Both the position numbers and the translations under genes were made by a program. The notes below the pieces were generated by a model. The model searched no databases, was not told the origin of the DNA, and saw nothing but the letters and a program-made list of their open reading frames with translations. Shown piece by piece: positions 1 through 64,000 of a stretch of DNA of 64,000 nucleotides. The stretch comes from a virus: the IMG/VR virus record IMGVR_UViG_3300027708_000029, positions 1-64,000 of that record, one strand, 5' to 3'. The first letter of the stretch is position 1. Each line of letters begins with the position of its first letter.

Positions 1-1
1 A

Positions 2-3000
2 ACAAAAATTTCTAAAATTTATAATGGATTCTCTCCTGCTGAAGACTTTACCGAGTTCAAAGACTTTTTTGAAAAACCAGATGGGGTAGATTCAGCAAAG
101 CCATTTATTATTTTAGCTCAAACTAGTAAAAATATACTAAGAGACAGAATAGATGCTCTTGGTTCTGATCTAGGAAAGAGAAAATTTGGTGTGAAAGATG
201 ATGATCTTATTCCTTTTAATACATCAGATAATAAAGGAACAAAAAAGTTTCCATGGATGATTAATGAGTCACTAAGTAATTTAGGTAAAGAATTTGAGAC
301 TAAACAAAAAGAAGCATTAGTAGAAGAATTTAATAATGGTCTTATAAAAACATCTATTATTCAAAAGGTTGGGGCAAAATTAAGTTGGCCTTTTGATAAT
401 GGCAAGCCGTTTGATCTATCATTTGATGCTATGTACACAAAATATCAAGGACCAACATTTGATAAGGCGACTAATTCTTTTGATGAAACTAAACCTATTG
501 ATGTTCTTATTCCAGAAAAGGGAGACACTCGATTAAGTCTTTATAAGCAACTTAGTACAGATAATAGAAGATTTATTTTAGGGCCAAACGATAATGAAAA
601 TGACTGGAATTTAGTTAGACAAAAAGCAGCAGAAAATTATATTGCTGGAATTAAAAATAAATTAGCTCAACCAGAATTAGATGTACTAGCCGATAAAGTA
701 AAAAAAGATAGTCCTCCTATAAGATTTGGTAACAGGAGCACTTTAAATTTACTTCCATCAGATCAGTCTGGTGATCTAGGGATGGGGAAATATGTTTTTA
801 CTGGAAACAGCAGTACAGGAGGAGAGTTTTCAATTGGTTCATATTTAGTTGAGGCTATTGATCAACATTTTGAGAAAAATCAAGAAATTGCTAAAAATGC
901 TGTAGGAGGTATTGATCAGCCAAATCAACTAGGAGACGTTATTGGAGATAATGATATTTCTGGTGCTCTCCGAACTCTTGCAAAAGGTGCTCTATCAGTT
1001 TTTGGTCGCAGACCCATTCCTGGTTTCCGTAATGGTTGGCTATATCAAAGATTGCGTGGTGTGAGAAATATATTTGGATCAGGAAAGCGTGGTCAAGGAG
1101 GTATCAGAGATGGTGGCGTAGCTAAAAATATTTCATCTTTTATAGCCGGTATATTTAATGGTGCTGGTGGGGATGTTAGTAATTTATTCCAGTTGGCTAG
1201 AAATCCTTCTCAATATCAAAATCTTCAAGAAACAGCATTATTAATGTCTGGTGCTTGGAGTGCTTTTAGTGGTTTAGCCGGAGGAAATACAAAATTTATT
1301 AAGAGTTTGATGAAAGATGGAGATAATAGTAATTTCCAAGATTTGTTTAGGTCTTTAGGAGCATCAGCAAAATTCCAAGAAGCTGCCTCAAGAGAACTAT
1401 CTCCAGATTTCAGAGCCCAAATGGGACAAATGCTACAAGGTTCCAAAATTAGAAAAATTGGAGCAAATGGATCATTGACATATGAAGATTTTACAGATCA
1501 AGTACCAAAAGACTATGCTGGCTTAGTTGATCTTGCTCTTAATCCATATAATGAATTTAGTAATATTGGTGTTCGTCATCAATTAATTGAAAAATTAAGA
1601 ACGGATATTCTTAATGGTAAAGATAGTAGAGGAATGCCATTTTATGATCCTAGAACATCTGGATATATAAATAATAATCTTTTATCATTACAAAGATGGT
1701 ATGGTGGTGATGGTAGAGCATGGCCGGGACAGGACTCTTTCTTTGACACTAATCTATTAGAAGAAGATAGAAAAAAATCTTTTATAGAAGCTTATAAGAA
1801 TAATGCTAATGCTGATATCTATCATGATGCTGAATTAGCTAATACTCAATTAGGAATAAAATCAAGATATGGTAATCTACCACAAACTTCTTGGTTTGAA
1901 GATCGATCAATAGCTACTCCACAAAATAGGGCTACTGGTGGTTTAATATATGCATCTAATGGATCATTAATTAATTTTACTCCAAGAGGTACTGATACTG
2001 TACCTGCAATGCTTACTCCGGGAGAATTTGTTGTTAATCGAGCAGCCACCCAAGCTAATTTGCCTTTATTACAGAGTATTAATAGAAATAAAGGTGGATC
2101 AGTTAATTATTATGCTACTGGTGGACTAGCAGCTGGTGGTGGTACTGGATATTCATCAGAACTACCAAGAAATATTAGAGATATTAAAACAGATACTAAG
2201 ATTTTAAAGAATGACAATAAAGAAATTTTAAAATCTAACAAAAAATTATTAGATTCGTTAGGACCAGATAAATACATGAGTCAAGGTGGTACTGTTTATG
2301 CTTCTAATGGTAAATTAATCAATTTCCAACCTCGCGGAACTGATACTGTTCCCGCCATGTTAACTCCCGGCGAATTTGTAGTTAATGCACAAGCCACAAA
2401 AAATAATCTTCCACTACTTCAAACTATTAATAGCGGAGCAATGAGCAAGGGTGGTATTGCTTACTTGCAGATGGGTGGTCTGCCACATGAGAATACTCCT
2501 TCTATGCATAGACTAAATGAAAAATATGCTCAAGAGTATATGAAATATAGAGAAGGAACTAAGCACTATCATACAAGATCTTTTGATGATGATTTGATGG
2601 AATGGTTAACAGAAAAATATCCTGGAGTTATTAAAAGTCAAATAAGAGCTGAAAGAATTAAAAATATTGCAAAGTCTTTAGAAGAGAGGGTGGTAGAAAA
2701 AGAAAAGACTCTTAAAGCTGATAAAATTACAGACAGAAAAGGAACATCTTCAACTTATGGTAAAATTGTTGGTTTTAATCAGCATTTTCCTGGTAAAGTT
2801 GCTATATTAAAAGCATTTGATCAAGATAAAAAATTAGTAAGAGAAGAAGATCTTAAGTATGTTGATAGTGTTGATTCTGGTGGTGGATTTGGAGCAGATC
2901 TTATTCCTACAAAGGATGCTCCAGGATACAAAGACAAACCCAGACACTTAATTCGTGTTCCAATACGAACACTTAGCGAAGATTCCAAAACACTTATAGA

Positions 3001-6000
3001 AAATTCACGAGCCCAAACTGGTTATTTTGGATCAGATTACGGCAAGGTAGCAAATGGAGCGTTTATAACTTGGACAAATCGTCGTGGAACTCATAAAACC
3101 GATGGTGTTCTAAAATCATTTGATAAAAATACACAAATAGCCAGAATTTTAAAAGATAATAATAGATATACAAGTATTAAATTATCAGATTTATCCGAAA
3201 TAGATGAAGATGCAGTATTAAATGCTTATAATCTTAATAAGGGTGGAATGATTTATGCTCAAGATGGATTTGATCCATCAAAAGCAAGAGCTCCCAGTTC
3301 TGATGTGCGAAAAGCTAAAAGAAATGAGTATTTACAAAGACAAATAGAGAGAGAAGAAGCAAAAGAATTTAATAAATTAGGTATTAACTATAATAATAGT
3401 ACCACCACACAAGATATAATAAAAGCTTTGAAGCAACAAAGAAATTTCCAAGAAAAAAATGACTACTATTTACGTCAATTTATTTCAGACGAATCATTAG
3501 GATTAAGACTAAAAAGATTTCCAAAAATTAGCAAAGCAATTGAAACTATAAAAGAACAATCGACTATAAATCCATTTGATCCTCCAAAAATAGATCCTCT
3601 TAATCCTGCCAAACCATCTACAGTTGATGAGCCAAGAGTATATTATAATGGGGTGGAACAGCAAGCAAAAGGTAAACCTTACTCTAGCGGTGGTGTGGTT
3701 TATGCTCAAGATGGATTTGATCCATCAAGACCATTAGGGCTCGGTGCTTATCGTCATGGAAAAGGACCTTATTCAACACTACCCCAACAGCCTATTACGA
3801 ATTTTGACAGTGAGAAGTTGGCCGGAGAAGGCAAAGCTGCTTTATACGGAGCTGCTAAATCAATACTTCCAGGTTTAGCTGGTTTGGGTGCTGGAGTTTT
3901 AGGTTTACCCACCACAGGTCCTGGTGGATTTGCTATTGGTTTAGGAGCAGGGACCGCAGTATATCAAGCTCAAGAAAATCTTTTGAATGCTTTAGCTCCA
4001 GAAACAAATAAAAATATTAAAGATACTATGGAAGAACATTGGCAGGCTTCGTTATTCGGGTCTGTAGTTGCTGGTTTTGGTGCCGACAAGATAGGTCGTA
4101 ATCTACTTTCTTCTTCTGTCAAAAATACTTCAAGAATCCCAATTCTTAAAACTGGTAATGGTTCTGTAAGACCAGATATGAAAAGTCCTGGTCAAGAAGC
4201 TATGGAAGAATTCTTCTTAAGAAGTAGACCATCAGCAAGTGCTCCATTAGATGTACCAAAATCTTCTAAAACTGTGCCTCTTTTTCATGCTAGTAATACT
4301 GGTTTAGAAGACTCTATTTTAAAAAGTTTTCAAAAAGAAGGAGGCAAAAGTGGAATATCTAAAGGATATGGACAAGGAGCTGGCTTATACACCTACACTA
4401 GTAGGGAAGCAGCTGAAAAACATGCCAGATCTATTATGCAAGGAAGTGCGATTACAGGAGCAGATACTCGTGGCAAACCAATGATTGTTAAATTTGATGA
4501 AATATTAGATTCATCAAGATTTGATCTTGATTATGAGCTAAATAAATCATATGTGGCTCGTTGGTTACATGATAATTTTGATCAAGTACAATCAGTATTA
4601 TCTGATATGAAATACTCCCCATTATTAAAGAAACTAGAATTACAAGATCCATCTGGTAAAACTTTAAGGGGTGTTCAAACACAAACATTTGCTAGTCCAA
4701 ATAGTGGAGGGGCAGGTCTTGCAGATAGTTGGCTAATGCAACAGCAGACCAGACTACCAAGCAGGCGAGCAATATATGATAGTATAGATTCAGTCACAAG
4801 AGATGGTGAAGTTCTATCCCAAATTATGAAGTTTATAGGAAAAAGAAATCCAGAGATGCTTCAGAAATTTAGAGAAGGATTTTTTGAAACTATGCCACCT
4901 GGATCAGCTATTAAATATATTGGTTCAGACAATTTAGTCCCTAGTAATATTGATGTATTAGCTAAGGCTAGAGGTGGGGTGGTTTATGCTAATAATGGAA
5001 TGTTAATTCCTTATCAGCCAAGAGGCACAGACACTGTACCAGCCATGCTCACACCCGGAGAATTTGTTGTTAATCGTCAGGCCACCCAAGCAAATCTACC
5101 ATTATTACATTCCATCAATAACGGATCAGCCCCATCTGATCCTAATCATTTTGCTAATGGAGGATTAGTAGGACTATTAAGAAATAAAAATATTAATAGA
5201 TCAGAAATATTAGCAAGACAAGCAGATGCTGAGGGTATTTGGTTAGCAGTAGATAAGAAAGGACATCCATATAAAAAAGATTTCTGGACAGTTGATGACG
5301 ATAATTTAATGAATATTAGACAAAAAGATTTAATTATGGTCAAAGGAATTGGCTCTAAAAAAGGAGCTATAGCACAAGTTCTCAAAGACTATCAGATGGA
5401 TTTGATAAACTCTGGAGGTAGTGTAGATAGAGCTTCAGTTTTCTTAAGAAAAATGAGAGCACAATCAGTAACCAAAAGTAAAGAAGATCTTGTTTTAGAT
5501 GAATTAGCTTATCAAATTCAAGCTAAACCTGAAAGATTCAAAAAAGAAGCATATAGTAGTGAGAATGATATTGCTATAGACACTAAAGCAAAAACAATAA
5601 TTGATTTAATAACTGCGGTTAATCCCGTTAATCCCGTTAATCGGCAAGGAATAAGTCAGGCTATCGCTCAAAGAGAATACGGAAAATCTTCAGAAAGATT
5701 TGAATATCTACGTCAAGTAATAAATAATACTGAAGATGGCATAAAGATTTTAACTAATTATGATTTTGCAAAATCGAAGATGTCTCAGGGAACAAAAGCA
5801 ATATTTTTAGAGGAAGATATCGCTGGAAAAGATTTAGACAAAGAAAAATATGGTATTTCTGATATGGGAGGTCAAGGCAAAGAAGCTCCTCGTCTAATTT
5901 TAAAACAACAAAACGAATGGGCTAAAAAAGAACAAACCTATATTAATAATGTTTGGCAAAAAGTAAAGACAGCACTTAGAATACCAGATGGGATGTTATT

Positions 6001-9000
6001 AAATACCAATAATAATATTGCTTATGATGAAACTACTTTGATTCCTACTAAATTTAATAGAGGTGGTGTGGTTTATGCTCATGATGGATTTGATCCATCA
6101 AAACAAAAAATGCCTACTTTATTTGATTTGCCTCAAGATTTTAGACAAACTCAGAAACCTTATAAGCCAGATGTTAAGCCAAAACCAGGATTAGCTGGAG
6201 CATCAATAGGAGCACCAGGAACAGTCAGTCCTACCCAGCAGCAAGCTATTGATAAGAAGGTTAGGGAACAGACACCTCAAGACATTCCCTATTGGTTTGG
6301 AACAAGAAAAGAATCACAAACTGAAAGACAACATAGAGTAATTCAGTCTTCTTTGGACGAAGGTACACCTGAATGGTATAAAAATGCTGGAATAGCTTGG
6401 CAAATGGTTGAAGATTTAGGATCAGGTCTAGCTGTAAAGCCTAATAATCCTAGACTACTATATAGTCCTAGAGGAATAAAAACACCAATAACAAAATCTC
6501 CATTTTCAATACCCGTTCCCGATTATGGAAGACAACAACCACCAGTAGTACCAAAATCAAAAACTCCGCTGCCTACGCCTAAACAACCAGTAGTATCACC
6601 AACTCCACGACCAGAAAAAGTTTCTTTGGGTTTTGAATATTTGGGTACTCGCGGTGCTGCTAATCCAAAAGCTGGAGGAGTCAAAGGAACCGGTCTTACC
6701 TCAACTGATACACAAGCTACGGCACAAGTATTTGACCCAAGTAAAACTATGTCTCAAAGTCGAACATTGGCAGAATATCAAAAATCTCTAAAAGATGCTA
6801 GAGATGCCGAATTCAAAAGATTAGATAAACTACAAGCCCAATGGGCCAAAGAACAACTTATAGAATATCAAAGACAAGAAAAAGAAGGTACTCTTAAACC
6901 AGATTATCAACAGAGAAGCTTAAAAGAAAGAGCAGCTGAATTTGCTAGACTCAGAGCAGAAGGCCATAAACAAAGAGTAGAGGCAGACCATATCTCGGCT
7001 CAGAATTCATCCAAATTTGACTTTGATGCCAAGAGAACAGGTGATTTTAGTTCAGGATCTTTTATAAAATCTCAAGCTAAACCAACTTTTTCTAAATTTA
7101 TTCCAACAAAAGATTTTGATATTGATTCGATACAGAGACTTATGCAATATCCTCAACCAGTTTTTGATAGTTTAGTTGAAAGAGTATATCAACTAACTGG
7201 AACATCTGGTGAATTACCAAAAACATTTAATCGTACTAATTTATTGTTTGGAGATCAAGAGATTGGTATTACTGGAATAGGAGCAGCTGCTCCTGGTATT
7301 AAGCAGGAGCCTATTGGTCGTATGGGGTTTAGGGATACTATTGGTAGAGAAAATATAAAGAACGCATTAATAGAAGTACTATTAAGTAATTTCCGTTCAG
7401 AAATAGATAAATTTCAACCTGTTAATCTTGGACCAGTGGATGAAATGAATGCCAGAGAATACAAAGATAGAGGTTTAATTGGAAGCGCTGAACAAAAAGT
7501 TGGAGGAATATATGGTACCAGAGTCGAAGGAACTGGTAATTTCTATCACCCAGAAAGCAATTCTGCTGCTGCTAAATTTTTGTCTACACATACTAATTTT
7601 AATTTAACTCAAGCAGATACTGATCCAAAACTAGCACAATCTAGAGGTGGATTCTTAATAGAAACAGCTCGTGGAGTATTAGAACGTGCTCAACAAGAAG
7701 TTATGACCAAGCTTCAACAAGCTGTCCTTGCTCAACAAAATAAACCACAAACTCCAGACGTTCATGGAGCTCCAGCCAGTAATAAAATTCGCATTATAAG
7801 TCCAGAAAATTCAAATTCAAATACAGTTAATTCAGAAGTATTAGGAGAGTACGGAGAGATAATTGCTTTTTATGAAGATCCAAAAACTGGATCTGCTAAC
7901 CAAGCATGGGGAAGAGTTTCTGCAAAACCGATAGATAAAAAAACCTATAAAATAGAAACATCATTAGCTAAAAAAGGACATGGAGAAAGTTTATATCATG
8001 CTATTATAGAGTATATCACTAAAATAGGTGGTTCTGTAATACCTGATTATCCTGAAACTCAATCTCCAGATGCTAAAAAATTATGGAAAAAATTAGAAAA
8101 ACATCCTGATATTAGTGGTGATCGTGAAAATGGTTATACTAAAAAACCAAGTCTTATAACAGATCCTACTAGAGTGGGGCCTGGTGTTAGTGAAAACTAT
8201 ATTAGAAGACCAACAAATTTCGATGAAATCCATCAACAAGGCTATGGTGATTTAGTTAAGCCCGTAAGTCCAACACCGGTCACACCAATACCATCCCCCA
8301 GAGCAAAAGCATTTATTCAATCTAAATCTCGGGGTGGTGTGGTTTATGCTAGTAGTGGAGCATTGATTCCTTATGAACCAAGAGGCACGGATACTGTTCC
8401 AGCAATGTTAACTCCTGGTGAATTTGTGATCAATAGAGCTGCTACTCAAAAAAATCTTCCCTTATTAAAAAGTATTAATAGTGGTGGCAGTAATTACAGC
8501 TCTGGAGGTGTGGTTTATGCAGAAGATGGTACTTTTATACCATGGCGTAATAAATACTCTCAAATGCAAGGAGAGAAAGAAAATGCATATCGTAAAGAAC
8601 AAGAAAGAAAAGTCCAAGCCTATAAAGAAGAACAAGCTCGTAGAGCAAATGAATATCAAAATAGAGGTTCTGTAAGACCTTCCTCTCCAACAGCACCTCC
8701 TCAACAACAAAATCAACAACAAAATCAATATCAAATGAGCCCACAAACGAGCCAAAGAGTTAATATGGCCGCTCAGGCAGCATTTGATCCTAAAAATTCT
8801 GGAGATGTTAATAAACAACTAACAATATTTGGTACATTATTAACTGGAACTAATCAAGTTTTAACACAATTTGGTGCTACTTTAGAAAATATGATTAAAG
8901 GTATGGGAGCAAGTCCAGTTGGTGGTGGTGTAAATAATGGTAGTGCAGGACAACAAGGTAGCCAAAATCAGAATAAAAATGGCCCATTAGATGGATTAAG

Positions 9001-9226
9001 TGATTTTACAACAAAATTTGGAGAATTTATCGGTCAATTACAGAAAATAAACTTACCACCAGTTATCAATGTTATGGGTAATCATAAAGTTGAGGTAATA
9101 TTTAATGGGGCAGAAATATTGAGAGAATTACAACCTGAAATTTCTAAATTAGTAGTTGCTCAGGTTGGCGGAGCAATGAAGTCGATTAGTGATCAATCAG
9201 AAGGTGCATTTAAATATCAAGTCTAA
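2..9226 (+). CDS. Tail tape-measure protein with embedded enzyme-like domains (5' partial)
   Basis: The frame is open from the window edge; the GTG at 191 is not a real start, since codons continue upstream to position 2 without a stop. Over 3070 residues are visible. Four 49-residue cassettes carry the motif DTVPAMLTPGEFVVN, which I know from phage tape-measure proteins. A glycine-rich hydrophobic stretch at about 3830-4000 also fits that family. Between cassettes lie SH3/KOW-like segments (about 2740-3220), an ADP-ribosyltransferase-like domain (4274-4951), an unrecognised segment (5120-6061) and a GNAT-like domain (7784-8116). The C-terminus has a charged coiled-coil-like stretch and a Gln-rich linker. 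It would set tail length and may be ejected with DNA. It heads the structural operon; the next gene starts 31 bases on behind a good ribosome site. The tape-measure call is firm; the enzymatic calls are inference. Confidence 0.85.
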   Translation, partial: TKISKIYNGFSPAEDFTEFKDFFEKPDGVDSAKPFIILAQTSKNILRDRIDALGSDLGKRKFGVKDDDLIPFNTSDNKGTKKFPWMINESLSNLGKEFETKQKEALVEEFNNGLIKTSIIQKVGAKLSWPFDNGKPFDLSFDAMYTKYQGPTFDKATNSFDETKPIDVLIPEKGDTRLSLYKQLSTDNRRFILGPNDNENDWNLVRQKAAENYIAGIKNKLAQPELDVLADKVKKDSPPIRFGNRSTLNLLPSDQSGDLGMGKYVFTGNSSTGGEFSIGSYLVEAIDQHFEKNQEIAKNAVGGIDQPNQLGDVIGDNDISGALRTLAKGALSVFGRRPIPGFRNGWLYQRLRGVRNIFGSGKRGQGGIRDGGVAKNISSFIAGIFNGAGGDVSNLFQLARNPSQYQNLQETALLMSGAWSAFSGLAGGNTKFIKSLMKDGDNSNFQDLFRSLGASAKFQEAASRELSPDFRAQMGQMLQGSKIRKIGANGSLTYEDFTDQVPKDYAGLVDLALNPYNEFSNIGVRHQLIEKLRTDILNGKDSRGMPFYDPRTSGYINNNLLSLQRWYGGDGRAWPGQDSFFDTNLLEEDRKKSFIEAYKNNANADIYHDAELANTQLGIKSRYGNLPQTSWFEDRSIATPQNRATGGLIYASNGSLINFTPRGTDTVPAMLTPGEFVVNRAATQANLPLLQSINRNKGGSVNYYATGGLAAGGGTGYSSELPRNIRDIKTDTKILKNDNKEILKSNKKLLDSLGPDKYMSQGGTVYASNGKLINFQPRGTDTVPAMLTPGEFVVNAQATKNNLPLLQTINSGAMSKGGIAYLQMGGLPHENTPSMHRLNEKYAQEYMKYREGTKHYHTRSFDDDLMEWLTEKYPGVIKSQIRAERIKNIAKSLEERVVEKEKTLKADKITDRKGTSSTYGKIVGFNQHFPGKVAILKAFDQDKKLVREEDLKYVDSVDSGGGFGADLIPTKDAPGYKDKPRHLIRVPIRTLSEDSKTLIENSRAQTGYFGSDYGKVANGAFITWTNRRGTHKTDGVLKSFDKNTQIARILKDNNRYTSIKLSDLSEIDEDAVLNAYNLNKGGMIYAQDGFDPSKARAPSSDVRKAKRNEYLQRQIEREEAKEFNKLGINYNNSTTTQDIIKALKQQRNFQEKNDYYLRQFISDESLGLRLKRFPKISKAIETIKEQSTINPFDPPKIDPLNPAKPSTVDEPRVYYNGVEQQAKGKPYSSGGVVYAQDGFDPSRPLGLGAYRHGKGPYSTLPQQPITNFDSEKLAGEGKAALYGAAKSILPGLAGLGAGVLGLPTTGPGGFAIGLGAGTAVYQAQENLLNALAPETNKNIKDTMEEHWQASLFGSVVAGFGADKIGRNLLSSSVKNTSRIPILKTGNGSVRPDMKSPGQEAMEEFFLRSRPSASAPLDVPKSSKTVPLFHASNTGLEDSILKSFQKEGGKSGISKGYGQGAGLYTYTSREAAEKHARSIMQGSAITGADTRGKPMIVKFDEILDSSRFDLDYELNKSYVARWLHDNFDQVQSVLSDMKYSPLLKKLELQDPSGKTLRGVQTQTFASPNSGGAGLADSWLMQQQTRLPSRRAIYDSIDSVTRDGEVLSQIMKFIGKRNPEMLQKFREGFFETMPPGSAIKYIGSDNLVPSNIDVLAKARGGVVYANNGMLIPYQPRGTDTVPAMLTPGEFVVNRQATQANLPLLHSINNGSAPSDPNHFANGGLVGLLRNKNINRSEILARQADAEGIWLAVDKKGHPYKKDFWTVDDDNLMNIRQKDLIMVKGIGSKKGAIAQVLKDYQMDLINSGGSVDRASVFLRKMRAQSVTKSKEDLVLDELAYQIQAKPERFKKEAYSSENDIAIDTKAKTIIDLITAVNPVNPVNRQGISQAIAQREYGKSSERFEYLRQVINNTEDGIKILTNYDFAKSKMSQGTKAIFLEEDIAGKDLDKEKYGISDMGGQGKEAPRLILKQQNEWAKKEQTYINNVWQKVKTALRIPDGMLLNTNNNIAYDETTLIPTKFNRGGVVYAHDGFDPSKQKMPTLFDLPQDFRQTQKPYKPDVKPKPGLAGASIGAPGTVSPTQQQAIDKKVREQTPQDIPYWFGTRKESQTERQHRVIQSSLDEGTPEWYKNAGIAWQMVEDLGSGLAVKPNNPRLLYSPRGIKTPITKSPFSIPVPDYGRQQPPVVPKSKTPLPTPKQPVVSPTPRPEKVSLGFEYLGTRGAANPKAGGVKGTGLTSTDTQATAQVFDPSKTMSQSRTLAEYQKSLKDARDAEFKRLDKLQAQWAKEQLIEYQRQEKEGTLKPDYQQRSLKERAAEFARLRAEGHKQRVEADHISAQNSSKFDFDAKRTGDFSSGSFIKSQAKPTFSKFIPTKDFDIDSIQRLMQYPQPVFDSLVERVYQLTGTSGELPKTFNRTNLLFGDQEIGITGIGAAAPGIKQEPIGRMGFRDTIGRENIKNALIEVLLSNFRSEIDKFQPVNLGPVDEMNAREYKDRGLIGSAEQKVGGIYGTRVEGTGNFYHPESNSAAAKFLSTHTNFNLTQADTDPKLAQSRGGFLIETARGVLERAQQEVMTKLQQAVLAQQNKPQTPDVHGAPASNKIRIISPENSNSNTVNSEVLGEYGEIIAFYEDPKTGSANQAWGRVSAKPIDKKTYKIETSLAKKGHGESLYHAIIEYITKIGGSVIPDYPETQSPDAKKLWKKLEKHPDISGDRENGYTKKPSLITDPTRVGPGVSENYIRRPTNFDEIHQQGYGDLVKPVSPTPVTPIPSPRAKAFIQSKSRGGVVYASSGALIPYEPRGTDTVPAMLTPGEFVINRAATQKNLPLLKSINSGGSNYSSGGVVYAEDGTFIPWRNKYSQMQGEKENAYRKEQERKVQAYKEEQARRANEYQNRGSVRPSSPTAPPQQQNQQQNQYQMSPQTSQRVNMAAQAAFDPKNSGDVNKQLTIFGTLLTGTNQVLTQFGATLENMIKGMGASPVGGGVNNGSAGQQGSQNQNKNGPLDGLSDFTTKFGEFIGQLQKINLPPVINVMGNHKVEVIFNGAEILRELQPEISKLVVAQVGGAMKSISDQSEGAFKYQV
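1937..2083 (+). repeat. Tape-measure cassette 1 (49 codons)
   Basis: In-frame repeat unit: Gly-Gly-x-x-Tyr-Ala, then PRGTDTVPAMLTPGEFVVN, then a conserved NLPLLQSIN-type end. Full copies are also at 2285, 4973 and 8333. Bases differ between copies much more than residues, which points to old copies under protein-level selection. Confidence 0.9.
2285..2431 (+). repeat. Tape-measure cassette 2 (49 codons)
   Basis: Second full copy, with an Ala-Gln variant just after the GEFVVN motif. It is followed by a segment with two short SH3/KOW-like stretches that runs to the short cassette at 3242. Confidence 0.9.
3242..3280 (+). repeat. Short tape-measure cassette (GG-x-x-YA-x-DG-FDPS form)
   Basis: Truncated cassette head that keeps the Gly-Gly...Tyr-Ala...Asp-Gly turn followed by Phe-Asp-Pro-Ser, without the DTVPAML part. 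Near-identical short forms occur at 3689-3727 and 6062-6100, and a shorter one at 8504-8530. They also sit at segment boundaries. Confidence 0.75.
3689..3727 (+). repeat. Short tape-measure cassette, second copy
   Basis: Same 13-codon form as at 3242, almost identical in residues. It precedes the hydrophobic segment and the ADP-ribosyltransferase-like domain. Confidence 0.75.
4274..4951 (+). other. ADP-ribosyltransferase-like domain inside the tape-measure protein
   Basis: The domain begins with a strand and histidine (VPLFHAS), continues with GxGxGAGLYTYTSREAAEKHA-like spacing, then a strand with Phe-Asp-Glu, and ends with an AIKYIGSDNLVP-type strand. The His ... Gly-x-Gly-Leu-Tyr ... Ala-x-x-x-Ala layout resembles the ADP-ribosyltransferase fold in phage and toxin proteins. 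The catalytic Glu cannot be assigned by eye, so activity is unproven. Confidence 0.5.
4973..5119 (+). repeat. Tape-measure cassette 3 (49 codons)
   Basis: Third full copy, directly after the ADP-ribosyltransferase-like domain. It has the same DTVPAMLTPGEFVVN core and a NLPLLHSIN end. Confidence 0.9.
6062..6100 (+). repeat. Short tape-measure cassette, third copy
   Basis: Same 13-codon head form as at 3242 and 3689, with His in place of Gln. It precedes a proline-rich linker and the region that leads to the GNAT-like domain. Confidence 0.75.
7784..8116 (+). other. GNAT-acetyltransferase-like domain inside the tape-measure protein
   Basis: The order of elements is beta strands, then KKGHGESLYHAIIEYI (a Gly-x-Gly-x-x-Leu-Tyr loop-helix like the acetyl-CoA-binding motif A of GNAT proteins), then a strand after Gly-Gly, and finally AKKLWKKLEKHP, which matches the common end of small GNAT domains. 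Recognition is by pattern only. Confidence 0.5.
8333..8479 (+). repeat. Tape-measure cassette 4 (49 codons)
   Basis: Fourth full copy, with Ile for Val in GEFVIN. A last short head form follows at 8504-8530, before the charged, probably coiled-coil C-terminal region. Confidence 0.9.
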
Positions 9227-9257
9227 GTCTAATAATTAATGCCATAAGGAGACCGTA

Positions 9258-12200
9258 ATGGCCGATACAACAATTTCCGGTATACTAAATATTGGTTCTG
9301 GTACAACACCAGATATAAAACTGTCAAACACTTCTGGTGTTACTACTGCTTTTAATGCTAATAAGTTAAACATTGACTTTAGCATTAAAGGAACCGGTAA
9401 TGGTCTAGTATATTTCGATGCGTCAACTGGACGACTAGGTATTGGTACGGGTGTGCCTGACGCTATTCTACACGTTGTTGCTCCATGTTCTAAAGATGGT
9501 CTAATTGTTGAAAGTGTCACAAATTGCCCAACTGGAGTCACTCTATTATTAGTTCATAATCCCCAAACTGCTCCAGTATCAGGCAGTTATCCCGCTATAA
9601 TTAATCTTGCTGGTCGTGATACTAATGCTAATGAAATAGCTTATGGTCAAATTTTATCTAAGATATTAGATCCTATCACAGGATATACTAGTGGAGAAAT
9701 TCTTTTTACAGTTGATAATCGTGGGACTAATACCCCTGTATTTAAAGCTAATGTCAAGAATGTAGTATTGGGTGGTAATAATAGCGTGTCTGGTTACTCA
9801 TATACTGTTGTCGGTGGTAATAATTCTGTTACTGGCGTCGGTTTAACCAGTATTGGAGCATATAATAATGGAGTATCTAATAGTGGTTTAATTATTGGTA
9901 GTGTTAATACCATCAATGGTTCTAAAATTCTTGCTTTAGTTAATAATTCTAAATTTGTTGGAGCCAACAATATTGCTATGGGCGATACTGTAGCTATTAC
10001 TGGTTTATCTAATATTTTTATTGGTAATTCTAACTCTCTCACCGGATCAAACAATATTTTGATGGGAGATAATAATAGTTTTAATGGAGATATGAATATT
10101 GGTTTAACTCAATTATCTTCAAACACCGGATCTTCAGGAATTATTTTTGGCGCTTATTCCACTAATAATGGAAATAATAACGTATACATAGGCAACCTGA
10201 ATAACCTTATTGGTAATTCTAACAATGTTGTTGGATCATTAGTTTCTGTGACCGGAGATAATAATAATATTTATGGTAGTTCTGATTCTATCCTAGGATC
10301 AAAATTAATCTCTATAGGATCAAATCAATCCTTAAATACTATGACTAGTGGTATTTTTATTGGTAATGATATGTCACTATCTAATTCCAATAAGCTCTTA
10401 TTTTTGGGCATGGGTAATACCAATACAAAAGATGGTCTAGCAAAAAGCATTCTGATTGGTATCAACAATAATCTAAGTAGCGGTACCCCAGATCAGATTT
10501 TATTGATTGGTCAATCGAATATTATCCAAAATATTACGGGGTCTGTTGTATTAGGAAATACTAATAATGTTAGTGGATCTGTTTCTAATAATTTAGTCAT
10601 GGGAAATGCTAATGCCGTATCATTAACTAGTACAAATAATTTAGTGCTAGGAATGTTAAATAATCAAACTGGTATTTATATTGATTCTGATGGTAATATA
10701 ACAGGATCGGGCAAAAGACCAGCTGGAACTGTTATTAATTCTATAGTCGCTGGTATAAATAATGTTTTGTATGCTGGAAATAGTCATATTGTAGTGGGTA
10801 ATAAAAATGCCATATCAGGTTCTAGTAGTAATACTTTAGGATCATATAATAATCTTAAAAATAGTACAAATGCTTACAATGTTGGTAATTCTAACTTTTT
10901 AGCAGGTAGTCAACTAGCAACAGTTGGTAGTAAAATTAATTTAGTTGGTCAAGAATCAGTAGTTTTTAATACATCCAATCAGCAAATGAATGTTTTTGGA
11001 AGTGGGAATATTGTTCTTGGATATAATCAAGTTGTTAATAATAGTATTGCTGTGGGCACTTCTAATAGATTAGATGGCTTAAATAATATTGTTTATGGTC
11101 GTAATAATATATTAGGATCTACTAGAAATACATGCTTTATGACTGACGCTGGTGGTACTACTATCACTATTCCAACTAAGGGTATGTTAACTCAGTATTT
11201 ACAGGGAGACAAGATATTAGTTTCTTTTCAAAATCCTCCATCAATATCTAATACTTTTGTAAGAACTATTTCAGCAATTGTCGAGGATACAATTGAACCA
11301 AGAACCTATATTACTCTTGATATTCCGGTTATTCTTGATTATGGGAATGGTTATTACTCTATAAATAATGCGTTTGATGATAATAATAGTCCTTCTAGTG
11401 TTGTTAGTGGACTTATTATGCCATATCAAAGAATGGGTGGTGCTGGTGGAGCAGAGCTTAACCCTATATATGGTTCTAATAATATTATTGTTGGATCTAA
11501 TAATACATATCCTTTCACTAGTGGTTTAATTTTAGGCTATAATAATTATATGTTTGGTGTGAGAAATATAGCTATTGGATATGGTTTGACCGGAGTTGCA
11601 GATGATACTCTATATTTAGGTACTAATAATAGTAATAAGATGATTCTTGATAATTATAAGATTGTTTTTAATTCCGGTAAACTACAGCAGAATCTTATAT
11701 TCAAGTCTGCTTCAGATTCTACTAGTGTTCTCAATGCTAATCTTAATAATAATCGTATTGGTATTAATACAGATAGTCCCACGTCTTCTCTTTCTGTTAG
11801 TGGACTTTTAACTACCACAGATTTTAAATTAGGATTTTCTTCTCCCGATGCTTATGTATTAACCAGTAACACTAATGGAGTTGGAACATGGCAGCTACCA
11901 GTTAGATTATCTGGTACTAATGGAGGCATGTTATTTAAGGTTACTGATAAAGGAGCAAGCGGAATTGCAGAAATTGCATATGACCCCAATAATAAACAAC
12001 TAGGATTTAATTTGGGTGGTAATAGTGAGCTTTATATTAATAGTACTGGTTTATTCTTAAATGATCAGGCACTCTCCTATAAAGTAAGAATTCGTGGTAG
12101 TGGTGGAGTAGATTTTGCTAGAACATTATTTGATACTGATTATCCTAACCATAGAATTAATTTTTATAATATTGGTGGTAATTCTGGAAGTTTCAATAAT

Positions 12201-13628
12201 TTTAGTTTAAATAGTGGATTAACATTACCAGTTAGTTTAACCGGAACTTATTTGTATGTTAACAGTAATGGAAAATTATCCTCTTATGTAACAAGACCCA
12301 ATACTATTCTATTTTCTAATAATGCCTCATATTCTACGGGAAATAGTAGTCTTCGCTGGATTAATTCACAGCAAGTTATGGCTATGGGAGCATCAGTTGA
12401 TGTTACAGAAGATACTGTTCCTACTAATGGTTATGATGGTTACTACAACATATTATTAAGTTCTAATTCACAAGTAGATACAGTATTTAATAATCGTGGA
12501 TTTAATAACAGATTTGCTGTTTTAAATTCTGGTAATGACAGGACTATAGGTTTTCATATTAGTCCAACTGGGCCTGTGGCAATCAATACTTCATTATCAA
12601 ATTTGTCGTCTGTTAATTCAAAATCAACCCTGTATGTCAACGGTAAAGCATGGGTTACAGAATTAAAAGTAGGAAACGATGCTGCACCATCAGGATATTA
12701 TCTAAGAACAGATGCTTCTGGAAATATTCGTTTTAGTAATCTTGATATTAATAATCAGTTTACTGCATACTCTACTGATGCTATCACTAATAGCTATCCT
12801 ATTAATGTAATTTCTACTACACAGGGTGTAGATGGTTCATTCATTACTAATTTTGGTTTTACTAAAAGAAACTCTAATGGAAATCCATTTACAGCAAGTG
12901 ATGATGGAGCATATGTCGCATATAATGGTTTAGCTTGGGTTACTGCTAGTGGTCTCAAGGCATATCAAACCCAATTAGAAACAGGTAATGCTCAAAGTTG
13001 TCCTGGTATAGCTATTGGTTATAAGCCATCGGTAACTAGCACATTTAACACCCATGCATTTGCTGGTGGTTCATTTAGCCATAATAGTAAAACATATGAT
13101 GGATCATCTCAATATGTCCAATATTATCTAAGAACTCGTACAACAGGCCCAAGCAATACAACTAATCCGTTAGTTACTAATTGGTCAAAAACTAATGTTG
13201 TATCAGATGAAAGCCCAAATAACTGCATTAATTTTAATGATTTTTATGCTTTAGATTCTTATACTCCTGGATATGATAGAGTTTGGGGCTATAAAATTAG
13301 TGTTTCAGTATTATGGCAAAATAGCACACAAGCTACCCCTAATAATAGTGCTAGAAGATATGCCGGAACATATCAAATTGAGGGTGGTGTATATAGATCA
13401 GCGGATGGTTCTAATTTTTATAAGTTTGGTAATGAAAGTATTAAATACTATGGAGATACTATGCCATCTTTTATGGGATTATCTACTGAAGTAAGAAATA
13501 CAAGTAGTATTCCAAGACTTAGTATAGTTGCCAGTGGTGTTGGTGGATATACCGCTCTTTGGTCAGCTACTGCCAGAATTAATCAACTCAACCATCCTGG
13601 AGATCTTACTCTATACGGAACAGTTTAG
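9258..13628 (+). CDS. Tail fibre / adhesin with YadA-head-like repeats
   Basis: 1456 residues. The ATG has a clear ribosome site (AAGGAG at 9246-9251). The N-terminal part has a fibre-style module with LGIGTGVPDAILHV. From about 9770 to 11600 the protein is a long run of short repeats of the Gly-x-Asn-Asn-x-(Ile/Val)-x-Gly type, like the left-handed beta-roll head of trimeric autotransporters (YadA/Hia). A non-repeat insert lies at about 11130-11460. A second fibre module (NRIGINTDSPTSSLSVSG, then VLTSNTNGVGTWQLP) follows at about 11750, and the C-terminus looks like a globular tip. The likely role is a trimeric receptor-binding fibre. No intramolecular-chaperone catalytic motif was recognised at the end. 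It stops with TAG, so TAG is a true stop here. Confidence 0.7.
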   Translation: MADTTISGILNIGSGTTPDIKLSNTSGVTTAFNANKLNIDFSIKGTGNGLVYFDASTGRLGIGTGVPDAILHVVAPCSKDGLIVESVTNCPTGVTLLLVHNPQTAPVSGSYPAIINLAGRDTNANEIAYGQILSKILDPITGYTSGEILFTVDNRGTNTPVFKANVKNVVLGGNNSVSGYSYTVVGGNNSVTGVGLTSIGAYNNGVSNSGLIIGSVNTINGSKILALVNNSKFVGANNIAMGDTVAITGLSNIFIGNSNSLTGSNNILMGDNNSFNGDMNIGLTQLSSNTGSSGIIFGAYSTNNGNNNVYIGNLNNLIGNSNNVVGSLVSVTGDNNNIYGSSDSILGSKLISIGSNQSLNTMTSGIFIGNDMSLSNSNKLLFLGMGNTNTKDGLAKSILIGINNNLSSGTPDQILLIGQSNIIQNITGSVVLGNTNNVSGSVSNNLVMGNANAVSLTSTNNLVLGMLNNQTGIYIDSDGNITGSGKRPAGTVINSIVAGINNVLYAGNSHIVVGNKNAISGSSSNTLGSYNNLKNSTNAYNVGNSNFLAGSQLATVGSKINLVGQESVVFNTSNQQMNVFGSGNIVLGYNQVVNNSIAVGTSNRLDGLNNIVYGRNNILGSTRNTCFMTDAGGTTITIPTKGMLTQYLQGDKILVSFQNPPSISNTFVRTISAIVEDTIEPRTYITLDIPVILDYGNGYYSINNAFDDNNSPSSVVSGLIMPYQRMGGAGGAELNPIYGSNNIIVGSNNTYPFTSGLILGYNNYMFGVRNIAIGYGLTGVADDTLYLGTNNSNKMILDNYKIVFNSGKLQQNLIFKSASDSTSVLNANLNNNRIGINTDSPTSSLSVSGLLTTTDFKLGFSSPDAYVLTSNTNGVGTWQLPVRLSGTNGGMLFKVTDKGASGIAEIAYDPNNKQLGFNLGGNSELYINSTGLFLNDQALSYKVRIRGSGGVDFARTLFDTDYPNHRINFYNIGGNSGSFNNFSLNSGLTLPVSLTGTYLYVNSNGKLSSYVTRPNTILFSNNASYSTGNSSLRWINSQQVMAMGASVDVTEDTVPTNGYDGYYNILLSSNSQVDTVFNNRGFNNRFAVLNSGNDRTIGFHISPTGPVAINTSLSNLSSVNSKSTLYVNGKAWVTELKVGNDAAPSGYYLRTDASGNIRFSNLDINNQFTAYSTDAITNSYPINVISTTQGVDGSFITNFGFTKRNSNGNPFTASDDGAYVAYNGLAWVTASGLKAYQTQLETGNAQSCPGIAIGYKPSVTSTFNTHAFAGGSFSHNSKTYDGSSQYVQYYLRTRTTGPSNTTNPLVTNWSKTNVVSDESPNNCINFNDFYALDSYTPGYDRVWGYKISVSVLWQNSTQATPNNSARRYAGTYQIEGGVYRSADGSNFYKFGNESIKYYGDTMPSFMGLSTEVRNTSSIPRLSIVASGVGGYTALWSATARINQLNHPGDLTLYGTV

Positions 13629-13653
13629 TTTTTAGGAAAGGACATTTATCATT

Positions 13654-15255
13654 ATGGCTACGTCAGCATTTCTTAGTTATGGATCTTTTAGTTTTTCAGG
13701 AATTAGCGGATATCCAATACCGTCCATCTCTATTTCCAAAGAATATCAAAGAAATGGAGCAGGAAAAACTATTGGAGCAACAACATCAGTAAATTTGGAA
13801 GGAAAATTATTTACTGGTAGTGGAAATAGTGGACTTCCTCACTTATTAGTATTAGAAAGTGGTCTTAGATCAGTTTTTATTGATGGAGGAACATTAACGT
13901 TTGGTTGTGGTTCAACTAGTGGATCTTTTTCTGGAGGTAAAATATCAAGGTATTCTGCTAATAGAACAGATAATAACTGGACTACGACTATTGACTATAG
14001 TATTGATTTACAATTTGAAAATACTGTTACAACTGGTAATAATCCATTTTATGTTAGTAGTGCTCAAGACGAATGGAATATGGAGACTTTAGACGAAACA
14101 GCATTTGCTAAAGGACCATTTAATCTTGCAAATTATTTACCAGGATATGGAAATCCTACTCTTTCTTTTAATCAAGGACAAAACTATCCTTTTTATAGAA
14201 TTACTCGTACTCTAGGAGCAGTTGGTAAATACATACCATTTACAGGAGGTAGTGGAATTAGCGCTATTCAAAATGCTAAAGGTTGGGTAAATTATCAATT
14301 AGGAGATCAGCCAACTTATAGTGGTGTGATTGGATTAAGATTATATAATTTTGTTAGAAGCTTAAGTGTTAGTGAAGTTGAAGGGTCTTTTAGAATAACA
14401 GATAATTGGATAGGAGTACCTAGTGGAGTAACAATACCATATATAGAAACTTTTAATATTGATAGCTCATTAGATTCAGAGCTTTTAAGAACAGTAACAA
14501 TACAAGGAACAATCAAGGGACTAGAGCCATTTAATAGTGGTAATATATACAACCCTAATGTATTGCCGTATCTTAGTGGCTCATTAAGTGGCTCATTAAC
14601 TGGCTTGTATAATGATAATACTCATGTAAATGGTACTAATGGTACTAAATTTATATATGCATTAAGTGGGTATAAGGATATAAAATCTAATTTACTTAAT
14701 AGAATAAGCAGTGCTTTTGCTACTGGTACTTTAATTACACTTGGTTATTCTACTTCTGTTAGTAGTGGACTTTTACCAATGAATCCTCTTCCAATGAGTA
14801 TCACAGAAGGAATGAATCCAGCAGAAGGAACAATAACATATAATTGGGTTTTTAATAATAGACCAAGGCCTTATATTACTGGTGCTCTTAGTGAATCATT
14901 AACTATAGATGATCGTCATGCTACCCCTGTTATAGCTTCTATCTTTGTATTGGGGCGTAAATTAGGACCTATTTTACAAGATTTAGGAACTTTTAGTTCA
15001 TCAAGCAGAACAGTAAATTTTGAAGTAGTATTTCCTAAACCTAGTAGTTTAGTAGATATTGTATTCCCAGGCAACCACTATACTACTATAACAGGTGTAG
15101 TAGAAAAATTTAATCCTGCTAGTTTTATGATTGGCTATGCTGGTGTAGCGGGAATTAAATCATATGTTACGGCAAATACCAGCAATTGGGTACCAAAAGA
15201 CGGAAGAATTAGTGTTAGTAAGACTTGGGATTGGGTAAGATGTATAGAACAATAA
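13654..15255 (+). CDS. Probable tail/baseplate structural protein, family not recognised
   Basis: 533 residues, starting at ATG 13654 with an AGGAAAGGA ribosome site about 11 bases upstream. It is rich in Ser, Gly, Thr and Asn, with alternating hydrophobic residues typical of all-beta virion proteins, and has no membrane segment or enzyme motif. A short internal repeat (Ser-Gly-Ser-Leu twice, then Ser-Leu-Thr-Gly) lies at about 14575-14605. It sits between the fibre gene and the hub-like gene with gaps of 20-25 bases, so it is probably co-transcribed and part of the tail tip or baseplate. The structural role is inferred from context and composition. Confidence 0.5.
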   Translation: MATSAFLSYGSFSFSGISGYPIPSISISKEYQRNGAGKTIGATTSVNLEGKLFTGSGNSGLPHLLVLESGLRSVFIDGGTLTFGCGSTSGSFSGGKISRYSANRTDNNWTTTIDYSIDLQFENTVTTGNNPFYVSSAQDEWNMETLDETAFAKGPFNLANYLPGYGNPTLSFNQGQNYPFYRITRTLGAVGKYIPFTGGSGISAIQNAKGWVNYQLGDQPTYSGVIGLRLYNFVRSLSVSEVEGSFRITDNWIGVPSGVTIPYIETFNIDSSLDSELLRTVTIQGTIKGLEPFNSGNIYNPNVLPYLSGSLSGSLTGLYNDNTHVNGTNGTKFIYALSGYKDIKSNLLNRISSAFATGTLITLGYSTSVSSGLLPMNPLPMSITEGMNPAEGTITYNWVFNNRPRPYITGALSESLTIDDRHATPVIASIFVLGRKLGPILQDLGTFSSSSRTVNFEVVFPKPSSLVDIVFPGNHYTTITGVVEKFNPASFMIGYAGVAGIKSYVTANTSNWVPKDGRISVSKTWDWVRCIEQ

Positions 15256-15275
15256 TTTAGATATAAGGACAACAA

Positions 15276-18200
15276 ATGCCTCAACAGAATCCATTCACAT
15301 GTTCTGGATCATACGAAGAAGTAGGACCATATAATCAGACATTATTTTTAGGATGTAGTTTAACTAGTTTTAATATTAATCTAGGATGGGGTGCTGATGC
15401 TAGTTCTATAACGATTGGCTTAGTATCAGATCCAGCATATCATCCAGCATCACAAAAATATGGTCCACTAAATGCTTTGGTTACTAGTACTAATGCCAAC
15501 ACTAATACTGCATCAACAGCTTTAAGACAAAATGCGGATGGTTCAATTAGTGATACTGATGCTGGTAGAAATTTATTCAAAACAATAAGTCCACAAATAG
15601 CAGATCAAAATCAATATAACGATTTAGGAAAAGTTTATTGGGATACTATTAATAATAGAAAAAAATACTGGACCGATCCTGATCCTGGATTTTTAGGATT
15701 AGCTAAATATCAACCAGATGGACAATTAGTTCGTAAAGCTTACGATATTATTGGTGTTCCAGCTTTTTTTAAATTTTCTTCTGGATTATCTTTTGGAGGT
15801 ATGATTTCAGATTGGAAAGCCAATGGTGGTCAGGGCGGTAGTGGATTATTCGAAGTTACACTTAAAAGTTATTCAAGTTTATTAACTGGTTCTTATTTAA
15901 TTATTGATGAATATGTTGGTTCAATATCTACTGAGATTAATAGTACTATTGCTGTTCCTTCAAATACTACTGGTGTTTATACTTCAGATATAGTTAAAGG
16001 AAATATACCAAATGTATTCAATGTTTTTGGCTATTTAGAAAATAAAGGATTTGGATATGCTGGCAAAACAGAATCTGGTGTTTCTGCTCTGCAAATTTAT
16101 TATGCTTTACAAGATCTAACGGGAGGAAAAGATTGTCCGTTTTCCCCATATGGAGCACTGATCGCTAAACATCCATTAACCATGGATGGTACTGCTGTTG
16201 ACGTAACTAATCAAACAGTAACTAGCCTTCTTTCTTCTAATAATACTATGACCCTACAAGAATGTGGATTATGTCCTAATATTACAGCCAAAGATAATAT
16301 AAAAAGAACCAAATTAAAATTAGATCTAAGCGAAGTACCAATACCTCCAAATGATTTATTTTTAACTGGTATGTCATATATTACTATATTAGATTTTATT
16401 ACCAAAATATGTAATGGTGCTGGTTTTGAGTTTTATGTCGATTTTCGTCTGCCAGATCCAACTATTCCAGATGAAGTAGGAAATTTTTCTGGAGTTATTG
16501 TTATTAGAACAGTAAGTAGAAGAAACCAACCTCCTAGAGAAATCATTAAAAATATAGTAGGCAATTTAGTTAATGCTGGCGCTAAAATTAGTTCTTATCA
16601 ATATGGACAAGAATACAATGATAAAGAAGTTAGAGCTATGTATATTGGGAGCAAACAACAAAGATTATTGCAAGTTAGGTCGGTAAATTTATCGATTAAA
16701 CAAAGTAGTTTAGTTTTTGATCCATATTATGATAATGGAAAGGGTCATTTTGTTACTTTCAATTCTACAAGTAATTCAGATGGAGCTGTTCCCAATATCA
16801 ATAGGTATGAAAATTATTTTAGAATCCCAGACCCAGGAAGCACAAGATACTCCCAGACTGCTACAGATGGTGGATCAGCGGTTGGTCAAATAAATAATTG
16901 GGATATTTTTCAATCTGTTGTACATTTTGGTCCAAATTCTTTGGGTATTTTGAGAGGCAATTATTTTCCTACTGAAGAACAAGATCCAGCTTCTCTTTAT
17001 CAAGGAAATCCTAATCCTGCTTTTGCAAATGATGAGAGCTATCCAATATACAATGATCTTATTAGCCCATATTTTGGTTATCATGGTCAAGATACCACTG
17101 CAACCACAGTACCATCTGCTATCGATTGGCATGAACCTAGAAAAGTATATCTAGATCGTAAGATGGGTCAATTACAAATTGTTTTTAGAAATAATGATAT
17201 TACTTCTTTATTGACTAGAGCTTTTACTTCTAGTGGCGAATTTGTTGTTTTGGAAAATGAAATTAGAGCAGCTGGTGGTGGATTTGAAGCTTGGTTTTCA
17301 TATTGTTTTGATAATATATTCAATACAGACATTGCAGATCTGATGTACTCAGCATTTTGTGCTCAGTATCCAGTTTTTGGTAATAGAAGAAATTTTTTAG
17401 CTGGTTTAAATATTATTAATTGGAATGCCGTTAATAAAAGCACAACCACGCAAACCAAAGAAACCAGAGCATATACTATTAGTATAGAAAATGCTCAACC
17501 ATATGTTCAATCTTTATATGCAGATTTAAAAAAGATTCACTCTTTTTTTTCAGATATTTGTGATACTTATTATGCTAAGCAATTTATGGTGAAAACACAA
17601 AGAATGAGATGGTATCAAACATCTCCCTTTAGCAATAGTGATGGTGAAACATATGTTAAATATCCAGATCCAAATGGTAATAATTTTGCTTATTCAACTT
17701 CTAGTAGATTTTTTACAGATTGGGAAATATCTACTGATGGAGCATGGGAAGAAGAAGGTAATTTTATAGATGATACTATAGTTGTTGGTTCTACTCAAGC
17801 TGCTTTATTTTCTGATGATAACAATAAAATAACGCCTATTCTAGGTTTTAATGCTAATGGAGATTTTGCTTCTAGAGATTTTTGGTCTCAAACATATTTA
17901 GCTAATCGTAGTAATCCCAACTCATTAACTGCTCTAATGTTATCAAGATCACAACCTTTTGGATCAGCAGTAGACAGAGGTATATATTTCTATTTTCCTT
18001 TGGATCATAATATGAATGCTTCAGACTATACCTATATTCCATATAGAAATCCAATATTAACTAATTTAGGTTTAACTAATCTGACTAATACTTTGGTTGG
18101 ACAAACTTTAGCTCCAACAACTGCTCATGGAGAACCAGTTCCTACTGATTGGCAATATAAAATGTATGCTAAGGCTGAAGTTGAGCCCAAAGTAATTTTT

Positions 18201-20774
18201 TTAAAGGATGTTGATGACGTTTATAGACCTAGAGCTATATTATCTCTACAAAGCCCATTGTATTTAGGAGGAGGAAAATCTGATACTCAAGATTCTCTCT
18301 CGTATGTCCAACTGCATGATGCTTTAATTAAAATGAACAGAGGATCTGCCCAACCTCCCAATAATATATCTCGTACGAATAATTCTTTAAAAGCTACTGC
18401 TAATCCAATGAATTGGAAAGCTATTCTTTGCGCTTGGGGATTTTCTAGCACCATGAAATTAATTGGCGGCTATCATGGAATATCTATTAATAATTCAGCA
18501 GAGAACGTATCTATTGTTAAAAAAGCTGCTTGTCCAGAGTTTGCGGCAATTCCTATTAAATTTAACAGGGCTACTTATGGTCCTTGGATAAATCATCCTG
18601 GACTTCAGGGTGTTTCTTCATTAATATTTATTCCCACAGATCCTAATAATGGATATGATCAAAATACTCTTAATAATTTAGTTAATAATTTAGTAGGTGG
18701 AGTTAAAGTAAATATTGATGATAGTCTTAATCCTTGGAACTGTGGTGGAACAAATGCTTTAGATGCTGTAGTTATGAATCAAATTAAAGATGATGTAAAT
18801 TATCAACAAGTTACCGAACAAGGTAATATTACTGCTGTTGGTATGTTATTGAACGATCCTAATGGCAAACCTTATAGTATAGGTAGTGTGTTAAAATTAA
18901 CTGCGGCAGATACAGCAGGACCGATAGTAACCAACTTGAGTCTTAGTCTAAATAATGGTGGTATTACTTCTATTTATAACATGAGAACATATGTTAAGAA
19001 AATAGGATTTTTTAATAAAGAAAATTCTGATAGAATCAAAGATACTAATTTAGAGTTTATGAGAAGACGCAGAGATACAAATAATAGTATTAATAGTGCT
19101 TTAAATAAAATTAAACCAAATACTTTTCCTAATACTAGCAATGGCCTTCTAGGTGGAGCAGACACACCCAAGCCATTGAGATGGAGCCCTTTCGAAGTTT
19201 TAGCTGGTGCGGCATATCCTCAACTAAATTTTAAAAGTTCTGTTGGGGATATTTATGCCGATTTAGGATTTTCTCCTTCATGGTCAAAATCTCCATATTC
19301 TAAGACTGCAAGCTATAATACTAAAGACATGTTAAGATATTTAACAAATGTCTCTGTTCAAGATATTCAAGAATTACCAAGAGAATTCAAAGATGACTAT
19401 TCTCAAAAATCATTCATGAGTTTAGATGGTCTATTATCTCCTATTTCTTTTTATCCAACTCTATATGGCTCTACTTATAATATTACAAAATATTCTAGAG
19501 ATCATTGTGCATTTTGTAAAGGTAGTGGTAATTATACCTGGGAAAAATTTGACATTCCCAGAGATACAGGAACTCAACCATCTGGTTTTGCAGGATTAAT
19601 ACAGTTGAAATCGAGCAAAACCGATATTTGCCCATTTTGCGAACCTGCTTCTGATAAAGCTAAAAGATCGTATAAGAGTGCTTCTCCAAAACAAACTAAT
19701 CCTCCTTATATTTTAGCTAGCGGCGATGACTTAACAATTATTTCTAAAAATGCAAATACAGGACAGCCATCTGGAGAAAATAATCAGAATACGATTATTA
19801 ATTATTCTACTCTAAATCCTATATTATTAAGTAGTGGAGAATTTAGTTGTTTTCAAAATAGACAATCTGGAGATCTTACTGGACACAGCATAGACTTGAT
19901 TGGTTTGGGTATGACAGTTCCAGAAACTGGTAATTCTTTAAAATTAGCTTATTCATCAACAGTAGAGAAAAACTTTTTAGATTATGATCAGAACTATATT
20001 GATCATTGTTTAACTCATTCTATTCCTGTTTCTACGGGTTCAGGTGTTCCTGCAAATAATGCAAGATTTTTTGGGCTACGAGGACCATTAATGGTTCATG
20101 CTTGGGGATACGACTTAGAAGGTTTTCCAGTTCCTAATTCTTCTGGTGAACCGAAATTAGATTACAATGGAGATATTGTTAAAGATAGTAGTGGCAATAT
20201 AATATACAAAAATCAAATTCAAAAATCTGATCAAACCTGGACAGAACCATATAAAGAAAATTCTTTCTATAAAGGTTGGGGGCAATTACCAGGAACATGG
20301 CCAGTTGGTCCTGTTGATCTTAGATGGGACGATATTGCTGGAGTTTGGGTTGCTGGAGGCAATGGATACAAACCAATTTGGATAGTTATAGAAACAGATT
20401 TGGTAGGAAATCAGCCATCTCGTGGTGAAATAGTAGATGATTCTTATAGTAATCAACCATTGGCTAGTGGATTACGTCGTTTAGTTTTTGTGAAAGATCC
20501 TCTAGGAGTTAATGGCGCTCCCAGAGGAGCTCATATTTATTGTAATTATAATAGTCAAAACGGATTTTATGAACCAATTTATAATAAAGTAAGTTTAAAT
20601 TCAGGTATTATTAGAGGAGCAAATTCAGTAGATATGTACAATATGTATCGCAATACTACTGCAACATATCTTACTACTTTTTCTAATCCTTTAGATTTTA
20701 ATGTTAATGTTGGAGATGCAGGACTATTTACTTTTATAGGCAGCGGATGGGTTTTACAATCTTATAGGTGTTGA
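15276..20774 (+). CDS. Giant baseplate hub-like protein
   Basis: 1832 residues; ribosome site ATAAGGAC just before ATG 15276. The first 450 residues resemble baseplate-hub proteins (gp27-like logic): an opening beta domain, a segment where the surface changes to FFKFSSGLSFGGMI and a strand-rich core, then YITILDFITKICNGAGFEF, as seen where hubs set up local geometry. The middle is strand-rich and unrecognised. At 19506-19640 there are two Cys-x-x-Cys pairs (CAFCKGSG and CPFCEP), a probable zinc site. The gene ends 6 bases before the next start. I am fairly sure it is a tail/baseplate protein and much less sure of the hub assignment. Confidence 0.45.
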   Translation: MPQQNPFTCSGSYEEVGPYNQTLFLGCSLTSFNINLGWGADASSITIGLVSDPAYHPASQKYGPLNALVTSTNANTNTASTALRQNADGSISDTDAGRNLFKTISPQIADQNQYNDLGKVYWDTINNRKKYWTDPDPGFLGLAKYQPDGQLVRKAYDIIGVPAFFKFSSGLSFGGMISDWKANGGQGGSGLFEVTLKSYSSLLTGSYLIIDEYVGSISTEINSTIAVPSNTTGVYTSDIVKGNIPNVFNVFGYLENKGFGYAGKTESGVSALQIYYALQDLTGGKDCPFSPYGALIAKHPLTMDGTAVDVTNQTVTSLLSSNNTMTLQECGLCPNITAKDNIKRTKLKLDLSEVPIPPNDLFLTGMSYITILDFITKICNGAGFEFYVDFRLPDPTIPDEVGNFSGVIVIRTVSRRNQPPREIIKNIVGNLVNAGAKISSYQYGQEYNDKEVRAMYIGSKQQRLLQVRSVNLSIKQSSLVFDPYYDNGKGHFVTFNSTSNSDGAVPNINRYENYFRIPDPGSTRYSQTATDGGSAVGQINNWDIFQSVVHFGPNSLGILRGNYFPTEEQDPASLYQGNPNPAFANDESYPIYNDLISPYFGYHGQDTTATTVPSAIDWHEPRKVYLDRKMGQLQIVFRNNDITSLLTRAFTSSGEFVVLENEIRAAGGGFEAWFSYCFDNIFNTDIADLMYSAFCAQYPVFGNRRNFLAGLNIINWNAVNKSTTTQTKETRAYTISIENAQPYVQSLYADLKKIHSFFSDICDTYYAKQFMVKTQRMRWYQTSPFSNSDGETYVKYPDPNGNNFAYSTSSRFFTDWEISTDGAWEEEGNFIDDTIVVGSTQAALFSDDNNKITPILGFNANGDFASRDFWSQTYLANRSNPNSLTALMLSRSQPFGSAVDRGIYFYFPLDHNMNASDYTYIPYRNPILTNLGLTNLTNTLVGQTLAPTTAHGEPVPTDWQYKMYAKAEVEPKVIFLKDVDDVYRPRAILSLQSPLYLGGGKSDTQDSLSYVQLHDALIKMNRGSAQPPNNISRTNNSLKATANPMNWKAILCAWGFSSTMKLIGGYHGISINNSAENVSIVKKAACPEFAAIPIKFNRATYGPWINHPGLQGVSSLIFIPTDPNNGYDQNTLNNLVNNLVGGVKVNIDDSLNPWNCGGTNALDAVVMNQIKDDVNYQQVTEQGNITAVGMLLNDPNGKPYSIGSVLKLTAADTAGPIVTNLSLSLNNGGITSIYNMRTYVKKIGFFNKENSDRIKDTNLEFMRRRRDTNNSINSALNKIKPNTFPNTSNGLLGGADTPKPLRWSPFEVLAGAAYPQLNFKSSVGDIYADLGFSPSWSKSPYSKTASYNTKDMLRYLTNVSVQDIQELPREFKDDYSQKSFMSLDGLLSPISFYPTLYGSTYNITKYSRDHCAFCKGSGNYTWEKFDIPRDTGTQPSGFAGLIQLKSSKTDICPFCEPASDKAKRSYKSASPKQTNPPYILASGDDLTIISKNANTGQPSGENNQNTIINYSTLNPILLSSGEFSCFQNRQSGDLTGHSIDLIGLGMTVPETGNSLKLAYSSTVEKNFLDYDQNYIDHCLTHSIPVSTGSGVPANNARFFGLRGPLMVHAWGYDLEGFPVPNSSGEPKLDYNGDIVKDSSGNIIYKNQIQKSDQTWTEPYKENSFYKGWGQLPGTWPVGPVDLRWDDIAGVWVAGGNGYKPIWIVIETDLVGNQPSRGEIVDDSYSNQPLASGLRRLVFVKDPLGVNGAPRGAHIYCNYNSQNGFYEPIYNKVSLNSGIIRGANSVDMYNMYRNTTATYLTTFSNPLDFNVNVGDAGLFTFIGSGWVLQSYRC

Positions 20775-20780
20775 TATCAA

Positions 20781-23700
20781 ATGAGTTGCTGTACGCTATT
20801 TAATAGGTCTTTATTCACTGAAGCTGTTTTAACCGGACTTAGTGTTGAAGTTGATATATCAAGTCTCAAGAATCTAATTCCTGCTTTTAATTCAGGAACT
20901 AGTGGATTATGGAGACCAATTATTGTTAGCGGGAACACTTCCAATCATAACTATGTTGATCTGTTAACCCAGCCTCAAACAACTTTACGCCAAGCTTTTG
21001 ATCCATTTAATTGCTCGTCAGCTATTACTTATGTTGGAGATTATAATGATTTAGAAAAACCAATTTTTGGTTTAGATTGTAGTTATTGTAATTCCTTAGA
21101 GCCTACAGACACTATTTGTTGCACTGGTTCTGGTTCTTGTGACAATAGAATGTTGAAAGATGATTATTTGCCTAAAATACCATTATTAAATCAAAAATAT
21201 TTGAATACATTTTATGATTGGAAATATCATAATCAATTTCCATCAGTATCGAATAAACCATTGGGTTTTGAACATTTTATTAAGCTGTCTAATTTAAAGA
21301 ATTTTAATATTACTAGCAATAGTAATCAATCTGATGTATCTGAAGCAAAAATGATGATTGATTGGTCTTTAAAAGAAAGAATAGGAGAAATACCTTATGA
21401 CAAAGAAACATCTCAATATGATAATATAGATGACCATAATAAAGCATATGCTAAGTTTTTACAAGTTGGTAAGACTTGTGGAAATTTTATACTCACCAGT
21501 CTTGAGCCTGATGGATCTGGATATAATCCATACTATCCTATATTTAGTGGATTAATAGGGCCCACAGGACAAAATATCCCTTGGCCAAATTGGAGAGATG
21601 TTTTACCAACTCCTAAAGAATTTTCTGCAATACCTTATGGGTTTAATAATAAAACTTATGACAATATTTTTGTAAAACATAATAAACTTGGATCTCATTG
21701 GAAATGGAATTATACTTCAGGAATATTAGGTTGGTACAGATATTACCAAACAGGAATTGTAAATGATCCCAGAGCAATTTCTGGTGTTGATCTTTATGTT
21801 TCGCCAGGAGATGTATTTTATGCTACAAATGATGGCCCAGAGTATTCTCCCTATAATGGAAATAGAACAGGAAATACAAAGTTTTGCCCATCCGGGTTAA
21901 AGTTAATTCAAAATAATGGTGTTGTTGGAATTGTCCCTAGTGGTTCTAAATTTACATATATTTCTAATAATCTATACGATAGATTTTATAGTATTTATAC
22001 AGCACTAGATTTTATCAATGAAGAAGATAATACTAGAAATTCCAATCTTAATCTATTAAGTCCTATAGAGATATTTGAGCTATCTGCATTATTATGTACT
22101 TCTCCAGAATATGATCAAATTACAATAGATCTATTAAAAAGAAATCTGGATCAAAATTATATTCTTAATGAATATAGACAACTATCTGGATTTAATAGTG
22201 ATATGTCAACTAGTAAAATTAGTTCAATTAGTAAACTGGATTTTGTGCAGACAACAGGGGATTTAATAACAGCATTAGCTAATAAATATGGGGCATATAT
22301 TTGGTTTCCTCCACAAGCCACAACTACATTAGAATTTACTAAAGATATTGATGCTGCATGTTATATGGATTTAGATTTTGATATGACTGTAAAATTATCA
22401 GATACTTATAGTGTATCATCTCCAGGATCTAGGGGTATGAAAGATTGTTCAGGACCTTCTTTCAGAAAGAACTTTGATTATTCTCAATCTTTAGAATTAG
22501 CTAATTTGACCTTAGAAACTAGAAGAGATATCAGAACAAGATATGACCAGACCTGTATTAGTGGGGTAATAGAAATATCTAAAGCTGCAAAAATGGCTGG
22601 AGTTTATTTCAATAATAATCTTATTAAAGAAATAGTATACTCTACAGGCATAGAGCATTTTTATGCCAAATATCCTAAAGCCGAGATGAGTAGAAAATAT
22701 AGTGCTACTGCTGCTAATCTAAGAATTGATAAAGCTGCTTTTCATAATCAGGGTGGAGTATATTACGATAGTAAAATATTTGGAGTAGATAATAGCACCG
22801 TATTTGTTAATAATGTGTCATTAAATTTTTCTAACACACCAAGAGCCAAAATTAAATTTACTACTAAAGATGCTGGTATTAAACTTTATAGCTTAAAAAT
22901 AGAAAAACTAAGAGGATCAACTTCAGGCACCTATGAATGTAGAGCTTTTCCTAATAAAAATAGCTGTGGGTGTTTTGGATTATTGAGTTTTCCAGAATAC
23001 CCATATATTTGTAATCAAAGTTCTTTAGTTTTTACTAATGATCCACTAAGATATACTCCTGGATTATCTACTGCAAATAGTCCAACTTTAAAATCATATG
23101 GAGGCTATTCAGCTAGCTATGTTAGCGGGATATTAGGTAGTCAAACAATACCGAACCACCCAGCAGTAGGGGCCTCATTGACTTCTGTTAATAAAAAAAT
23201 TGATCCAGAAATGCCCTATGGGTGTGAACAATCCATTCAGCTCAGTTTACCTAATTATGTATATAGTTCATGGTCTTTGTCTTTACCTAGTTATGATACT
23301 GTTCATGCAGATATTTGGGCACAAGTTTTAGAAAATGTTGATTTATTCAGAACTACATTATCATGGGAAAATCCAGATAATCCAGATGGTGGGTTTGATT
23401 CTATACCAAATCCAGGATATCAAAGATTTGCTAGTAAAGTCAATATTAATGATAATGTTTCTGTTTATGATAAACAAAAGAAAATAGTTGTACAAAAAGG
23501 GGATGGGGTAACTGATATAACAGTTAAAATTACTAATCCATATTTATTATCTATTTTAGAAAACACTGAGTATGTGTTATATCCTCCAAACGGTAATTCT
23601 TGTCTTGCTGGTAATATAATCGGTGGAGATGAGAATATTTTAGTTCCTATTAAATTTAGTAGAATTCCAAGAAAACAATTAATTAATTTTGCTATACCAT

Positions 23701-26700
23701 CTACAACTGGTATGGGAATTTTAAAAAGAGGATTTTTCCATCCTAATAGTGGTCTTACATATAATACTAATTTATACATTAATGGAGATAGGACTATTAA
23801 AAATAGCCCGATAGAATACTCAAAACAATCTCCATATATCTCCTATGATAAAGAACTTTTTAATTCCGGTTCTCCATATAATTCTGGTTCAATATTAATA
23901 GGAGATTTTACAGATGACGTTAAGAAGATATTGTCTCAAATAGATGGCTTTGGTTCTCACAGGAAACCAAGACTATATTTAAAACTTGGTAGTAGATGGT
24001 ATGAATATAACACTGATGATACTTTTGGATTTAAAAAAGACAATAACACATATATTGGTGAACCCTATTTATTCAAATATTCTAGTCAAGACTCTTTTGA
24101 AAAAGTTGATGGTCCAATAATACCAGTATCTCCAAAAGGACATATTAACTTTAGTTTTCTATATAATTTTCTTCCAAGCGGAAATAAAATTACACATTAT
24201 TCAGAAAGAAAATATCCTTTCTCATATAATGACTTCGTTTCAAACCCAAATGATATTAGAATAGCTAAATTAAATGGAATAAGACTATATTTTGTATTGG
24301 GAGAAAATGATTCGGCCTTGGTGACATCACATGATTCTATTAGTCAGTTGACAGAGGATGAACAAAATCAGATTACTGCAACATATCCTGAATTAATATT
24401 AGCGAATGGAGAAAGATGGAAATATAGAGGAAATGGAGCAAAAAACGATAGTAAATCTTATGCTTTAGTAGATTACAATCGTTTATATACTAATTTTAGC
24501 GATTTACATATTGATTACAATAAAAGAAATAGACAAGGATATATTTATGATACTAGAAAAAAGTGTAACCAAACTGTTAAAATTTACAATAAAGAAAATC
24601 CATCACAAAATTATGACGCTAAAATTATAGAGAAAAGTCTATATCATATAACTGTAGATAAAAATAAAAATAAAATTGTAAGAAAAAAGAATCTTATTAA
24701 TGAGTATAGAAATTTTTATACAGAAATTAAATTTGATCAAGATATACGATATAGTCAATGTTATATTGATTTTAGTTTATTAAATCTAGATTCCTCCAAT
24801 GAAGAGGGGGCAGATTCATTTTTAGTTTACCAGAACCAACCAACACTAAAACGAGAGACCGATAGTTTATTATCTAATGGTAATTATTCAACTAAATGGT
24901 CTGATATTTTTAGTTTTGATGGTAAATTAACTAATGATCTATCTCAATATTTTTATGGTTCTGATTATTTAAATAGTATATATCCATCTAGTCTTTATGA
25001 TAATAACTTTTTTAAGATTATTATTAACAATGCCGACTACAAAATACATAGATATAATATTAATCTAAATAACAACAATTTATTTGTTACTCATTCTGGT
25101 TTAGCAAATTATGCCATACATCAACAATATAATATTGGTTTAGATATTTTAACTAATGGATCTATGGAAGATTATCAAAATTATCTTTCTTTTATAGATA
25201 TTAATATTCCTCAATCTGGAGATAATCTAAAAAATGGTTTTAGAGATAAAATTCAGCCTCATTTAAAAAATATGATTGATAATAATAAAATACCATTAGG
25301 GTCTATTAAAATTAGTGGTATTTTAGCAAATTTAGGATCAACTCATCCTTATGAGGATGGTTTTATTTCTCCCACCGCTAATTTATTTTGGGTAAATTTA
25401 CAAGGAGGTAAACTACTAGAATCTGCTTTTATGATCAATGCTAATAAAACTTTTTATACAAATACATTGAGGGTAGATAGTTCTCCTTTCCAACTCTCAC
25501 AAATTAATTCTACAACGAAAGTAAATTCAAATGGTTGTTATAAAGTTTTTTATCCATTAGTGCCTACAAATACCCAAACTTTTACAGATAACGTATTAGA
25601 ATTTGATCATTTCAAACAAGTACCATATACAGGAGGTATTTTTTCTAGGCTTCCGGTATATTGTGACACAGATAATCTTCCGGCTGGAGGATGTTCAAGT
25701 TTAGCTTGCGGAATGAATACTGCTGGATATGTATCATATAGCGGCACATATAATATACAAATTAATAAAACAAAAATATTAGAAGATTCAAATAATGATA
25801 TTCCTTATATTTTATCATATGATGCTGGTTTTTATAATCCTATAGGAAACAAAGGTTTAAAGTATATTCAAAGATTAGAGTTACCTCCGTATAATACTTT
25901 GTACCCGGCTTCTAATTGTGACATGACATCTCCTAGGCCAATAAACAATAGGATCTCTGTACTAAATGAAGAATATCAACAGTTAATGGTCTGTAGTATA
26001 GTAAATGATCATACAGCATTAGTTCAGAATACTGATATATTAGCTAATGAAATGTTTTTTAGACTAATGTATGGAGAAAAACAAAAAATTAATTTAAATA
26101 CTATAGACAATATTAATGATTCAATTTCTTTTAAAGATTTAATTAAGTATAATTATCCAAAAATAGAAGCTAAAGACGTATATAAAAACATACCATATGA
26201 TTTAGACACATCAGCAGATACTAGTAATAGAAAAATATTTGGAACCTTAGCTATCAAAGGTATTTTAGAAGTTGGTCATTCTATCACAGCAGAAATTGCT
26301 GGTAAGAATATTAATATTTCTATTGAAAGACAAAATGGTAAAATAGTGTCTATAGCAACAGTAGATGGAAAAAGTACATCAGGAATAATATATACTGAAT
26401 CTTCTGTTACTAATAATTTGATAGTGAGTAATAAAATACTTTCTGGATATACTTTTTTGAAGGCTTGTGTAGAATTAGAAAGAAGAAATCTTGGATTTTA
26501 CCACGCTTTTACTTCTGGAAAATTTAATGGAGATAAAGATTGTGATGGTAATGAACTTACTTATCCTTGGTGGCCTATTATGGATAGAGCAGCATGGTTA
26601 GCAATAGCCCAAGCCGAAAGGGATGCTCAAGCAGCTAGAAATGCAGGAAATAATGATCTTGCAGATTTATTATCTAGGAGTGCTCAAGATCAGTATAAGC

Positions 26701-28631
26701 CATATGCTTGTCCATATCCATCAGATATGAGTGCTCAATATTATTGGTCTAGTCATTTTTATAATTGCAGCCCAGATTTTCTAGATGCTCAAGGAAGAAA
26801 AATTCCAGAATCTCCATTTCCTGCTGGGGCTGGGGGTTGTGCTAATACAAGTAGTGCAGGAGGGCCGCCGGGTTGGGTATGTACAAATTGGGGGGTTGGT
26901 CTTGGCGTAGGTGCTTTAGATTCAAATATATACACAGTCCTAAGCACTAAATCTAAAAAAATAAAATTAGGAGGAATTGCAAGAGGGATTTTTGGTTTAA
27001 CAAAACCATGTTTCGTAGCAGGAGGTAGTATTAATCTTACTAGAAATGGTTATGGAAATATTGAAGACCGTATAGGAGGAGCCGCTATTGCTAGTCCAAT
27101 AGCTATAGGTAGTAAAATTACATCTACCAATAGTCCTTGTGGAACTTGTTATACATTAGATCATACAGATCCATTGACTGGTTATAAATATTACGATCCA
27201 ATAAGGAAAAAATCAGTCCCCCCTTCTGATGGAGATCTTGAAGATAATTGTGAATGTGCAAATTGGGATTATGGCTATTGTAGAAATTCTAATAATTCTA
27301 GTTGTTTATGTAGTACTGATTCATATGATTATGATGAATTTGATTACAATTTTGAATATTGTAGATATAATATTTCTTTAAAATCACACAAACGAAAAAT
27401 AAAACAAAATTCTAATGCAATATCAGTAAGCGCAGCTACTCCTTGTCAAAACACAACCCCAGGTAGAGTTATAGGAGCATCTCTTTCTGGTGGAGGAGAA
27501 GTGCAAGAAGAATTTAGCTTTTTAGAAAGTTCCGCTGGAGCCCCAGCAACATGGTATATACATAATGCAGAAAGAACTTTTTCATATCCTGCATATGCTC
27601 CTAAGTGTCCAGAAGATCTATGCTCTATTGAGTATGATAATAATACACTAACTATTATTATGCCTAATGGTCCTAATTTATGTATTAATAATACAATTAG
27701 AAATAATTGTCCAATAATAAATATTACTGTCCCAGATAATACTTATACAGTATCAGATTCTATTGATAGTAGTTGCGATAATTGTGGAGTAGAACCTAAT
27801 AAGATTAATATGGTTGATCAAAAACAAAATTGGGAAATTATTACAGAAACAAGAACCTGTATTTTAGGAACTATTTTGAGCGATGGAAATCCAAATGAGA
27901 ATGGTCCTTTAGAAATGGGTTGTCAAACAATAAGTTGTGGATATTGTAATATCTGTTGTAGTAATCAGTGTTGCAATAGCGATTATACAAATTGTGGACA
28001 AGGATTAGCTTTAAAAGAAGCCCCAGATTCTTTCCCTTGGAGCGTCTGTATAACATATTCTGAACCAGTGGTTTGTGTTGGTGGTAATGATAGATATCCA
28101 TTAGCAACAGTAGGAGGTTGTGATATTCCAATAGTATATCCTATTGTAACATCTAATACTACTGCAAATAGAAGATATGTAAAATTATGGGAAGATCAGA
28201 TGAAACAAACTAGACTTAATACTGCTCCATGTTTTAACAATAGAACAATAAATGTTAACGATATAGTAGAAGGTGTTGTTCCAGGATCTTGTAGCGATAT
28301 TACTTTTACTACAGTTGTTTATAATGGAATGAAATATAGAGCAACTATGGGAGATCCAGTAGTCGGCTCCAATCCTGTAACATTTACAGTTGCTTCTTAT
28401 ACTTACCAGTATCGTAGACCGAAAACTATACAAGATATTTTTAAAGGAGACGAATTAACAGCAAAATGCAATAATGTCGTAGCGTCTTGTCCATCAACAA
28501 TTCCATTAAATATGACAGAAAAAATTAAAACCGTAGATTGCAACACTATTCCAACATGTTATGATACTAATATTCCAATATGTGATAATGATAATTATTG
28601 TTGTAGAACAGGAAAGACTTCAATATCATGA
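20781..28631 (+). CDS. Giant cysteine-rich virion protein, unrecognised
   Basis: 2616 residues, one of the two longest in the window. It begins with MSCC and has many cysteines throughout, concentrated in the last 700 residues where Cys-Cys pairs occur (for example CNICCSNQCCNSDYTNC). The body is beta-rich with many Tyr, Asn and Ser. One segment (LITALANKYGAYIWFPP, about 22260-22310) recalls the hub-type motif of the preceding protein, so the two may share ancestry. No enzyme motif was recognised. It follows the hub-like gene by 6 bases and overlaps the next gene by 4 (ATGA), so it belongs to the same operon, probably baseplate or tail tip. Many cysteines suggest zinc binding or disulfides formed after lysis. 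Confidence 0.4.
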   Translation: MSCCTLFNRSLFTEAVLTGLSVEVDISSLKNLIPAFNSGTSGLWRPIIVSGNTSNHNYVDLLTQPQTTLRQAFDPFNCSSAITYVGDYNDLEKPIFGLDCSYCNSLEPTDTICCTGSGSCDNRMLKDDYLPKIPLLNQKYLNTFYDWKYHNQFPSVSNKPLGFEHFIKLSNLKNFNITSNSNQSDVSEAKMMIDWSLKERIGEIPYDKETSQYDNIDDHNKAYAKFLQVGKTCGNFILTSLEPDGSGYNPYYPIFSGLIGPTGQNIPWPNWRDVLPTPKEFSAIPYGFNNKTYDNIFVKHNKLGSHWKWNYTSGILGWYRYYQTGIVNDPRAISGVDLYVSPGDVFYATNDGPEYSPYNGNRTGNTKFCPSGLKLIQNNGVVGIVPSGSKFTYISNNLYDRFYSIYTALDFINEEDNTRNSNLNLLSPIEIFELSALLCTSPEYDQITIDLLKRNLDQNYILNEYRQLSGFNSDMSTSKISSISKLDFVQTTGDLITALANKYGAYIWFPPQATTTLEFTKDIDAACYMDLDFDMTVKLSDTYSVSSPGSRGMKDCSGPSFRKNFDYSQSLELANLTLETRRDIRTRYDQTCISGVIEISKAAKMAGVYFNNNLIKEIVYSTGIEHFYAKYPKAEMSRKYSATAANLRIDKAAFHNQGGVYYDSKIFGVDNSTVFVNNVSLNFSNTPRAKIKFTTKDAGIKLYSLKIEKLRGSTSGTYECRAFPNKNSCGCFGLLSFPEYPYICNQSSLVFTNDPLRYTPGLSTANSPTLKSYGGYSASYVSGILGSQTIPNHPAVGASLTSVNKKIDPEMPYGCEQSIQLSLPNYVYSSWSLSLPSYDTVHADIWAQVLENVDLFRTTLSWENPDNPDGGFDSIPNPGYQRFASKVNINDNVSVYDKQKKIVVQKGDGVTDITVKITNPYLLSILENTEYVLYPPNGNSCLAGNIIGGDENILVPIKFSRIPRKQLINFAIPSTTGMGILKRGFFHPNSGLTYNTNLYINGDRTIKNSPIEYSKQSPYISYDKELFNSGSPYNSGSILIGDFTDDVKKILSQIDGFGSHRKPRLYLKLGSRWYEYNTDDTFGFKKDNNTYIGEPYLFKYSSQDSFEKVDGPIIPVSPKGHINFSFLYNFLPSGNKITHYSERKYPFSYNDFVSNPNDIRIAKLNGIRLYFVLGENDSALVTSHDSISQLTEDEQNQITATYPELILANGERWKYRGNGAKNDSKSYALVDYNRLYTNFSDLHIDYNKRNRQGYIYDTRKKCNQTVKIYNKENPSQNYDAKIIEKSLYHITVDKNKNKIVRKKNLINEYRNFYTEIKFDQDIRYSQCYIDFSLLNLDSSNEEGADSFLVYQNQPTLKRETDSLLSNGNYSTKWSDIFSFDGKLTNDLSQYFYGSDYLNSIYPSSLYDNNFFKIIINNADYKIHRYNINLNNNNLFVTHSGLANYAIHQQYNIGLDILTNGSMEDYQNYLSFIDINIPQSGDNLKNGFRDKIQPHLKNMIDNNKIPLGSIKISGILANLGSTHPYEDGFISPTANLFWVNLQGGKLLESAFMINANKTFYTNTLRVDSSPFQLSQINSTTKVNSNGCYKVFYPLVPTNTQTFTDNVLEFDHFKQVPYTGGIFSRLPVYCDTDNLPAGGCSSLACGMNTAGYVSYSGTYNIQINKTKILEDSNNDIPYILSYDAGFYNPIGNKGLKYIQRLELPPYNTLYPASNCDMTSPRPINNRISVLNEEYQQLMVCSIVNDHTALVQNTDILANEMFFRLMYGEKQKINLNTIDNINDSISFKDLIKYNYPKIEAKDVYKNIPYDLDTSADTSNRKIFGTLAIKGILEVGHSITAEIAGKNINISIERQNGKIVSIATVDGKSTSGIIYTESSVTNNLIVSNKILSGYTFLKACVELERRNLGFYHAFTSGKFNGDKDCDGNELTYPWWPIMDRAAWLAIAQAERDAQAARNAGNNDLADLLSRSAQDQYKPYACPYPSDMSAQYYWSSHFYNCSPDFLDAQGRKIPESPFPAGAGGCANTSSAGGPPGWVCTNWGVGLGVGALDSNIYTVLSTKSKKIKLGGIARGIFGLTKPCFVAGGSINLTRNGYGNIEDRIGGAAIASPIAIGSKITSTNSPCGTCYTLDHTDPLTGYKYYDPIRKKSVPPSDGDLEDNCECANWDYGYCRNSNNSSCLCSTDSYDYDEFDYNFEYCRYNISLKSHKRKIKQNSNAISVSAATPCQNTTPGRVIGASLSGGGEVQEEFSFLESSAGAPATWYIHNAERTFSYPAYAPKCPEDLCSIEYDNNTLTIIMPNGPNLCINNTIRNNCPIINITVPDNTYTVSDSIDSSCDNCGVEPNKINMVDQKQNWEIITETRTCILGTILSDGNPNENGPLEMGCQTISCGYCNICCSNQCCNSDYTNCGQGLALKEAPDSFPWSVCITYSEPVVCVGGNDRYPLATVGGCDIPIVYPIVTSNTTANRRYVKLWEDQMKQTRLNTAPCFNNRTINVNDIVEGVVPGSCSDITFTTVVYNGMKYRATMGDPVVGSNPVTFTVASYTYQYRRPKTIQDIFKGDELTAKCNNVVASCPSTIPLNMTEKIKTVDCNTIPTCYDTNIPICDNDNYCCRTGKTSIS

Positions 28632-29122
28632 GTAATACAGCCTATTGTGATTTAGAGCTTTTAGATAGCACCTTTAATAATAAACCACTTTATAAATGTA
28701 AATATTGTGATTTGACAGTTGCTTTAGAAGACCCAGAAACTAAAATAATGTGTTTTAAAAAAATAGAAGATATAGCACATAAAATACATCAAAACCATAC
28801 TGGGAATTTTGATTCAAAACCACCAATTCATCTATCTGGTCAACAAAATATCAGAGATGTAATATTAGAAGAAACCAAAAAAGATGCAATAAAAAGATCT
28901 GTGAATCCTGAGGCAGAATCGTCTAGCAAAATGTGCTCGGAGGATGAGATAGCTGAAAGACTGGCCATTTGTAATTCTTGCGAATACTTCAAAGAAAACT
29001 CTTGTTTATTATGTGGTTGTACGGTTATAAGAGAAGCAAATTATAAGAATAAATTAGCTTATAAAAATCAAAAGTGTCCGGCTGATAAATGGGGACCCAT
29101 TATCACTTCTGAAACCTATTAA
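28628..29122 (+). CDS. Small zinc-ribbon protein
   Basis: 164 residues. The start overlaps the stop of the 2616-aa gene (ATGA), so the two are translationally coupled. The N-terminal part has CKYCDL, a possible zinc-knuckle half. The C-terminal 50 residues carry ICNSCEYFKENSCLLCGC followed by CPADKW, a zinc-ribbon pattern (Cys-x-x-Cys, Cys-x-x-Cys-x-Cys, Cys-Pro) common in small phage proteins of unknown role. It is the last gene of the + strand operon and converges with the minus-strand gene, overlapping its 3' end by 20 bases. Function unknown; protein or nucleic-acid binding is possible. Confidence 0.6.
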   Translation: MSNTAYCDLELLDSTFNNKPLYKCKYCDLTVALEDPETKIMCFKKIEDIAHKIHQNHTGNFDSKPPIHLSGQQNIRDVILEETKKDAIKRSVNPEAESSSKMCSEDEIAERLAICNSCEYFKENSCLLCGCTVIREANYKNKLAYKNQKCPADKWGPIITSETY

Positions 29123-30050
29123 ATCTTGCAACTTCTGTCATAGCCATACCATAAACACACTGAGTTTGTAAGATTTTTGTTTCTCCATCAACTTTAATTA
29201 TTAGAGTAACTGGCACAGATCTAGCTCCAGACCAATTTCTAAAATTATGCAAAGCGACTATAAATTCTCCATAAGGAGAGTGTCCAGCTGGCCAAAAGAT
29301 ATTCTCAACTGGTTTATTATTTAAAGAAACCTGATTAGCATTCATATCTACATCTAACATACCCCCACAAACACCGTGTTTATTAGTCCAAGAGATATAT
29401 GAATTTTGGCCAAATGATCTAAAAAATACATGAACATCTATGTCATCAATAGTATTCCATCCTATTGATACCTGTACATCTCCAGTTTTTGCCCCCGCAG
29501 CGTTTAATCTACGGCCAATTTCGGCCTCTCCTGCCTCTCCAAAGCCATTATTTAATCCACTAGAGCCGGAAGTGGGGATGCTTTTAATAAGGTCTCCCAG
29601 CACGTTCTGAGAAGTATTTTGTTCTTCAGTAGTCTCTGATTTAGTTTTGACAGGCTCTGTTACAGTCTCATCTGCTAAATCATTTATAGTTATTAAGTCT
29701 GGTGCTGGTTCTTCTATAAAAAATTCAGGTTTAATTTCTTCTTCTATTATAGGATCTGTTTCATTTTTTGATTCTACTATTTCTTCTATTATTTTATTTT
29801 CATCGGCACCAGAAGAGGAAATTTCTTCTTGGTCGAAATCTATTTCAACAATTTCTTCTTCGATAATATTTGAAGGAGAATTTGAAAAAGATAATACTAA
29901 GCTAATTTTTTTAGGCGGAAGATTTACAGATATAGATAAACAAAGAATTAACAATATAGAAGTGTGCCATATTGTACTATGGAAAACACCAATTCTATAA
30001 AGGTAATTTATTTTTTGATCTAACTTTTCTCGCCCTGATTCTTTTGCCAT
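29103..30050 (-). CDS. Membrane-anchored acidic protein with a YfaP/DUF2135-like beta domain
   Basis: 315 residues from ATG 30050; a TTG nine bases upstream also keeps the frame but has no better ribosome site. After a short positive N-terminus comes one hydrophobic segment (WHTSILLILCLSISV, about residues 28-42), then about 90 residues very rich in Glu, Asp, Ile and Ser, then a beta domain of about 120 residues. That domain has VSIGWNTIDDIDVHVFF, GGMLDVDMNAN and KPVENIFWPAGHSP. This pattern (Trp, Asp-x-Asp-x-His, Gly-Gly-x-Leu-Asp-x-Asp) resembles DUF2135/YfaP-type domains and, from memory, is frequent in planctomycete proteins. A role at the host envelope is possible. It overlaps the zinc-ribbon gene upstream on its strand by 31 bases. 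Confidence 0.55.
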   Translation of the reverse strand: MAKESGREKLDQKINYLYRIGVFHSTIWHTSILLILCLSISVNLPPKKISLVLSFSNSPSNIIEEEIVEIDFDQEEISSSGADENKIIEEIVESKNETDPIIEEEIKPEFFIEEPAPDLITINDLADETVTEPVKTKSETTEEQNTSQNVLGDLIKSIPTSGSSGLNNGFGEAGEAEIGRRLNAAGAKTGDVQVSIGWNTIDDIDVHVFFRSFGQNSYISWTNKHGVCGGMLDVDMNANQVSLNNKPVENIFWPAGHSPYGEFIVALHNFRNWSGARSVPVTLIIKVDGETKILQTQCVYGMAMTEVARFNRFQK

Positions 30051-30352
30051 TTGTGCCAACCATTATTTGGTAACCAATTGTTTTCGTCATCTTTACGCTT
30101 GGGAAATAGGGTACCACCCTTTTTATGCTGACCGAAAGACAATACTGCCCCACAGTCCATACATCTTAGTTCATAATAATCGTTACCTTCGACATTACGA
30201 ACTATAAACTTAAGATTAGTACTCTTACACAGCCCGCACTTATCTTCTGAAAAGATTTCCTGAATTAAGGCTAATTCCTTAAAAATTTCCTTTTGTCCAG
30301 CAGCTTCTAATTCAAAAGATAGTTTGTCGTTGGCCGTATAAGTTACTTTCAT
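30020..30352 (-). CDS. Zinc-ribbon protein, hypothetical
   Basis: 110 residues, ATG start at 30352. It has an N-terminal helical part and a central zinc ribbon, with CGLC at about residue 39 and CMDC at about residue 64, followed by a basic GGTLFPKRKDD segment. It lies four bases after the annealing-protein gene. Small zinc ribbons next to phage annealing proteins are common, so a DNA-binding or accessory recombination role is plausible but unproven. Confidence 0.55.
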   Translation of the reverse strand: MKVTYTANDKLSFELEAAGQKEIFKELALIQEIFSEDKCGLCKSTNLKFIVRNVEGNDYYELRCMDCGAVLSFGQHKKGGTLFPKRKDDENNWLPNNGWHKWQKNQGEKS

Positions 30353-30356
30353 AATA

Positions 30357-31085
30357 TCACTTCCAGTTTGGTAAGTACCCTGTTAATTCTTCTGTAATTT
30401 TACTCATATCTTGCTGATACGAAGTCAAGTGCTTGATCACACCAACTGCATCCTCATGTGAGATATTATATATGTTCTCTTCAGCAATTGCAAGTGATTT
30501 TATTAAATTACTCACATTAACATTTAGTCTTTGAGCAATTACATCTATAAAATTAATTTGATTAACACTAATCTTAGATACTGAATTTTCATCTGGATGA
30601 TCCTCAATATCTTTTGCAATTTCTTCAGCAGCAACAACTTTTCTTAGTTTCAGACCTCTTCTTAATGCACGACCTTCTGCTCTCGTTTCTGCAACAGCAG
30701 TGGGGTGGTTGCGATAGATCTTGTCACAATTACCCCAATAAACGTCAGCAGCACCCGTAACAGCCCGATATTTAACTTCGTCTAGTGATGAGGAATCACC
30801 TTTTAATACATAACGAATAGTATGGGTAGCAGTTGCTCTTTTTTCATTTTCTGGGCTGGGAGCTTGAACAATTTCTGTAATAGCTTCAATAACATCACAA
30901 TTTAAAGCTACTTCAAATATTCTCCTTAAACCATCAGTAGTAGGATTGCCAGAAATTTTTTCATCATCTGACAATAATCCTAATACATAGTCTGTCCATC
31001 CTAGATCATTAGGTGTAACTTTTGCTGGTATTGATTCTGTTGATTCCACAACTACTTCTGCAACTTTCTTTTCCTTAACCATCAT
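30357..31085 (-). CDS. Putative single-strand annealing protein (Rad52/ERF-like)
   Basis: 242 residues. The core ends in AETRAEGRALRRGLKL, the helix pattern (Ala-Glu-x-x-Ala-x-x-Arg-Ala-Leu) found in ERF/Rad52/Sak-type annealing proteins. The C-terminal 65 residues (SVNQINFIDVIAQRLN ... HEDAVGVIKHL) match the small helical tail domain that follows many phage annealing proteins. It would pair complementary single strands together with SSB. The start overlaps the upstream nuclease gene by four bases, with two adjacent ATG codons. Family-level recognition is by eye, and another ssDNA-binding fold is possible. Confidence 0.45.
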   Translation of the reverse strand: MMVKEKKVAEVVVESTESIPAKVTPNDLGWTDYVLGLLSDDEKISGNPTTDGLRRIFEVALNCDVIEAITEIVQAPSPENEKRATATHTIRYVLKGDSSSLDEVKYRAVTGAADVYWGNCDKIYRNHPTAVAETRAEGRALRRGLKLRKVVAAEEIAKDIEDHPDENSVSKISVNQINFIDVIAQRLNVNVSNLIKSLAIAEENIYNISHEDAVGVIKHLTSYQQDMSKITEELTGYLPNWK

Positions 31086-31873
31086 TCATCCTCTATTTCT
31101 AATACGGTTCCTAAATTATATTTTTTGTTTTTAAGACAATCTATTAGTCTAGAATAAATCAAATTTGCTCTAGCTGTAGAAAAGTCTTTTTGTTGTTTAA
31201 CCCTAATTAATCCTAATCCCTTACCTATAAGAAGACCATTCTTCTTTTCATCATATTTCTGATTTTTCTTAAATGTTTCTTCTCCCCATATGGGAGAAAA
31301 ATGAGATGGACCATCAACCTCAATCGCTAAGTTCATTGTAGGCAGAAAGAGGTCCACTTGCAACTTGGTATTTGATAACATTTGCTCTTTATGGAATTCT
31401 ACAACATAACCATCAGCTAGCAACTTTTCCAAAAGAAACTTTTCTAATTTAGATCCTGTTTTACTACTTAGTCTAGCTGCTGTATTTGCAGACTTAACAA
31501 TATTAGCTTTTTCTTCTGTACTTAGATTATTCCAATTGGCCCGACTTTTTTCTTTTCTTTGGTCTAGTTCGTCCTTGCTTAGATTGTTCCAAGAATCCAT
31601 AACCCCCATACCGATCTTCTCTTTAGTCTCTATACTTCTTTCAGATCCTTTAGTTGGGTGCTTATGTTTACCACTACTCAAAGCATTCTTTTGTGCCTGA
31701 CTTTTATCTCTAATAGGAATCTCAAACTTTTTAGCATCTCTTCTTATTTGATTGGCATATGTATTATACTTTAAAGCAATATCTTGAAAGCTTAACTTTT
31801 CTAGTACATAGTATTTATTTAAAATATCTTTTTTAGCAGAGTCAGATAGTTGTTTGTACTTTATCGATGACAT
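31082..31873 (-). CDS. HTH plus Vsr-like/DUF559-type PD-(D/E)XK endonuclease
   Basis: 263 residues. The first 50 residues form a helix-turn-helix (LSFQDIALKYNTYANQI). The middle has NUMOD-like DNA-binding segments (SIETKEKIGMGV, WNNLSKDEL, WNNLSTEEK). The C-terminal domain has LQVDLFLPTMNLAIEVDGP, i.e. the Asp ... Glu-x-Asp-Gly core of very-short-patch-repair-like nucleases, then GLLIGKGLGLIRV. This order (HTH, NUMOD, Vsr-like) is that of free-standing homing endonucleases. It is inserted between glycan cluster 1 and the annealing protein and overlaps both neighbours (32 and 4 bases). It is probably a selfish endonuclease, or a recombination nuclease that the phage has adopted. Confidence 0.6.
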   Translation of the reverse strand: MSSIKYKQLSDSAKKDILNKYYVLEKLSFQDIALKYNTYANQIRRDAKKFEIPIRDKSQAQKNALSSGKHKHPTKGSERSIETKEKIGMGVMDSWNNLSKDELDQRKEKSRANWNNLSTEEKANIVKSANTAARLSSKTGSKLEKFLLEKLLADGYVVEFHKEQMLSNTKLQVDLFLPTMNLAIEVDGPSHFSPIWGEETFKKNQKYDEKKNGLLIGKGLGLIRVKQQKDFSTARANLIYSRLIDCLKNKKYNLGTVLEIEDE

Positions 31874-32321
31874 TTTTAATTTCCTTACTATCTATTTGTT
31901 TAATTAAGCTTAGGGGTTTTTTCCAACAAATATCACATAATTCATATGTATCAATATTATCTGTAATTATCTCAATATTATCCTTCATATACATATTATA
32001 CCAAAAGCCATATGGAAGAGAAGAATTTTTATTCCATTCAACTTCTGGCATATACAAGATTTGTTTTTTTGGAACAGGAAATGTTTGTGTTAGCATTGCG
32101 CTCTTGGTATCAAAAACAAATAAAATTCCATCAAAATACTTAGCTTGCTGAATATGCAGGGTGTAGTACTTATTGTTCATATCAATTCTATTATATTGAT
32201 TATTAAATAATACAATATTATCATATGGACATAATTTACATAGATCGTTTAATGCTGTAAGAATATTATTCTGTGCTGGGGAGTTTGGTAATATGTCTAG
32301 TAGATAAAAGCCGATATCCAT
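31842..32321 (-). CDS. Hypothetical protein of glycan cluster 1
   Basis: 159 residues, ATG at 32321. It has alternating strand/helix character (IGFYLLDILP, NIVLFNN, GILFVFD) like half of a GT-B glycosyltransferase domain, but no donor-binding motif. It lies downstream of other carbohydrate genes with gaps of 2 bases or less, so its role is probably linked to them. The 3' end overlaps the nuclease gene by 32 bases. Function unknown. Confidence 0.5.
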   Translation of the reverse strand: MDIGFYLLDILPNSPAQNNILTALNDLCKLCPYDNIVLFNNQYNRIDMNNKYYTLHIQQAKYFDGILFVFDTKSAMLTQTFPVPKKQILYMPEVEWNKNSSLPYGFWYNMYMKDNIEIITDNIDTYELCDICWKKPLSLIKQIDSKEIKNVIDKVQTTI

Positions 32322-32323
32322 AA

Positions 32324-33106
32324 TTAACCCTCAAAAACGGTTGGTAAAAATTGATTTTGAATATAATATTTGAATGATGAAATCTCTAAGTCATAAATCT
32401 TATTTTTCAAAATCTTATTAGCGATATTAGAAGAAATGTCATTTGTTATTTCTATGTTGTCGATACCACAAACTTGTGATTCAATAGAATATTTATCGTC
32501 TAAATCTATTAAACATTCATAGTTATTTAGTATCAAACAAGCATCATGCTGATTTAATACTCCTACGTTTTGTGGAGGATTGAACGTTGGAGAATTGAAT
32601 AAAACCAATCTTTCCTTGCTATGAGGATATAGCATCGGTCCTACTATATCAATATTTTTTTGATTATCTTCTGATAACATTACAGCAATTTTATTATTCC
32701 TGGGTTTTTCAGGATTAATTCTGGTAAAAATATTACTATCATACAATTTAGAATAAAGTAGCGGATTTTCTACATCTGTAACTAAACATTCTTTTTTCCC
32801 AGCTAATGTGATTTTATTCAGATTCCAGTATTCAATTAATTGTTTATCTGGAATATTAGCATTAATGAAAATTATTATTTTAACAGATTTGTTGTATTCA
32901 TTAATAAAGTCATGGAATTCTTGAGTATATTCTTTTGCTGGTAAAATTATTACATTTGGTCTATGAATATGAAATAATTCAAATAAATTACCATGAACAC
33001 CAAGAGCTATAATTTCAATATTATCTGAAACTACAGAGTTTAAATTTTGGATGAAAGAGAGATATTCGCTCTCTTTTGCTATATGTATTAAAATTTTGTT
33101 TTTCAT
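32324..33106 (-). CDS. Hypothetical Rossmann-like protein of glycan cluster 1
   Basis: 260 residues, beginning with a strand KILIHIA and continuing with repeated strand-helix pairs (IEIIALGVHGNLFELFH, NVIILPA, VKIIIFINA), as in GT-B glycosyltransferase N-terminal domains. The C-terminal half has SKERLVLFNSP and HDACLILNNYECLIDL. There is no obvious Glu-x7-Glu or other catalytic signature. Position between a nucleotidyltransferase-like gene and a small unknown gene suggests a carbohydrate role. Function not assigned. Confidence 0.45.
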   Translation of the reverse strand: MKNKILIHIAKESEYLSFIQNLNSVVSDNIEIIALGVHGNLFELFHIHRPNVIILPAKEYTQEFHDFINEYNKSVKIIIFINANIPDKQLIEYWNLNKITLAGKKECLVTDVENPLLYSKLYDSNIFTRINPEKPRNNKIAVMLSEDNQKNIDIVGPMLYPHSKERLVLFNSPTFNPPQNVGVLNQHDACLILNNYECLIDLDDKYSIESQVCGIDNIEITNDISSNIANKILKNKIYDLEISSFKYYIQNQFLPTVFEG

Positions 33107-33109
33107 TAT

Positions 33110-33802
33110 TTAATCTTTAATTTTATGTTTATCTTTCATCCCTATGATATTTATAATTGAATCGTTATTTACAATAATTTGTTCATATTTTGCATCATTA
33201 GTGATAGACTTATTTATTACTTCAAATAAAAACATATTATCGTAATAAGATGTGATATTATTTTTTATCAAATCAATATCTTGATTACAAATATAAACAC
33301 TATCACACCAAGCATAATCTCCAATATCATAAAAAATATAGTCTACTTGTCCTTTATTATCTGTTCTCGCCCCCAAAAATTTTGTGTTTTGTTGAGATTT
33401 TTTTATAGTTTTGGAAAGAATCCATGATTTTTTTGTAGAAAGATTTTTATGGGGCGATAAGTTTCTGATCAGTGTTCCACTATTGATAATAAAAATTCCA
33501 TCATAGCTGTCTAGTTCATAATTAGCTAAAATGAGTTTTAGTGCATAACCTTGATTCTTAGTGTCAAATTCATTATTGCTTATTGTTTTAATGTCGGTAG
33601 GTATTTTTTTATGTAGTTTATCTCCTCCAAATCCAGAAATGATAGATATATCTGTTTTTGGGAAAAGATTTTTTAAGTTATTAATTTGACACAAAATTAA
33701 TTCTCTATTAAACCCATTAGACTTTAAAAGTCCAATTGGTCCAAAAGATTTCATTCCTTTTGTTATCTCATAGGATAAAATAAAACACGCTATTCTGCTC
33801 AT
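33110..33802 (-). CDS. GT-A/nucleotidyltransferase-like protein
   Basis: 230 residues. The layout resembles nucleotide-sugar or choline-phosphate transferases (GT-A Rossmann): an opening strand, a LILCQINNLKNLFP helix, a strand DISIISGFGGDKL, then NQGYALKLILAN and DGIFIINSGTLI in the place where a Gly-Asp loop normally sits. Here Asn-Ser-Gly replaces the usual Asn-Gly-Asp, so metal binding may be altered or the enzyme inactive. It overlaps the downstream end of the next gene upstream by 4 bases (ATGA). It might supply an activated sugar for the neighbouring transferases, but this is inference. Confidence 0.4.
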   Translation of the reverse strand: MSRIACFILSYEITKGMKSFGPIGLLKSNGFNRELILCQINNLKNLFPKTDISIISGFGGDKLHKKIPTDIKTISNNEFDTKNQGYALKLILANYELDSYDGIFIINSGTLIRNLSPHKNLSTKKSWILSKTIKKSQQNTKFLGARTDNKGQVDYIFYDIGDYAWCDSVYICNQDIDLIKNNITSYYDNMFLFEVINKSITNDAKYEQIIVNNDSIINIIGMKDKHKIKD

Positions 33803-34215
33803 TTACTTTTTTCAATTACTGCAATAGAATATACATCTTCATGAACATGCTTTAATAAATTGAAACCATTCAAACCAGATACAAATCCAAGAAAATCAGT
33901 TTCCATCCATGAAGATTTCAAACCATTAATCAAAGATGAAAATGCCTCGCTAGATAAACTACCATTTTTAATTTTATGGGCTAATGATTCTGGATTTAAA
34001 AATTTCACTGTTATAGAACCCCCATGATTTAATTTTTTACATAGTTCCATAAAAATTTTGTTTCTATTATCTTGGTCTACTTTATCTATAGTTGTAAAGA
34101 CAATATTATTCACATATCCATTGGTAACTTGAAAAATATTTTCTGTACTAATATTAGAATATCCTATTACAGTATCTTTTTCTTTATCTACAACAACATT
34201 GATTTGATTAATCAT
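33799..34215 (-). CDS. Short methyltransferase-like protein lacking a SAM-binding loop
   Basis: 138 residues. The middle and end resemble the C-terminal half of class I SAM-dependent methyltransferases (MELCKKLNHGGSITVKFLN, then a lid-like helix and EDVYSIAVIEK). The usual N-terminal Gly-x-Gly SAM loop is missing; it begins instead with a strand and a YSNISTENIFQ segment. It may be a degenerate or accessory subunit. Overlaps of 4 bases with both neighbours show tight coupling in glycan cluster 1. Confidence 0.4.
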   Translation of the reverse strand: MINQINVVVDKEKDTVIGYSNISTENIFQVTNGYVNNIVFTTIDKVDQDNRNKIFMELCKKLNHGGSITVKFLNPESLAHKIKNGSLSSEAFSSLINGLKSSWMETDFLGFVSGLNGFNLLKHVHEDVYSIAVIEKSK

Positions 34216-35135
34216 AGCGTAAATGCCTCTCTATTAGCTTTTTGTATTATATTACTCATAATGGTACTAAAATTATTGAAATCAAATTGGTTAAGTATAG
34301 CTTCTGAATTATTTTTTCTTTCTTCATCATTGATATCAAGTATTTGGGCTAGTGCAGGAAAGATTTCTTCTATATTATTTATGAATGTTAATCCATTTAT
34401 GTTTAGGTATTCTTCTGATGTTATAGGTGATTTTATCGATATTCCAGCGCACCCTGATGCTATTCCACACAGAAGATTTAAAACATTATGCTCTGCTAGA
34501 TCAACACATACTTTATAATTATTCATTGTAGAATTTATAACTTCAATGGGAATCCTAAAAGAGCTCATAATATCACAAGAATAATTTTTTTCAATTAATG
34601 CTGCTTGTATTTGTTGTGCATATGGCGAATTATCACAATTTAAAATCAATACATCTTTTCTTTTTGTGGTACTATTGACGTATTGAAAAGCTCTAGGTAC
34701 TCCATATTTCAAAACTATACTATTGTCTAGTCTCCAAGAATTTTTGGCAGATTCTGAGAAAAATATTTTGGTTTCTTTTTTGAGTCTTTGACTCATAAGA
34801 ACCAAATCTTCTTTTTTTACATTTTGTGGTTTATGTGAGTGTGTTAAAATAATTGTGTTTAAATGAAATTGTTTGATAGTTGGATTGGTTGTATAATTTA
34901 AAAGTCTATTGGTGATGCATAGATTGTAATTATATAGAGAAAGGTGATGATTTGGTAAATCAATCATATTATCAAGTTCGTAATGAATATTATTACTACC
35001 AAATATATAATACTTATGTTTATCTATAGCTGAGATACAGTGATCTATAATATTATTTTGTGGATAGTAAATTACATTATAGTTGTCTTCTGTAATTTTT
35101 TGCAATATATTTCCAGTAACAAAACTCAAATACAT
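34212..35135 (-). CDS. GT-B glycosyltransferase-like protein
   Basis: 307 residues. The N-terminal half has KYYIFGSNNIHYEL and NTIILTHSHKPQNV. The C-terminal half (DVLILNCDNSPYAQQI ... CVDLAEHNVLNLLCGIASGCAGI) follows the GT-B plan in which an acidic residue near the end of a helix binds the nucleotide sugar, and LLCGIASGCAGIS corresponds to the conserved ALA-x-G-x-P region of GT4 enzymes. Sequence is divergent. It overlaps the next upstream gene by 10 bases. Donor and acceptor cannot be predicted. Confidence 0.45.
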   Translation of the reverse strand: MYLSFVTGNILQKITEDNYNVIYYPQNNIIDHCISAIDKHKYYIFGSNNIHYELDNMIDLPNHHLSLYNYNLCITNRLLNYTTNPTIKQFHLNTIILTHSHKPQNVKKEDLVLMSQRLKKETKIFFSESAKNSWRLDNSIVLKYGVPRAFQYVNSTTKRKDVLILNCDNSPYAQQIQAALIEKNYSCDIMSSFRIPIEVINSTMNNYKVCVDLAEHNVLNLLCGIASGCAGISIKSPITSEEYLNINGLTFINNIEEIFPALAQILDINDEERKNNSEAILNQFDFNNFSTIMSNIIQKANREAFTL

Positions 35136-36250
35136 AGTTTTTTCCCTATTGTCTCATAGCTAAATTGATCAATTAATTTTAATCCTAGTTCTTTTTTCTG
35201 TTCCCATTCTTTTTTATTGGTCTTATATAGAGAATATGCTGCTCTCATTTTTTCTATAAGATCATAGATATTTACCTGATACCAATATTCGTTAGCATTA
35301 TAAATATCAAATTCATCTGGTAAAATTTTATTATCTAGTATAACTGGTGTTCTATGACTTTGTACAATATAGCCGTTCTTATTGTCAATAAAATCTATCA
35401 TTCCAGTATTATCTGGCACTATTGGAGTTTTACCAAGAACCAGCGCTTCTGCTGCTGTTCTACCAAAAGATTCTGCTTTTGAAGTAGAAACAAAACAATC
35501 GCAACAATTATGTAATCTAATAGAATTTTCATAAGATAGTTCTTCAGTAATGATAACTTCTTTTTTATATCTATGGCTAATATTAAGTCTTTTTTTAATA
35601 TCTTCTATTTCTTTCTCTATTAATTTATAAGAATCTCCAATAGACATATTGGATATATTGGTTTTTATAATTAACGACACTGGTTGATTAATATCAAAAG
35701 CTAAATGAAAAGCAGTAATTAAATCTTTAAGATTAGCTCTTTCATTATAGTCCCCCATATAATAAAACTTGAAGGTTTGTTTAATCATTGGGTGTAGGTC
35801 TAGTTCTTTATCTCTATTATTATTAATTAAACCAATATCTAATGGTTGAGATATAACTTTAATTGATTTAGTAACACCAGATTTTCTTAAACATTTTTCT
35901 TCTTGTGTACTAGCTACCCAAATTTCATCCATTTGATTAATATTGAACATAGAGATAGAATTAGAAATATTATTTGTGTCTAATTTGATACATCCAATAT
36001 GCTTTTTAAATTTGCCATTATAAAATAAACAATGTGGTAGTGTCTGCTGTATAACAGCATCATAGGAATCATACAAAGAATTTTCATATTCTAGTATGTC
36101 TCTATCAATTTTTTCCGATGGCGAACCTAAAAATATAGGTCTGGTAGTCAAATTATATTTTTGTTGAGAAGCTATCGCTTTAATATAGCTTTGAGAAGCT
36201 AATCCAGAATCATCTTGTTGTCTATATGGTCCCAAAAATAATGCGTTCAT
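35126..36250 (-). CDS. Glycosyltransferase, GT4-like
   Basis: 374 residues. It starts with NALFLGPYRQQDDSGLASQS, a GT-B N-terminal nucleotide-fold loop. The donor domain has FKFYYMGDYNERANLKDLI followed by SKAESFGRTAAEALVLGKTP, the Glu-x-x-Gly-x-x-x-x-E type signature of GT4 (Glu then Glu seven residues on). It would transfer a sugar from a nucleotide-sugar donor with retention. The ATGA overlap (4 bases) with the 555-aa transferase suggests joint production. Acceptor unknown. Confidence 0.75.
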   Translation of the reverse strand: MNALFLGPYRQQDDSGLASQSYIKAIASQQKYNLTTRPIFLGSPSEKIDRDILEYENSLYDSYDAVIQQTLPHCLFYNGKFKKHIGCIKLDTNNISNSISMFNINQMDEIWVASTQEEKCLRKSGVTKSIKVISQPLDIGLINNNRDKELDLHPMIKQTFKFYYMGDYNERANLKDLITAFHLAFDINQPVSLIIKTNISNMSIGDSYKLIEKEIEDIKKRLNISHRYKKEVIITEELSYENSIRLHNCCDCFVSTSKAESFGRTAAEALVLGKTPIVPDNTGMIDFIDNKNGYIVQSHRTPVILDNKILPDEFDIYNANEYWYQVNIYDLIEKMRAAYSLYKTNKKEWEQKKELGLKLIDQFSYETIGKKLCI

Positions 36251-37914
36251 TTGATACTTTCTTTCATATGAGCATATTGAATAAAGTCTTCTTCTCTTAA
36301 AGTATTTTGATTATTTTTTACATTTTGGGCTACATTATTGTTAGTGATGATATTGTTTATAGAATTTATCGCGTGTTCAGGAGTATATGGCTCAGTATGC
36401 ATTCCATTAATAGAAAACCCATAGTCTAAATCTCTAATCATATTTAGCAATATTAAGGATGAAGTTAATTGGTGCTGCGGCATATGTTTGGATACGGCAC
36501 CAGTAATGGCATCATATGGACTAATATTAGGAGGCAAGTTATTAATGGGTTCTAGCATTGGTAGGCTTTCTTTCCATTTGCCTTGTAATCCTTTTAGGAC
36601 TACGCTATCAAAATATTTTTCCCATTTTTTAGCTATATTATCCCAATTATAATGTTGCTCAGTAAGCTTGCGTGTTTCAAATCTTTTCTGTTGTTTAAGA
36701 AAATCTGGCAAAGAAAGATAGTTATATAAAATTTCTACTAAATGATCATTATCCGGATACACTCTAACAGCTTTAGTTTCTAGCTCTTTAAAATACTGGT
36801 TAATTCTAATAGGATATCCACCAACTTTACGAACAACATCGCTCATAGCGCTATAATCTACAGATGCAATCGGAACACCACAAGCCGATGCTTCAACTTG
36901 AGGCATACCAAACCCTTCGCAAATAGCATATTGAACATATATGTCAAAAGAATTCATAAGCATATTTAATGTCTGGGAAGATACGCCAGCGCCAACATTA
37001 GGAAGAGAAAATGCTTTTTGACTACATCTTGGACAATGAGCCATAGGATGTTGATATAAACAAGGATAAAAATACCCACAGTTTTTGCAGCTGTAGGAGA
37101 ATAGTACTCTATTACCCACCTTATATTCTTTTAGTAATTGAGGAAGATCCCAACCTGCATCAGGATAACTAGTATGAAGATAGAGGTAAGTTTTTTCTCC
37201 TATTGGATTATTTTCTGCTTGTAATTTTGATAGGAAGGATTTAAGACTTGAAAATAGTTCAGGAATAAGTTTCCTTTTTTGATTCCTCATTACAGAACCG
37301 ATAATAAAACTATCCGGGTCAAGTCCAAGATGACTCTTTAATTGTTTTCTATCCTCTATCATATTAAATGTATTTAGATCAACACCCGGAGATGTGGTGT
37401 CTATATATTTAATTTTATTATTACTCTGTTTTAACAAGGTTTCTTTACCAAAATCGGAATAGGTAAAGATCGCATCTGCTTGTAAAAAAGTGTCAATCCA
37501 TTCTTCCTGTTGTGGAGCAGAGTCCACGGTTGGCATAAGTACCCAATGGAAAAATGGTCGTAATGGCGAAAATTGCTGATACGAACTCATCCAGTAATCT
37601 CTAACATCAAATACAATATCTGGCTGGAAATCTAATAAGACTCTTTCAAATCTCCAACGACCAAATTGATTTTCCATAGAGCTATTATATTCTTGACTTC
37701 TGGGATCTTTAGAATCCACAGCATTAGCATAATATTTCCAATGAATATCAACGTCTTTTGGATCATTCACTTTACCATAAGAAGCAAATTCTGCTATCTC
37801 ATATTTTCCGGTAGCATGAAGTCTTTTTAGTATTTCTCTGGCATATGTTCCAAAACCAGAACTTAGAAAGCTGGCCTCAGAACACATTAAAATTTTGAGT
37901 TTTTTGTTAGACAT
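36247..37914 (-). CDS. Glycosyltransferase, GT4-like, with inserted zinc ribbon
   Basis: 555 residues. The N-terminus LKILMCSEASFLSSGFGTYA is the GT-B first strand and acceptor loop, so the ATG at 37914 is needed. The donor domain carries CEGFGMPQVEASACGVPI, the GT4 signature. Between donor-domain strands (about 37020-37095) is an inserted Cys4 ribbon, CKNCG ... CPRC. No Shine-Dalgarno is present, because the T-run of a strong terminator ends right at the start codon. It leads glycan cluster 1. A C-terminal extension of about 100 residues was not recognised. Confidence 0.75.
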   Translation of the reverse strand: MSNKKLKILMCSEASFLSSGFGTYAREILKRLHATGKYEIAEFASYGKVNDPKDVDIHWKYYANAVDSKDPRSQEYNSSMENQFGRWRFERVLLDFQPDIVFDVRDYWMSSYQQFSPLRPFFHWVLMPTVDSAPQQEEWIDTFLQADAIFTYSDFGKETLLKQSNNKIKYIDTTSPGVDLNTFNMIEDRKQLKSHLGLDPDSFIIGSVMRNQKRKLIPELFSSLKSFLSKLQAENNPIGEKTYLYLHTSYPDAGWDLPQLLKEYKVGNRVLFSYSCKNCGYFYPCLYQHPMAHCPRCSQKAFSLPNVGAGVSSQTLNMLMNSFDIYVQYAICEGFGMPQVEASACGVPIASVDYSAMSDVVRKVGGYPIRINQYFKELETKAVRVYPDNDHLVEILYNYLSLPDFLKQQKRFETRKLTEQHYNWDNIAKKWEKYFDSVVLKGLQGKWKESLPMLEPINNLPPNISPYDAITGAVSKHMPQHQLTSSLILLNMIRDLDYGFSINGMHTEPYTPEHAINSINNIITNNNVAQNVKNNQNTLREEDFIQYAHMKESIK

Positions 37915-37941
37915 AAAAAACGGGGGTGTTTTTGCACCCCC
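37915..37941 (-). terminator. Rho-independent terminator after ssb
   Basis: On the minus strand: stem GGGGGTG, six-base loop CAAAAA, stem CACCCCC, one G, then six T. The 7-bp stem is almost all G-C and the T-run follows directly. It ends one base before the ATG of the 555-aa glycosyltransferase, so it should stop most ssb transcription and separate glycan cluster 1. Confidence 0.88.
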
Positions 37942-37969
37942 ATCTCTTAAAATGGTAAAGGGATTTAAT

Positions 37970-38341
37970 TTAGAAACTAACTACTTCTTCTGCCTGATCC
38001 TTGCTCTTCTTAGATAGTTTAGTAATCTTAGAAAAGTTATTAACACGAACCTTTAGGGAATTATGCTTAACACCATCCTTTTCCCATGAGTCGTTCCTGA
38101 GAGATCCTTCGACCAAAACAAAATCACCCTTCTTAAATGACTGACCGATAATTTCGGCACCACTATCCCATGCTTCACAAGGAACGAATGTTGTTACCTT
38201 ATCTCGCTCACCATTTGCCTTCGTGTATTCCCTAGAAACAGCTACAGTAAAATTAACTACCGAAGTCTGCTTACCATTTGTATTTACTACACGCATCTCA
38301 GGGTCTCTAGCTAAATTACCACGTAGAATATTAATATTCAT
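37970..38341 (-). CDS. ssb: Single-stranded DNA-binding protein
   Basis: 123 residues from the ATG at 38341. A longer frame begins further upstream, but the internal ATG has an AAGGAG site at 38349-38354 and gives the family start MNINILRGNLARDPEMR. The OB-fold is clear: strand 1, NFTVAVSREYT, FVPCEAWDSGAEII, KGDFVLVEGSLRNDSWE. The C-terminal tail is short, with acidic residues and a final Val-Ser-Phe rather than the usual Asp-Asp-Ile-Pro-Phe. It coats ssDNA for the split polymerase and annealing protein. It is transcribed from the promoter at 38393-38420 and ended by the terminator at 37915-37941, as a one-gene unit. Confidence 0.92.
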   Translation of the reverse strand: MNINILRGNLARDPEMRVVNTNGKQTSVVNFTVAVSREYTKANGERDKVTTFVPCEAWDSGAEIIGQSFKKGDFVLVEGSLRNDSWEKDGVKHNSLKVRVNNFSKITKLSKKSKDQAEEVVSF

Positions 38342-38392
38342 CAAGTTCTCCTTAAAATAAAAAACCAAGGTCCAAAAAACGAACTGCTCCAT

Positions 38393-38420
38393 ATTATAGA
38401 CCGAGAGGAGCCAGCGTCAA
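38393..38420 (-). promoter_or_regulatory. Sigma70-like promoter for ssb
   Basis: Minus strand -35 TTGACG (38420-38415), 16-base spacer, -10 TATAAT (38398-38393). The predicted start is near 38386, leaving a leader of about 45 bases before ATG 38341. The -35 element contains the TGA stop of the polymerase C-half gene. Confidence 0.8.
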
Positions 38421-40048
38421 GTCTTAGGAATATACGTCTTTTCAACTATTAACGAATCACCAGACTTGGCTCTGTTTCCTTTAATAATGATTACATTACC
38501 ATCAAATAAAATATTTCGATAAGCCTTATATGCTTCTGGAAAGAACACAACAGAGTCTATTACTCCTGTACCATCACTCATAGTAACAAATGCCATCTCT
38601 TGACCGGGAGTCTTACCAGATTTAGTTTTAGTAACACCCACATTCTCTATCTCTCCACATAAAATAATATTATCTTTAAGAGTAGTATTCTTAAAATCTT
38701 TACAAGTTGTATTAGTCATTGTAATATCATACATATCAACTTTAGAACAGGTAATACTGCATCCTAAGAAAGCATCTTCTGCATCAGAGATCCAGTCTGG
38801 ATTATCTTCCAAAGAATATGGGGGTTTATTATAGCTGTTAATTAAATCAAGTATGATACTTTTCCTGTTCTTGTTAGATTTACCATTATGATACAAATCA
38901 TATAAGGCATCTCCAATAGATTTATATTGATGCAAGTTGGCTAGGATGAAATCTGATTCTTTTTTTGTTAATTCAGACACTAAACCAAATTCAAATAACA
39001 TACTTGTTCTTTGTTTACCCAAATAAGAAACAGCACCACTTTGAATCAAAGCTTTGGCCGATGTAGAATTGATATTTATCAAAACCTTCATCAGCATTTC
39101 AACCCAATTCATAGTGTCAAAATCTAGTTTTTTATCCGTTTTAATTTTAATCAATTTATCAAAAACAGATTGTCCAAACCCTTTAATATCTGTTAATCCA
39201 AAATAGATCTTGTTGTCTTTTAAGATAAATAGTTGATTTAGATTCCTAATATCAGGTATACAGACAGGAACATCCATCTCATTAGCATTTTGCACTAACT
39301 CTTTGATTTCTGCTTTAGGATCAATTTTATCTTTAGCAAATCTCAAATAGGCTGCAAAAAAGATTTTTGGAAAATGAGCTTTTGTATATGCTGATAAATA
39401 ACTATTAATAGCATAACTAACAGCATGGGATTTATTAAAAGAATATCTTTGAGATTTTTCAATCCAGCCGAAAATTTCTTCTGCTTGAGAAGTAGCTACT
39501 GTTCCTATTTTTTCTGTACCTTCTAAGAACTTAATTTTAATCTTAGCCATTTCTTCTGGTTTCTTTTTACCAATGGCTTTTCTTAACATATCTGCTTCTT
39601 GAAGATCAAAGCCAGCTACAATCTTAGCGATTTCCATAGCTTGTTCTTGATAAATCATTTCCCCATAAGTTCCCTTTAAAATAGGTTCTAAAGAGGGATG
39701 ATAATAATCTACAGACTCCTGACCATTCTTCTTATCTATAAAATGATTGGAAACTGATTTACCGTCTCTAAAAGCTTCCAAGCATCCTGGTCTCATAATA
39801 CTAATCAATGCAGAAAGCTGTTCTATATTCTCTGGCTTTAATTTTTTGGCCATAGATTTACCAAGTCTAGATTCCAATTGAAAACACCCTTTAGTATTTC
39901 CATCTGAAATTAAATCCCAAGTCTTCTGACACTCCAAACTAATCTCTTCTATTTTTGGATTAAATTTAAGAGTCATTCTGTCTTTGTCTTCATGTTCAGA
40001 CAGAATATCAAAAGAACAACCGCAACTATATTGAAATTTTTTAGGCAT
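38417..40048 (-). CDS. dnaE: DNA polymerase III alpha, C-terminal part (split gene)
   Basis: 543 residues. After a 35-residue leader with a Cys-x-Cys motif (FQYSCGCSFDIL), it aligns by eye with DnaE from just after the palm Asp: TWDLISDGNTKGCFQLESR, then IMRPGCLEAFRDG, YGEMIYQEQAMEIA, ADMLRKAIGKKK, YSFNKSHAVSYAINSYLSAY. These are fingers and DNA-binding parts. Helix-hairpin-helix-like (NSTSAKALIQSGAVSYLG) and OB-fold parts (ILCGEIENVGVTK ... VIIIKGNRAKSGDSLIVEK) follow. The catalytic Asp residues are in the other gene. There is no intein at YSFNKSHA, the split-intein site of cyanobacterial DnaE. It overlaps the exonuclease gene by 8 bases. Confidence 0.88.
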   Translation of the reverse strand: MPKKFQYSCGCSFDILSEHEDKDRMTLKFNPKIEEISLECQKTWDLISDGNTKGCFQLESRLGKSMAKKLKPENIEQLSALISIMRPGCLEAFRDGKSVSNHFIDKKNGQESVDYYHPSLEPILKGTYGEMIYQEQAMEIAKIVAGFDLQEADMLRKAIGKKKPEEMAKIKIKFLEGTEKIGTVATSQAEEIFGWIEKSQRYSFNKSHAVSYAINSYLSAYTKAHFPKIFFAAYLRFAKDKIDPKAEIKELVQNANEMDVPVCIPDIRNLNQLFILKDNKIYFGLTDIKGFGQSVFDKLIKIKTDKKLDFDTMNWVEMLMKVLININSTSAKALIQSGAVSYLGKQRTSMLFEFGLVSELTKKESDFILANLHQYKSIGDALYDLYHNGKSNKNRKSIILDLINSYNKPPYSLEDNPDWISDAEDAFLGCSITCSKVDMYDITMTNTTCKDFKNTTLKDNIILCGEIENVGVTKTKSGKTPGQEMAFVTMSDGTGVIDSVVFFPEAYKAYRNILFDGNVIIIKGNRAKSGDSLIVEKTYIPKT

Positions 40049-40745
40049 GAGATGTTGGTGATTGAAATGAGTCCTTAAACTTAATCTTATTTCCTAGGTT
40101 ACGATGTAGTCTCATAAAACGAACCAGAATTTCTGCACAATCCTTAACATCTTTGAGAGCATCATGGGCACCCTCTTTATTAATACCAAGATAATCTCTC
40201 AGAGTATCTAAAGAAAGATTTTTTAGATCGCTATTGTTTTCAAACCAATAGAAAACTAAATTCATAATATCTAATACATCTCTTGGATAAAAAATATCAC
40301 TTCTATCTTCTTTATTAGTATTACCATATTTGCGACTAAGTCTATCAATAATTGGTAGGTCGAACCTATTAATATTATAGCCAGCGGCAATAGGGGCACT
40401 AAATTGGCTCTTCTTACTAGACCTGCTATGGTGCATAGTCAAATAATTTGTAAATAACTTCCATGATTGATCTTGAGAGGGATATTTCTTCCACTCTGCT
40501 AAAATAGCCTCTTTTGAAGAACCTCTTACTTTAGCATGAAAATCTAATATGTCTGTAGTATATTGGTAATCTTCATCATTTGCCAAAACTTCTGGTTTAA
40601 AAAAGATATTAAATTCAGAATTGGGAACAATCTCTAATTTCAATGGATCAATAATCACTGCGGCAATCTGAACAGGACTACAAGACTTTGGGTCAGAGCC
40701 ATCTGTTTCAAAATCAAACACACAAATTTTGTTATAGTTAATCAT
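40041..40745 (-). CDS. DnaQ-like 3'-5' exonuclease (proofreading)
   Basis: 234 residues. DEDDh motifs are visible: Exo I VFDFETDGSDP (Asp11, Glu13), Exo II AGYNINRFDLPII, Exo III EGAHDALKDVKDC (His then Asp). It lies between the two halves of the alpha subunit, overlapping the C-half by 8 bases and the small gene upstream by 4. It is very likely the epsilon-like proofreader of this polymerase. The C-terminal clamp-binding tail of epsilon was not identified. Confidence 0.88.
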   Translation of the reverse strand: MINYNKICVFDFETDGSDPKSCSPVQIAAVIIDPLKLEIVPNSEFNIFFKPEVLANDEDYQYTTDILDFHAKVRGSSKEAILAEWKKYPSQDQSWKLFTNYLTMHHSRSSKKSQFSAPIAAGYNINRFDLPIIDRLSRKYGNTNKEDRSDIFYPRDVLDIMNLVFYWFENNSDLKNLSLDTLRDYLGINKEGAHDALKDVKDCAEILVRFMRLHRNLGNKIKFKDSFQSPTSHA

Positions 40746-40936
40746 TCGGTGGTCTCAACCTCTACTTCTATTAATGGTAGAACCTGAATCTTTTGTTCTG
40801 GATTGTCTAATCTAGCAGCATTTATAACTGTACAACAACTAATTCTTTGTTCTTCAGTCTTAGTATACTTATTAAGTTCAAATGTAAATACCTTACCAAT
40901 AGCTAAATCCATAAATTTAATCTTTTGGGTTGCCAT
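40742..40936 (-). CDS. Small phage protein between polymerase genes
   Basis: 64 residues from ATG 40936. A TTG two codons upstream is rejected because AAAAGGAG sits at the right distance from the ATG. It begins MATQKIKFMDLAIGKVFTFEL and continues to KYTKTEEQ, a small beta-fold pattern common in phages (strand, Phe, charged turn, then Asn-Ala). Function is unknown. The ribosome site lies inside the end of the polymerase N-half gene, and its stop overlaps the exonuclease start by 4 bases. Confidence 0.55.
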   Translation of the reverse strand: MATQKIKFMDLAIGKVFTFELNKYTKTEEQRISCCTVINAARLDNPEQKIQVLPLIEVEVETTE

Positions 40937-40938
40937 AA

Positions 40939-42832
40939 TCAATCTCCTTTTGATAAAATGTCTTGAATAGTCATGATCTTATCTAACATTGCCACGCCAA
41001 GAATATCAAACTTGATAATACCTAACGCTTCTAGGTCTTGCATCTCCATGCCAGCTATAAGTTGGTCATTTTTTGAATCATATACCATAGGACACAGAGT
41101 ATTTAATGGTTGAGCACTAATTGCAATACCAGCCGCATGTTTGGACTGATTAGACTTAGTACCTTCTAATCTAATAGCCTGTTCAAACCTTTTGGCAAGT
41201 GGTCCCTGCAATTCATTTTTTTCATCTATATAGCACCATTCTTTCAGTTTATCTGGCTCATTTTCTAAAGCCCACCGAATAATAGATGCTTCGCCGGTTT
41301 CTTCTTTCATTTCTTGAAGATCATCTGCAATTTTAGCTTCATCTGGAATACTTTTAGTAATCTTATTCATTTCATCAAAGGATATATTACCATAAACCCT
41401 TAATACGTCCTTAATGGCACCACGACCCTTAATAGTATTAAATGTAATCATTTGAGAAACCTTATCAGCCCCATAACACTGCTTAATATATTCAATTACA
41501 TTTTCTCTTTTGTTGATAGGTACGTCTACGTCAATATCAGGCATAGAGATATGATCTTTGCTATTTCTTCCAGCATTATAAAATCTATCAAACAATAAGC
41601 CATATTTAATAGGATCAATACTAGTAATACCAATTAAATAAGAAACTAGACAACCAGCAGCACTTCCTCTTCCTGGTCCCGGAAGCCAGTTATTTGTTCT
41701 AACATAATTCACAATATCCTGCACAATTAAAAAGTAACTAGAAAGATCTGCTCCTTGTAGAACCTCTAATTCGTACTTAATTCTATTAACATAATCATTT
41801 TGAAGATCTTTATCTATAACATTAGCAATTTTATCTCTCCAACCATTACGACATAACTGCCTTAAATATTCATCTGGATTTGCCCCATCTGGACAAGAAA
41901 AGGGAGGTAAATGTGGCTTATCTAAGATGTTGTAGTTTTCACATAATGAATCTACTAATTTAGTATTTTCCATTTCTTCTTCTGTATGAAAATGACCCAT
42001 TTCTTCTGGAGATAAGATATGGAAGTTGTCGGATGTAAAAAAGCACCCAAGAGGCACCTCCTCATCGTTACTAATCTTCCTGCTGATCTCTGGGAAGGTC
42101 GTTTTTAAATTATTACAGAGAAGCACCCTTTGATCTACAGCATCCTCCTTACGGCAATAGTGAGCGTCTGGTGTGGAGATGATTTTTGTGTTGGTCATTT
42201 TGGCCAAATCTCTCATAGCACCAGTCAAAACTGTTTGGATAGGAGAATTGGCCGAATCCATTAATTGTGCTTCTAAAAAGAAATTTTCTTTACCAAAAAC
42301 ATCTTTAAGTTTACCAATTTGATCAATACCTATATTTTTCCAGTCGCCAAGTAATTGATTATCAACACTAATCTTATCTGCCAAATAGGATCCAGCATGA
42401 CCACAAAATCCAATAATATTATTATTACAATATTGTGCAAGAGTCTCTATATTTAGTCTTGGTTTATGATAAAAATGATCGGGTTGATTAGACTCAGAAA
42501 CAATTCTAATAAGACTCTTCCATCCCTCGTAGTTCTTGGCTAGAATAACAAAGTGAGTTAGGTCTTTATTTTCTTTTGTTTTAATCTTAGGATCTTGATC
42601 ACAAATATAAATCTCACACCCTAAAATAGGTTTAATACCCTTCTTCTTCATTTCTGTATAAAATTTAACTGATCCAGCAATATTACCATGATCAGTCAAT
42701 GCGCAAGAAGTTGCACCTATTTCCTGACATCTTTCAGCAATAGTTCTCGGTTGCGATAGTCCATCCAAAAGTGAGTACATAGCCCACCTAAGAATGGACA
42801 TGCAGAGGCACATATCCTCTAGTCATGTCCAT
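40939..42832 (-). CDS. dnaE: DNA polymerase III alpha, N-terminal part (PHP and palm), frame-broken near its start
   Basis: The natural start is ATG 42832, with AAGGAG at 42843-42848. That frame reads MDMTRGYVPLHVHS and stops at TAG (42790-42788). The rest lies in the +1 frame (RWAMYSLLDGLSQP onward) and ends at 40939, 624 residues if counted from an inner ATG at 42813. PHP metal motifs are kept: HVH in the first frame, then TDHGN, GCEIYI, TPDAHYC. The palm has GPGRGSAAGCLVSYL, MPDIDVDVP and IKFDILGV, holding all three catalytic Asp. It ends just after that, before the fingers, which are in the gene at 38417. Typical DnaE is about 1160 residues; the two parts add to about that. Confidence 0.85.
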
Positions 42833-42873
42833 ATCTAATTTTCTCCTTATTTCGTTGTTCTAACCAAAAATAT

Positions 42874-43914
42874 TTATACGGTGCCGGGTGCTTTGTAGTG
42901 ACCTATACTATAGCCGGGAGCTTGATACTTGTCAATGACAGCTTTCATCCCAGTTGTGTCTATATCATGTTTAACTTGTTCGCACTTTGTCATACATTGG
43001 TCTTTAGCTGTTAGTTGACCATCTCTATATTCTGTTAATGGTTGTATTGAACTATTAGCAAATGTACTTTTCCCAAAGTGGCATAACTTACTGCATTTCC
43101 AACTTTTATTTAGTTGTGGCTTTTGAGTATTCTTTATAGTCTCAAATTTTTGTTTCAACATGATTTCTGTTTTGTATAGATCTGTTTTATCAAAACAAAT
43201 AGTAAATGCTCCACCATCATTGATGAAATTAATAGATATCATTACGTGTTCGATCTCTGGGTACATATGCTGAATAGCATAGTGATATATTCTTAATTGA
43301 GGATCATTTTGTAATTTTTCTAAAGTTTTTTCTTCTCCAGTAGCCCAGTCTAATCTTCGTCCTGTTTTCCAATCAATAACTTCTAGAGTATTGTTATTGA
43401 CTTTGGTAATAAGATCAATAGTGCCTTTTATAGCAAGATTTCCTTCAAGGATTCCATCTTTGGTTTCATATCGGTATGATGACCAGGGTTTCTTAATCTC
43501 AAGATCAAAGCGTTGTTCTGGCTGAACGATATGTCTATTCCTAGGATCAAACATACCCTTATTATATTCTAAAGCTTTATTAATCCATGCATGACAATCT
43601 TTATGATCTTTTGGTTCCCAAACATGATGAGTGAACTGAGAAGTATAATATTCATATACTTGATCAGTTATTTTTTTGATACTATAATTATTAATGTCTA
43701 CTTTTCCGACAACATCATCCTCAAAAATTGGACTATTGTTTTGGGTATTTAGTTTAATAAATGCTAAGATTTCTAAAGCCTTATGACAAATAGTTCCTTT
43801 GTCTGCTTTTTTATTTGATGGAGATCTTAAACCAAGGATATACTCAAAAAAATATTGCTGTGGACACATAGAGTGTGTGCCATAAGAACTACTTCTTAGA
43901 TATGTAATTATAAT
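42874..43914 (-). CDS. RecB/Cas4-like PD-(D/E)XK nuclease (non-AUG start likely)
   Basis: The first ATG is 43869, but the frame before it reads TYLRSSSYGTHS, leading into MCPQQYFFEYILGL; this is the family's usual N-terminal motif, so translation should begin earlier. No ATG, GTG or TTG exists between a stop near 43980 and 43869. AAAAAGGA (43930-43923) lies 8 bases before an ATT at 43914, used here as a tentative start. The core reads GTICHKALE (His), IKGTIDLITK (Asp), LEVIDWKTG (Asp-x-Lys) and LRIYHYA. Cysteines near both ends (CPQQ, WKCSKLC, CMTKC) may hold an iron-sulfur cluster as in Cas4/AddB. A recombination or end-processing exonuclease is likely. Confidence 0.75.
   Translation of the reverse strand: MIITYLRSSSYGTHSMCPQQYFFEYILGLRSPSNKKADKGTICHKALEILAFIKLNTQNNSPIFEDDVVGKVDINNYSIKKITDQVYEYYTSQFTHHVWEPKDHKDCHAWINKALEYNKGMFDPRNRHIVQPEQRFDLEIKKPWSSYRYETKDGILEGNLAIKGTIDLITKVNNNTLEVIDWKTGRRLDWATGEEKTLEKLQNDPQLRIYHYAIQHMYPEIEHVMISINFINDGGAFTICFDKTDLYKTEIMLKQKFETIKNTQKPQLNKSWKCSKLCHFGKSTFANSSIQPLTEYRDGQLTAKDQCMTKCEQVKHDIDTTGMKAVIDKYQAPGYSIGHYKAPGTV
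42907..42935 (-). promoter_or_regulatory. Sigma70-like promoter for polymerase N-half
   Basis: Minus strand -35 TTGACA (42935-42930), 17-base spacer, -10 TATAGT (42912-42907), with predicted start near 42900, about 68 bases before ATG 42832. It lies inside the 3' end of the nuclease gene. It would drive the polymerase N-half, the small gene, the exonuclease and the polymerase C-half as one transcript. Confidence 0.72.
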
Positions 43915-44504
43915 GTGAATATTCCTTTTTCTTTTAAGAAAGCTACTATTAATTCTGACTGTTGGAAAATATTTAATCTATCATTTTGAACAAATGAATC
44001 AAACTTCCACGGAGAATATTTTTCTGGATCTAGCGCTGTTTCGCTTGGATGATCTGAATGATATGGATTTCTAGTAAGTTTTATTACTAGTCCACCAACA
44101 GCTTGAATAGCTTCCACTTCATTGGGAAATCTGCAATCAGCTATAATAGCCAAATCTGGTTTTTCATTCTTTATTCTGTTAATAGTAGCACTAGTCCATA
44201 CATCATTTTTCATTTTACGAAATAAATCAGTACCAACAAATTGCATAACTTCTCTAGCTGTGAGATTTTTACCTTCCCATGAAATATCTGTTTCTGTATT
44301 CTTATCCGTATCTTCTCCGTAACATTGCTGATAAGTTAATCCAAGTATATTTATACATATTTCTTGTTTGAGTGGATCAGCAAAATTATATATCTTAACA
44401 GAACGATCTTCTCCTACATTAGCTTTATAATAACCCAAAACAGCTTCTGCACAGGTTGTTTTACCGGATTGTTTTCTACCAGCGAACGCTATAATCTTGG
44501 TCAT
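43908..44504 (-). CDS. Deoxynucleoside monophosphate kinase (phage type)
   Basis: 198 residues. The Walker A loop is GRKQSGKTT at residues 9-17. The segment LTAREVMQFVGTDLFRKM and then DCRFPNEVEAIQAVGG are hallmarks of phage dNMP kinases such as T4 gp1. It would phosphorylate dNMPs to dNDPs for replication. It overlaps the primase stop by 4 bases upstream, and its stop lies within the start region of the nuclease gene. Confidence 0.85.
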   Translation of the reverse strand: MTKIIAFAGRKQSGKTTCAEAVLGYYKANVGEDRSVKIYNFADPLKQEICINILGLTYQQCYGEDTDKNTETDISWEGKNLTAREVMQFVGTDLFRKMKNDVWTSATINRIKNEKPDLAIIADCRFPNEVEAIQAVGGLVIKLTRNPYHSDHPSETALDPEKYSPWKFDSFVQNDRLNIFQQSELIVAFLKEKGIFTL

Positions 44505-45652
44505 ACAATGCTTTCTAAGAATGGTTTAATTTCTGTTTCTATTTCTGATTTAGTCATTTCGCCGATATCTGATTTTGAAATTTGTGGAATAAATATTCTA
44601 TATGTATTTTTACATTTTTCTTTAATCTGTTCAGCAGCTTTTCTGCCAGCATCATCATTATCTGTTAATATAACAATAGTCATAGCGCCAGAAGAATCAA
44701 GCATAATTTTTTGCCTATCACTCAGAGAAGAACCAAATATAGCTACACTATTATGTATTCCACTTTCTTCTAATCTCCATACATTTCCTGGGCTTTCAAC
44801 TATTATAGCTATTGTACTTTTAATAATATGTTCTTTTGCAAACCAGAAATTATATAGACAGTTTTGACTTTTAAAGTTTGCGCTATGTTTCCACTTGGAA
44901 GATAACCATTTCTTTTCATCAGATGGACAGGCCTCTTCTGAATCATGATATGATGAACATTTAGGGCATTTTTCAGATATACTCCTACCGGAACATCCTA
45001 TCATATGGGTATAGTCATTATTATAGATTGGAACAACAACCCTATTAGACATCTCTTTATTTGGCTTATTACAAAATCCAATATCATATTTATTAAGTAT
45101 CTCTAATGAGTATCCTCTACTTAAATAATACTCAGCTGGCATTATCAAAGACTTTCTCACTTGTTCTCTTGTAGGAAGTTGTGATACTGGAGCTTGTGTA
45201 GCTGTAGCATTACCAATATAGTTAATAGTACTAGTAAATAATTTTTTATCTTTATCTGAACTAGATATCTTGATATTCTTTAAGTCTTTCTTAATGAACT
45301 TGAGAGCAAAGTCTAAAGCATCATTAAAAGAACAGGCCTTATCTCCATCTTTTTCCCAGCCATGCTTTTGATGAGATAATACCCCTCTGATAAAACCTAT
45401 TACTGATGCTTTAAATACTTTATCACATCCATGTGTTCTACACTTCCAATTACCTCGATATCGATCTCCTTCTGGATATAGATTGATAGCTGAGATGTTG
45501 TCTCCACCGTGGATAGGACAAGCCATTGAAATCATCTTATTATTTGATCTATACTCAATATTAAAAAAGTCTAGTAAGGTATCAATATTATCACATACCT
45601 CATCACAAACTATTTTAAGCTTGTGTTGATCATTCAAATGGGATTTCTTCAT
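44501..45652 (-). CDS. DNA primase, DnaG type
   Basis: 383 residues from ATG 45652. A longer GTG start at 45691 would overlap the helicase by 62 bases and has no ribosome site. Residues 45-76 form a CHC2-type zinc finger (CPIHGG, then CRTHGC). A TOPRIM domain follows: AIIVESPGNVWRL (catalytic Glu) and VILTDNDDAG (Asp-x-Asp). The RNA-polymerase core is short and there is no clear helicase-binding domain. It follows the helicase gene with a 23-base overlap, so helicase and primase are probably made together. Confidence 0.85.
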   Translation of the reverse strand: MKKSHLNDQHKLKIVCDEVCDNIDTLLDFFNIEYRSNNKMISMACPIHGGDNISAINLYPEGDRYRGNWKCRTHGCDKVFKASVIGFIRGVLSHQKHGWEKDGDKACSFNDALDFALKFIKKDLKNIKISSSDKDKKLFTSTINYIGNATATQAPVSQLPTREQVRKSLIMPAEYYLSRGYSLEILNKYDIGFCNKPNKEMSNRVVVPIYNNDYTHMIGCSGRSISEKCPKCSSYHDSEEACPSDEKKWLSSKWKHSANFKSQNCLYNFWFAKEHIIKSTIAIIVESPGNVWRLEESGIHNSVAIFGSSLSDRQKIMLDSSGAMTIVILTDNDDAGRKAAEQIKEKCKNTYRIFIPQISKSDIGEMTKSEIETEIKPFLESIV

Positions 45653-47084
45653 TATTTTGTTCTTCAACAACAAATCCATCAGATGCGCCACCTTTATTAT
45701 TAATGACTTCTAATCTTGTTCTGCCTTCAGTAATCTTTGCACACCAACCCTTCATGTGGCAGTTAATGTAATCATTATCGTCTAGTCCACCTCCATGTCT
45801 GCTAATTAAAGGAACTAGTTTACGATTGCCATTATCTGGACCATCTTCAGCAATCTCTTCAGGAGTTTTTCTCTTAAAAATACTAAAGTTACTACACAAC
45901 CAAATGATTCTATCTGAACCACTTGCTGTATCTGTGCTTTCCTTTGTAATACCATCTCTATTTAATTGGATAAATGCAACAATAGGAACCTTATATCTAA
46001 CAGCAAAGTTATGCAGAGAGGTCATCATAAAACCAAGAACCTGATATTCTTTTAGGTCTTGGCTCATACCAGCACTATCCATTAGTTTTAAATAGTCATA
46101 GAAAATGACACAATCTTTTGCTGTGCCATCATCATTAAGACCAACTTCTTTTAAAACCCAACGTCTCATAATAGCTAGCTGATCTTCAAATGGTTTACCA
46201 GCAATACTTTTATGAAAGAATGGTGTTTTCTTAATTTCTTCTACTGCTTGTAGTAATTTAGTTTTCTTATCTGGTGATTCTGCAAACTTACCAGTTTCAA
46301 TTGCATTGATCTCAATTTCGGTCATCATTGCTAAGATTCTGTTAATATGATCTTCTTTATTCATTTCCGTATCCATATTCAATACGGGAACTCCTAGCTT
46401 GGCTACATTACGACCAATATTATCTGATAGTAGAGTTTTACCAGTCTTAGGACGAGCAGCTATAACATTAACCGTGCCTTTTCTTAAACCACCACCAATA
46501 GCTTGATCATATGCTGGAAAACCAGTAGGAATACCAATCTGATCAGTTTTGTTCTCTTCAAGATTACGAATATAGGCATCTAGATCTTTACCAATAGTGA
46601 CAGGATTATTATCACTATCATTTAGCAAAGAAGTAAAATTGAATATCGTTTCTTCTGCAATACCAAGAATAGAACCAATAGGCTCTGTACCATTAACGTC
46701 TAGAATTTTTTCTTGAGCTAATTCAAGTTGTTTTCGTAAAAGTCTAGCAATCTCTAGTTTGCGAATCTTAGCAGCAAATTTACGAACATTATCTAAAGCT
46801 ACTGGAAAATCAATGATAGCTCTAAGATGTTGAACCTCTTCCTTTTTGCTTAAGATATGTCCATAACCCAATTCTTCTGCTACTGAAAAAATAGTAGCCA
46901 CATCGATATTAGGCTTTTGTTCTCTTTCACAAACAGTTTTAAGACATTTGTAAATGATAGAATTACTATCAATAGTAAATGATGTATCCTGAATAATATC
47001 AGCAATATCTAAATAAGCATCTTCGCCATAATTACATATTCCAGATAAAACAGCACGTTCTGCTGCAACGTCACAAAGTATCAT
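45630..47084 (-). CDS. dnaB: Replicative DNA helicase, DnaB family
   Basis: 484 residues. The N-terminal helical domain begins AAERAVLSGICNYG, the usual DnaB opening. The RecA-like domain has Walker A ARPKTGKT at residues 210-217, VPVLNMDTEM (H1a), CVIFYDYLKLM (Walker B-like) and FIQLNRDG, with the Gln-Leu-Asn sensor. It would load at forks and unwind for the split polymerase. The start has GGAGCAGCAGG upstream. The stop lies inside the primase gene. Confidence 0.92.
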   Translation of the reverse strand: MILCDVAAERAVLSGICNYGEDAYLDIADIIQDTSFTIDSNSIIYKCLKTVCEREQKPNIDVATIFSVAEELGYGHILSKKEEVQHLRAIIDFPVALDNVRKFAAKIRKLEIARLLRKQLELAQEKILDVNGTEPIGSILGIAEETIFNFTSLLNDSDNNPVTIGKDLDAYIRNLEENKTDQIGIPTGFPAYDQAIGGGLRKGTVNVIAARPKTGKTLLSDNIGRNVAKLGVPVLNMDTEMNKEDHINRILAMMTEIEINAIETGKFAESPDKKTKLLQAVEEIKKTPFFHKSIAGKPFEDQLAIMRRWVLKEVGLNDDGTAKDCVIFYDYLKLMDSAGMSQDLKEYQVLGFMMTSLHNFAVRYKVPIVAFIQLNRDGITKESTDTASGSDRIIWLCSNFSIFKRKTPEEIAEDGPDNGNRKLVPLISRHGGGLDDNDYINCHMKGWCAKITEGRTRLEVINNKGGASDGFVVEEQNNEEIPFE

Positions 47085-47085
47085 A

Positions 47086-47478
47086 TTAGCCTGCTGCTCC
47101 GGAACATTTGTTACACTTATATCTGTCTATTGAGTCTGTAATTAGCACTGGATTAACAGTCTCTTTCTTTCCACAAACTCTACAAATAGCAGTGACCAAA
47201 TTGAATGGTCTAGCTCTTGGTACTGGGGGCTGAACTATTAATTTCTTATCTATTTCAATGTCTTCCATATGCATTCTTTTTTCCATCATAGCATCAAACT
47301 TATTATTTGAAGACTTTGATGTTGAAGGTTTACTCTTGTTATTGGTACGAGGAGTTTTCTTCTTAGTCTTCAAGTCATTCTGCTCTGACGAAGCATTGTC
47401 CTGCTTTGGCAGCATAGACTGAAGCATTAAAATCATCTGCTGTATTTGCTGAGGATCTAAGTTCATATTATTGTCCAT
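47086..47478 (-). CDS. Hypothetical protein with C-terminal zinc ribbon
   Basis: 130 residues: an N-terminal Gln/Met-rich helix (QQIQQMILMLQSML), a basic Lys/Ser/Thr-rich linker, and at the C-terminus CRVCGKK ... YKCNKCSG, a Cys4 ribbon. It lies one base before the helicase gene in the transcript and may be a replication accessory factor. The start overlaps the previous gene by 11 bases. No family recognised. Confidence 0.5.
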   Translation of the reverse strand: MDNNMNLDPQQIQQMILMLQSMLPKQDNASSEQNDLKTKKKTPRTNNKSKPSTSKSSNNKFDAMMEKRMHMEDIEIDKKLIVQPPVPRARPFNLVTAICRVCGKKETVNPVLITDSIDRYKCNKCSGAAG

Positions 47479-47962
47479 GTTTAGTCACTTTCATTCTTTG
47501 AATAGCAATTAAAATATCTGATAAATTCTTAATAGAGTTAGCTATATATGATAAACGATCAGTTCTTTGTTTAGCATAAATCTTAATTTTATTTAAGGAT
47601 TGAGCTTTATCATTATGTTTAATTGCCTGATTAGATTTTTCAACGTATCCATAACCTTTATAATTATTGATATCATCTGCTATTACTATCTTAGTAGTAT
47701 CTTCTGCCCAATTATATCTAGCTATTTCTCTATTAATAGTTCGTTGAACATGAAAAGAGAACTGTGCTAATCTATAAGATATCTGACCACAATCTTCTGG
47801 AGTTAATTTTTCTAATTCATCTCTATTCATAGATAGATAGCTATTTAGTTCTGCTTCTGGCAAACCTCCAGCAGAATATCTAGGAAGACCTAGATTATTT
47901 TCATATTCATCTAGAAGATTATCCCAATCTTGTAATTCTTCTTTAGCAGTTTTATTGCTCAT
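47468..47962 (-). CDS. Hypothetical helical protein next to RecA
   Basis: 164 residues, mostly helical. A central segment, LTPEDCGQISYRLAQFSFHV, followed by INREIARYNWAED, is a pattern I recall from unnamed proteins beside phage recombinase genes. It could be a recombination mediator (UvsY-like in role), but there is no clear sequence match. It overlaps the nuclease gene upstream by 11 bases and the zinc-ribbon gene downstream by 11. Confidence 0.45.
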   Translation of the reverse strand: MSNKTAKEELQDWDNLLDEYENNLGLPRYSAGGLPEAELNSYLSMNRDELEKLTPEDCGQISYRLAQFSFHVQRTINREIARYNWAEDTTKIVIADDINNYKGYGYVEKSNQAIKHNDKAQSLNKIKIYAKQRTDRLSYIANSIKNLSDILIAIQRMKVTKHGQ

Positions 47963-48362
47963 TTTTAATCCTATTAGACCAAAGTTCTACATCTTCATGA
48001 AATGGCAACTCAATATAAGTTATACCATTTATATCACACCATTCCTGTTTTTCCTGATCTCTCTTCTTGTGTCTAACAAATCCTAGCAAAGTGTTATGAT
48101 AGAATGGCACAAATTTATAATGTTGCTCTCCATGCACCTCTATTGTTTTCTTTAATAGAGGGATATAAAAATCTAAGTATAAAGTTTCTGATCTTCTTAG
48201 AGGAATTGCCACTTCTTCCAGAATTTGCATCGTGGGGAAGCATTTATGTAGTAAGTCCCTAGCAACCAAGTGCAAGGACGATTTGTTTTTAGCTTTCCCA
48301 TGCGCAATGCCTCCAATAAGTTGCCAATTACACATGTTACCATCAAGATCTTTTACTTGCAT
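47952..48362 (-). CDS. Small Vsr-like PD-(D/E)XK endonuclease
   Basis: 136 residues. The core has SETLYLDFYIP (Asp), then KKTIEVHGEQHY (Glu-x-His-Gly-Glu-x-His), then a final ITYIELPFHED strand, as in Vsr/DUF559-type nucleases. There is no separate DNA-binding domain. It lies between recA and the small helical gene with overlaps of 10 and 11 bases. It could be a recombination nuclease or a captured homing endonuclease. Confidence 0.6.
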   Translation of the reverse strand: MQVKDLDGNMCNWQLIGGIAHGKAKNKSSLHLVARDLLHKCFPTMQILEEVAIPLRRSETLYLDFYIPLLKKTIEVHGEQHYKFVPFYHNTLLGFVRHKKRDQEKQEWCDINGITYIELPFHEDVELWSNRIKNEQ

Positions 48363-49378
48363 TTAATGCCCATTGTTTCCTTGACTTGTGCTAGTAAACT
48401 ATCGTAGACAGCAGGATTATCTACTATATACTGTCTTAGTTTTTCTGTTCCTTGAAATTTAGGCTTGTCTGTAACTGATGTTAGAGTATACCAAGCGCCA
48501 CCCTTTTGTATAATACCAATATCAACTGCAAGCATGAGCAATTCCATTTGCTTATCTATGCCCTGACCATATCGAATATAGCTAGTAATAGTTCCGCCGG
48601 GAGCGCCTAATGCAGAGCACATTACTTGCCATTGAATTTCTTGACCAATTTGTTGACCATCTTCTGCTGATCCAATTTTCCAAGCGGTGTGGAACTTAGC
48701 TCTTAGTTTAATATCTGTTTGATAAGCAATAGCCTGACCACTCTTTTCTTTCCATTCAACATGACCAGTACCTGGATTACCCATTAAGTGAGTAATACCA
48801 ATAACAATATTTCTATTCACAGGAATAACATTCGCCACCTTCCTGCAAAACTTAGCCAATAGTTTAGCCCCATCCGCTCTTTGCATTTTGTTCATATCGC
48901 TAGTGATTTCTGTTTCAGTACATAATGCAGAGTAGGAGTCTATGATAAGAACACATCCAGGAATTTCATTAATAATTCTCTCTCCAATCTGGAGATATTC
49001 TTCTGCATGTAAAATCTTACCTTGCTGAGAACCTATAATATGAAATCTATCTAGATCTAATCCTGGAATTCCTTCTAAATCCCTTTTCTTTAATCTACCT
49101 TCAATGTTAAGGTAGTACACTTCTCTACCCTCTTTGAATCCCTGATAAGCATATTCGGGTCTTTGTGCTGTGGCAGCAAAGTCTAAAGAGGTCGTGGTCT
49201 TTCCACATTTCGGTTGTCCGGTTAAAATCATAAAACTTCCTTCTGGGACACCACCATTTAAAATAATGTCCAGAGAAGGGCTCACAGGAATTGTAATGAG
49301 TTTTTTGTCAACAACAGCACTTGCTGTGAGCATGATTTCATTACCGAAATTTTTAATTACGTCTTCTTTGAGACTCAT
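48353..49378 (-). CDS. RecA/UvsX-type recombinase
   Basis: 341 residues. Walker A GQPKCGKT is at residues 54-61, after LDIILNGGVPEGSFMILTG, the classic RecA/KaiC opening. Walker B is CVLIIDSYSALC. RNIVIGITHLMGNPGTG covers the L2-like region, and the C-terminus is short. It would form filaments on ssDNA for recombination-dependent replication. The gene end overlaps the Vsr-like gene by 10 bases; the start overlaps the previous stop by 4. Confidence 0.88.
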   Translation of the reverse strand: MSLKEDVIKNFGNEIMLTASAVVDKKLITIPVSPSLDIILNGGVPEGSFMILTGQPKCGKTTTSLDFAATAQRPEYAYQGFKEGREVYYLNIEGRLKKRDLEGIPGLDLDRFHIIGSQQGKILHAEEYLQIGERIINEIPGCVLIIDSYSALCTETEITSDMNKMQRADGAKLLAKFCRKVANVIPVNRNIVIGITHLMGNPGTGHVEWKEKSGQAIAYQTDIKLRAKFHTAWKIGSAEDGQQIGQEIQWQVMCSALGAPGGTITSYIRYGQGIDKQMELLMLAVDIGIIQKGGAWYTLTSVTDKPKFQGTEKLRQYIVDNPAVYDSLLAQVKETMGIKCK

Positions 49379-49794
49379 TGATCTAAATCCTTAAGTTTGG
49401 AAATAATATTTTTAGAAACTGGTGATTTTATACCAAAAGTGATATTATCTTTTCTTTCAATAGTTAAACTAAGAGTTGTGTTTTCTTGTTTAATATTAAT
49501 TTCTTGTTGTTCTATAATAGCAGGAAGATGGGGTGCTCGCAAAGAATAGATTTTCTTGCCTTGATCAGTATTGAGAGCCCTTATGATTGCTTTAGCTGAA
49601 TATGTCTTAAGTAATTTATGAGCAGAACCTATTTGATTTCTAAAAAAAGTTGCCCACTTATTATGTACCCAGAAACGATAATGTAAATCTAGTTTGTCTT
49701 TTTGGGCTTTTCGTTCACAGATAATCTCTGTAATAAACTGAGCCTGGGACACTTCTTTCCCATTTGAGTACTTAGATATGTATTTGTCGCACAT
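49375..49794 (-). CDS. Hypothetical protein of the recombination block
   Basis: 139 residues. It begins with a helical region (SQAQFITEIICERKAQ) and HYRFWVHNKWATFFRNQIG, has AKAIIRALNTDQGKKIYSLRAP in the middle, and ends in a beta-rich segment with a Ser/Thr stretch. No known domain was recognised. It is directly upstream of recA with a 4-base overlap, and one base overlaps the gene before. A helper role in replication or recombination is likely from context only. Confidence 0.45.
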   Translation of the reverse strand: MCDKYISKYSNGKEVSQAQFITEIICERKAQKDKLDLHYRFWVHNKWATFFRNQIGSAHKLLKTYSAKAIIRALNTDQGKKIYSLRAPHLPAIIEQQEINIKQENTTLSLTIERKDNITFGIKSPVSKNIISKLKDLDQ

Positions 49795-50210
49795 TACTTT
49801 TTAAACTGATTTAGTTCCTGACAAACATTTTCCAAAGAATTATGAAATTTTTCAAAAAACTTATCCATATGTATTTTCCAATCATCCTTAGCTTTGACCG
49901 GAACATGATAATATTTTTCTACGATCTCTTTAATCTCCCCAAGATATCCTTTATCGTCTATCTCAGATACTTCTGCTTTAATAAAAAATGTAATTTCATG
50001 AGGAGCTGTTGTAACATGCTTAGAATGTATTACATCTGGGTGTTTTTCTGAAAAGTCTGGAACACCATTAGGATTATTAATATCAATATCTGTAAAACGA
50101 TTATCTTTAATTTCTTCTATAGCAGCATTCAGCTTATTTTCTATAGTAGATAGAAGCTGTTTTTCTTCTTCTGTCAATTGTTCATATATACTTGCAAATG
50201 ATTCTATCAT
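49794..50210 (-). CDS. Hypothetical acidic helical protein
   Basis: 138 residues, high in Glu, Asp and Lys. A coiled-coil-like N-terminus (LTEEEKQLLSTIENKLNAAI) is followed by a strand-helix middle (HEITFFIKAEVSEIDDKGYL) and a helical C-terminus. The ATG at 50210 follows the stop of the upstream gene by 5 bases. No domain or motif with a known function was recognised. Confidence 0.45.
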   Translation of the reverse strand: MIESFASIYEQLTEEEKQLLSTIENKLNAAIEEIKDNRFTDIDINNPNGVPDFSEKHPDVIHSKHVTTAPHEITFFIKAEVSEIDDKGYLGEIKEIVEKYYHVPVKAKDDWKIHMDKFFEKFHNSLENVCQELNQFKK

Positions 50211-50215
50211 AATAA

Positions 50216-50557
50216 TTAATTATTAAATGGCCTGAAAATACCTTTTTGATTCTTGCGTCCTTCTGGAGGACTAGCTTTCTTTAGATCGTCATTCATAGCA
50301 GAAGCTTCTTTAGTCATAATAGATACTTTACGAGTACCTCCAGCACTTTCATTAATCATAAGGTTTTTTGATGGAGATTTTCCCATAGGAGAAGAAACAG
50401 TTTTGATAGAAGCTTGAGGGGTAGTAGATGGACTATCTATAACATTCTTAACCTGACTATCAGTAAGAGATAGTTCGTTAGCAATCTTTGGAGAATCCCA
50501 CCCCTGACTATTCAGCCATAGAGCAGCATACTTTTGAATCTTATTAATTCTAGCCAT
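50216..50557 (-). CDS. Small helix-turn-helix protein
   Basis: 113 residues. The first 45 form a homeodomain/sigma-type helix-turn-helix: IQKYAALWLNSQGW, SPKIANELSLTDSQVKNVI. The remainder is Ser/Thr/Pro-rich and basic, with no clear fold. It may regulate transcription or act as a small adaptor. One-base overlap with the gene upstream. Confidence 0.5.
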   Translation of the reverse strand: MARINKIQKYAALWLNSQGWDSPKIANELSLTDSQVKNVIDSPSTTPQASIKTVSSPMGKSPSKNLMINESAGGTRKVSIMTKEASAMNDDLKKASPPEGRKNQKGIFRPFNN

Positions 50558-50952
50558 TATTCTTTCTCTCTTTCAGCATTGTGAAGCCATGCGACATTTT
50601 TGGTTTTTAAAAATTTGACATACCAATTAAACACCTTTTGGTTTACTTCAGCAAATTTATTATTTGATCGACAAACTCTATTCAAAAAACTATTATTAGT
50701 TTCTTGACCCAAAATAGATACTGGATTATATAGTTTACCATTATTACTTAGTCTAATAGTATATTTGGTTGTTCCATTTTTTCTTTTTGTTCTTTTAGCA
50801 AAAACAGAATCTGTTTCAGTTTTTGTTTGAGGAAGATCATCTGAACCTAAAAAATCTTCCATACCCGATAGTGTAAAAAATTCAGCAATAATTTCTTCAT
50901 CAATATTCTCTGATGAATACTTGCTTTCAGGATTAAAAATAAAATTATCCAT
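50557..50952 (-). CDS. Hypothetical protein
   Basis: 131 residues: an acidic N-terminal part (IDEEIIAEFFTLSGMEDFLG), a basic middle (FAKRTKRKNGTTKYTIRL) and a C-terminal helical part with Trp-Tyr and Lys. No recognisable domain. It lies 15 bases after the FmdB-like gene and overlaps the helix-turn-helix gene by one base. Confidence 0.4.
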   Translation of the reverse strand: MDNFIFNPESKYSSENIDEEIIAEFFTLSGMEDFLGSDDLPQTKTETDSVFAKRTKRKNGTTKYTIRLSNNGKLYNPVSILGQETNNSFLNRVCRSNNKFAEVNQKVFNWYVKFLKTKNVAWLHNAEREKE

Positions 50953-50967
50953 AGTTTCTGATCCTTT

Positions 50968-51318
50968 TTAGGAAGTCCATTTGGTTTTGGATTTAGGTTT
51001 TTGTATTCTAGACATACCTTTGGGTAGTTCTTTTTGAGATGGTTCTTCTTTATAGTCGTTATGTTTTTGTTCTAAGCTTATTTTATGGTCTTGACTAAGC
51101 CTATCTCTATTACGATTAGCCAAATCTCCAAGTGTCTTCAGTTCACTATCTGATTTTTTAATAGAAGTATTAAGAGTTTTAATATCTTCCATATATAGCC
51201 TATGCGTTTTCTTGCTATTGCAATTCTCACACTTTGGTTGAGCAATATAGTCTTTGATAGGGACTACTAATTCAAATTTAGCATCACACTTCTCACAACA
51301 ATATGTATAGCACGGCAT
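50968..51318 (-). CDS. FmdB-type zinc-ribbon protein
   Basis: 116 residues from ATG 51318, which overlaps the TAA of the HNH gene (TAATG); a longer frame upstream is rejected. The start, MPCYTYCCEKCDAKFELVVP, followed by CENCNS, matches the FmdB/regulatory zinc-ribbon pattern (Tyr-x-Cys-x-x-Cys, then Cys-x-x-Cys). The C-terminal two-thirds is charged and probably disordered. Function unknown; translation is coupled to the HNH gene. Confidence 0.7.
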   Translation of the reverse strand: MPCYTYCCEKCDAKFELVVPIKDYIAQPKCENCNSKKTHRLYMEDIKTLNTSIKKSDSELKTLGDLANRNRDRLSQDHKISLEQKHNDYKEEPSQKELPKGMSRIQKPKSKTKWTS

Positions 51319-51899
51319 TATAAATAAGACTCTGGAAGGTAAATCGTCCATTCTTTGGGAATGTCTGACCTTATCTTAAGAAGAAGTCCTCTTACTGGCA
51401 AGTACTTTGCGCTTTTATTTGGAACTACTGGAAGATTTTTAAGAGGCATATTGGCCTCTTTTGGTGTTCTATTACCCTTCTTACGATTACATTCTATACA
51501 AGCTGTAACAATATTTGTCCAACAAGTAGGTGACCCTATATTTTTTTTCCAAATAGACTTAGGAATAACATGGTCATAAGTCAATTGATTGATTTCTTTT
51601 TCACAACCACAATATTGACAGCTATAATTATCTCTAATGAATAGATTTTTTCTAGAAAAATTGACACTCTGATGATTTAAACGAAAATATTTTGCTGTTT
51701 TCACAACAGCTGGTATGGGTATTTTTTTATTATTAGCCCCACAAATATAATCGTTTTTATAAAAGTCTATGATCTCTACTCCGACACGAGAATTTTCTTC
51801 GTGCCTATAAGCCCATACCAATGCTCTTTTCCAAGAGATGATACCTAGTGGGGTGTAATCAGCATTCAAAATTAAGCATCTACTATTTTGAGTTTGCAT
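51318..51899 (-). CDS. HNH endonuclease
   Basis: 193 residues. The N-terminal LILNADYTPLGIISWKRAL is the usual start of a common phage HNH subfamily. The core has FIRDNYSCQYCG, then LTYDHVIPKS (His of HNH), then VTACIECNRKKGNRTP. The two Cys-x-x-Cys pairs frame a zinc site. The possible role is DNA nicking, homing or packaging help; in phages these are often solitary. It overlaps the end of phoH by 17 bases. Confidence 0.88.
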   Translation of the reverse strand: MQTQNSRCLILNADYTPLGIISWKRALVWAYRHEENSRVGVEIIDFYKNDYICGANNKKIPIPAVVKTAKYFRLNHQSVNFSRKNLFIRDNYSCQYCGCEKEINQLTYDHVIPKSIWKKNIGSPTCWTNIVTACIECNRKKGNRTPKEANMPLKNLPVVPNKSAKYLPVRGLLLKIRSDIPKEWTIYLPESYL

Positions 51900-52611
51900 C
51901 TTTTTCGTAGTTGTCTAGTCTTCCGATAATTTTCCCGATGATTGGATTTCTCACAATGTCTGATGCTTCTAGTCTAGCAACAGCAATACCTTCAATGTCA
52001 GCTAGAGCATTTGTCATTGACCAAAAGCCGCCCTGCATATGTCTATGTAAATCTGATTGACTAACGTCACCAGTTAATACCATTTTACTATTAGTTCCAA
52101 TTCTTGTGAGCAACATTTTAAGTTGATCATATGAAGCATTTTGACATTCATCTGCTACGATAAAAGCATTATGAAAATTACGACCTCTCATTAATCCAAG
52201 AGGAACAATTTCTATTTTATTATTAGTTTTAAGACTAGCGTATTTAGCACTAGGTATGAAATGATTTACTTCATCTAATAATGGTAATAGATAAGGATGT
52301 AATTTTTCTTCTGCTGTTCCGGGCAAATATCCAATCTTTTCTCCTGATTCAACTACTGGTCTGGTAATAATAATCTTTTTTACCTTGTCGTCCAGTAAAT
52401 ATTCTAAAGCCATACCAACAGCAATATGTGTTTTACCACTACCAGCAACTCCTTGACAGAATGTAATAACATTTTCTGCTATATCTCTGATATATTGTTT
52501 TTGGTTTTCTGATCTGGGTTTTAGCCTATTTCTGTAAATTTCTGGGATGGGGAGTTCTTTAGTAGCATCGATGACCTTGGACCTTTTCTTGGTGGTTTTA
52601 TTTTTTCTCAA
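51883..52611 (-). CDS. phoH: PhoH-like ATPase
   Basis: 242 residues. The start is TTG at 52611 with AAAGGG six bases before it; no ATG lies between there and the family core. A basic N-terminus is followed by SENQKQYIRDIAENVITF, Walker A GVAGSGKT at residues 54-61, NAFIVADECQNA (Walker B) and MVLTGDVSQSDL. PhoH-family ATPases are common in phages of aquatic bacteria; their role is not fixed (RNA metabolism is suspected). It lies after a 120-base gap with inverted repeats, so it may have its own promoter. Confidence 0.88.
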   Translation of the reverse strand: MRKNKTTKKRSKVIDATKELPIPEIYRNRLKPRSENQKQYIRDIAENVITFCQGVAGSGKTHIAVGMALEYLLDDKVKKIIITRPVVESGEKIGYLPGTAEEKLHPYLLPLLDEVNHFIPSAKYASLKTNNKIEIVPLGLMRGRNFHNAFIVADECQNASYDQLKMLLTRIGTNSKMVLTGDVSQSDLHRHMQGGFWSMTNALADIEGIAVARLEASDIVRNPIIGKIIGRLDNYEKDANSK

Positions 52612-52731
52612 GGCTTACCCTTTAGCTAATATATGGAGTAGAGATCCCAAGTTATTCTTATAATACACCATATAAGAAGTATTATTATCGTAAACAATTA
52701 GCACTTGCTAGTTAATTGACCGTTAACTCTA
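52612..52731 (-). promoter_or_regulatory. Upstream region of phoH with two inverted repeats
   Basis: One perfect dyad has 8-base arms: TTCTTATA at 52655-52662, 8-base spacer, TATAAGAA at 52671-52678. A second lies at 52695-52718, with arms CAATTA and TAATTG around a TAGCA/TGCTA core. A weak minus-strand promoter (TTGTTT, 17 bases, TATATG) overlaps the first dyad. The layout suits an operator or leader structure, but no protein site can be named. Confidence 0.35.
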
Positions 52732-54924
52732 TTAGAGTAAACAAGCTCCACCAGCACAGCTGATCTCCTCAATACCCGCAGTATTGTCTTCTGTTTCTAG
52801 TAATTGAGTATAATCCACCTTCTCAAAACTATCATAAAGATCACAGTATAACTTCCAGTTGTAGACATCCTTCATGCAATAAGTCAGTCTCCTGTTATCT
52901 CCATTAAAATACTTAGTAGCAAAGTTTTTCATCTTATTAATAAACCTAACTTTATTTTCATCATCTCCATCTTTGGCTTGATTTAAACTAACATAATCAC
53001 AAGCTGCCCATAGATTATTGTTAAAAGCATTTAGACCAAGCTCAATCAAACCAGAACACCACAATGCAGCATCTCCATATTCTTTAACAATCTCTCTACT
53101 AGTATAAACAGTAGTAAAAGGAGCTTGTGGATAATCTTTGTCTCCACTTTGAGGAATTAAAGATATACCTGCAAAATACTTTCTATTATCATAGATATAT
53201 TTTGTTACAGAATCCCATTCATCGGGTTTCACTGTTACAGTATTACTAACATTATGACTCAAATATTCTTGTGTACATAATGATCTATTTTTGCCAGAAT
53301 GAACCCAATTCTTTTGTGTATCTTTTACAACAGAAAGCATTTCTACTGCTGGTAATTGATTTCTTAATTTAGCTCCATCTGGTACTTCTATTGGAAACTT
53401 AACTACTTCATCAGTATTATTTGCAGACCATGATGATTTCTCACAGGCTTGTGGATTAACTTTCTTGAAGTGTTGATATGGTGCTTCTAAAATATTGGCT
53501 TGTACGTGGCGTATATAGCGTTTGGCATGGTGTGGGTGGATACCAGAGCTAGTACCAAGCATACTTGATGATGTTCCTTCTGGTTTTAGGCATGTAACTC
53601 TAGCCGCTTGATTAATATTGATCCTTTGGGAAATCTGCTTATTGGTATCAACAGCAATCTTAGCGCCCTTAGTTAATGTCTTTTCTGTAAGAACAAGATC
53701 ATGCTTTTCCATAGTGCCAGTTAAAGACACTCCCAAAAGAGCTTCTCTTGCAAAAATCTTTTCGCTAGTTTGTCCAAGATAGTCTAGTTTTGTAAAACCA
53801 GCTTGTAATGTACCAATAATAGCTGCTGCTTTGCATCTCTCATAAAAATCTTCTTCGTCATCAACACTAGAACAATTGATTGTTGAAAGATTGCAGCCTT
53901 GCCATCCAGACTTACCAGATTCTTCTTCAATAGGCCACATACCAATTTCTACACAAGGATTAAAAATCATTTCTGTGGATTCACTCCAGATAAATCCGGG
54001 TTCTCCAAATTCTTTAACCGATTGCATCAATAAAGAAAATTCTTCAAAAGTAGTTTCGCTTTTTAAGAGTAAGGCAGAATTATTGCTTCGTGCTCTTTGT
54101 GGATTCTCCATATACCAGTTTCCAGTTTTAGCTTTAGCCATTTCTTCATCATTATGACTAAATAAAGCTAGAGATGCACTTCGTCGAACACCACCAGATA
54201 ATACAGCATCACTGCTATGCATAACAATATCATATGCATCAATAGGTCTAAGTTTCTTTTGTCCATTTGCCAAACATCGGTCTAGTAAAGTACGAATTTT
54301 TTCAAGACCATTAGCAAGAGGCTCATATCCTGGGGCTTTGCCTACTCCAGAAGCTAGTGCTGCTCCCTTTGGTCTGATATTAGAATAATCAAATGAAATA
54401 TGACTATTTTTGTATTGTTTAAATTCTTCTACAGGCTTGCTGAAATAAGAACTTAACAGAACACCCAAAGCATTGGACCAGCCTTCAATGCTATCATCAA
54501 TAACATACTTAGTTGATTGTCCTTTTTCCACTTCATGCTCTAATGATGGAAGTTTAGCAACATGGTGCTTTTGAACACTAAAGCCAGTTCCTGATCCACA
54601 CAATAGTAACCAAAAACACTCTTGGAAAAATCGTAATCTATCACAATAAGAAGCTGTGCAATTATATATTTTGGCATGTCGTTTGAGAATAGGATCTCCA
54701 CCAAACTGTAATGCTCTCTGACTACCTAATACTTTCTTCTTATACATCATATCGTAAGCCCAATCGATCTCTTCTGAGATTCCAAATGTATCATAACGAG
54801 AGTGCATCATTTCTCTAACTCTGTCTACAGCTTCTTTCCAAGTTTCCCTTCTATTTTGATCACTTAACCATCTGGCATACTTACTAACGAAGGTATAATT
54901 TTGAAGTTCTTGTAGAGCTGACAT
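52732..54924 (-). CDS. Ribonucleotide reductase class II (adenosylcobalamin-dependent)
   Basis: 730 residues, single chain. Asn-Cys-Thr at residues 88-90 fits the first redox Cys. CGSGTGFSVQ, NPCVEIG and WQGCNLSTIN supply the radical-site region, and PEGTSSSMLGTSSGIHP is the phosphate-binding loop. The C-terminal tail Cys-Ala-Gly-Gly-Ala-Cys holds the swinging cysteine pair. This matches monomeric B12-dependent NrdJ (RTPR type). It makes deoxyribonucleotides without oxygen dependence but needs cobalamin from the host. ATG 54924 has AGGAG about 15 bases upstream. No B12 riboswitch box was seen in the leader. Confidence 0.9.
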   Translation of the reverse strand: MSALQELQNYTFVSKYARWLSDQNRRETWKEAVDRVREMMHSRYDTFGISEEIDWAYDMMYKKKVLGSQRALQFGGDPILKRHAKIYNCTASYCDRLRFFQECFWLLLCGSGTGFSVQKHHVAKLPSLEHEVEKGQSTKYVIDDSIEGWSNALGVLLSSYFSKPVEEFKQYKNSHISFDYSNIRPKGAALASGVGKAPGYEPLANGLEKIRTLLDRCLANGQKKLRPIDAYDIVMHSSDAVLSGGVRRSASLALFSHNDEEMAKAKTGNWYMENPQRARSNNSALLLKSETTFEEFSLLMQSVKEFGEPGFIWSESTEMIFNPCVEIGMWPIEEESGKSGWQGCNLSTINCSSVDDEEDFYERCKAAAIIGTLQAGFTKLDYLGQTSEKIFAREALLGVSLTGTMEKHDLVLTEKTLTKGAKIAVDTNKQISQRININQAARVTCLKPEGTSSSMLGTSSGIHPHHAKRYIRHVQANILEAPYQHFKKVNPQACEKSSWSANNTDEVVKFPIEVPDGAKLRNQLPAVEMLSVVKDTQKNWVHSGKNRSLCTQEYLSHNVSNTVTVKPDEWDSVTKYIYDNRKYFAGISLIPQSGDKDYPQAPFTTVYTSREIVKEYGDAALWCSGLIELGLNAFNNNLWAACDYVSLNQAKDGDDENKVRFINKMKNFATKYFNGDNRRLTYCMKDVYNWKLYCDLYDSFEKVDYTQLLETEDNTAGIEEISCAGGACLL

Positions 54925-55075
54925 GATGTATAAATAATACTCCTATAAATTGTTCTGACACAGCTTTGGTTCTTGGTAATACACTATCGAATGAAAAAGA
55001 ATTCGATCTCTGTGAGCGATGAATTTATCATATCTCCACACGAAAAAAACACCAGCGCATTGTTTTTTATTTGTC
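54925..55075 (-). other. Intergenic region between glf and the reductase gene
   Basis: The 151-base gap holds an inverted repeat with 7-base arms (ATCGAAT 54986-54992, ATTCGAT 55001-55007) and an A/T-only hairpin after glf, AAAAAACA ... TGTTTTTT, which might act as a weak terminator. No clear -35/-10 pair and no cobalamin-riboswitch core was found by eye. Confidence 0.35.
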
Positions 55076-56083
55076 TCACCAGTCAGAATGTTTGAATTTC
55101 AACATAACTTGCTTTATAGCCATCCACATATCTAAATATTGGTAAGTGGCTAATCTTCCTAGAAAAATAGTATTCTGTTCATTTTTAGATAATTGAATAT
55201 ATTTCTTTGCTATCTCAACACCGTCACCAAATGGTATTGGGTAGTAAGGAATATTATTTTGGTTATATTTAACTGGATATTCTTCAGTAATAACTGTTGT
55301 GGAGTGAGAATGATTATGTTGCAAGTAGCTGTGGTCGTATTTTCTAGTATATTCTACAATATTATTGTTTTGATTCTCTATAAAATATGGCATTTTTTTG
55401 TCTGTAACTGTGTGCTTAAATTCTAATGATCTATATGGAAGCTCGCCGTAGATATAATTATAGTATTCATCTATCTTACCAGTATATACAGTAAGATCAG
55501 TATTAAAATTTTTCCAGTCTTCATTGGAGCATGATAGTCTGATATCAAACCCTTTAAGCATATTTTCCATCATTTTAGTATATCCGTGTTTAGGCAAACA
55601 CTGATACTTTTGTCCCTCAAACCAAGTAGGATCTTCACAATCTTTTGTTTTGGGTATTCTGTTTGTTATAGTTCGTGGTATAGAATCAAAAGGAACACCC
55701 CATTGTTTTTCTGAATAATCTTTAAAGATAAATTCTAGTATTTCTTCTTGAGATAATTCTCTACCAATTTCTTTTTCTGTTTTTTTACTATATGGCAAAG
55801 AGATGAGACCTAATTTTGAATTGCCTTTGGGTTGTAATTTAAATGGTACCCACTCGGTATATCTGCTTAAAAACTCAAAAACTTCGTCATCATCTGTATG
55901 AAATATGTGTGGTCCATAATTATGTAGCATTGTTCCGCACACATTACTATCAAAACAGTTGCCTCCAATATGATTTCTTTTATCAAAAATAGTTACATGA
56001 TATCCTCTTTCTTGTAGTAAAATAGCAGAGGTTATGCCAGATAGTCCGCAGCCTATTACTTTAGCTTTTAATATTTTCATCAT
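55076..56083 (-). CDS. glf: UDP-galactopyranose mutase
   Basis: 335 residues. FAD-binding VIGCGLSGITSA (Gly-x-Gly-x-x-Gly at residues 11-16), IFDKRNHIGGNCFD (acidic residue for the ribose) and HNYGPHIFHTDDDEV, the Glf signature. EKQWGVPFDSIP and the C-terminal FLGRLATYQYLDMW complete the match. It converts UDP-galactopyranose to UDP-galactofuranose. It is placed in glycan cluster 2, so the transferases there may use galactofuranose. The start overlaps the GT90-like gene by 23 bases. Confidence 0.93.
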   Translation of the reverse strand: MMKILKAKVIGCGLSGITSAILLQERGYHVTIFDKRNHIGGNCFDSNVCGTMLHNYGPHIFHTDDDEVFEFLSRYTEWVPFKLQPKGNSKLGLISLPYSKKTEKEIGRELSQEEILEFIFKDYSEKQWGVPFDSIPRTITNRIPKTKDCEDPTWFEGQKYQCLPKHGYTKMMENMLKGFDIRLSCSNEDWKNFNTDLTVYTGKIDEYYNYIYGELPYRSLEFKHTVTDKKMPYFIENQNNNIVEYTRKYDHSYLQHNHSHSTTVITEEYPVKYNQNNIPYYPIPFGDGVEIAKKYIQLSKNEQNTIFLGRLATYQYLDMWMAIKQVMLKFKHSDW

Positions 56084-56909
56084 GTATATTTTTGTCTTGA
56101 AAGGATAAAAGAATATTATAGATTTTTTCGTATGCTGCTTCTTTAGTTAAATATTTTAGGGCAAACTTTTTTTGTTCTTCTTTGATATATTTTTGCATAG
56201 CTGGGTCATTTTCAATGATACTATAGTTTTGTTCTAAATCACTAAGATCTTCTTTAATAGGAATATAATGTTTCCAAGGAACAAAAAATTCATGCCACCA
56301 TTCTTTATAAGGATTATCAATTATAAAAACAATTCTTGGAGAAGATACTAATATTTTTAATCTAGCAGAATAACCTGCTCCTTCAATATCTAATAAATAT
56401 TTCCATTTATTTATTTGTTGCTGGAAAGACAAATATTTTGCAGTATTTTTCCATAAATTATCTGGATCTTCACGATTCCATTCTAGCGTTATAGCTTCTG
56501 TAAAAGAAGTATCTTGATATTTATTAATATAGTCTCTTCTTTTCTCTCCAGTTATAGCTCCTATCCATCCTATTTTGTTGCTTAATGGAATAGTATCGTC
56601 AAAAGAGCTAATCAATTCTTGATAATTTTGAATGTTACAAGCTGGCCAGGAGTCATAAGCAAAACAAGGAAATGTTTTTGCATAATTTTGTGTTATAGTT
56701 GAAAAAGAAAAATGATGACTATCTGATGGACGATCACCGGTCCATATAGCCATTTCAAATTCTTTCCCAGGATAATTATTGTATTTTTTAATTCCATAAT
56801 GAATAGAATTATATATTAGATCTCTAACTGATTCTCCTCTGGTTTCATAATTATTGAAAAGTCTTGTTTCTATTTTTTGAAGATCTTGTGATACTAAAAC
56901 TAATCCCAT
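56061..56909 (-). CDS. Glycosyltransferase, CAP10/GT90-like
   Basis: 282 residues. The key segment KWKYLLDIEGAGYSARLK, then SPRIVFIIDNPYKEWWHEFF and PWKHYIPIKEDLSDLEQ, is the CAP10/KDEL-type GT90 core seen in capsule-associated and LPS-modifying transferases. There is no signal peptide. ATG 56909 has AAGGTGT upstream. Donor unknown (xylose or glucose in known members). Confidence 0.8.
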   Translation of the reverse strand: MGLVLVSQDLQKIETRLFNNYETRGESVRDLIYNSIHYGIKKYNNYPGKEFEMAIWTGDRPSDSHHFSFSTITQNYAKTFPCFAYDSWPACNIQNYQELISSFDDTIPLSNKIGWIGAITGEKRRDYINKYQDTSFTEAITLEWNREDPDNLWKNTAKYLSFQQQINKWKYLLDIEGAGYSARLKILVSSPRIVFIIDNPYKEWWHEFFVPWKHYIPIKEDLSDLEQNYSIIENDPAMQKYIKEEQKKFALKYLTKEAAYEKIYNILLSFQDKNIHDENIKS

Positions 56910-56911
56910 GA

Positions 56912-57586
56912 TTACACCTTAAAATTATGTAGTAAAGTAGCGTTCATATCAGCATTAACAAATTTACCATCAACAACATGAATAGGAATATTAGATACTT
57001 CCTCCCAATGACCAAAAGAAAGTCCTGCTTTTCGTCCAATTAAAGTTAAAATCATATCCATAAAATAATTTTGTGGAAATTTATCAAATAATTCTTGAAA
57101 TAATACAAACATATTTTTTTCTTTAATAGTGGTAAAATATTTACTAGAAAAAATAGTTCCACCACAACCAGTGTGTATTTTAGGTTCTTTAATATCTAAT
57201 ACATCATATAGTCCAACTTCTTGTGGTCCGCAAGGATTGTTAGGGCCAGCTATATCAAATTTGGGTTCTATACTAATAGTTCTATTTGTTAGCACATCTG
57301 TTTCTAATAATAATGTATGTGTAAAAGTATTATTTAATCCAAATTCAAAAAAGTAATCAGCAAATCTTGGTCCAAAAGAACCAACTCCGCAATGTGTTTG
57401 TTTATGCCATAAATTATCTGTATGTATTATTTCGGCTCCAATAGATGATAAATATTTAGATGGGTCTTTACCACCAGCGTTAATAACTCTTATTGGAGTA
57501 TTTGGATGATGTCTACGAAAAGAATGTAATGTAAAGAAAGCTCTTTCAAAATCATTTCGCATAAATAATATAGCTTGTATATTCAT
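56912..57586 (-). CDS. GT-A glycosyltransferase-like protein
   Basis: 224 residues. The N-terminal IQAILFMRNDFERAFFTL, then PIRVINAGGKDP and THTLLLETDVLT (Glu-x-Asp in the place of the Asp-x-Asp metal motif), give a GT-A layout. A central Gly/Pro stretch and the CGGTIFSSKYF strand are in the expected acceptor region. It overlaps the GT4-like gene upstream by 4 bases (ATGA), so the two are co-translated. Confidence 0.65.
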   Translation of the reverse strand: MNIQAILFMRNDFERAFFTLHSFRRHHPNTPIRVINAGGKDPSKYLSSIGAEIIHTDNLWHKQTHCGVGSFGPRFADYFFEFGLNNTFTHTLLLETDVLTNRTISIEPKFDIAGPNNPCGPQEVGLYDVLDIKEPKIHTGCGGTIFSSKYFTTIKEKNMFVLFQELFDKFPQNYFMDMILTLIGRKAGLSFGHWEEVSNIPIHVVDGKFVNADMNATLLHNFKV

Positions 57587-58497
57587 AAAACAATCTCTGA
57601 TAAATAATTTTTTACAATATTAGACCAATCAAAAGTTTTTGCATATTCTCTAATTTCTGTTCTCATTAGATTACTGACTTGTCTATTTTTAGATATAACA
57701 TCATTAACATAATCTATATCTTGTATTTTTTGCTCTGGTATTACTGTTATCCAAGGCTTGCTTTTGTCTAATGATTGACTCGCCGGTTCAGATAATACTA
57801 ATCCAAGACCAGCAGACATAGCCTCTAAACACACCAAGGGTTGAAGTTCATCTTGACTGAGTAATACAAGATTACTAAATTTAGTCAAATTCTCTTTTAC
57901 CTCGTCATAATTCCAGGAACCAAGATATTTATCTGATGAGTAATCAAAATGATTATCCTCTTTATTTCCTACATATACTACATCTAAACCTAGTTTTTGA
58001 AATATTGCCTGTCTTTTTAGAGACATTATTTTGCCTAAATATATAGAAGTAGAGTGTTCTGGTTGATTATCAAATGATATATCATTACAAAATACTCCAT
58101 TGGGTATAATTTTAACGTTCATATTATGAGCTAAAAAAAATGATTCTTCTATATTAGATAAGATAAAAGCTTTTGATTGTTGTAAATATGGTAAAATACT
58201 TTTCCAAAAAGGTATTGAATATCTAAATCCTCCTCCATGATTGGTAAAAATTTTATATTTGGCATCCATCCTGCTGAATGGTATCCAATGTTTACCAAGA
58301 TGGTTATGTACAACTTCTGGTTTAAATCTTTTATAGTCTTCTAGAACCATAAAATCTTCTATATGATTAGATATTAAAACATCGTGCCCAGCTTTTTCTA
58401 ATTCTGTTTTATAGGCCCATACAACCCTTTCTAATGCTCCCCAACCTAGAACAGGAGGGACGGGTATTGAGCCATCACTAATAAGATGAAATTTCAT
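57583..58497 (-). CDS. Glycosyltransferase, GT4-like
   Basis: 304 residues. It opens KFHLISDGSIPVPPVLGWG with an acceptor-side GALERVVWAYKTELEKAGHDV helix typical of the UDP-glycosyltransferase MSMEG-like group. It has VVHNHLGKHW, VKIIPNGV and DELQPLVCLEAMSAGLGLVL, the donor-binding signature of GT4. It overlaps neighbours on both sides by 4 bases. Donor unknown. Confidence 0.78.
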   Translation of the reverse strand: MKFHLISDGSIPVPPVLGWGALERVVWAYKTELEKAGHDVLISNHIEDFMVLEDYKRFKPEVVHNHLGKHWIPFSRMDAKYKIFTNHGGGFRYSIPFWKSILPYLQQSKAFILSNIEESFFLAHNMNVKIIPNGVFCNDISFDNQPEHSTSIYLGKIMSLKRQAIFQKLGLDVVYVGNKEDNHFDYSSDKYLGSWNYDEVKENLTKFSNLVLLSQDELQPLVCLEAMSAGLGLVLSEPASQSLDKSKPWITVIPEQKIQDIDYVNDVISKNRQVSNLMRTEIREYAKTFDWSNIVKNYLSEIVL

Positions 58498-59249
58498 TTG
58501 TGAATAAAATAGATATCCTTTCTAGAGTGTTCATATTTCTTAAAATTACTAGTAAAAGGTTCTCCAATTAATAGTTTTTTATTAGGTAATAAGTATCTGA
58601 ATACATATTGACCAACCCACATATCAGCATTAAAATATTCATATTTCATATCTTCTCTTGCTTGACAGAATGTTTTTAAAAATTCAAGCATATTGTCATA
58701 TGAACCTCCTATAACCCCCATATTAATTAAATCCCATTCTTTAGCATTTTCTGTAAAGAATTCTAGATTATCCCATTTAAGATCTCTATGAATCCAAAGA
58801 TATGGGAATTCAGATAGTTTAATACTATCTTTACAGATAAAATAGTTTATATCAGGAAAATCTATTAATATTTGAGAGGGATCTTTTACAACCGTAACAT
58901 CAGAGCCATCAGTCAAAAAAACAGAGTCGAATTTATTAGCTAATAGATATTTTTTATAAGCAAAGAATCTCCAGTCATTATTTGAGTATTCTGATGGTGC
59001 AGTATAAACGAATTTTATTTTATCTGTTTCATATGTTCTCAAAAATTCATCAGATAAATTATCATAAAAAATTCTAGCTTCTAGCCCCAGAAAAACAATA
59101 GAGTTATACCAGTTTTTAATATAGTCAAAATTATTTTGTAATACTCTTCCATCTTTATCTCTTCCTATCACAGCATCATCGGAAGGATCATTGGGATGTT
59201 TTTTTTGTGAAAAATAAGTAGTAAATATAACTGGTTTATTCATTGTCAT
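58494..59249 (-). CDS. GT-A type glycosyltransferase-like protein
   Basis: 251 residues. A strand PVIFTTYFSQK, an acceptor part with Arg-Ile-Phe-Tyr-Asp, WRFFAYKKYLLANKF and then DSVFLTDGSDVTVV (the Asp-Gly-Ser-Asp element corresponds to the metal motif). WDLINMGVIGGSYDNMLEF and a late ADMWVGQYVFRYLL follow. The family is not securely named, but the layout resembles sugar transferases acting on hexose acceptors. Gene starts overlap the CAP59-like gene by 14 bases. Confidence 0.6.
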   Translation of the reverse strand: MTMNKPVIFTTYFSQKKHPNDPSDDAVIGRDKDGRVLQNNFDYIKNWYNSIVFLGLEARIFYDNLSDEFLRTYETDKIKFVYTAPSEYSNNDWRFFAYKKYLLANKFDSVFLTDGSDVTVVKDPSQILIDFPDINYFICKDSIKLSEFPYLWIHRDLKWDNLEFFTENAKEWDLINMGVIGGSYDNMLEFLKTFCQAREDMKYEYFNADMWVGQYVFRYLLPNKKLLIGEPFTSNFKKYEHSRKDIYFIHK

Positions 59250-60108
59250 CTTTTTTTGTTATTTCTGATGATAAAGAGGTATAAAAAATTTGATTAATCT
59301 GTTCCATTTTTTCTACTTGTTCTTTAGCTATTTTGCTACAAGTCTCTGGAGGAACATTTGATAAATCCAAAACTGCTTTAGGCTTACAGTCTGGTATCAT
59401 GACTATATTGCCAAATTTAGAAATTTCAGAACAGAAATTAACATATTCTGGTTGACCCACAGTTGACCAAAAACATTGTTTCAATATTGGTGTTCTAACC
59501 AAGCTAAATCCACCATAACCAGCACTTATGGAAATTGGAGAATTTTTATTCCAGGCTTCTCTATCTTCTTTCAATAAGAATGGGCAGTCTGTGAATGGTA
59601 ATCCATGATGAAAATATTTGTCTCTGAATGTTAATATATCATAGAAACTATCTTCTGTAACTTCTTCCATAAGATCTTTGGTTTGAAAATCCCGTGTATT
59701 AGCAACTAACATTACTGCCGCAGGAATAGTCTTGGCTTTTTCAAATAGTTTTATAAAATCTATATGATCAAATACAACATCTGTATTAAGTAATAAAGTA
59801 TATTCTGTTTCAGCCATTGTCAACTGATTTAATTTATTTCTACAGTATGAAAATAACATAAATCTATGCAAAGGTTCCAAACTTTCTAGTTTAGGAACTC
59901 CAAGATCTTCATGTACTAATTCACCAGATTTATTGTCAAGCCATTTGCTCAATATTTGTTGAGTATTGTCTGAAGAATCATTTTCATAAAAATAAAAATT
60001 GAACTTGAAATTTTCTAGATTTGATAATTTTTCTAGACACGCAAGAGTTCGCTCTATATAAGTTTCAGAATCTCTCCATATTCCACAAACATTAATTTCT
60101 GTAACCAT
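59236..60108 (-). CDS. CAP59/GT69-like glycosyltransferase
   Basis: 290 residues. INVCGIWRDSETYIERTL, FKFNFYFYENDSSDNTQQIL, then EYTLLLNTDVVFD, FYDILTFRDKYF, PISISAGYGGFSLVRTPIL and FCSEISKFGNIVMIPDCKP follow the mannosyltransferase 1/CAP59 (GT69) order: acceptor strand, Asn-Asp metal motif, Tyr-Asp...Arg-Asp, Ser-x-x-x-Gly, SE box, final Pro strand. AAAGGA upstream of ATG 60108 is a good ribosome site. A galactose or mannose addition is possible. Confidence 0.7.
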   Translation of the reverse strand: MVTEINVCGIWRDSETYIERTLACLEKLSNLENFKFNFYFYENDSSDNTQQILSKWLDNKSGELVHEDLGVPKLESLEPLHRFMLFSYCRNKLNQLTMAETEYTLLLNTDVVFDHIDFIKLFEKAKTIPAAVMLVANTRDFQTKDLMEEVTEDSFYDILTFRDKYFHHGLPFTDCPFLLKEDREAWNKNSPISISAGYGGFSLVRTPILKQCFWSTVGQPEYVNFCSEISKFGNIVMIPDCKPKAVLDLSNVPPETCSKIAKEQVEKMEQINQIFYTSLSSEITKKDDNE

Positions 60109-60117
60109 ATTTTTCCT

Positions 60118-60582
60118 TTAAACTTTAAGATTATTAATCCACGATAGGTCTGGGTTTATATATTCAACAGTCATTCCACTCATTTTGATAAATAGATCAA
60201 ATCTTTTCTTTTGTTCTTCATCAAAAAGATGAGTTCCATGATTTTCTCTCATATAGACTTTTGTTATTCCTTCTTGCCATAAAGCCATTATGCAATCATT
60301 GCAGGATTGGCCTGTAACATACGCTATTCCATTTTCGGGTCTGATTGTACAATTAGATAGAGCATTACGTTCCGCATGAATCATCCAAGGATACTTTTCT
60401 GGTCGAATATTAGGCAGTTTACTATCATCAAGTCCTTTAGGAAAACCATTATATCCTAATCCTAAAATCCTATTATGATGATCTGTTATAACACAGCCAT
60501 GTTGGGTTTGTATGTCATGACTACGAACAGCCACGGCGTGTGCTAATCCTATAAAATATTCTTGCCAGTTTGGTCTAAACAT
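60118..60582 (-). CDS. dCMP deaminase-type protein
   Basis: 154 residues. The zinc motif is present: HAERNAL (His69, Glu71) and SCNDC (Cys94, Cys97). VITDHHNRILGLGYNGFPKGLDD is the usual dCMP-deaminase lead-in, with PWMIHAERN following. It would convert dCMP to dUMP for thymidylate supply, or another deoxycytidylate. It is the first gene after the promoter at 60589-60616 and probably has no leader. No ribosome site precedes ATG 60582. Confidence 0.88.
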   Translation of the reverse strand: MFRPNWQEYFIGLAHAVAVRSHDIQTQHGCVITDHHNRILGLGYNGFPKGLDDSKLPNIRPEKYPWMIHAERNALSNCTIRPENGIAYVTGQSCNDCIMALWQEGITKVYMRENHGTHLFDEEQKKRFDLFIKMSGMTVEYINPDLSWINNLKV

Positions 60583-60588
60583 AACTGT

Positions 60589-60616
60589 ATGATAGATACT
60601 TTTTTCATCTGGTCAA
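60589..60616 (-). promoter_or_regulatory. Sigma70-like promoter for the deaminase and glycan cluster 2
   Basis: Minus strand -35 TTGACC (60616-60611), 16-base spacer, -10 TATCAT (60594-60589). The start codon ATG begins at 60582, seven bases after the -10, so the transcript would begin at or next to the A of ATG. The -35 contains the TGA stop of the solenoid gene. Confidence 0.6.
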
Positions 60617-63600
60617 GATTTACATTTAGTTAAAGTGCCATCTTCGGTAATTGTTCCTATAACTCTGGAGAATATATCATAACAAGACCCTGATATAAAA
60701 ACAGCATCACCGCTTACTAAATTATAGTTTTGTCCAGAAATAAATGTGGCATTTCCAATAACTGTACCCTCATTTTTACTATACTTAAATGTAGTATTAT
60801 GATTTATAGCCATTCCTTTATTAGTAGAATAATTTATAAATAGACTATCAGAATTAGTATTAATGACACCTTTGTACGAATTCTCAGAATGATCAAAAAG
60901 ACCACCACCATTTTCAATTGAGCCATTATTTGTGCTATAATAAAAAATGTAATCTCCAAAAATATATCCATGATCACTTTGAAGAATATGATCATTGCTC
61001 CAAATATATGTATTTTTTCCAACTCTTTGTATAATAGGATTAGGATTAATTGGATATGGTGGAACGTATTCTATTCTTTCTATAGTATCAGAATTATCAT
61101 TAGTAGAACTCAAAAAAAGAGTTTTACCTGTAATAAAATGAGAATTTTTTGAGTTAGAAAATATTGATACTCCATTGATTGTGCCTTTATTTGTTGAATT
61201 AATAAAAACAATAGAACAAATATTATCTTGTATAAATCCAGAAACATATGGTTGCCCATAAAAATAAAGTATTGTTGGATCTATATTATTTTTAATATCA
61301 TCATTTCTACCATTAATAATATTTCCATAATTAATTGAATTATTACCAAAAGAACAAAGTCCATTTAATGTTGCTAAATAAGCATTAGTAGATTTATTAA
61401 AAAAAGATAAACCATCTATATTTCCAAAATTTATACTATCATTGAAACTGCCACCATTTGCAAGATATCCACCATAATTTGTGCTTTGATTAAAAAATCC
61501 AGTATTAGAAATAACACTATTTTTAATAATTATTCTATTTTGTGCTATAATTTCATCAATATCAATACCAGAAGAATTAGCACGGCGATGAAAATAAGAG
61601 TTTGATATATTGAAAGCATTACCACCAAATAAAGCACCATCTGTAAAAGGTGCTCCATTAGCAAAAATAGAACTTACATATTCAGATTTATTAAAACTTG
61701 CGGTGCCAACAACATTTGATCCGAAACATAAACAATTTTCCATGGTAAGATTACCACCTATATCACCATAATTATCTGAATTAGTAAAAATAGCATCTCT
61801 AGTTATATCTCCAAAATTAACAGAACCACTAAAATTACCACTACTATTAATATTGTTAAAGTTTTTGGAATTATTAAATATTGCAAATGTTGATAATGCA
61901 CCAAAATTTTTTGAATTATTGATGAAATTCAAAGTTCCACTAGTATCTAAAATATTACCAGAATTAATTGATCTATCAAATGATCCTAAATTAATAGTTC
62001 CATAATTAATAGAGTTTTTAAAATTTACTATATGTTCAATATTTCCATAATTTGAACAAACTGTTCCTGTTCCAGTAACACCACTAAAAATGGCAGTAAT
62101 ATGACTACTAGGAAAAACTGGATATATAGAAATATTTCCATAATTAATTCCAGTAGTTTCAAATATTACTTGTTTATATCCAAAAATATTTCCTCTATTT
62201 AGAGTATTGTCTTGAAATTTTATAGATGGGCTTTTATTAAATAAAGTTAAAAAATATTCATTAGTTATATTACCAGTATAATAAATAAAAGTATTTGATT
62301 GTACGTCATAGGAACTATCTATTGTTAATATTCCACTTGAAGTAAATACAAACTTTTCATGTTCTATTGGAGTCCAAGTAAGTCTTCCATTATTTATTCC
62401 TGAATTTTTAAAATTTATAACAACATTTTCTAAAGAAGCATTATTGATACCACTATCTAATATTTCTATTTGACGATAACCATCTTTAAATATACGATCT
62501 TGTCCAGAAACAAATGGTCTTCTCATGGAGCTATTATTTATAGAAAAATCATGAAAATTTGCTATTTCTAATACTCCCAAATTTTGATTTTTTGATCTAT
62601 GGAAAAAATTTCCAGATTGTACATATCCATAATTTGTAGAATTGTTTAAAAAATATCCACTATTTATTATAGCCATTTTATCATTTAACGTATTATCAAA
62701 AAAAACTGCTCCTTTAGCATAGTTTTTATTAATGGAATAACCAGAAAAGAAAACTGGTTGATTTTTATTTTCTATATATCCATAATTGATAGTATTTTCA
62801 AAAAAGTTAAAATCATTATTTCCAGAAGCATAATTAATAGAGTTTTGTCCAAATTCTGCTAAATTGCCAATCCTAGAACCGCTCATGTTGATAGATTGAT
62901 TACAAAATATCGCATCTTTTTGTATCATAGCTCCAGAAATATTTTGACTATGACCATAAAAAGACCCATATGTAACATTGCTTCCGTTATGAGAAAAACT
63001 TTCAAATCTTCCGCTTCCAACTTGTCCACTATTAGCAGATTGACCATAAAATATAGCCCCAGTAGCATTACCCATATTGATTGAGGTATTGTTAAAGATA
63101 CCTAAAGAAACAATATTTCCACTATTTATTGAATCTTTATTAAATATACCAGTAACTAAACTACCATAATTAACACAACCAGATCCAAAAGATGCTATTC
63201 CAGTTACTACAGATCTATTAGATGAAGCAGAATCAAAGAGAACTGTAGCAGCTGGGGCAATTAATTGATCATAATTAGTGGAACCACTAACAAAAGAAAT
63301 TATTCCGGAGTTTCCAATAGATCCATGATTTTCAGAATTACTTAAGAATAAAAAATTTCCAGAACCATCACCAATTTTGTATTGATTCTTAGAAAAAGTA
63401 AATTTAGAGCCACTGACTAATGGACCATCATTAATAGCATAATCAAACCAAGAATATTTTGTTAATAATCCTTTATTCAAAGTGCCCGAATAGAAAATTG
63501 CTGGTTCTAAAATAATACCTTTGTTGATTGCTCCACTTACAAAAGTAGTAGTCCCAGAAACAACCCCAGCGTTAATTGATCCTGCACCACTAAAAATTAC

Positions 63601-63999
63601 ATCTCCATATATTGTTCCGCTATTAATACATGTTTTTGTTCCAGTTGAAACAAAGAAGATATTTTGACCATATAAGTTACCAACATTGAAAGACTCTTGA
63701 AATAAAAATGATCCAGTTAACGATGCTTTATTAATTGATTGATTTTGAAATATAAATTTACCGTTACCACTTCCTTCGATATAACAATTATCTAATAAAA
63801 AACAACCATCATATTTAATTCTATCTCCTAAACCAGAAACATCCACTAGTGTAGAAAACAGATCACTTTTTGTAGCTCTAAGAGTTGTAAAATATGGAAT
63901 TTGACTATTTAAAGTTACACCACTTAAATTAATGGTATTTGACGTTATATAGGAATTATTAATTGATGAAAATTTACTAGTTAAAATAAAAGAATTTAG
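60613..63999 (-). CDS. Beta-solenoid repeat protein, probable fibre or adhesin (5' partial)
   Basis: Open to the window edge; the GTG at 63846 is not a real start, because codons continue without a stop to 63999. At least 1129 residues are visible. It consists of repeats of about 18-20 residues: Ser-x-Asn-x-Gly-x-Ile/Val-x-x-Gly-x-x-x-Phe, for example SINAGVVSGTTTFVSG and NYGYVQSGNFFHRSK. Short repeats of this type, alternating Asn-x-Gly turns and Phe/Ser strands, suggest a stacked beta-solenoid. There are few charged residues and no signal seen in the visible part. A phage fibre, host-surface adhesin or cell-wall binding tail is plausible. It is the only long structural-looking gene on the minus strand. 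Confidence 0.55.
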   Translation of the reverse strand, partial: LNSFILTSKFSSINNSYITSNTINLSGVTLNSQIPYFTTLRATKSDLFSTLVDVSGLGDRIKYDGCFLLDNCYIEGSGNGKFIFQNQSINKASLTGSFLFQESFNVGNLYGQNIFFVSTGTKTCINSGTIYGDVIFSGAGSINAGVVSGTTTFVSGAINKGIILEPAIFYSGTLNKGLLTKYSWFDYAINDGPLVSGSKFTFSKNQYKIGDGSGNFLFLSNSENHGSIGNSGIISFVSGSTNYDQLIAPAATVLFDSASSNRSVVTGIASFGSGCVNYGSLVTGIFNKDSINSGNIVSLGIFNNTSINMGNATGAIFYGQSANSGQVGSGRFESFSHNGSNVTYGSFYGHSQNISGAMIQKDAIFCNQSINMSGSRIGNLAEFGQNSINYASGNNDFNFFENTINYGYIENKNQPVFFSGYSINKNYAKGAVFFDNTLNDKMAIINSGYFLNNSTNYGYVQSGNFFHRSKNQNLGVLEIANFHDFSINNSSMRRPFVSGQDRIFKDGYRQIEILDSGINNASLENVVINFKNSGINNGRLTWTPIEHEKFVFTSSGILTIDSSYDVQSNTFIYYTGNITNEYFLTLFNKSPSIKFQDNTLNRGNIFGYKQVIFETTGINYGNISIYPVFPSSHITAIFSGVTGTGTVCSNYGNIEHIVNFKNSINYGTINLGSFDRSINSGNILDTSGTLNFINNSKNFGALSTFAIFNNSKNFNNINSSGNFSGSVNFGDITRDAIFTNSDNYGDIGGNLTMENCLCFGSNVVGTASFNKSEYVSSIFANGAPFTDGALFGGNAFNISNSYFHRRANSSGIDIDEIIAQNRIIIKNSVISNTGFFNQSTNYGGYLANGGSFNDSINFGNIDGLSFFNKSTNAYLATLNGLCSFGNNSINYGNIINGRNDDIKNNIDPTILYFYGQPYVSGFIQDNICSIVFINSTNKGTINGVSIFSNSKNSHFITGKTLFLSSTNDNSDTIERIEYVPPYPINPNPIIQRVGKNTYIWSNDHILQSDHGYIFGDYIFYYSTNNGSIENGGGLFDHSENSYKGVINTNSDSLFINYSTNKGMAINHNTTFKYSKNEGTVIGNATFISGQNYNLVSGDAVFISGSCYDIFSRVIGTITEDGTLTKCKS

Positions 64000-64000
64000 T

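Follow-up and report, generated by a model that had tools for sequence, protein, structure and literature searches.

A probable ribosomal bypass element with two hairpins, linked to endonuclease genes, at the start of viral DNA polymerase III alpha genes

The gene for the alpha subunit of DNA polymerase III (Pol III alpha) on the minus strand of the window (the whole 64,000 nt stretch that was analysed, part of a virus record of 131,248 bases) is interrupted by a stop codon and a change of frame within the metal motif of its PHP domain. This interruption is very probably a programmed translational bypass (hop), situated on a cassette that is now, or was formerly, linked to an endonuclease gene. 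Comparison of relatives establishes that the interruption is conserved, that its frame varies, that the codons on its two sides match, that two hairpins frame it, that it is associated with endonuclease genes, and that it has a scattered distribution. The occurrence and efficiency of the bypass, the order of its steps, and cutting by the endonuclease at this site are what we infer from these sequences. Of the four explanations offered in a preliminary description of the locus, ribosome bypass has gained from the comparative data, whereas +1 frameshifting of the prfB type, an insertion, and a sequencing or assembly error have not; both hairpins and the endonuclease association were absent from that description and emerged in the present analysis.

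In the window, the leader starts at ATG 42832 and reads ATG GAC ATG ACT AGA GGA TAT GTG CCT CTG CAT GTC CAT TCT TAG, i.e. 14 codons encoding MDMTRGYVPLHVHS plus the stop (42788 to 42832, minus strand, as for all features of the element below). A Shine-Dalgarno sequence, AAGGAG, is found at 42843 to 42848, and an AGGAG-type site is present in nearly all interrupted relatives. The terminal TCT-TAG (42793 to 42788) consists of a Ser codon (TCT, 42791 to 42793), which would serve for take-off, and the stop TAG (42790 to 42788). The PHP/polymerase frame is +1 relative to the leader (AGG TGG GCT ATG TAC TCA CTT TTG GAT GGA) and open to 40939. From ATG 42780 it encodes the rest of the PHP domain and the palm region of Pol III alpha (613 aa, 40939 to 42780), as judged from homologues and Pfam (PHP, 3e-31; DNA_pol3_alpha, 8.9e-73). 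The letters and Pfam matches thus agree with the preliminary description, in which the HVHS leader ended at TAG and the PHP domain resumed in +1. It also proposed that removal of exactly 10 bases would give HVHS-MYSLLDG; dropping TAGGTGGGCT (42781 to 42790), which comprises the stop, the gap and the putative landing codon GCT (42781 to 42783), indeed restores the exact spacing of all uninterrupted relatives. Its placement of the break at 42787 to 42832 was too short, since the landing codon and a second hairpin occupy 42769 to 42789.

A search of viral contigs with the N-terminal part of alpha returned 80 relatives (58-99% identical). Two pattern scans yielded 82 stretches, 80 of them broken by a stop after HVHS, and these collapse to 54 distinct junctions; pattern matches with TGG instead of the stop (L131, L142) were discarded. 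When the scan was widened to any HxHS-stop, L178 was the sole addition; its polymerase is more distant (HCHS, TCC TAA GTGGAG TCT), and the total is then 55 versions. L177 and L179-L181 from the wider scan were chance matches, as were L174 and L175 from genome contigs. The L178 alpha gene (minus strand) also contains an apparent intein start, CVCPNTKIYTNNGIKLIKNISIGEQI, directly after a GSGRG motif about 1.1 kb past the junction. The isolates in the phage collection include no close relative (all tblastn identities are below 60%, the best among the matches listed being 34%).

Leader, stop and gap are identical in the close relatives L002-L005, L033, L075 and L080, and comparable ones occur in dozens of diverged contigs. 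This recurrence in independent contigs rules out a sequencing or assembly error, and the frame break is therefore real. At the spot that the preliminary description proposed to compare in related phages, HxHS-stop is kept in about 80 contigs and the PHP ligands are invariant. Uninterrupted relatives have neither the stop nor the first hairpin (hairpin 1), and read HCHS, HVHS or HLHS followed immediately by x-[YFHM]-SLLDG, with zero extra residues. When records were searched whole, each of 20 interrupted ones contained one element, as did the window's own record, compared to none of 4 uninterrupted ones; weaker whole-record matches were mostly the mirror strand of the same palindrome.

The distance skipped, from the take-off Ser codon to the codon at which reading resumes, is 6, 7, 8, 9, 10, 11 or 12 nt, and leaves a remainder of 0, 1 or 2 on division by three in 14, 19 and 21 of the 54 junctions, respectively. 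With all three frame relations present, +1 frameshifting or readthrough cannot account for every junction. A TCN codon with a stop (TAA in 28 junctions, TAG in 23, TGA in 3) directly after it is found in 54 of 54. The codon preceding the resume codon is TCT, TCA, TCC, TCG, ACT, GCT, GCC, TTT or TGA, and agrees with the take-off codon at two or more positions in every junction (all three in 21), with C and U at position 3 counted as a match. At control offsets of -4, -3, -2, -1 and +1, the same matching is seen in only 1, 0, 5, 0 and 2 of the 54. Some landing codons (GCT, ACT, TTT) agree at two of three positions only, and that of L097 is TGA. Outside the landing codon, C accounts for 3 of 208 gap bases. 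A hop to the landing codon always recovers the spacing and length of uninterrupted relatives.

Upstream of the break, the residues Y, P, L, H, V, H and S of the motif Y-x-P-L-H-V-H-S are invariant, and the Y, P and L codons vary synonymously. Downstream, the PHP ligands are invariant in interrupted and uninterrupted relatives alike. The two parts therefore behave as one protein, and strong purifying selection appears to act on both sides of the break. At the sequence level this is a single protein encoded by two reading frames with a non-coding gap between them: coding is kept, the frame varies, and the length of the product fits. A dead insertion is contradicted by the invariant motif before the stop and the intact metal ligands after it, and the suggestion in the preliminary description that the broken part is still read gains support.

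Hairpin 1 is formed by the first three codons of the leader (ATG GAC ATG in the window; 5' arm ATGGACATG, 42824 to 42832) and the HVH codons of the metal motif (CAT GTC CAT; 3' arm CATGTCCAT, 42794 to 42802), and its stem stops exactly before the take-off codon, so that, as in T4 gene 60, a 5' stem-loop lies upstream of take-off. The 3' arm is seen in folds as well as by covariation, and an RNA model matches the window at 60.5 bits. Amongst 43 distinct sequences, 97.9% of cells are paired, compared to 25-47% in slid versions, and two-sided changes occupy 19 cells versus 6.7 in shuffles. Even the start codon covaries (GTG with CAC in L061), and the distant L178 pairs ATGGCAG with CTGCCAT. The loop contains a further stem of inconstant sequence, which single-sequence folds place in the window at 42804 to 42820 (AGAGG, 42820 to 42816, with CCTCT, 42808 to 42804). 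The mean folding energy, -17.6 kcal/mol (z -5.4), contrasts with -2.4 (z 0.1) for the corresponding region of uninterrupted relatives.

One arm of hairpin 2 is made up of the stop and gap, the other of the Ser-Leu codons of YSLLDG; the landing codon is situated in the loop or close to it. Examples of its arms are AGGTGGG with CTCACTT in the window (42783 to 42789, including two bases of the stop codon, and 42769 to 42775, the end of the Tyr codon with the Ser and Leu codons), TAGAGAAT with ATTCTCTA in L054, TAACGA with TCGTTA in L066, and TAGCGA with TCGCTA in L140. The stop belongs to this take-off stem-loop: of 40 distinct gap/arm sets, 38 have two or three of its bases paired. When the register was refitted each time, the mean stem score was 14.9. 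Swapping of partners lowered it to 11.9 ± 0.4 (300 shuffles, maximum 13.3), and arms taken from uninterrupted relatives gave 9.0. Counting of pairs gave 27 two-sided cells versus 7.1 in shuffles, and 86.9% paired versus 31-43% when slid. The refitted score is the fairer test, because the register for pair counting was set by hand and the slid control leans towards that register. Hairpin 2 is weak in the shortest gaps (L061, L126), where hardly any stem is possible, and has one mismatch in an otherwise 8-bp stem in L134 and L096. Downstream of it there is no excess stability, and no 3' stem-loop that might aid landing was found there.

From these features, the following course of events can be proposed. 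A ribosome would initiate at ATG 42832 and translate 14 codons, until peptidyl-tRNA-Ser occupies TCT in the P site with TAG in the A site. Hairpin 2 would then hide the stop within its stem of stop, gap and Ser-Leu codons and stall the ribosome, and the tRNA would release TCT. Re-pairing of hairpin 1, between the start region and the HVH codons, behind the ribosome might drive the mRNA forward, over 6-12 nt, to a triplet that the tRNA is able to bind. In the window it would re-pair at GCT, and translation would resume at ATG 42780, giving HVHS-MYSLLDG in one PHP-containing N-terminal part of alpha of 627 aa, with the junction YVPLHVHSMYSLLDG and without the residues RWA encoded by the gap. Leaders have 13-14 codons, and the nascent chain at take-off is 14 residues long in the window; a distant nascent-peptide signal of the gene 60 type, 25-30 residues before take-off, is therefore absent.

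Among the alternatives, termination at the leader stop followed by downstream re-initiation survives best, though it is unlikely. The leader would then be a short peptide, and the polymerase would start inside the present gene without HxH. Bacterial and phage genes are frequently translationally coupled, an in-frame GTG lies just past the stop in 13 of the 54 junctions, and the resume codon is ATG in 14, including the window. However, in 23 junctions the landing frame contains neither ATG nor GTG nor TTG as far as the resume codon, this codon included, and invariance of the leader's Y, P, L, H, V, H and S and of the remaining PHP ligands would not be expected. Re-initiation also accounts for neither the landing-codon matching nor hairpin 2.

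Programmed +1 frameshifting at TCT-TAG, as in prfB, would produce HVHS-RWA-MYSLLDG with three extra residues. It suits the window when taken singly, where the break is in +1 and that frame is open across the gap, but it is improbable for the family: among relatives that share leader, stop and hairpins, the break occurs in every frame, there is no constant slippery heptamer, and no uninterrupted relative has the extra residues. Moreover, the non-zero-frame junctions L097, L122, L128 and L137 have a second stop, past that of the leader, in the landing frame. Examined junction by junction, both +1 frameshifting and re-initiation at GTG were rejected as general explanations. About as improbable is an RNA-level event (a tiny intron, editing or processing) that takes out the 6-12 bases ahead of translation. 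A processing signal might likewise have covarying structure at both borders, but neither a stop beside the take-off codon nor tRNA-like matching of the landing codon is expected of it; the boundaries differ in length and lack conserved splice bases, and we know of no splicing that removes 6-12 nt in phages. Finally, it is scarcely credible that the element is decaying, with a broken polymerase start that the protein can do without and hairpin 1 as a translational operator like that of T4 gene 43: hairpin 1 does cover the start codon, and phage polymerases can autoregulate through hairpins (PMC3014915), but an operator needs no stop, gap or matched landing codon, and decay is at odds with the strong purifying selection before and after the break, with the upkeep of 54 variants and with the covariation of the two hairpins.

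In some relatives the element has a genetic neighbour. In 7 of the 54 junctions, an endonuclease ORF of 238-253 aa ends within the region of hairpin 1, and the stop of this ORF overlaps the leader. A further 4 have endonuclease remnants, so that a gene or remnant abuts the leader in 11 of 54. The ORF has zinc-ribbon-like cysteines and an HNH/Endo VII-like C-terminal part, and matches PHROG families 3322 (endonuclease, 5.7e-20), 374 (HNH, 2.5e-18) and 1035 (Endo VII, 2.6e-13); a Pfam search gave no family above the cut-off, and a PDB search no match. In a separate scan of viral contigs, all 11 relatives of this ORF were at interrupted loci. No abutting endonuclease ORF was seen at the uninterrupted loci examined, and nearly all uninterrupted relatives have a polymerase start that overlaps the previous stop or is close to it. 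The window has no endonuclease gene at the leader, only a spacer of 41 nt (42833 to 42873) that includes the Shine-Dalgarno sequence; locus comparison shows that this is where some relatives have the gene or its remnant. Selfish DNA-cutting genes appear to have targeted the break site in the polymerase, and the element is best read as part of a mobile or formerly mobile cassette linked to a homing endonuclease gene of HNH/Endo VII type, which would cut here.

Spacers of 94-99 nt with promoter-like sites (TTGACA-N16/17-TACAAT) are found directly upstream of the interrupted leader in L144, L156 and L162. The only contig from genome collections with the element is L176 (1285 to 1323), which has the same junction as L122 and L128 and an endonuclease remnant; it was binned with a Chitinophagia MAG, a weak hint at a possible host. 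A paralogous HNH gene is located about 1.2 kb upstream in both interrupted and uninterrupted relatives, and the replication operon therefore seems to be a hot spot for such genes. In L033, L048, L095, L128, L152 and L156, an HNH endonuclease gene of this second, related kind lies some 1.1-1.8 kb ahead of the leader, and in L152 it is in several pieces.

The tree of the polymerase body was computed after removal of alignment columns 1-59 and of four rows that were long or unstable. On it, the label changes between interrupted and uninterrupted at least 18 times, and supported branches demand 11 of these changes. The hypothesis that interrupted alleles form one clade is rejected (p-AU 3e-44). 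Such a scatter would arise if the element had been transferred repeatedly, lost repeatedly, or both. The increase in identity amongst interrupted alleles is confined to roughly the first 8 codons, and hairpin 2 accounts for part of it. Horizontal spread with co-conversion of the flanks, first read from higher identity in 12 codons, may have taken place, but hairpin 2 and finer windows explain part of that signal.

Reviews described programmed bypassing as apparently unique to T4 gene 60 in 2010 (PMC3014915), and in 2016 knew few further cases and no natural in-frame stop hop (PMC5009743). In the 50-nt bypass of gene 60, a stop follows the take-off codon, the tRNA re-pairs at the landing codon, and two stem-loops take part, the take-off stem-loop and a 5' one that folds again behind the ribosome (PMC11194080, PMC5009743); in another system, too, a refolding upstream hairpin moves reading forward (PMC3639245). 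The polymerase element has the same parts in miniature, and in some relatives, as in T4 (HNH endonuclease gene mobA), an endonuclease gene adjoins. It differs in its gap (6-12 nt, 4-8 times shorter), in the start codon inside the 5' hairpin, in the lack of a detectable 3' stem-loop, in the gene and the tRNA (Ser instead of Gly), and in having more than 50 natural variants instead of one. The element thus appears to work like gene 60 and is not filed as its homologue. The endonuclease link suggests the same history as that of T4 mobA and gene 60, on which mobile-cassette work by Bonocora and colleagues in 2011 has reportedly been done. T4 mobA is the neighbour of gene 60, and a protective role against the endonuclease has been suggested for the 50-nt insert (PMC5009743, PMC3014915); the gap in the polymerase gene probably spoils the target of its endonuclease likewise.

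Other systems share single features. In synthetic stop-hops (E. coli reporters), peptidyl-tRNA crosses a stop between matched codons, an arrangement identical to TCT TAA TCT in L061, but the polymerase element is natural, conserved and framed by two hairpins. The putative bypass in the terminase of Streptomyces phage Hau3 is also a short gap in a phage gene, but is proposed to depend on a rare UUA codon, and PMC5009743 mentions no covarying hairpin set for it. The byp elements of Magnusiomyces capitatus mitochondria are short inserts skipped by ribosomes, with take-off and landing codons that are not always fully matched (PMC5009743); these, however, number 81 per genome and are context-independent under relaxed mitochondrial decoding, unlike the one site per genome with dedicated structures seen here. 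Free-standing phage homing endonucleases (mob, seg, F-CphI) resemble the polymerase-linked one as HNH or Endo VII-motif ORFs of patchy presence beside a conserved gene, but only in the latter does the stop of the putative endonuclease overlap the start hairpin of a neighbouring gene that carries a bypass. In the open-access literature we found no report of a polymerase bypass element. It would be the second case in phages of ribosome bypass linked to endonuclease genes.

On balance, we favour the view that these are a widespread and diversified family of mobile bypass elements, each an endonuclease gene with a two-hairpin stop-hop of 6-12 nt: a selfish cassette in an essential polymerase gene that uses neither RNA nor protein splicing, gained repeatedly and kept after endonuclease loss. 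With more than 50 variants, the family shows which variation is tolerated (gap length, frame, stop codon, upper stem) and which parts are fixed (the Ser take-off codon, adjacent stop, two stems and a re-pairable landing codon). It would represent a minimal bypass system without a long nascent-peptide signal, in which the idea of a refolding-hairpin motor and a hidden stop is directly testable. One practical consequence is that annotations of such polymerases are wrong and lack the start of the PHP domain.

Further along the window, Pol III alpha is split into two genes (38417 to 42832), a PHP/palm part (40939 to 42832) and a finger/HhH/OB part (38417 to 40048), between which are an RNase T-type exonuclease gene (40041 to 40745) and an ORF of 66 aa (40742 to 40942). 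The upstream PD-(D/E)XK nuclease gene was suspected of a second bypass, as the ORF that starts with ATG is 15 codons short at its beginning. This was rejected: the frame is open to an apparent ATT start (ATT ATA ATT ACA, 43908 to 43914) that overlaps the TAA of the preceding gene. A non-ATG start of this gene is common to many relatives, and others have ATG there. The window also contains very large ORFs (3011, 1456, 1832 and 2616 aa, between 191 and 28631), the 3011-aa one with repeated units resembling GGxVYAxxGxLIxxxPRGTDTVPAMLTPGEFVVN.
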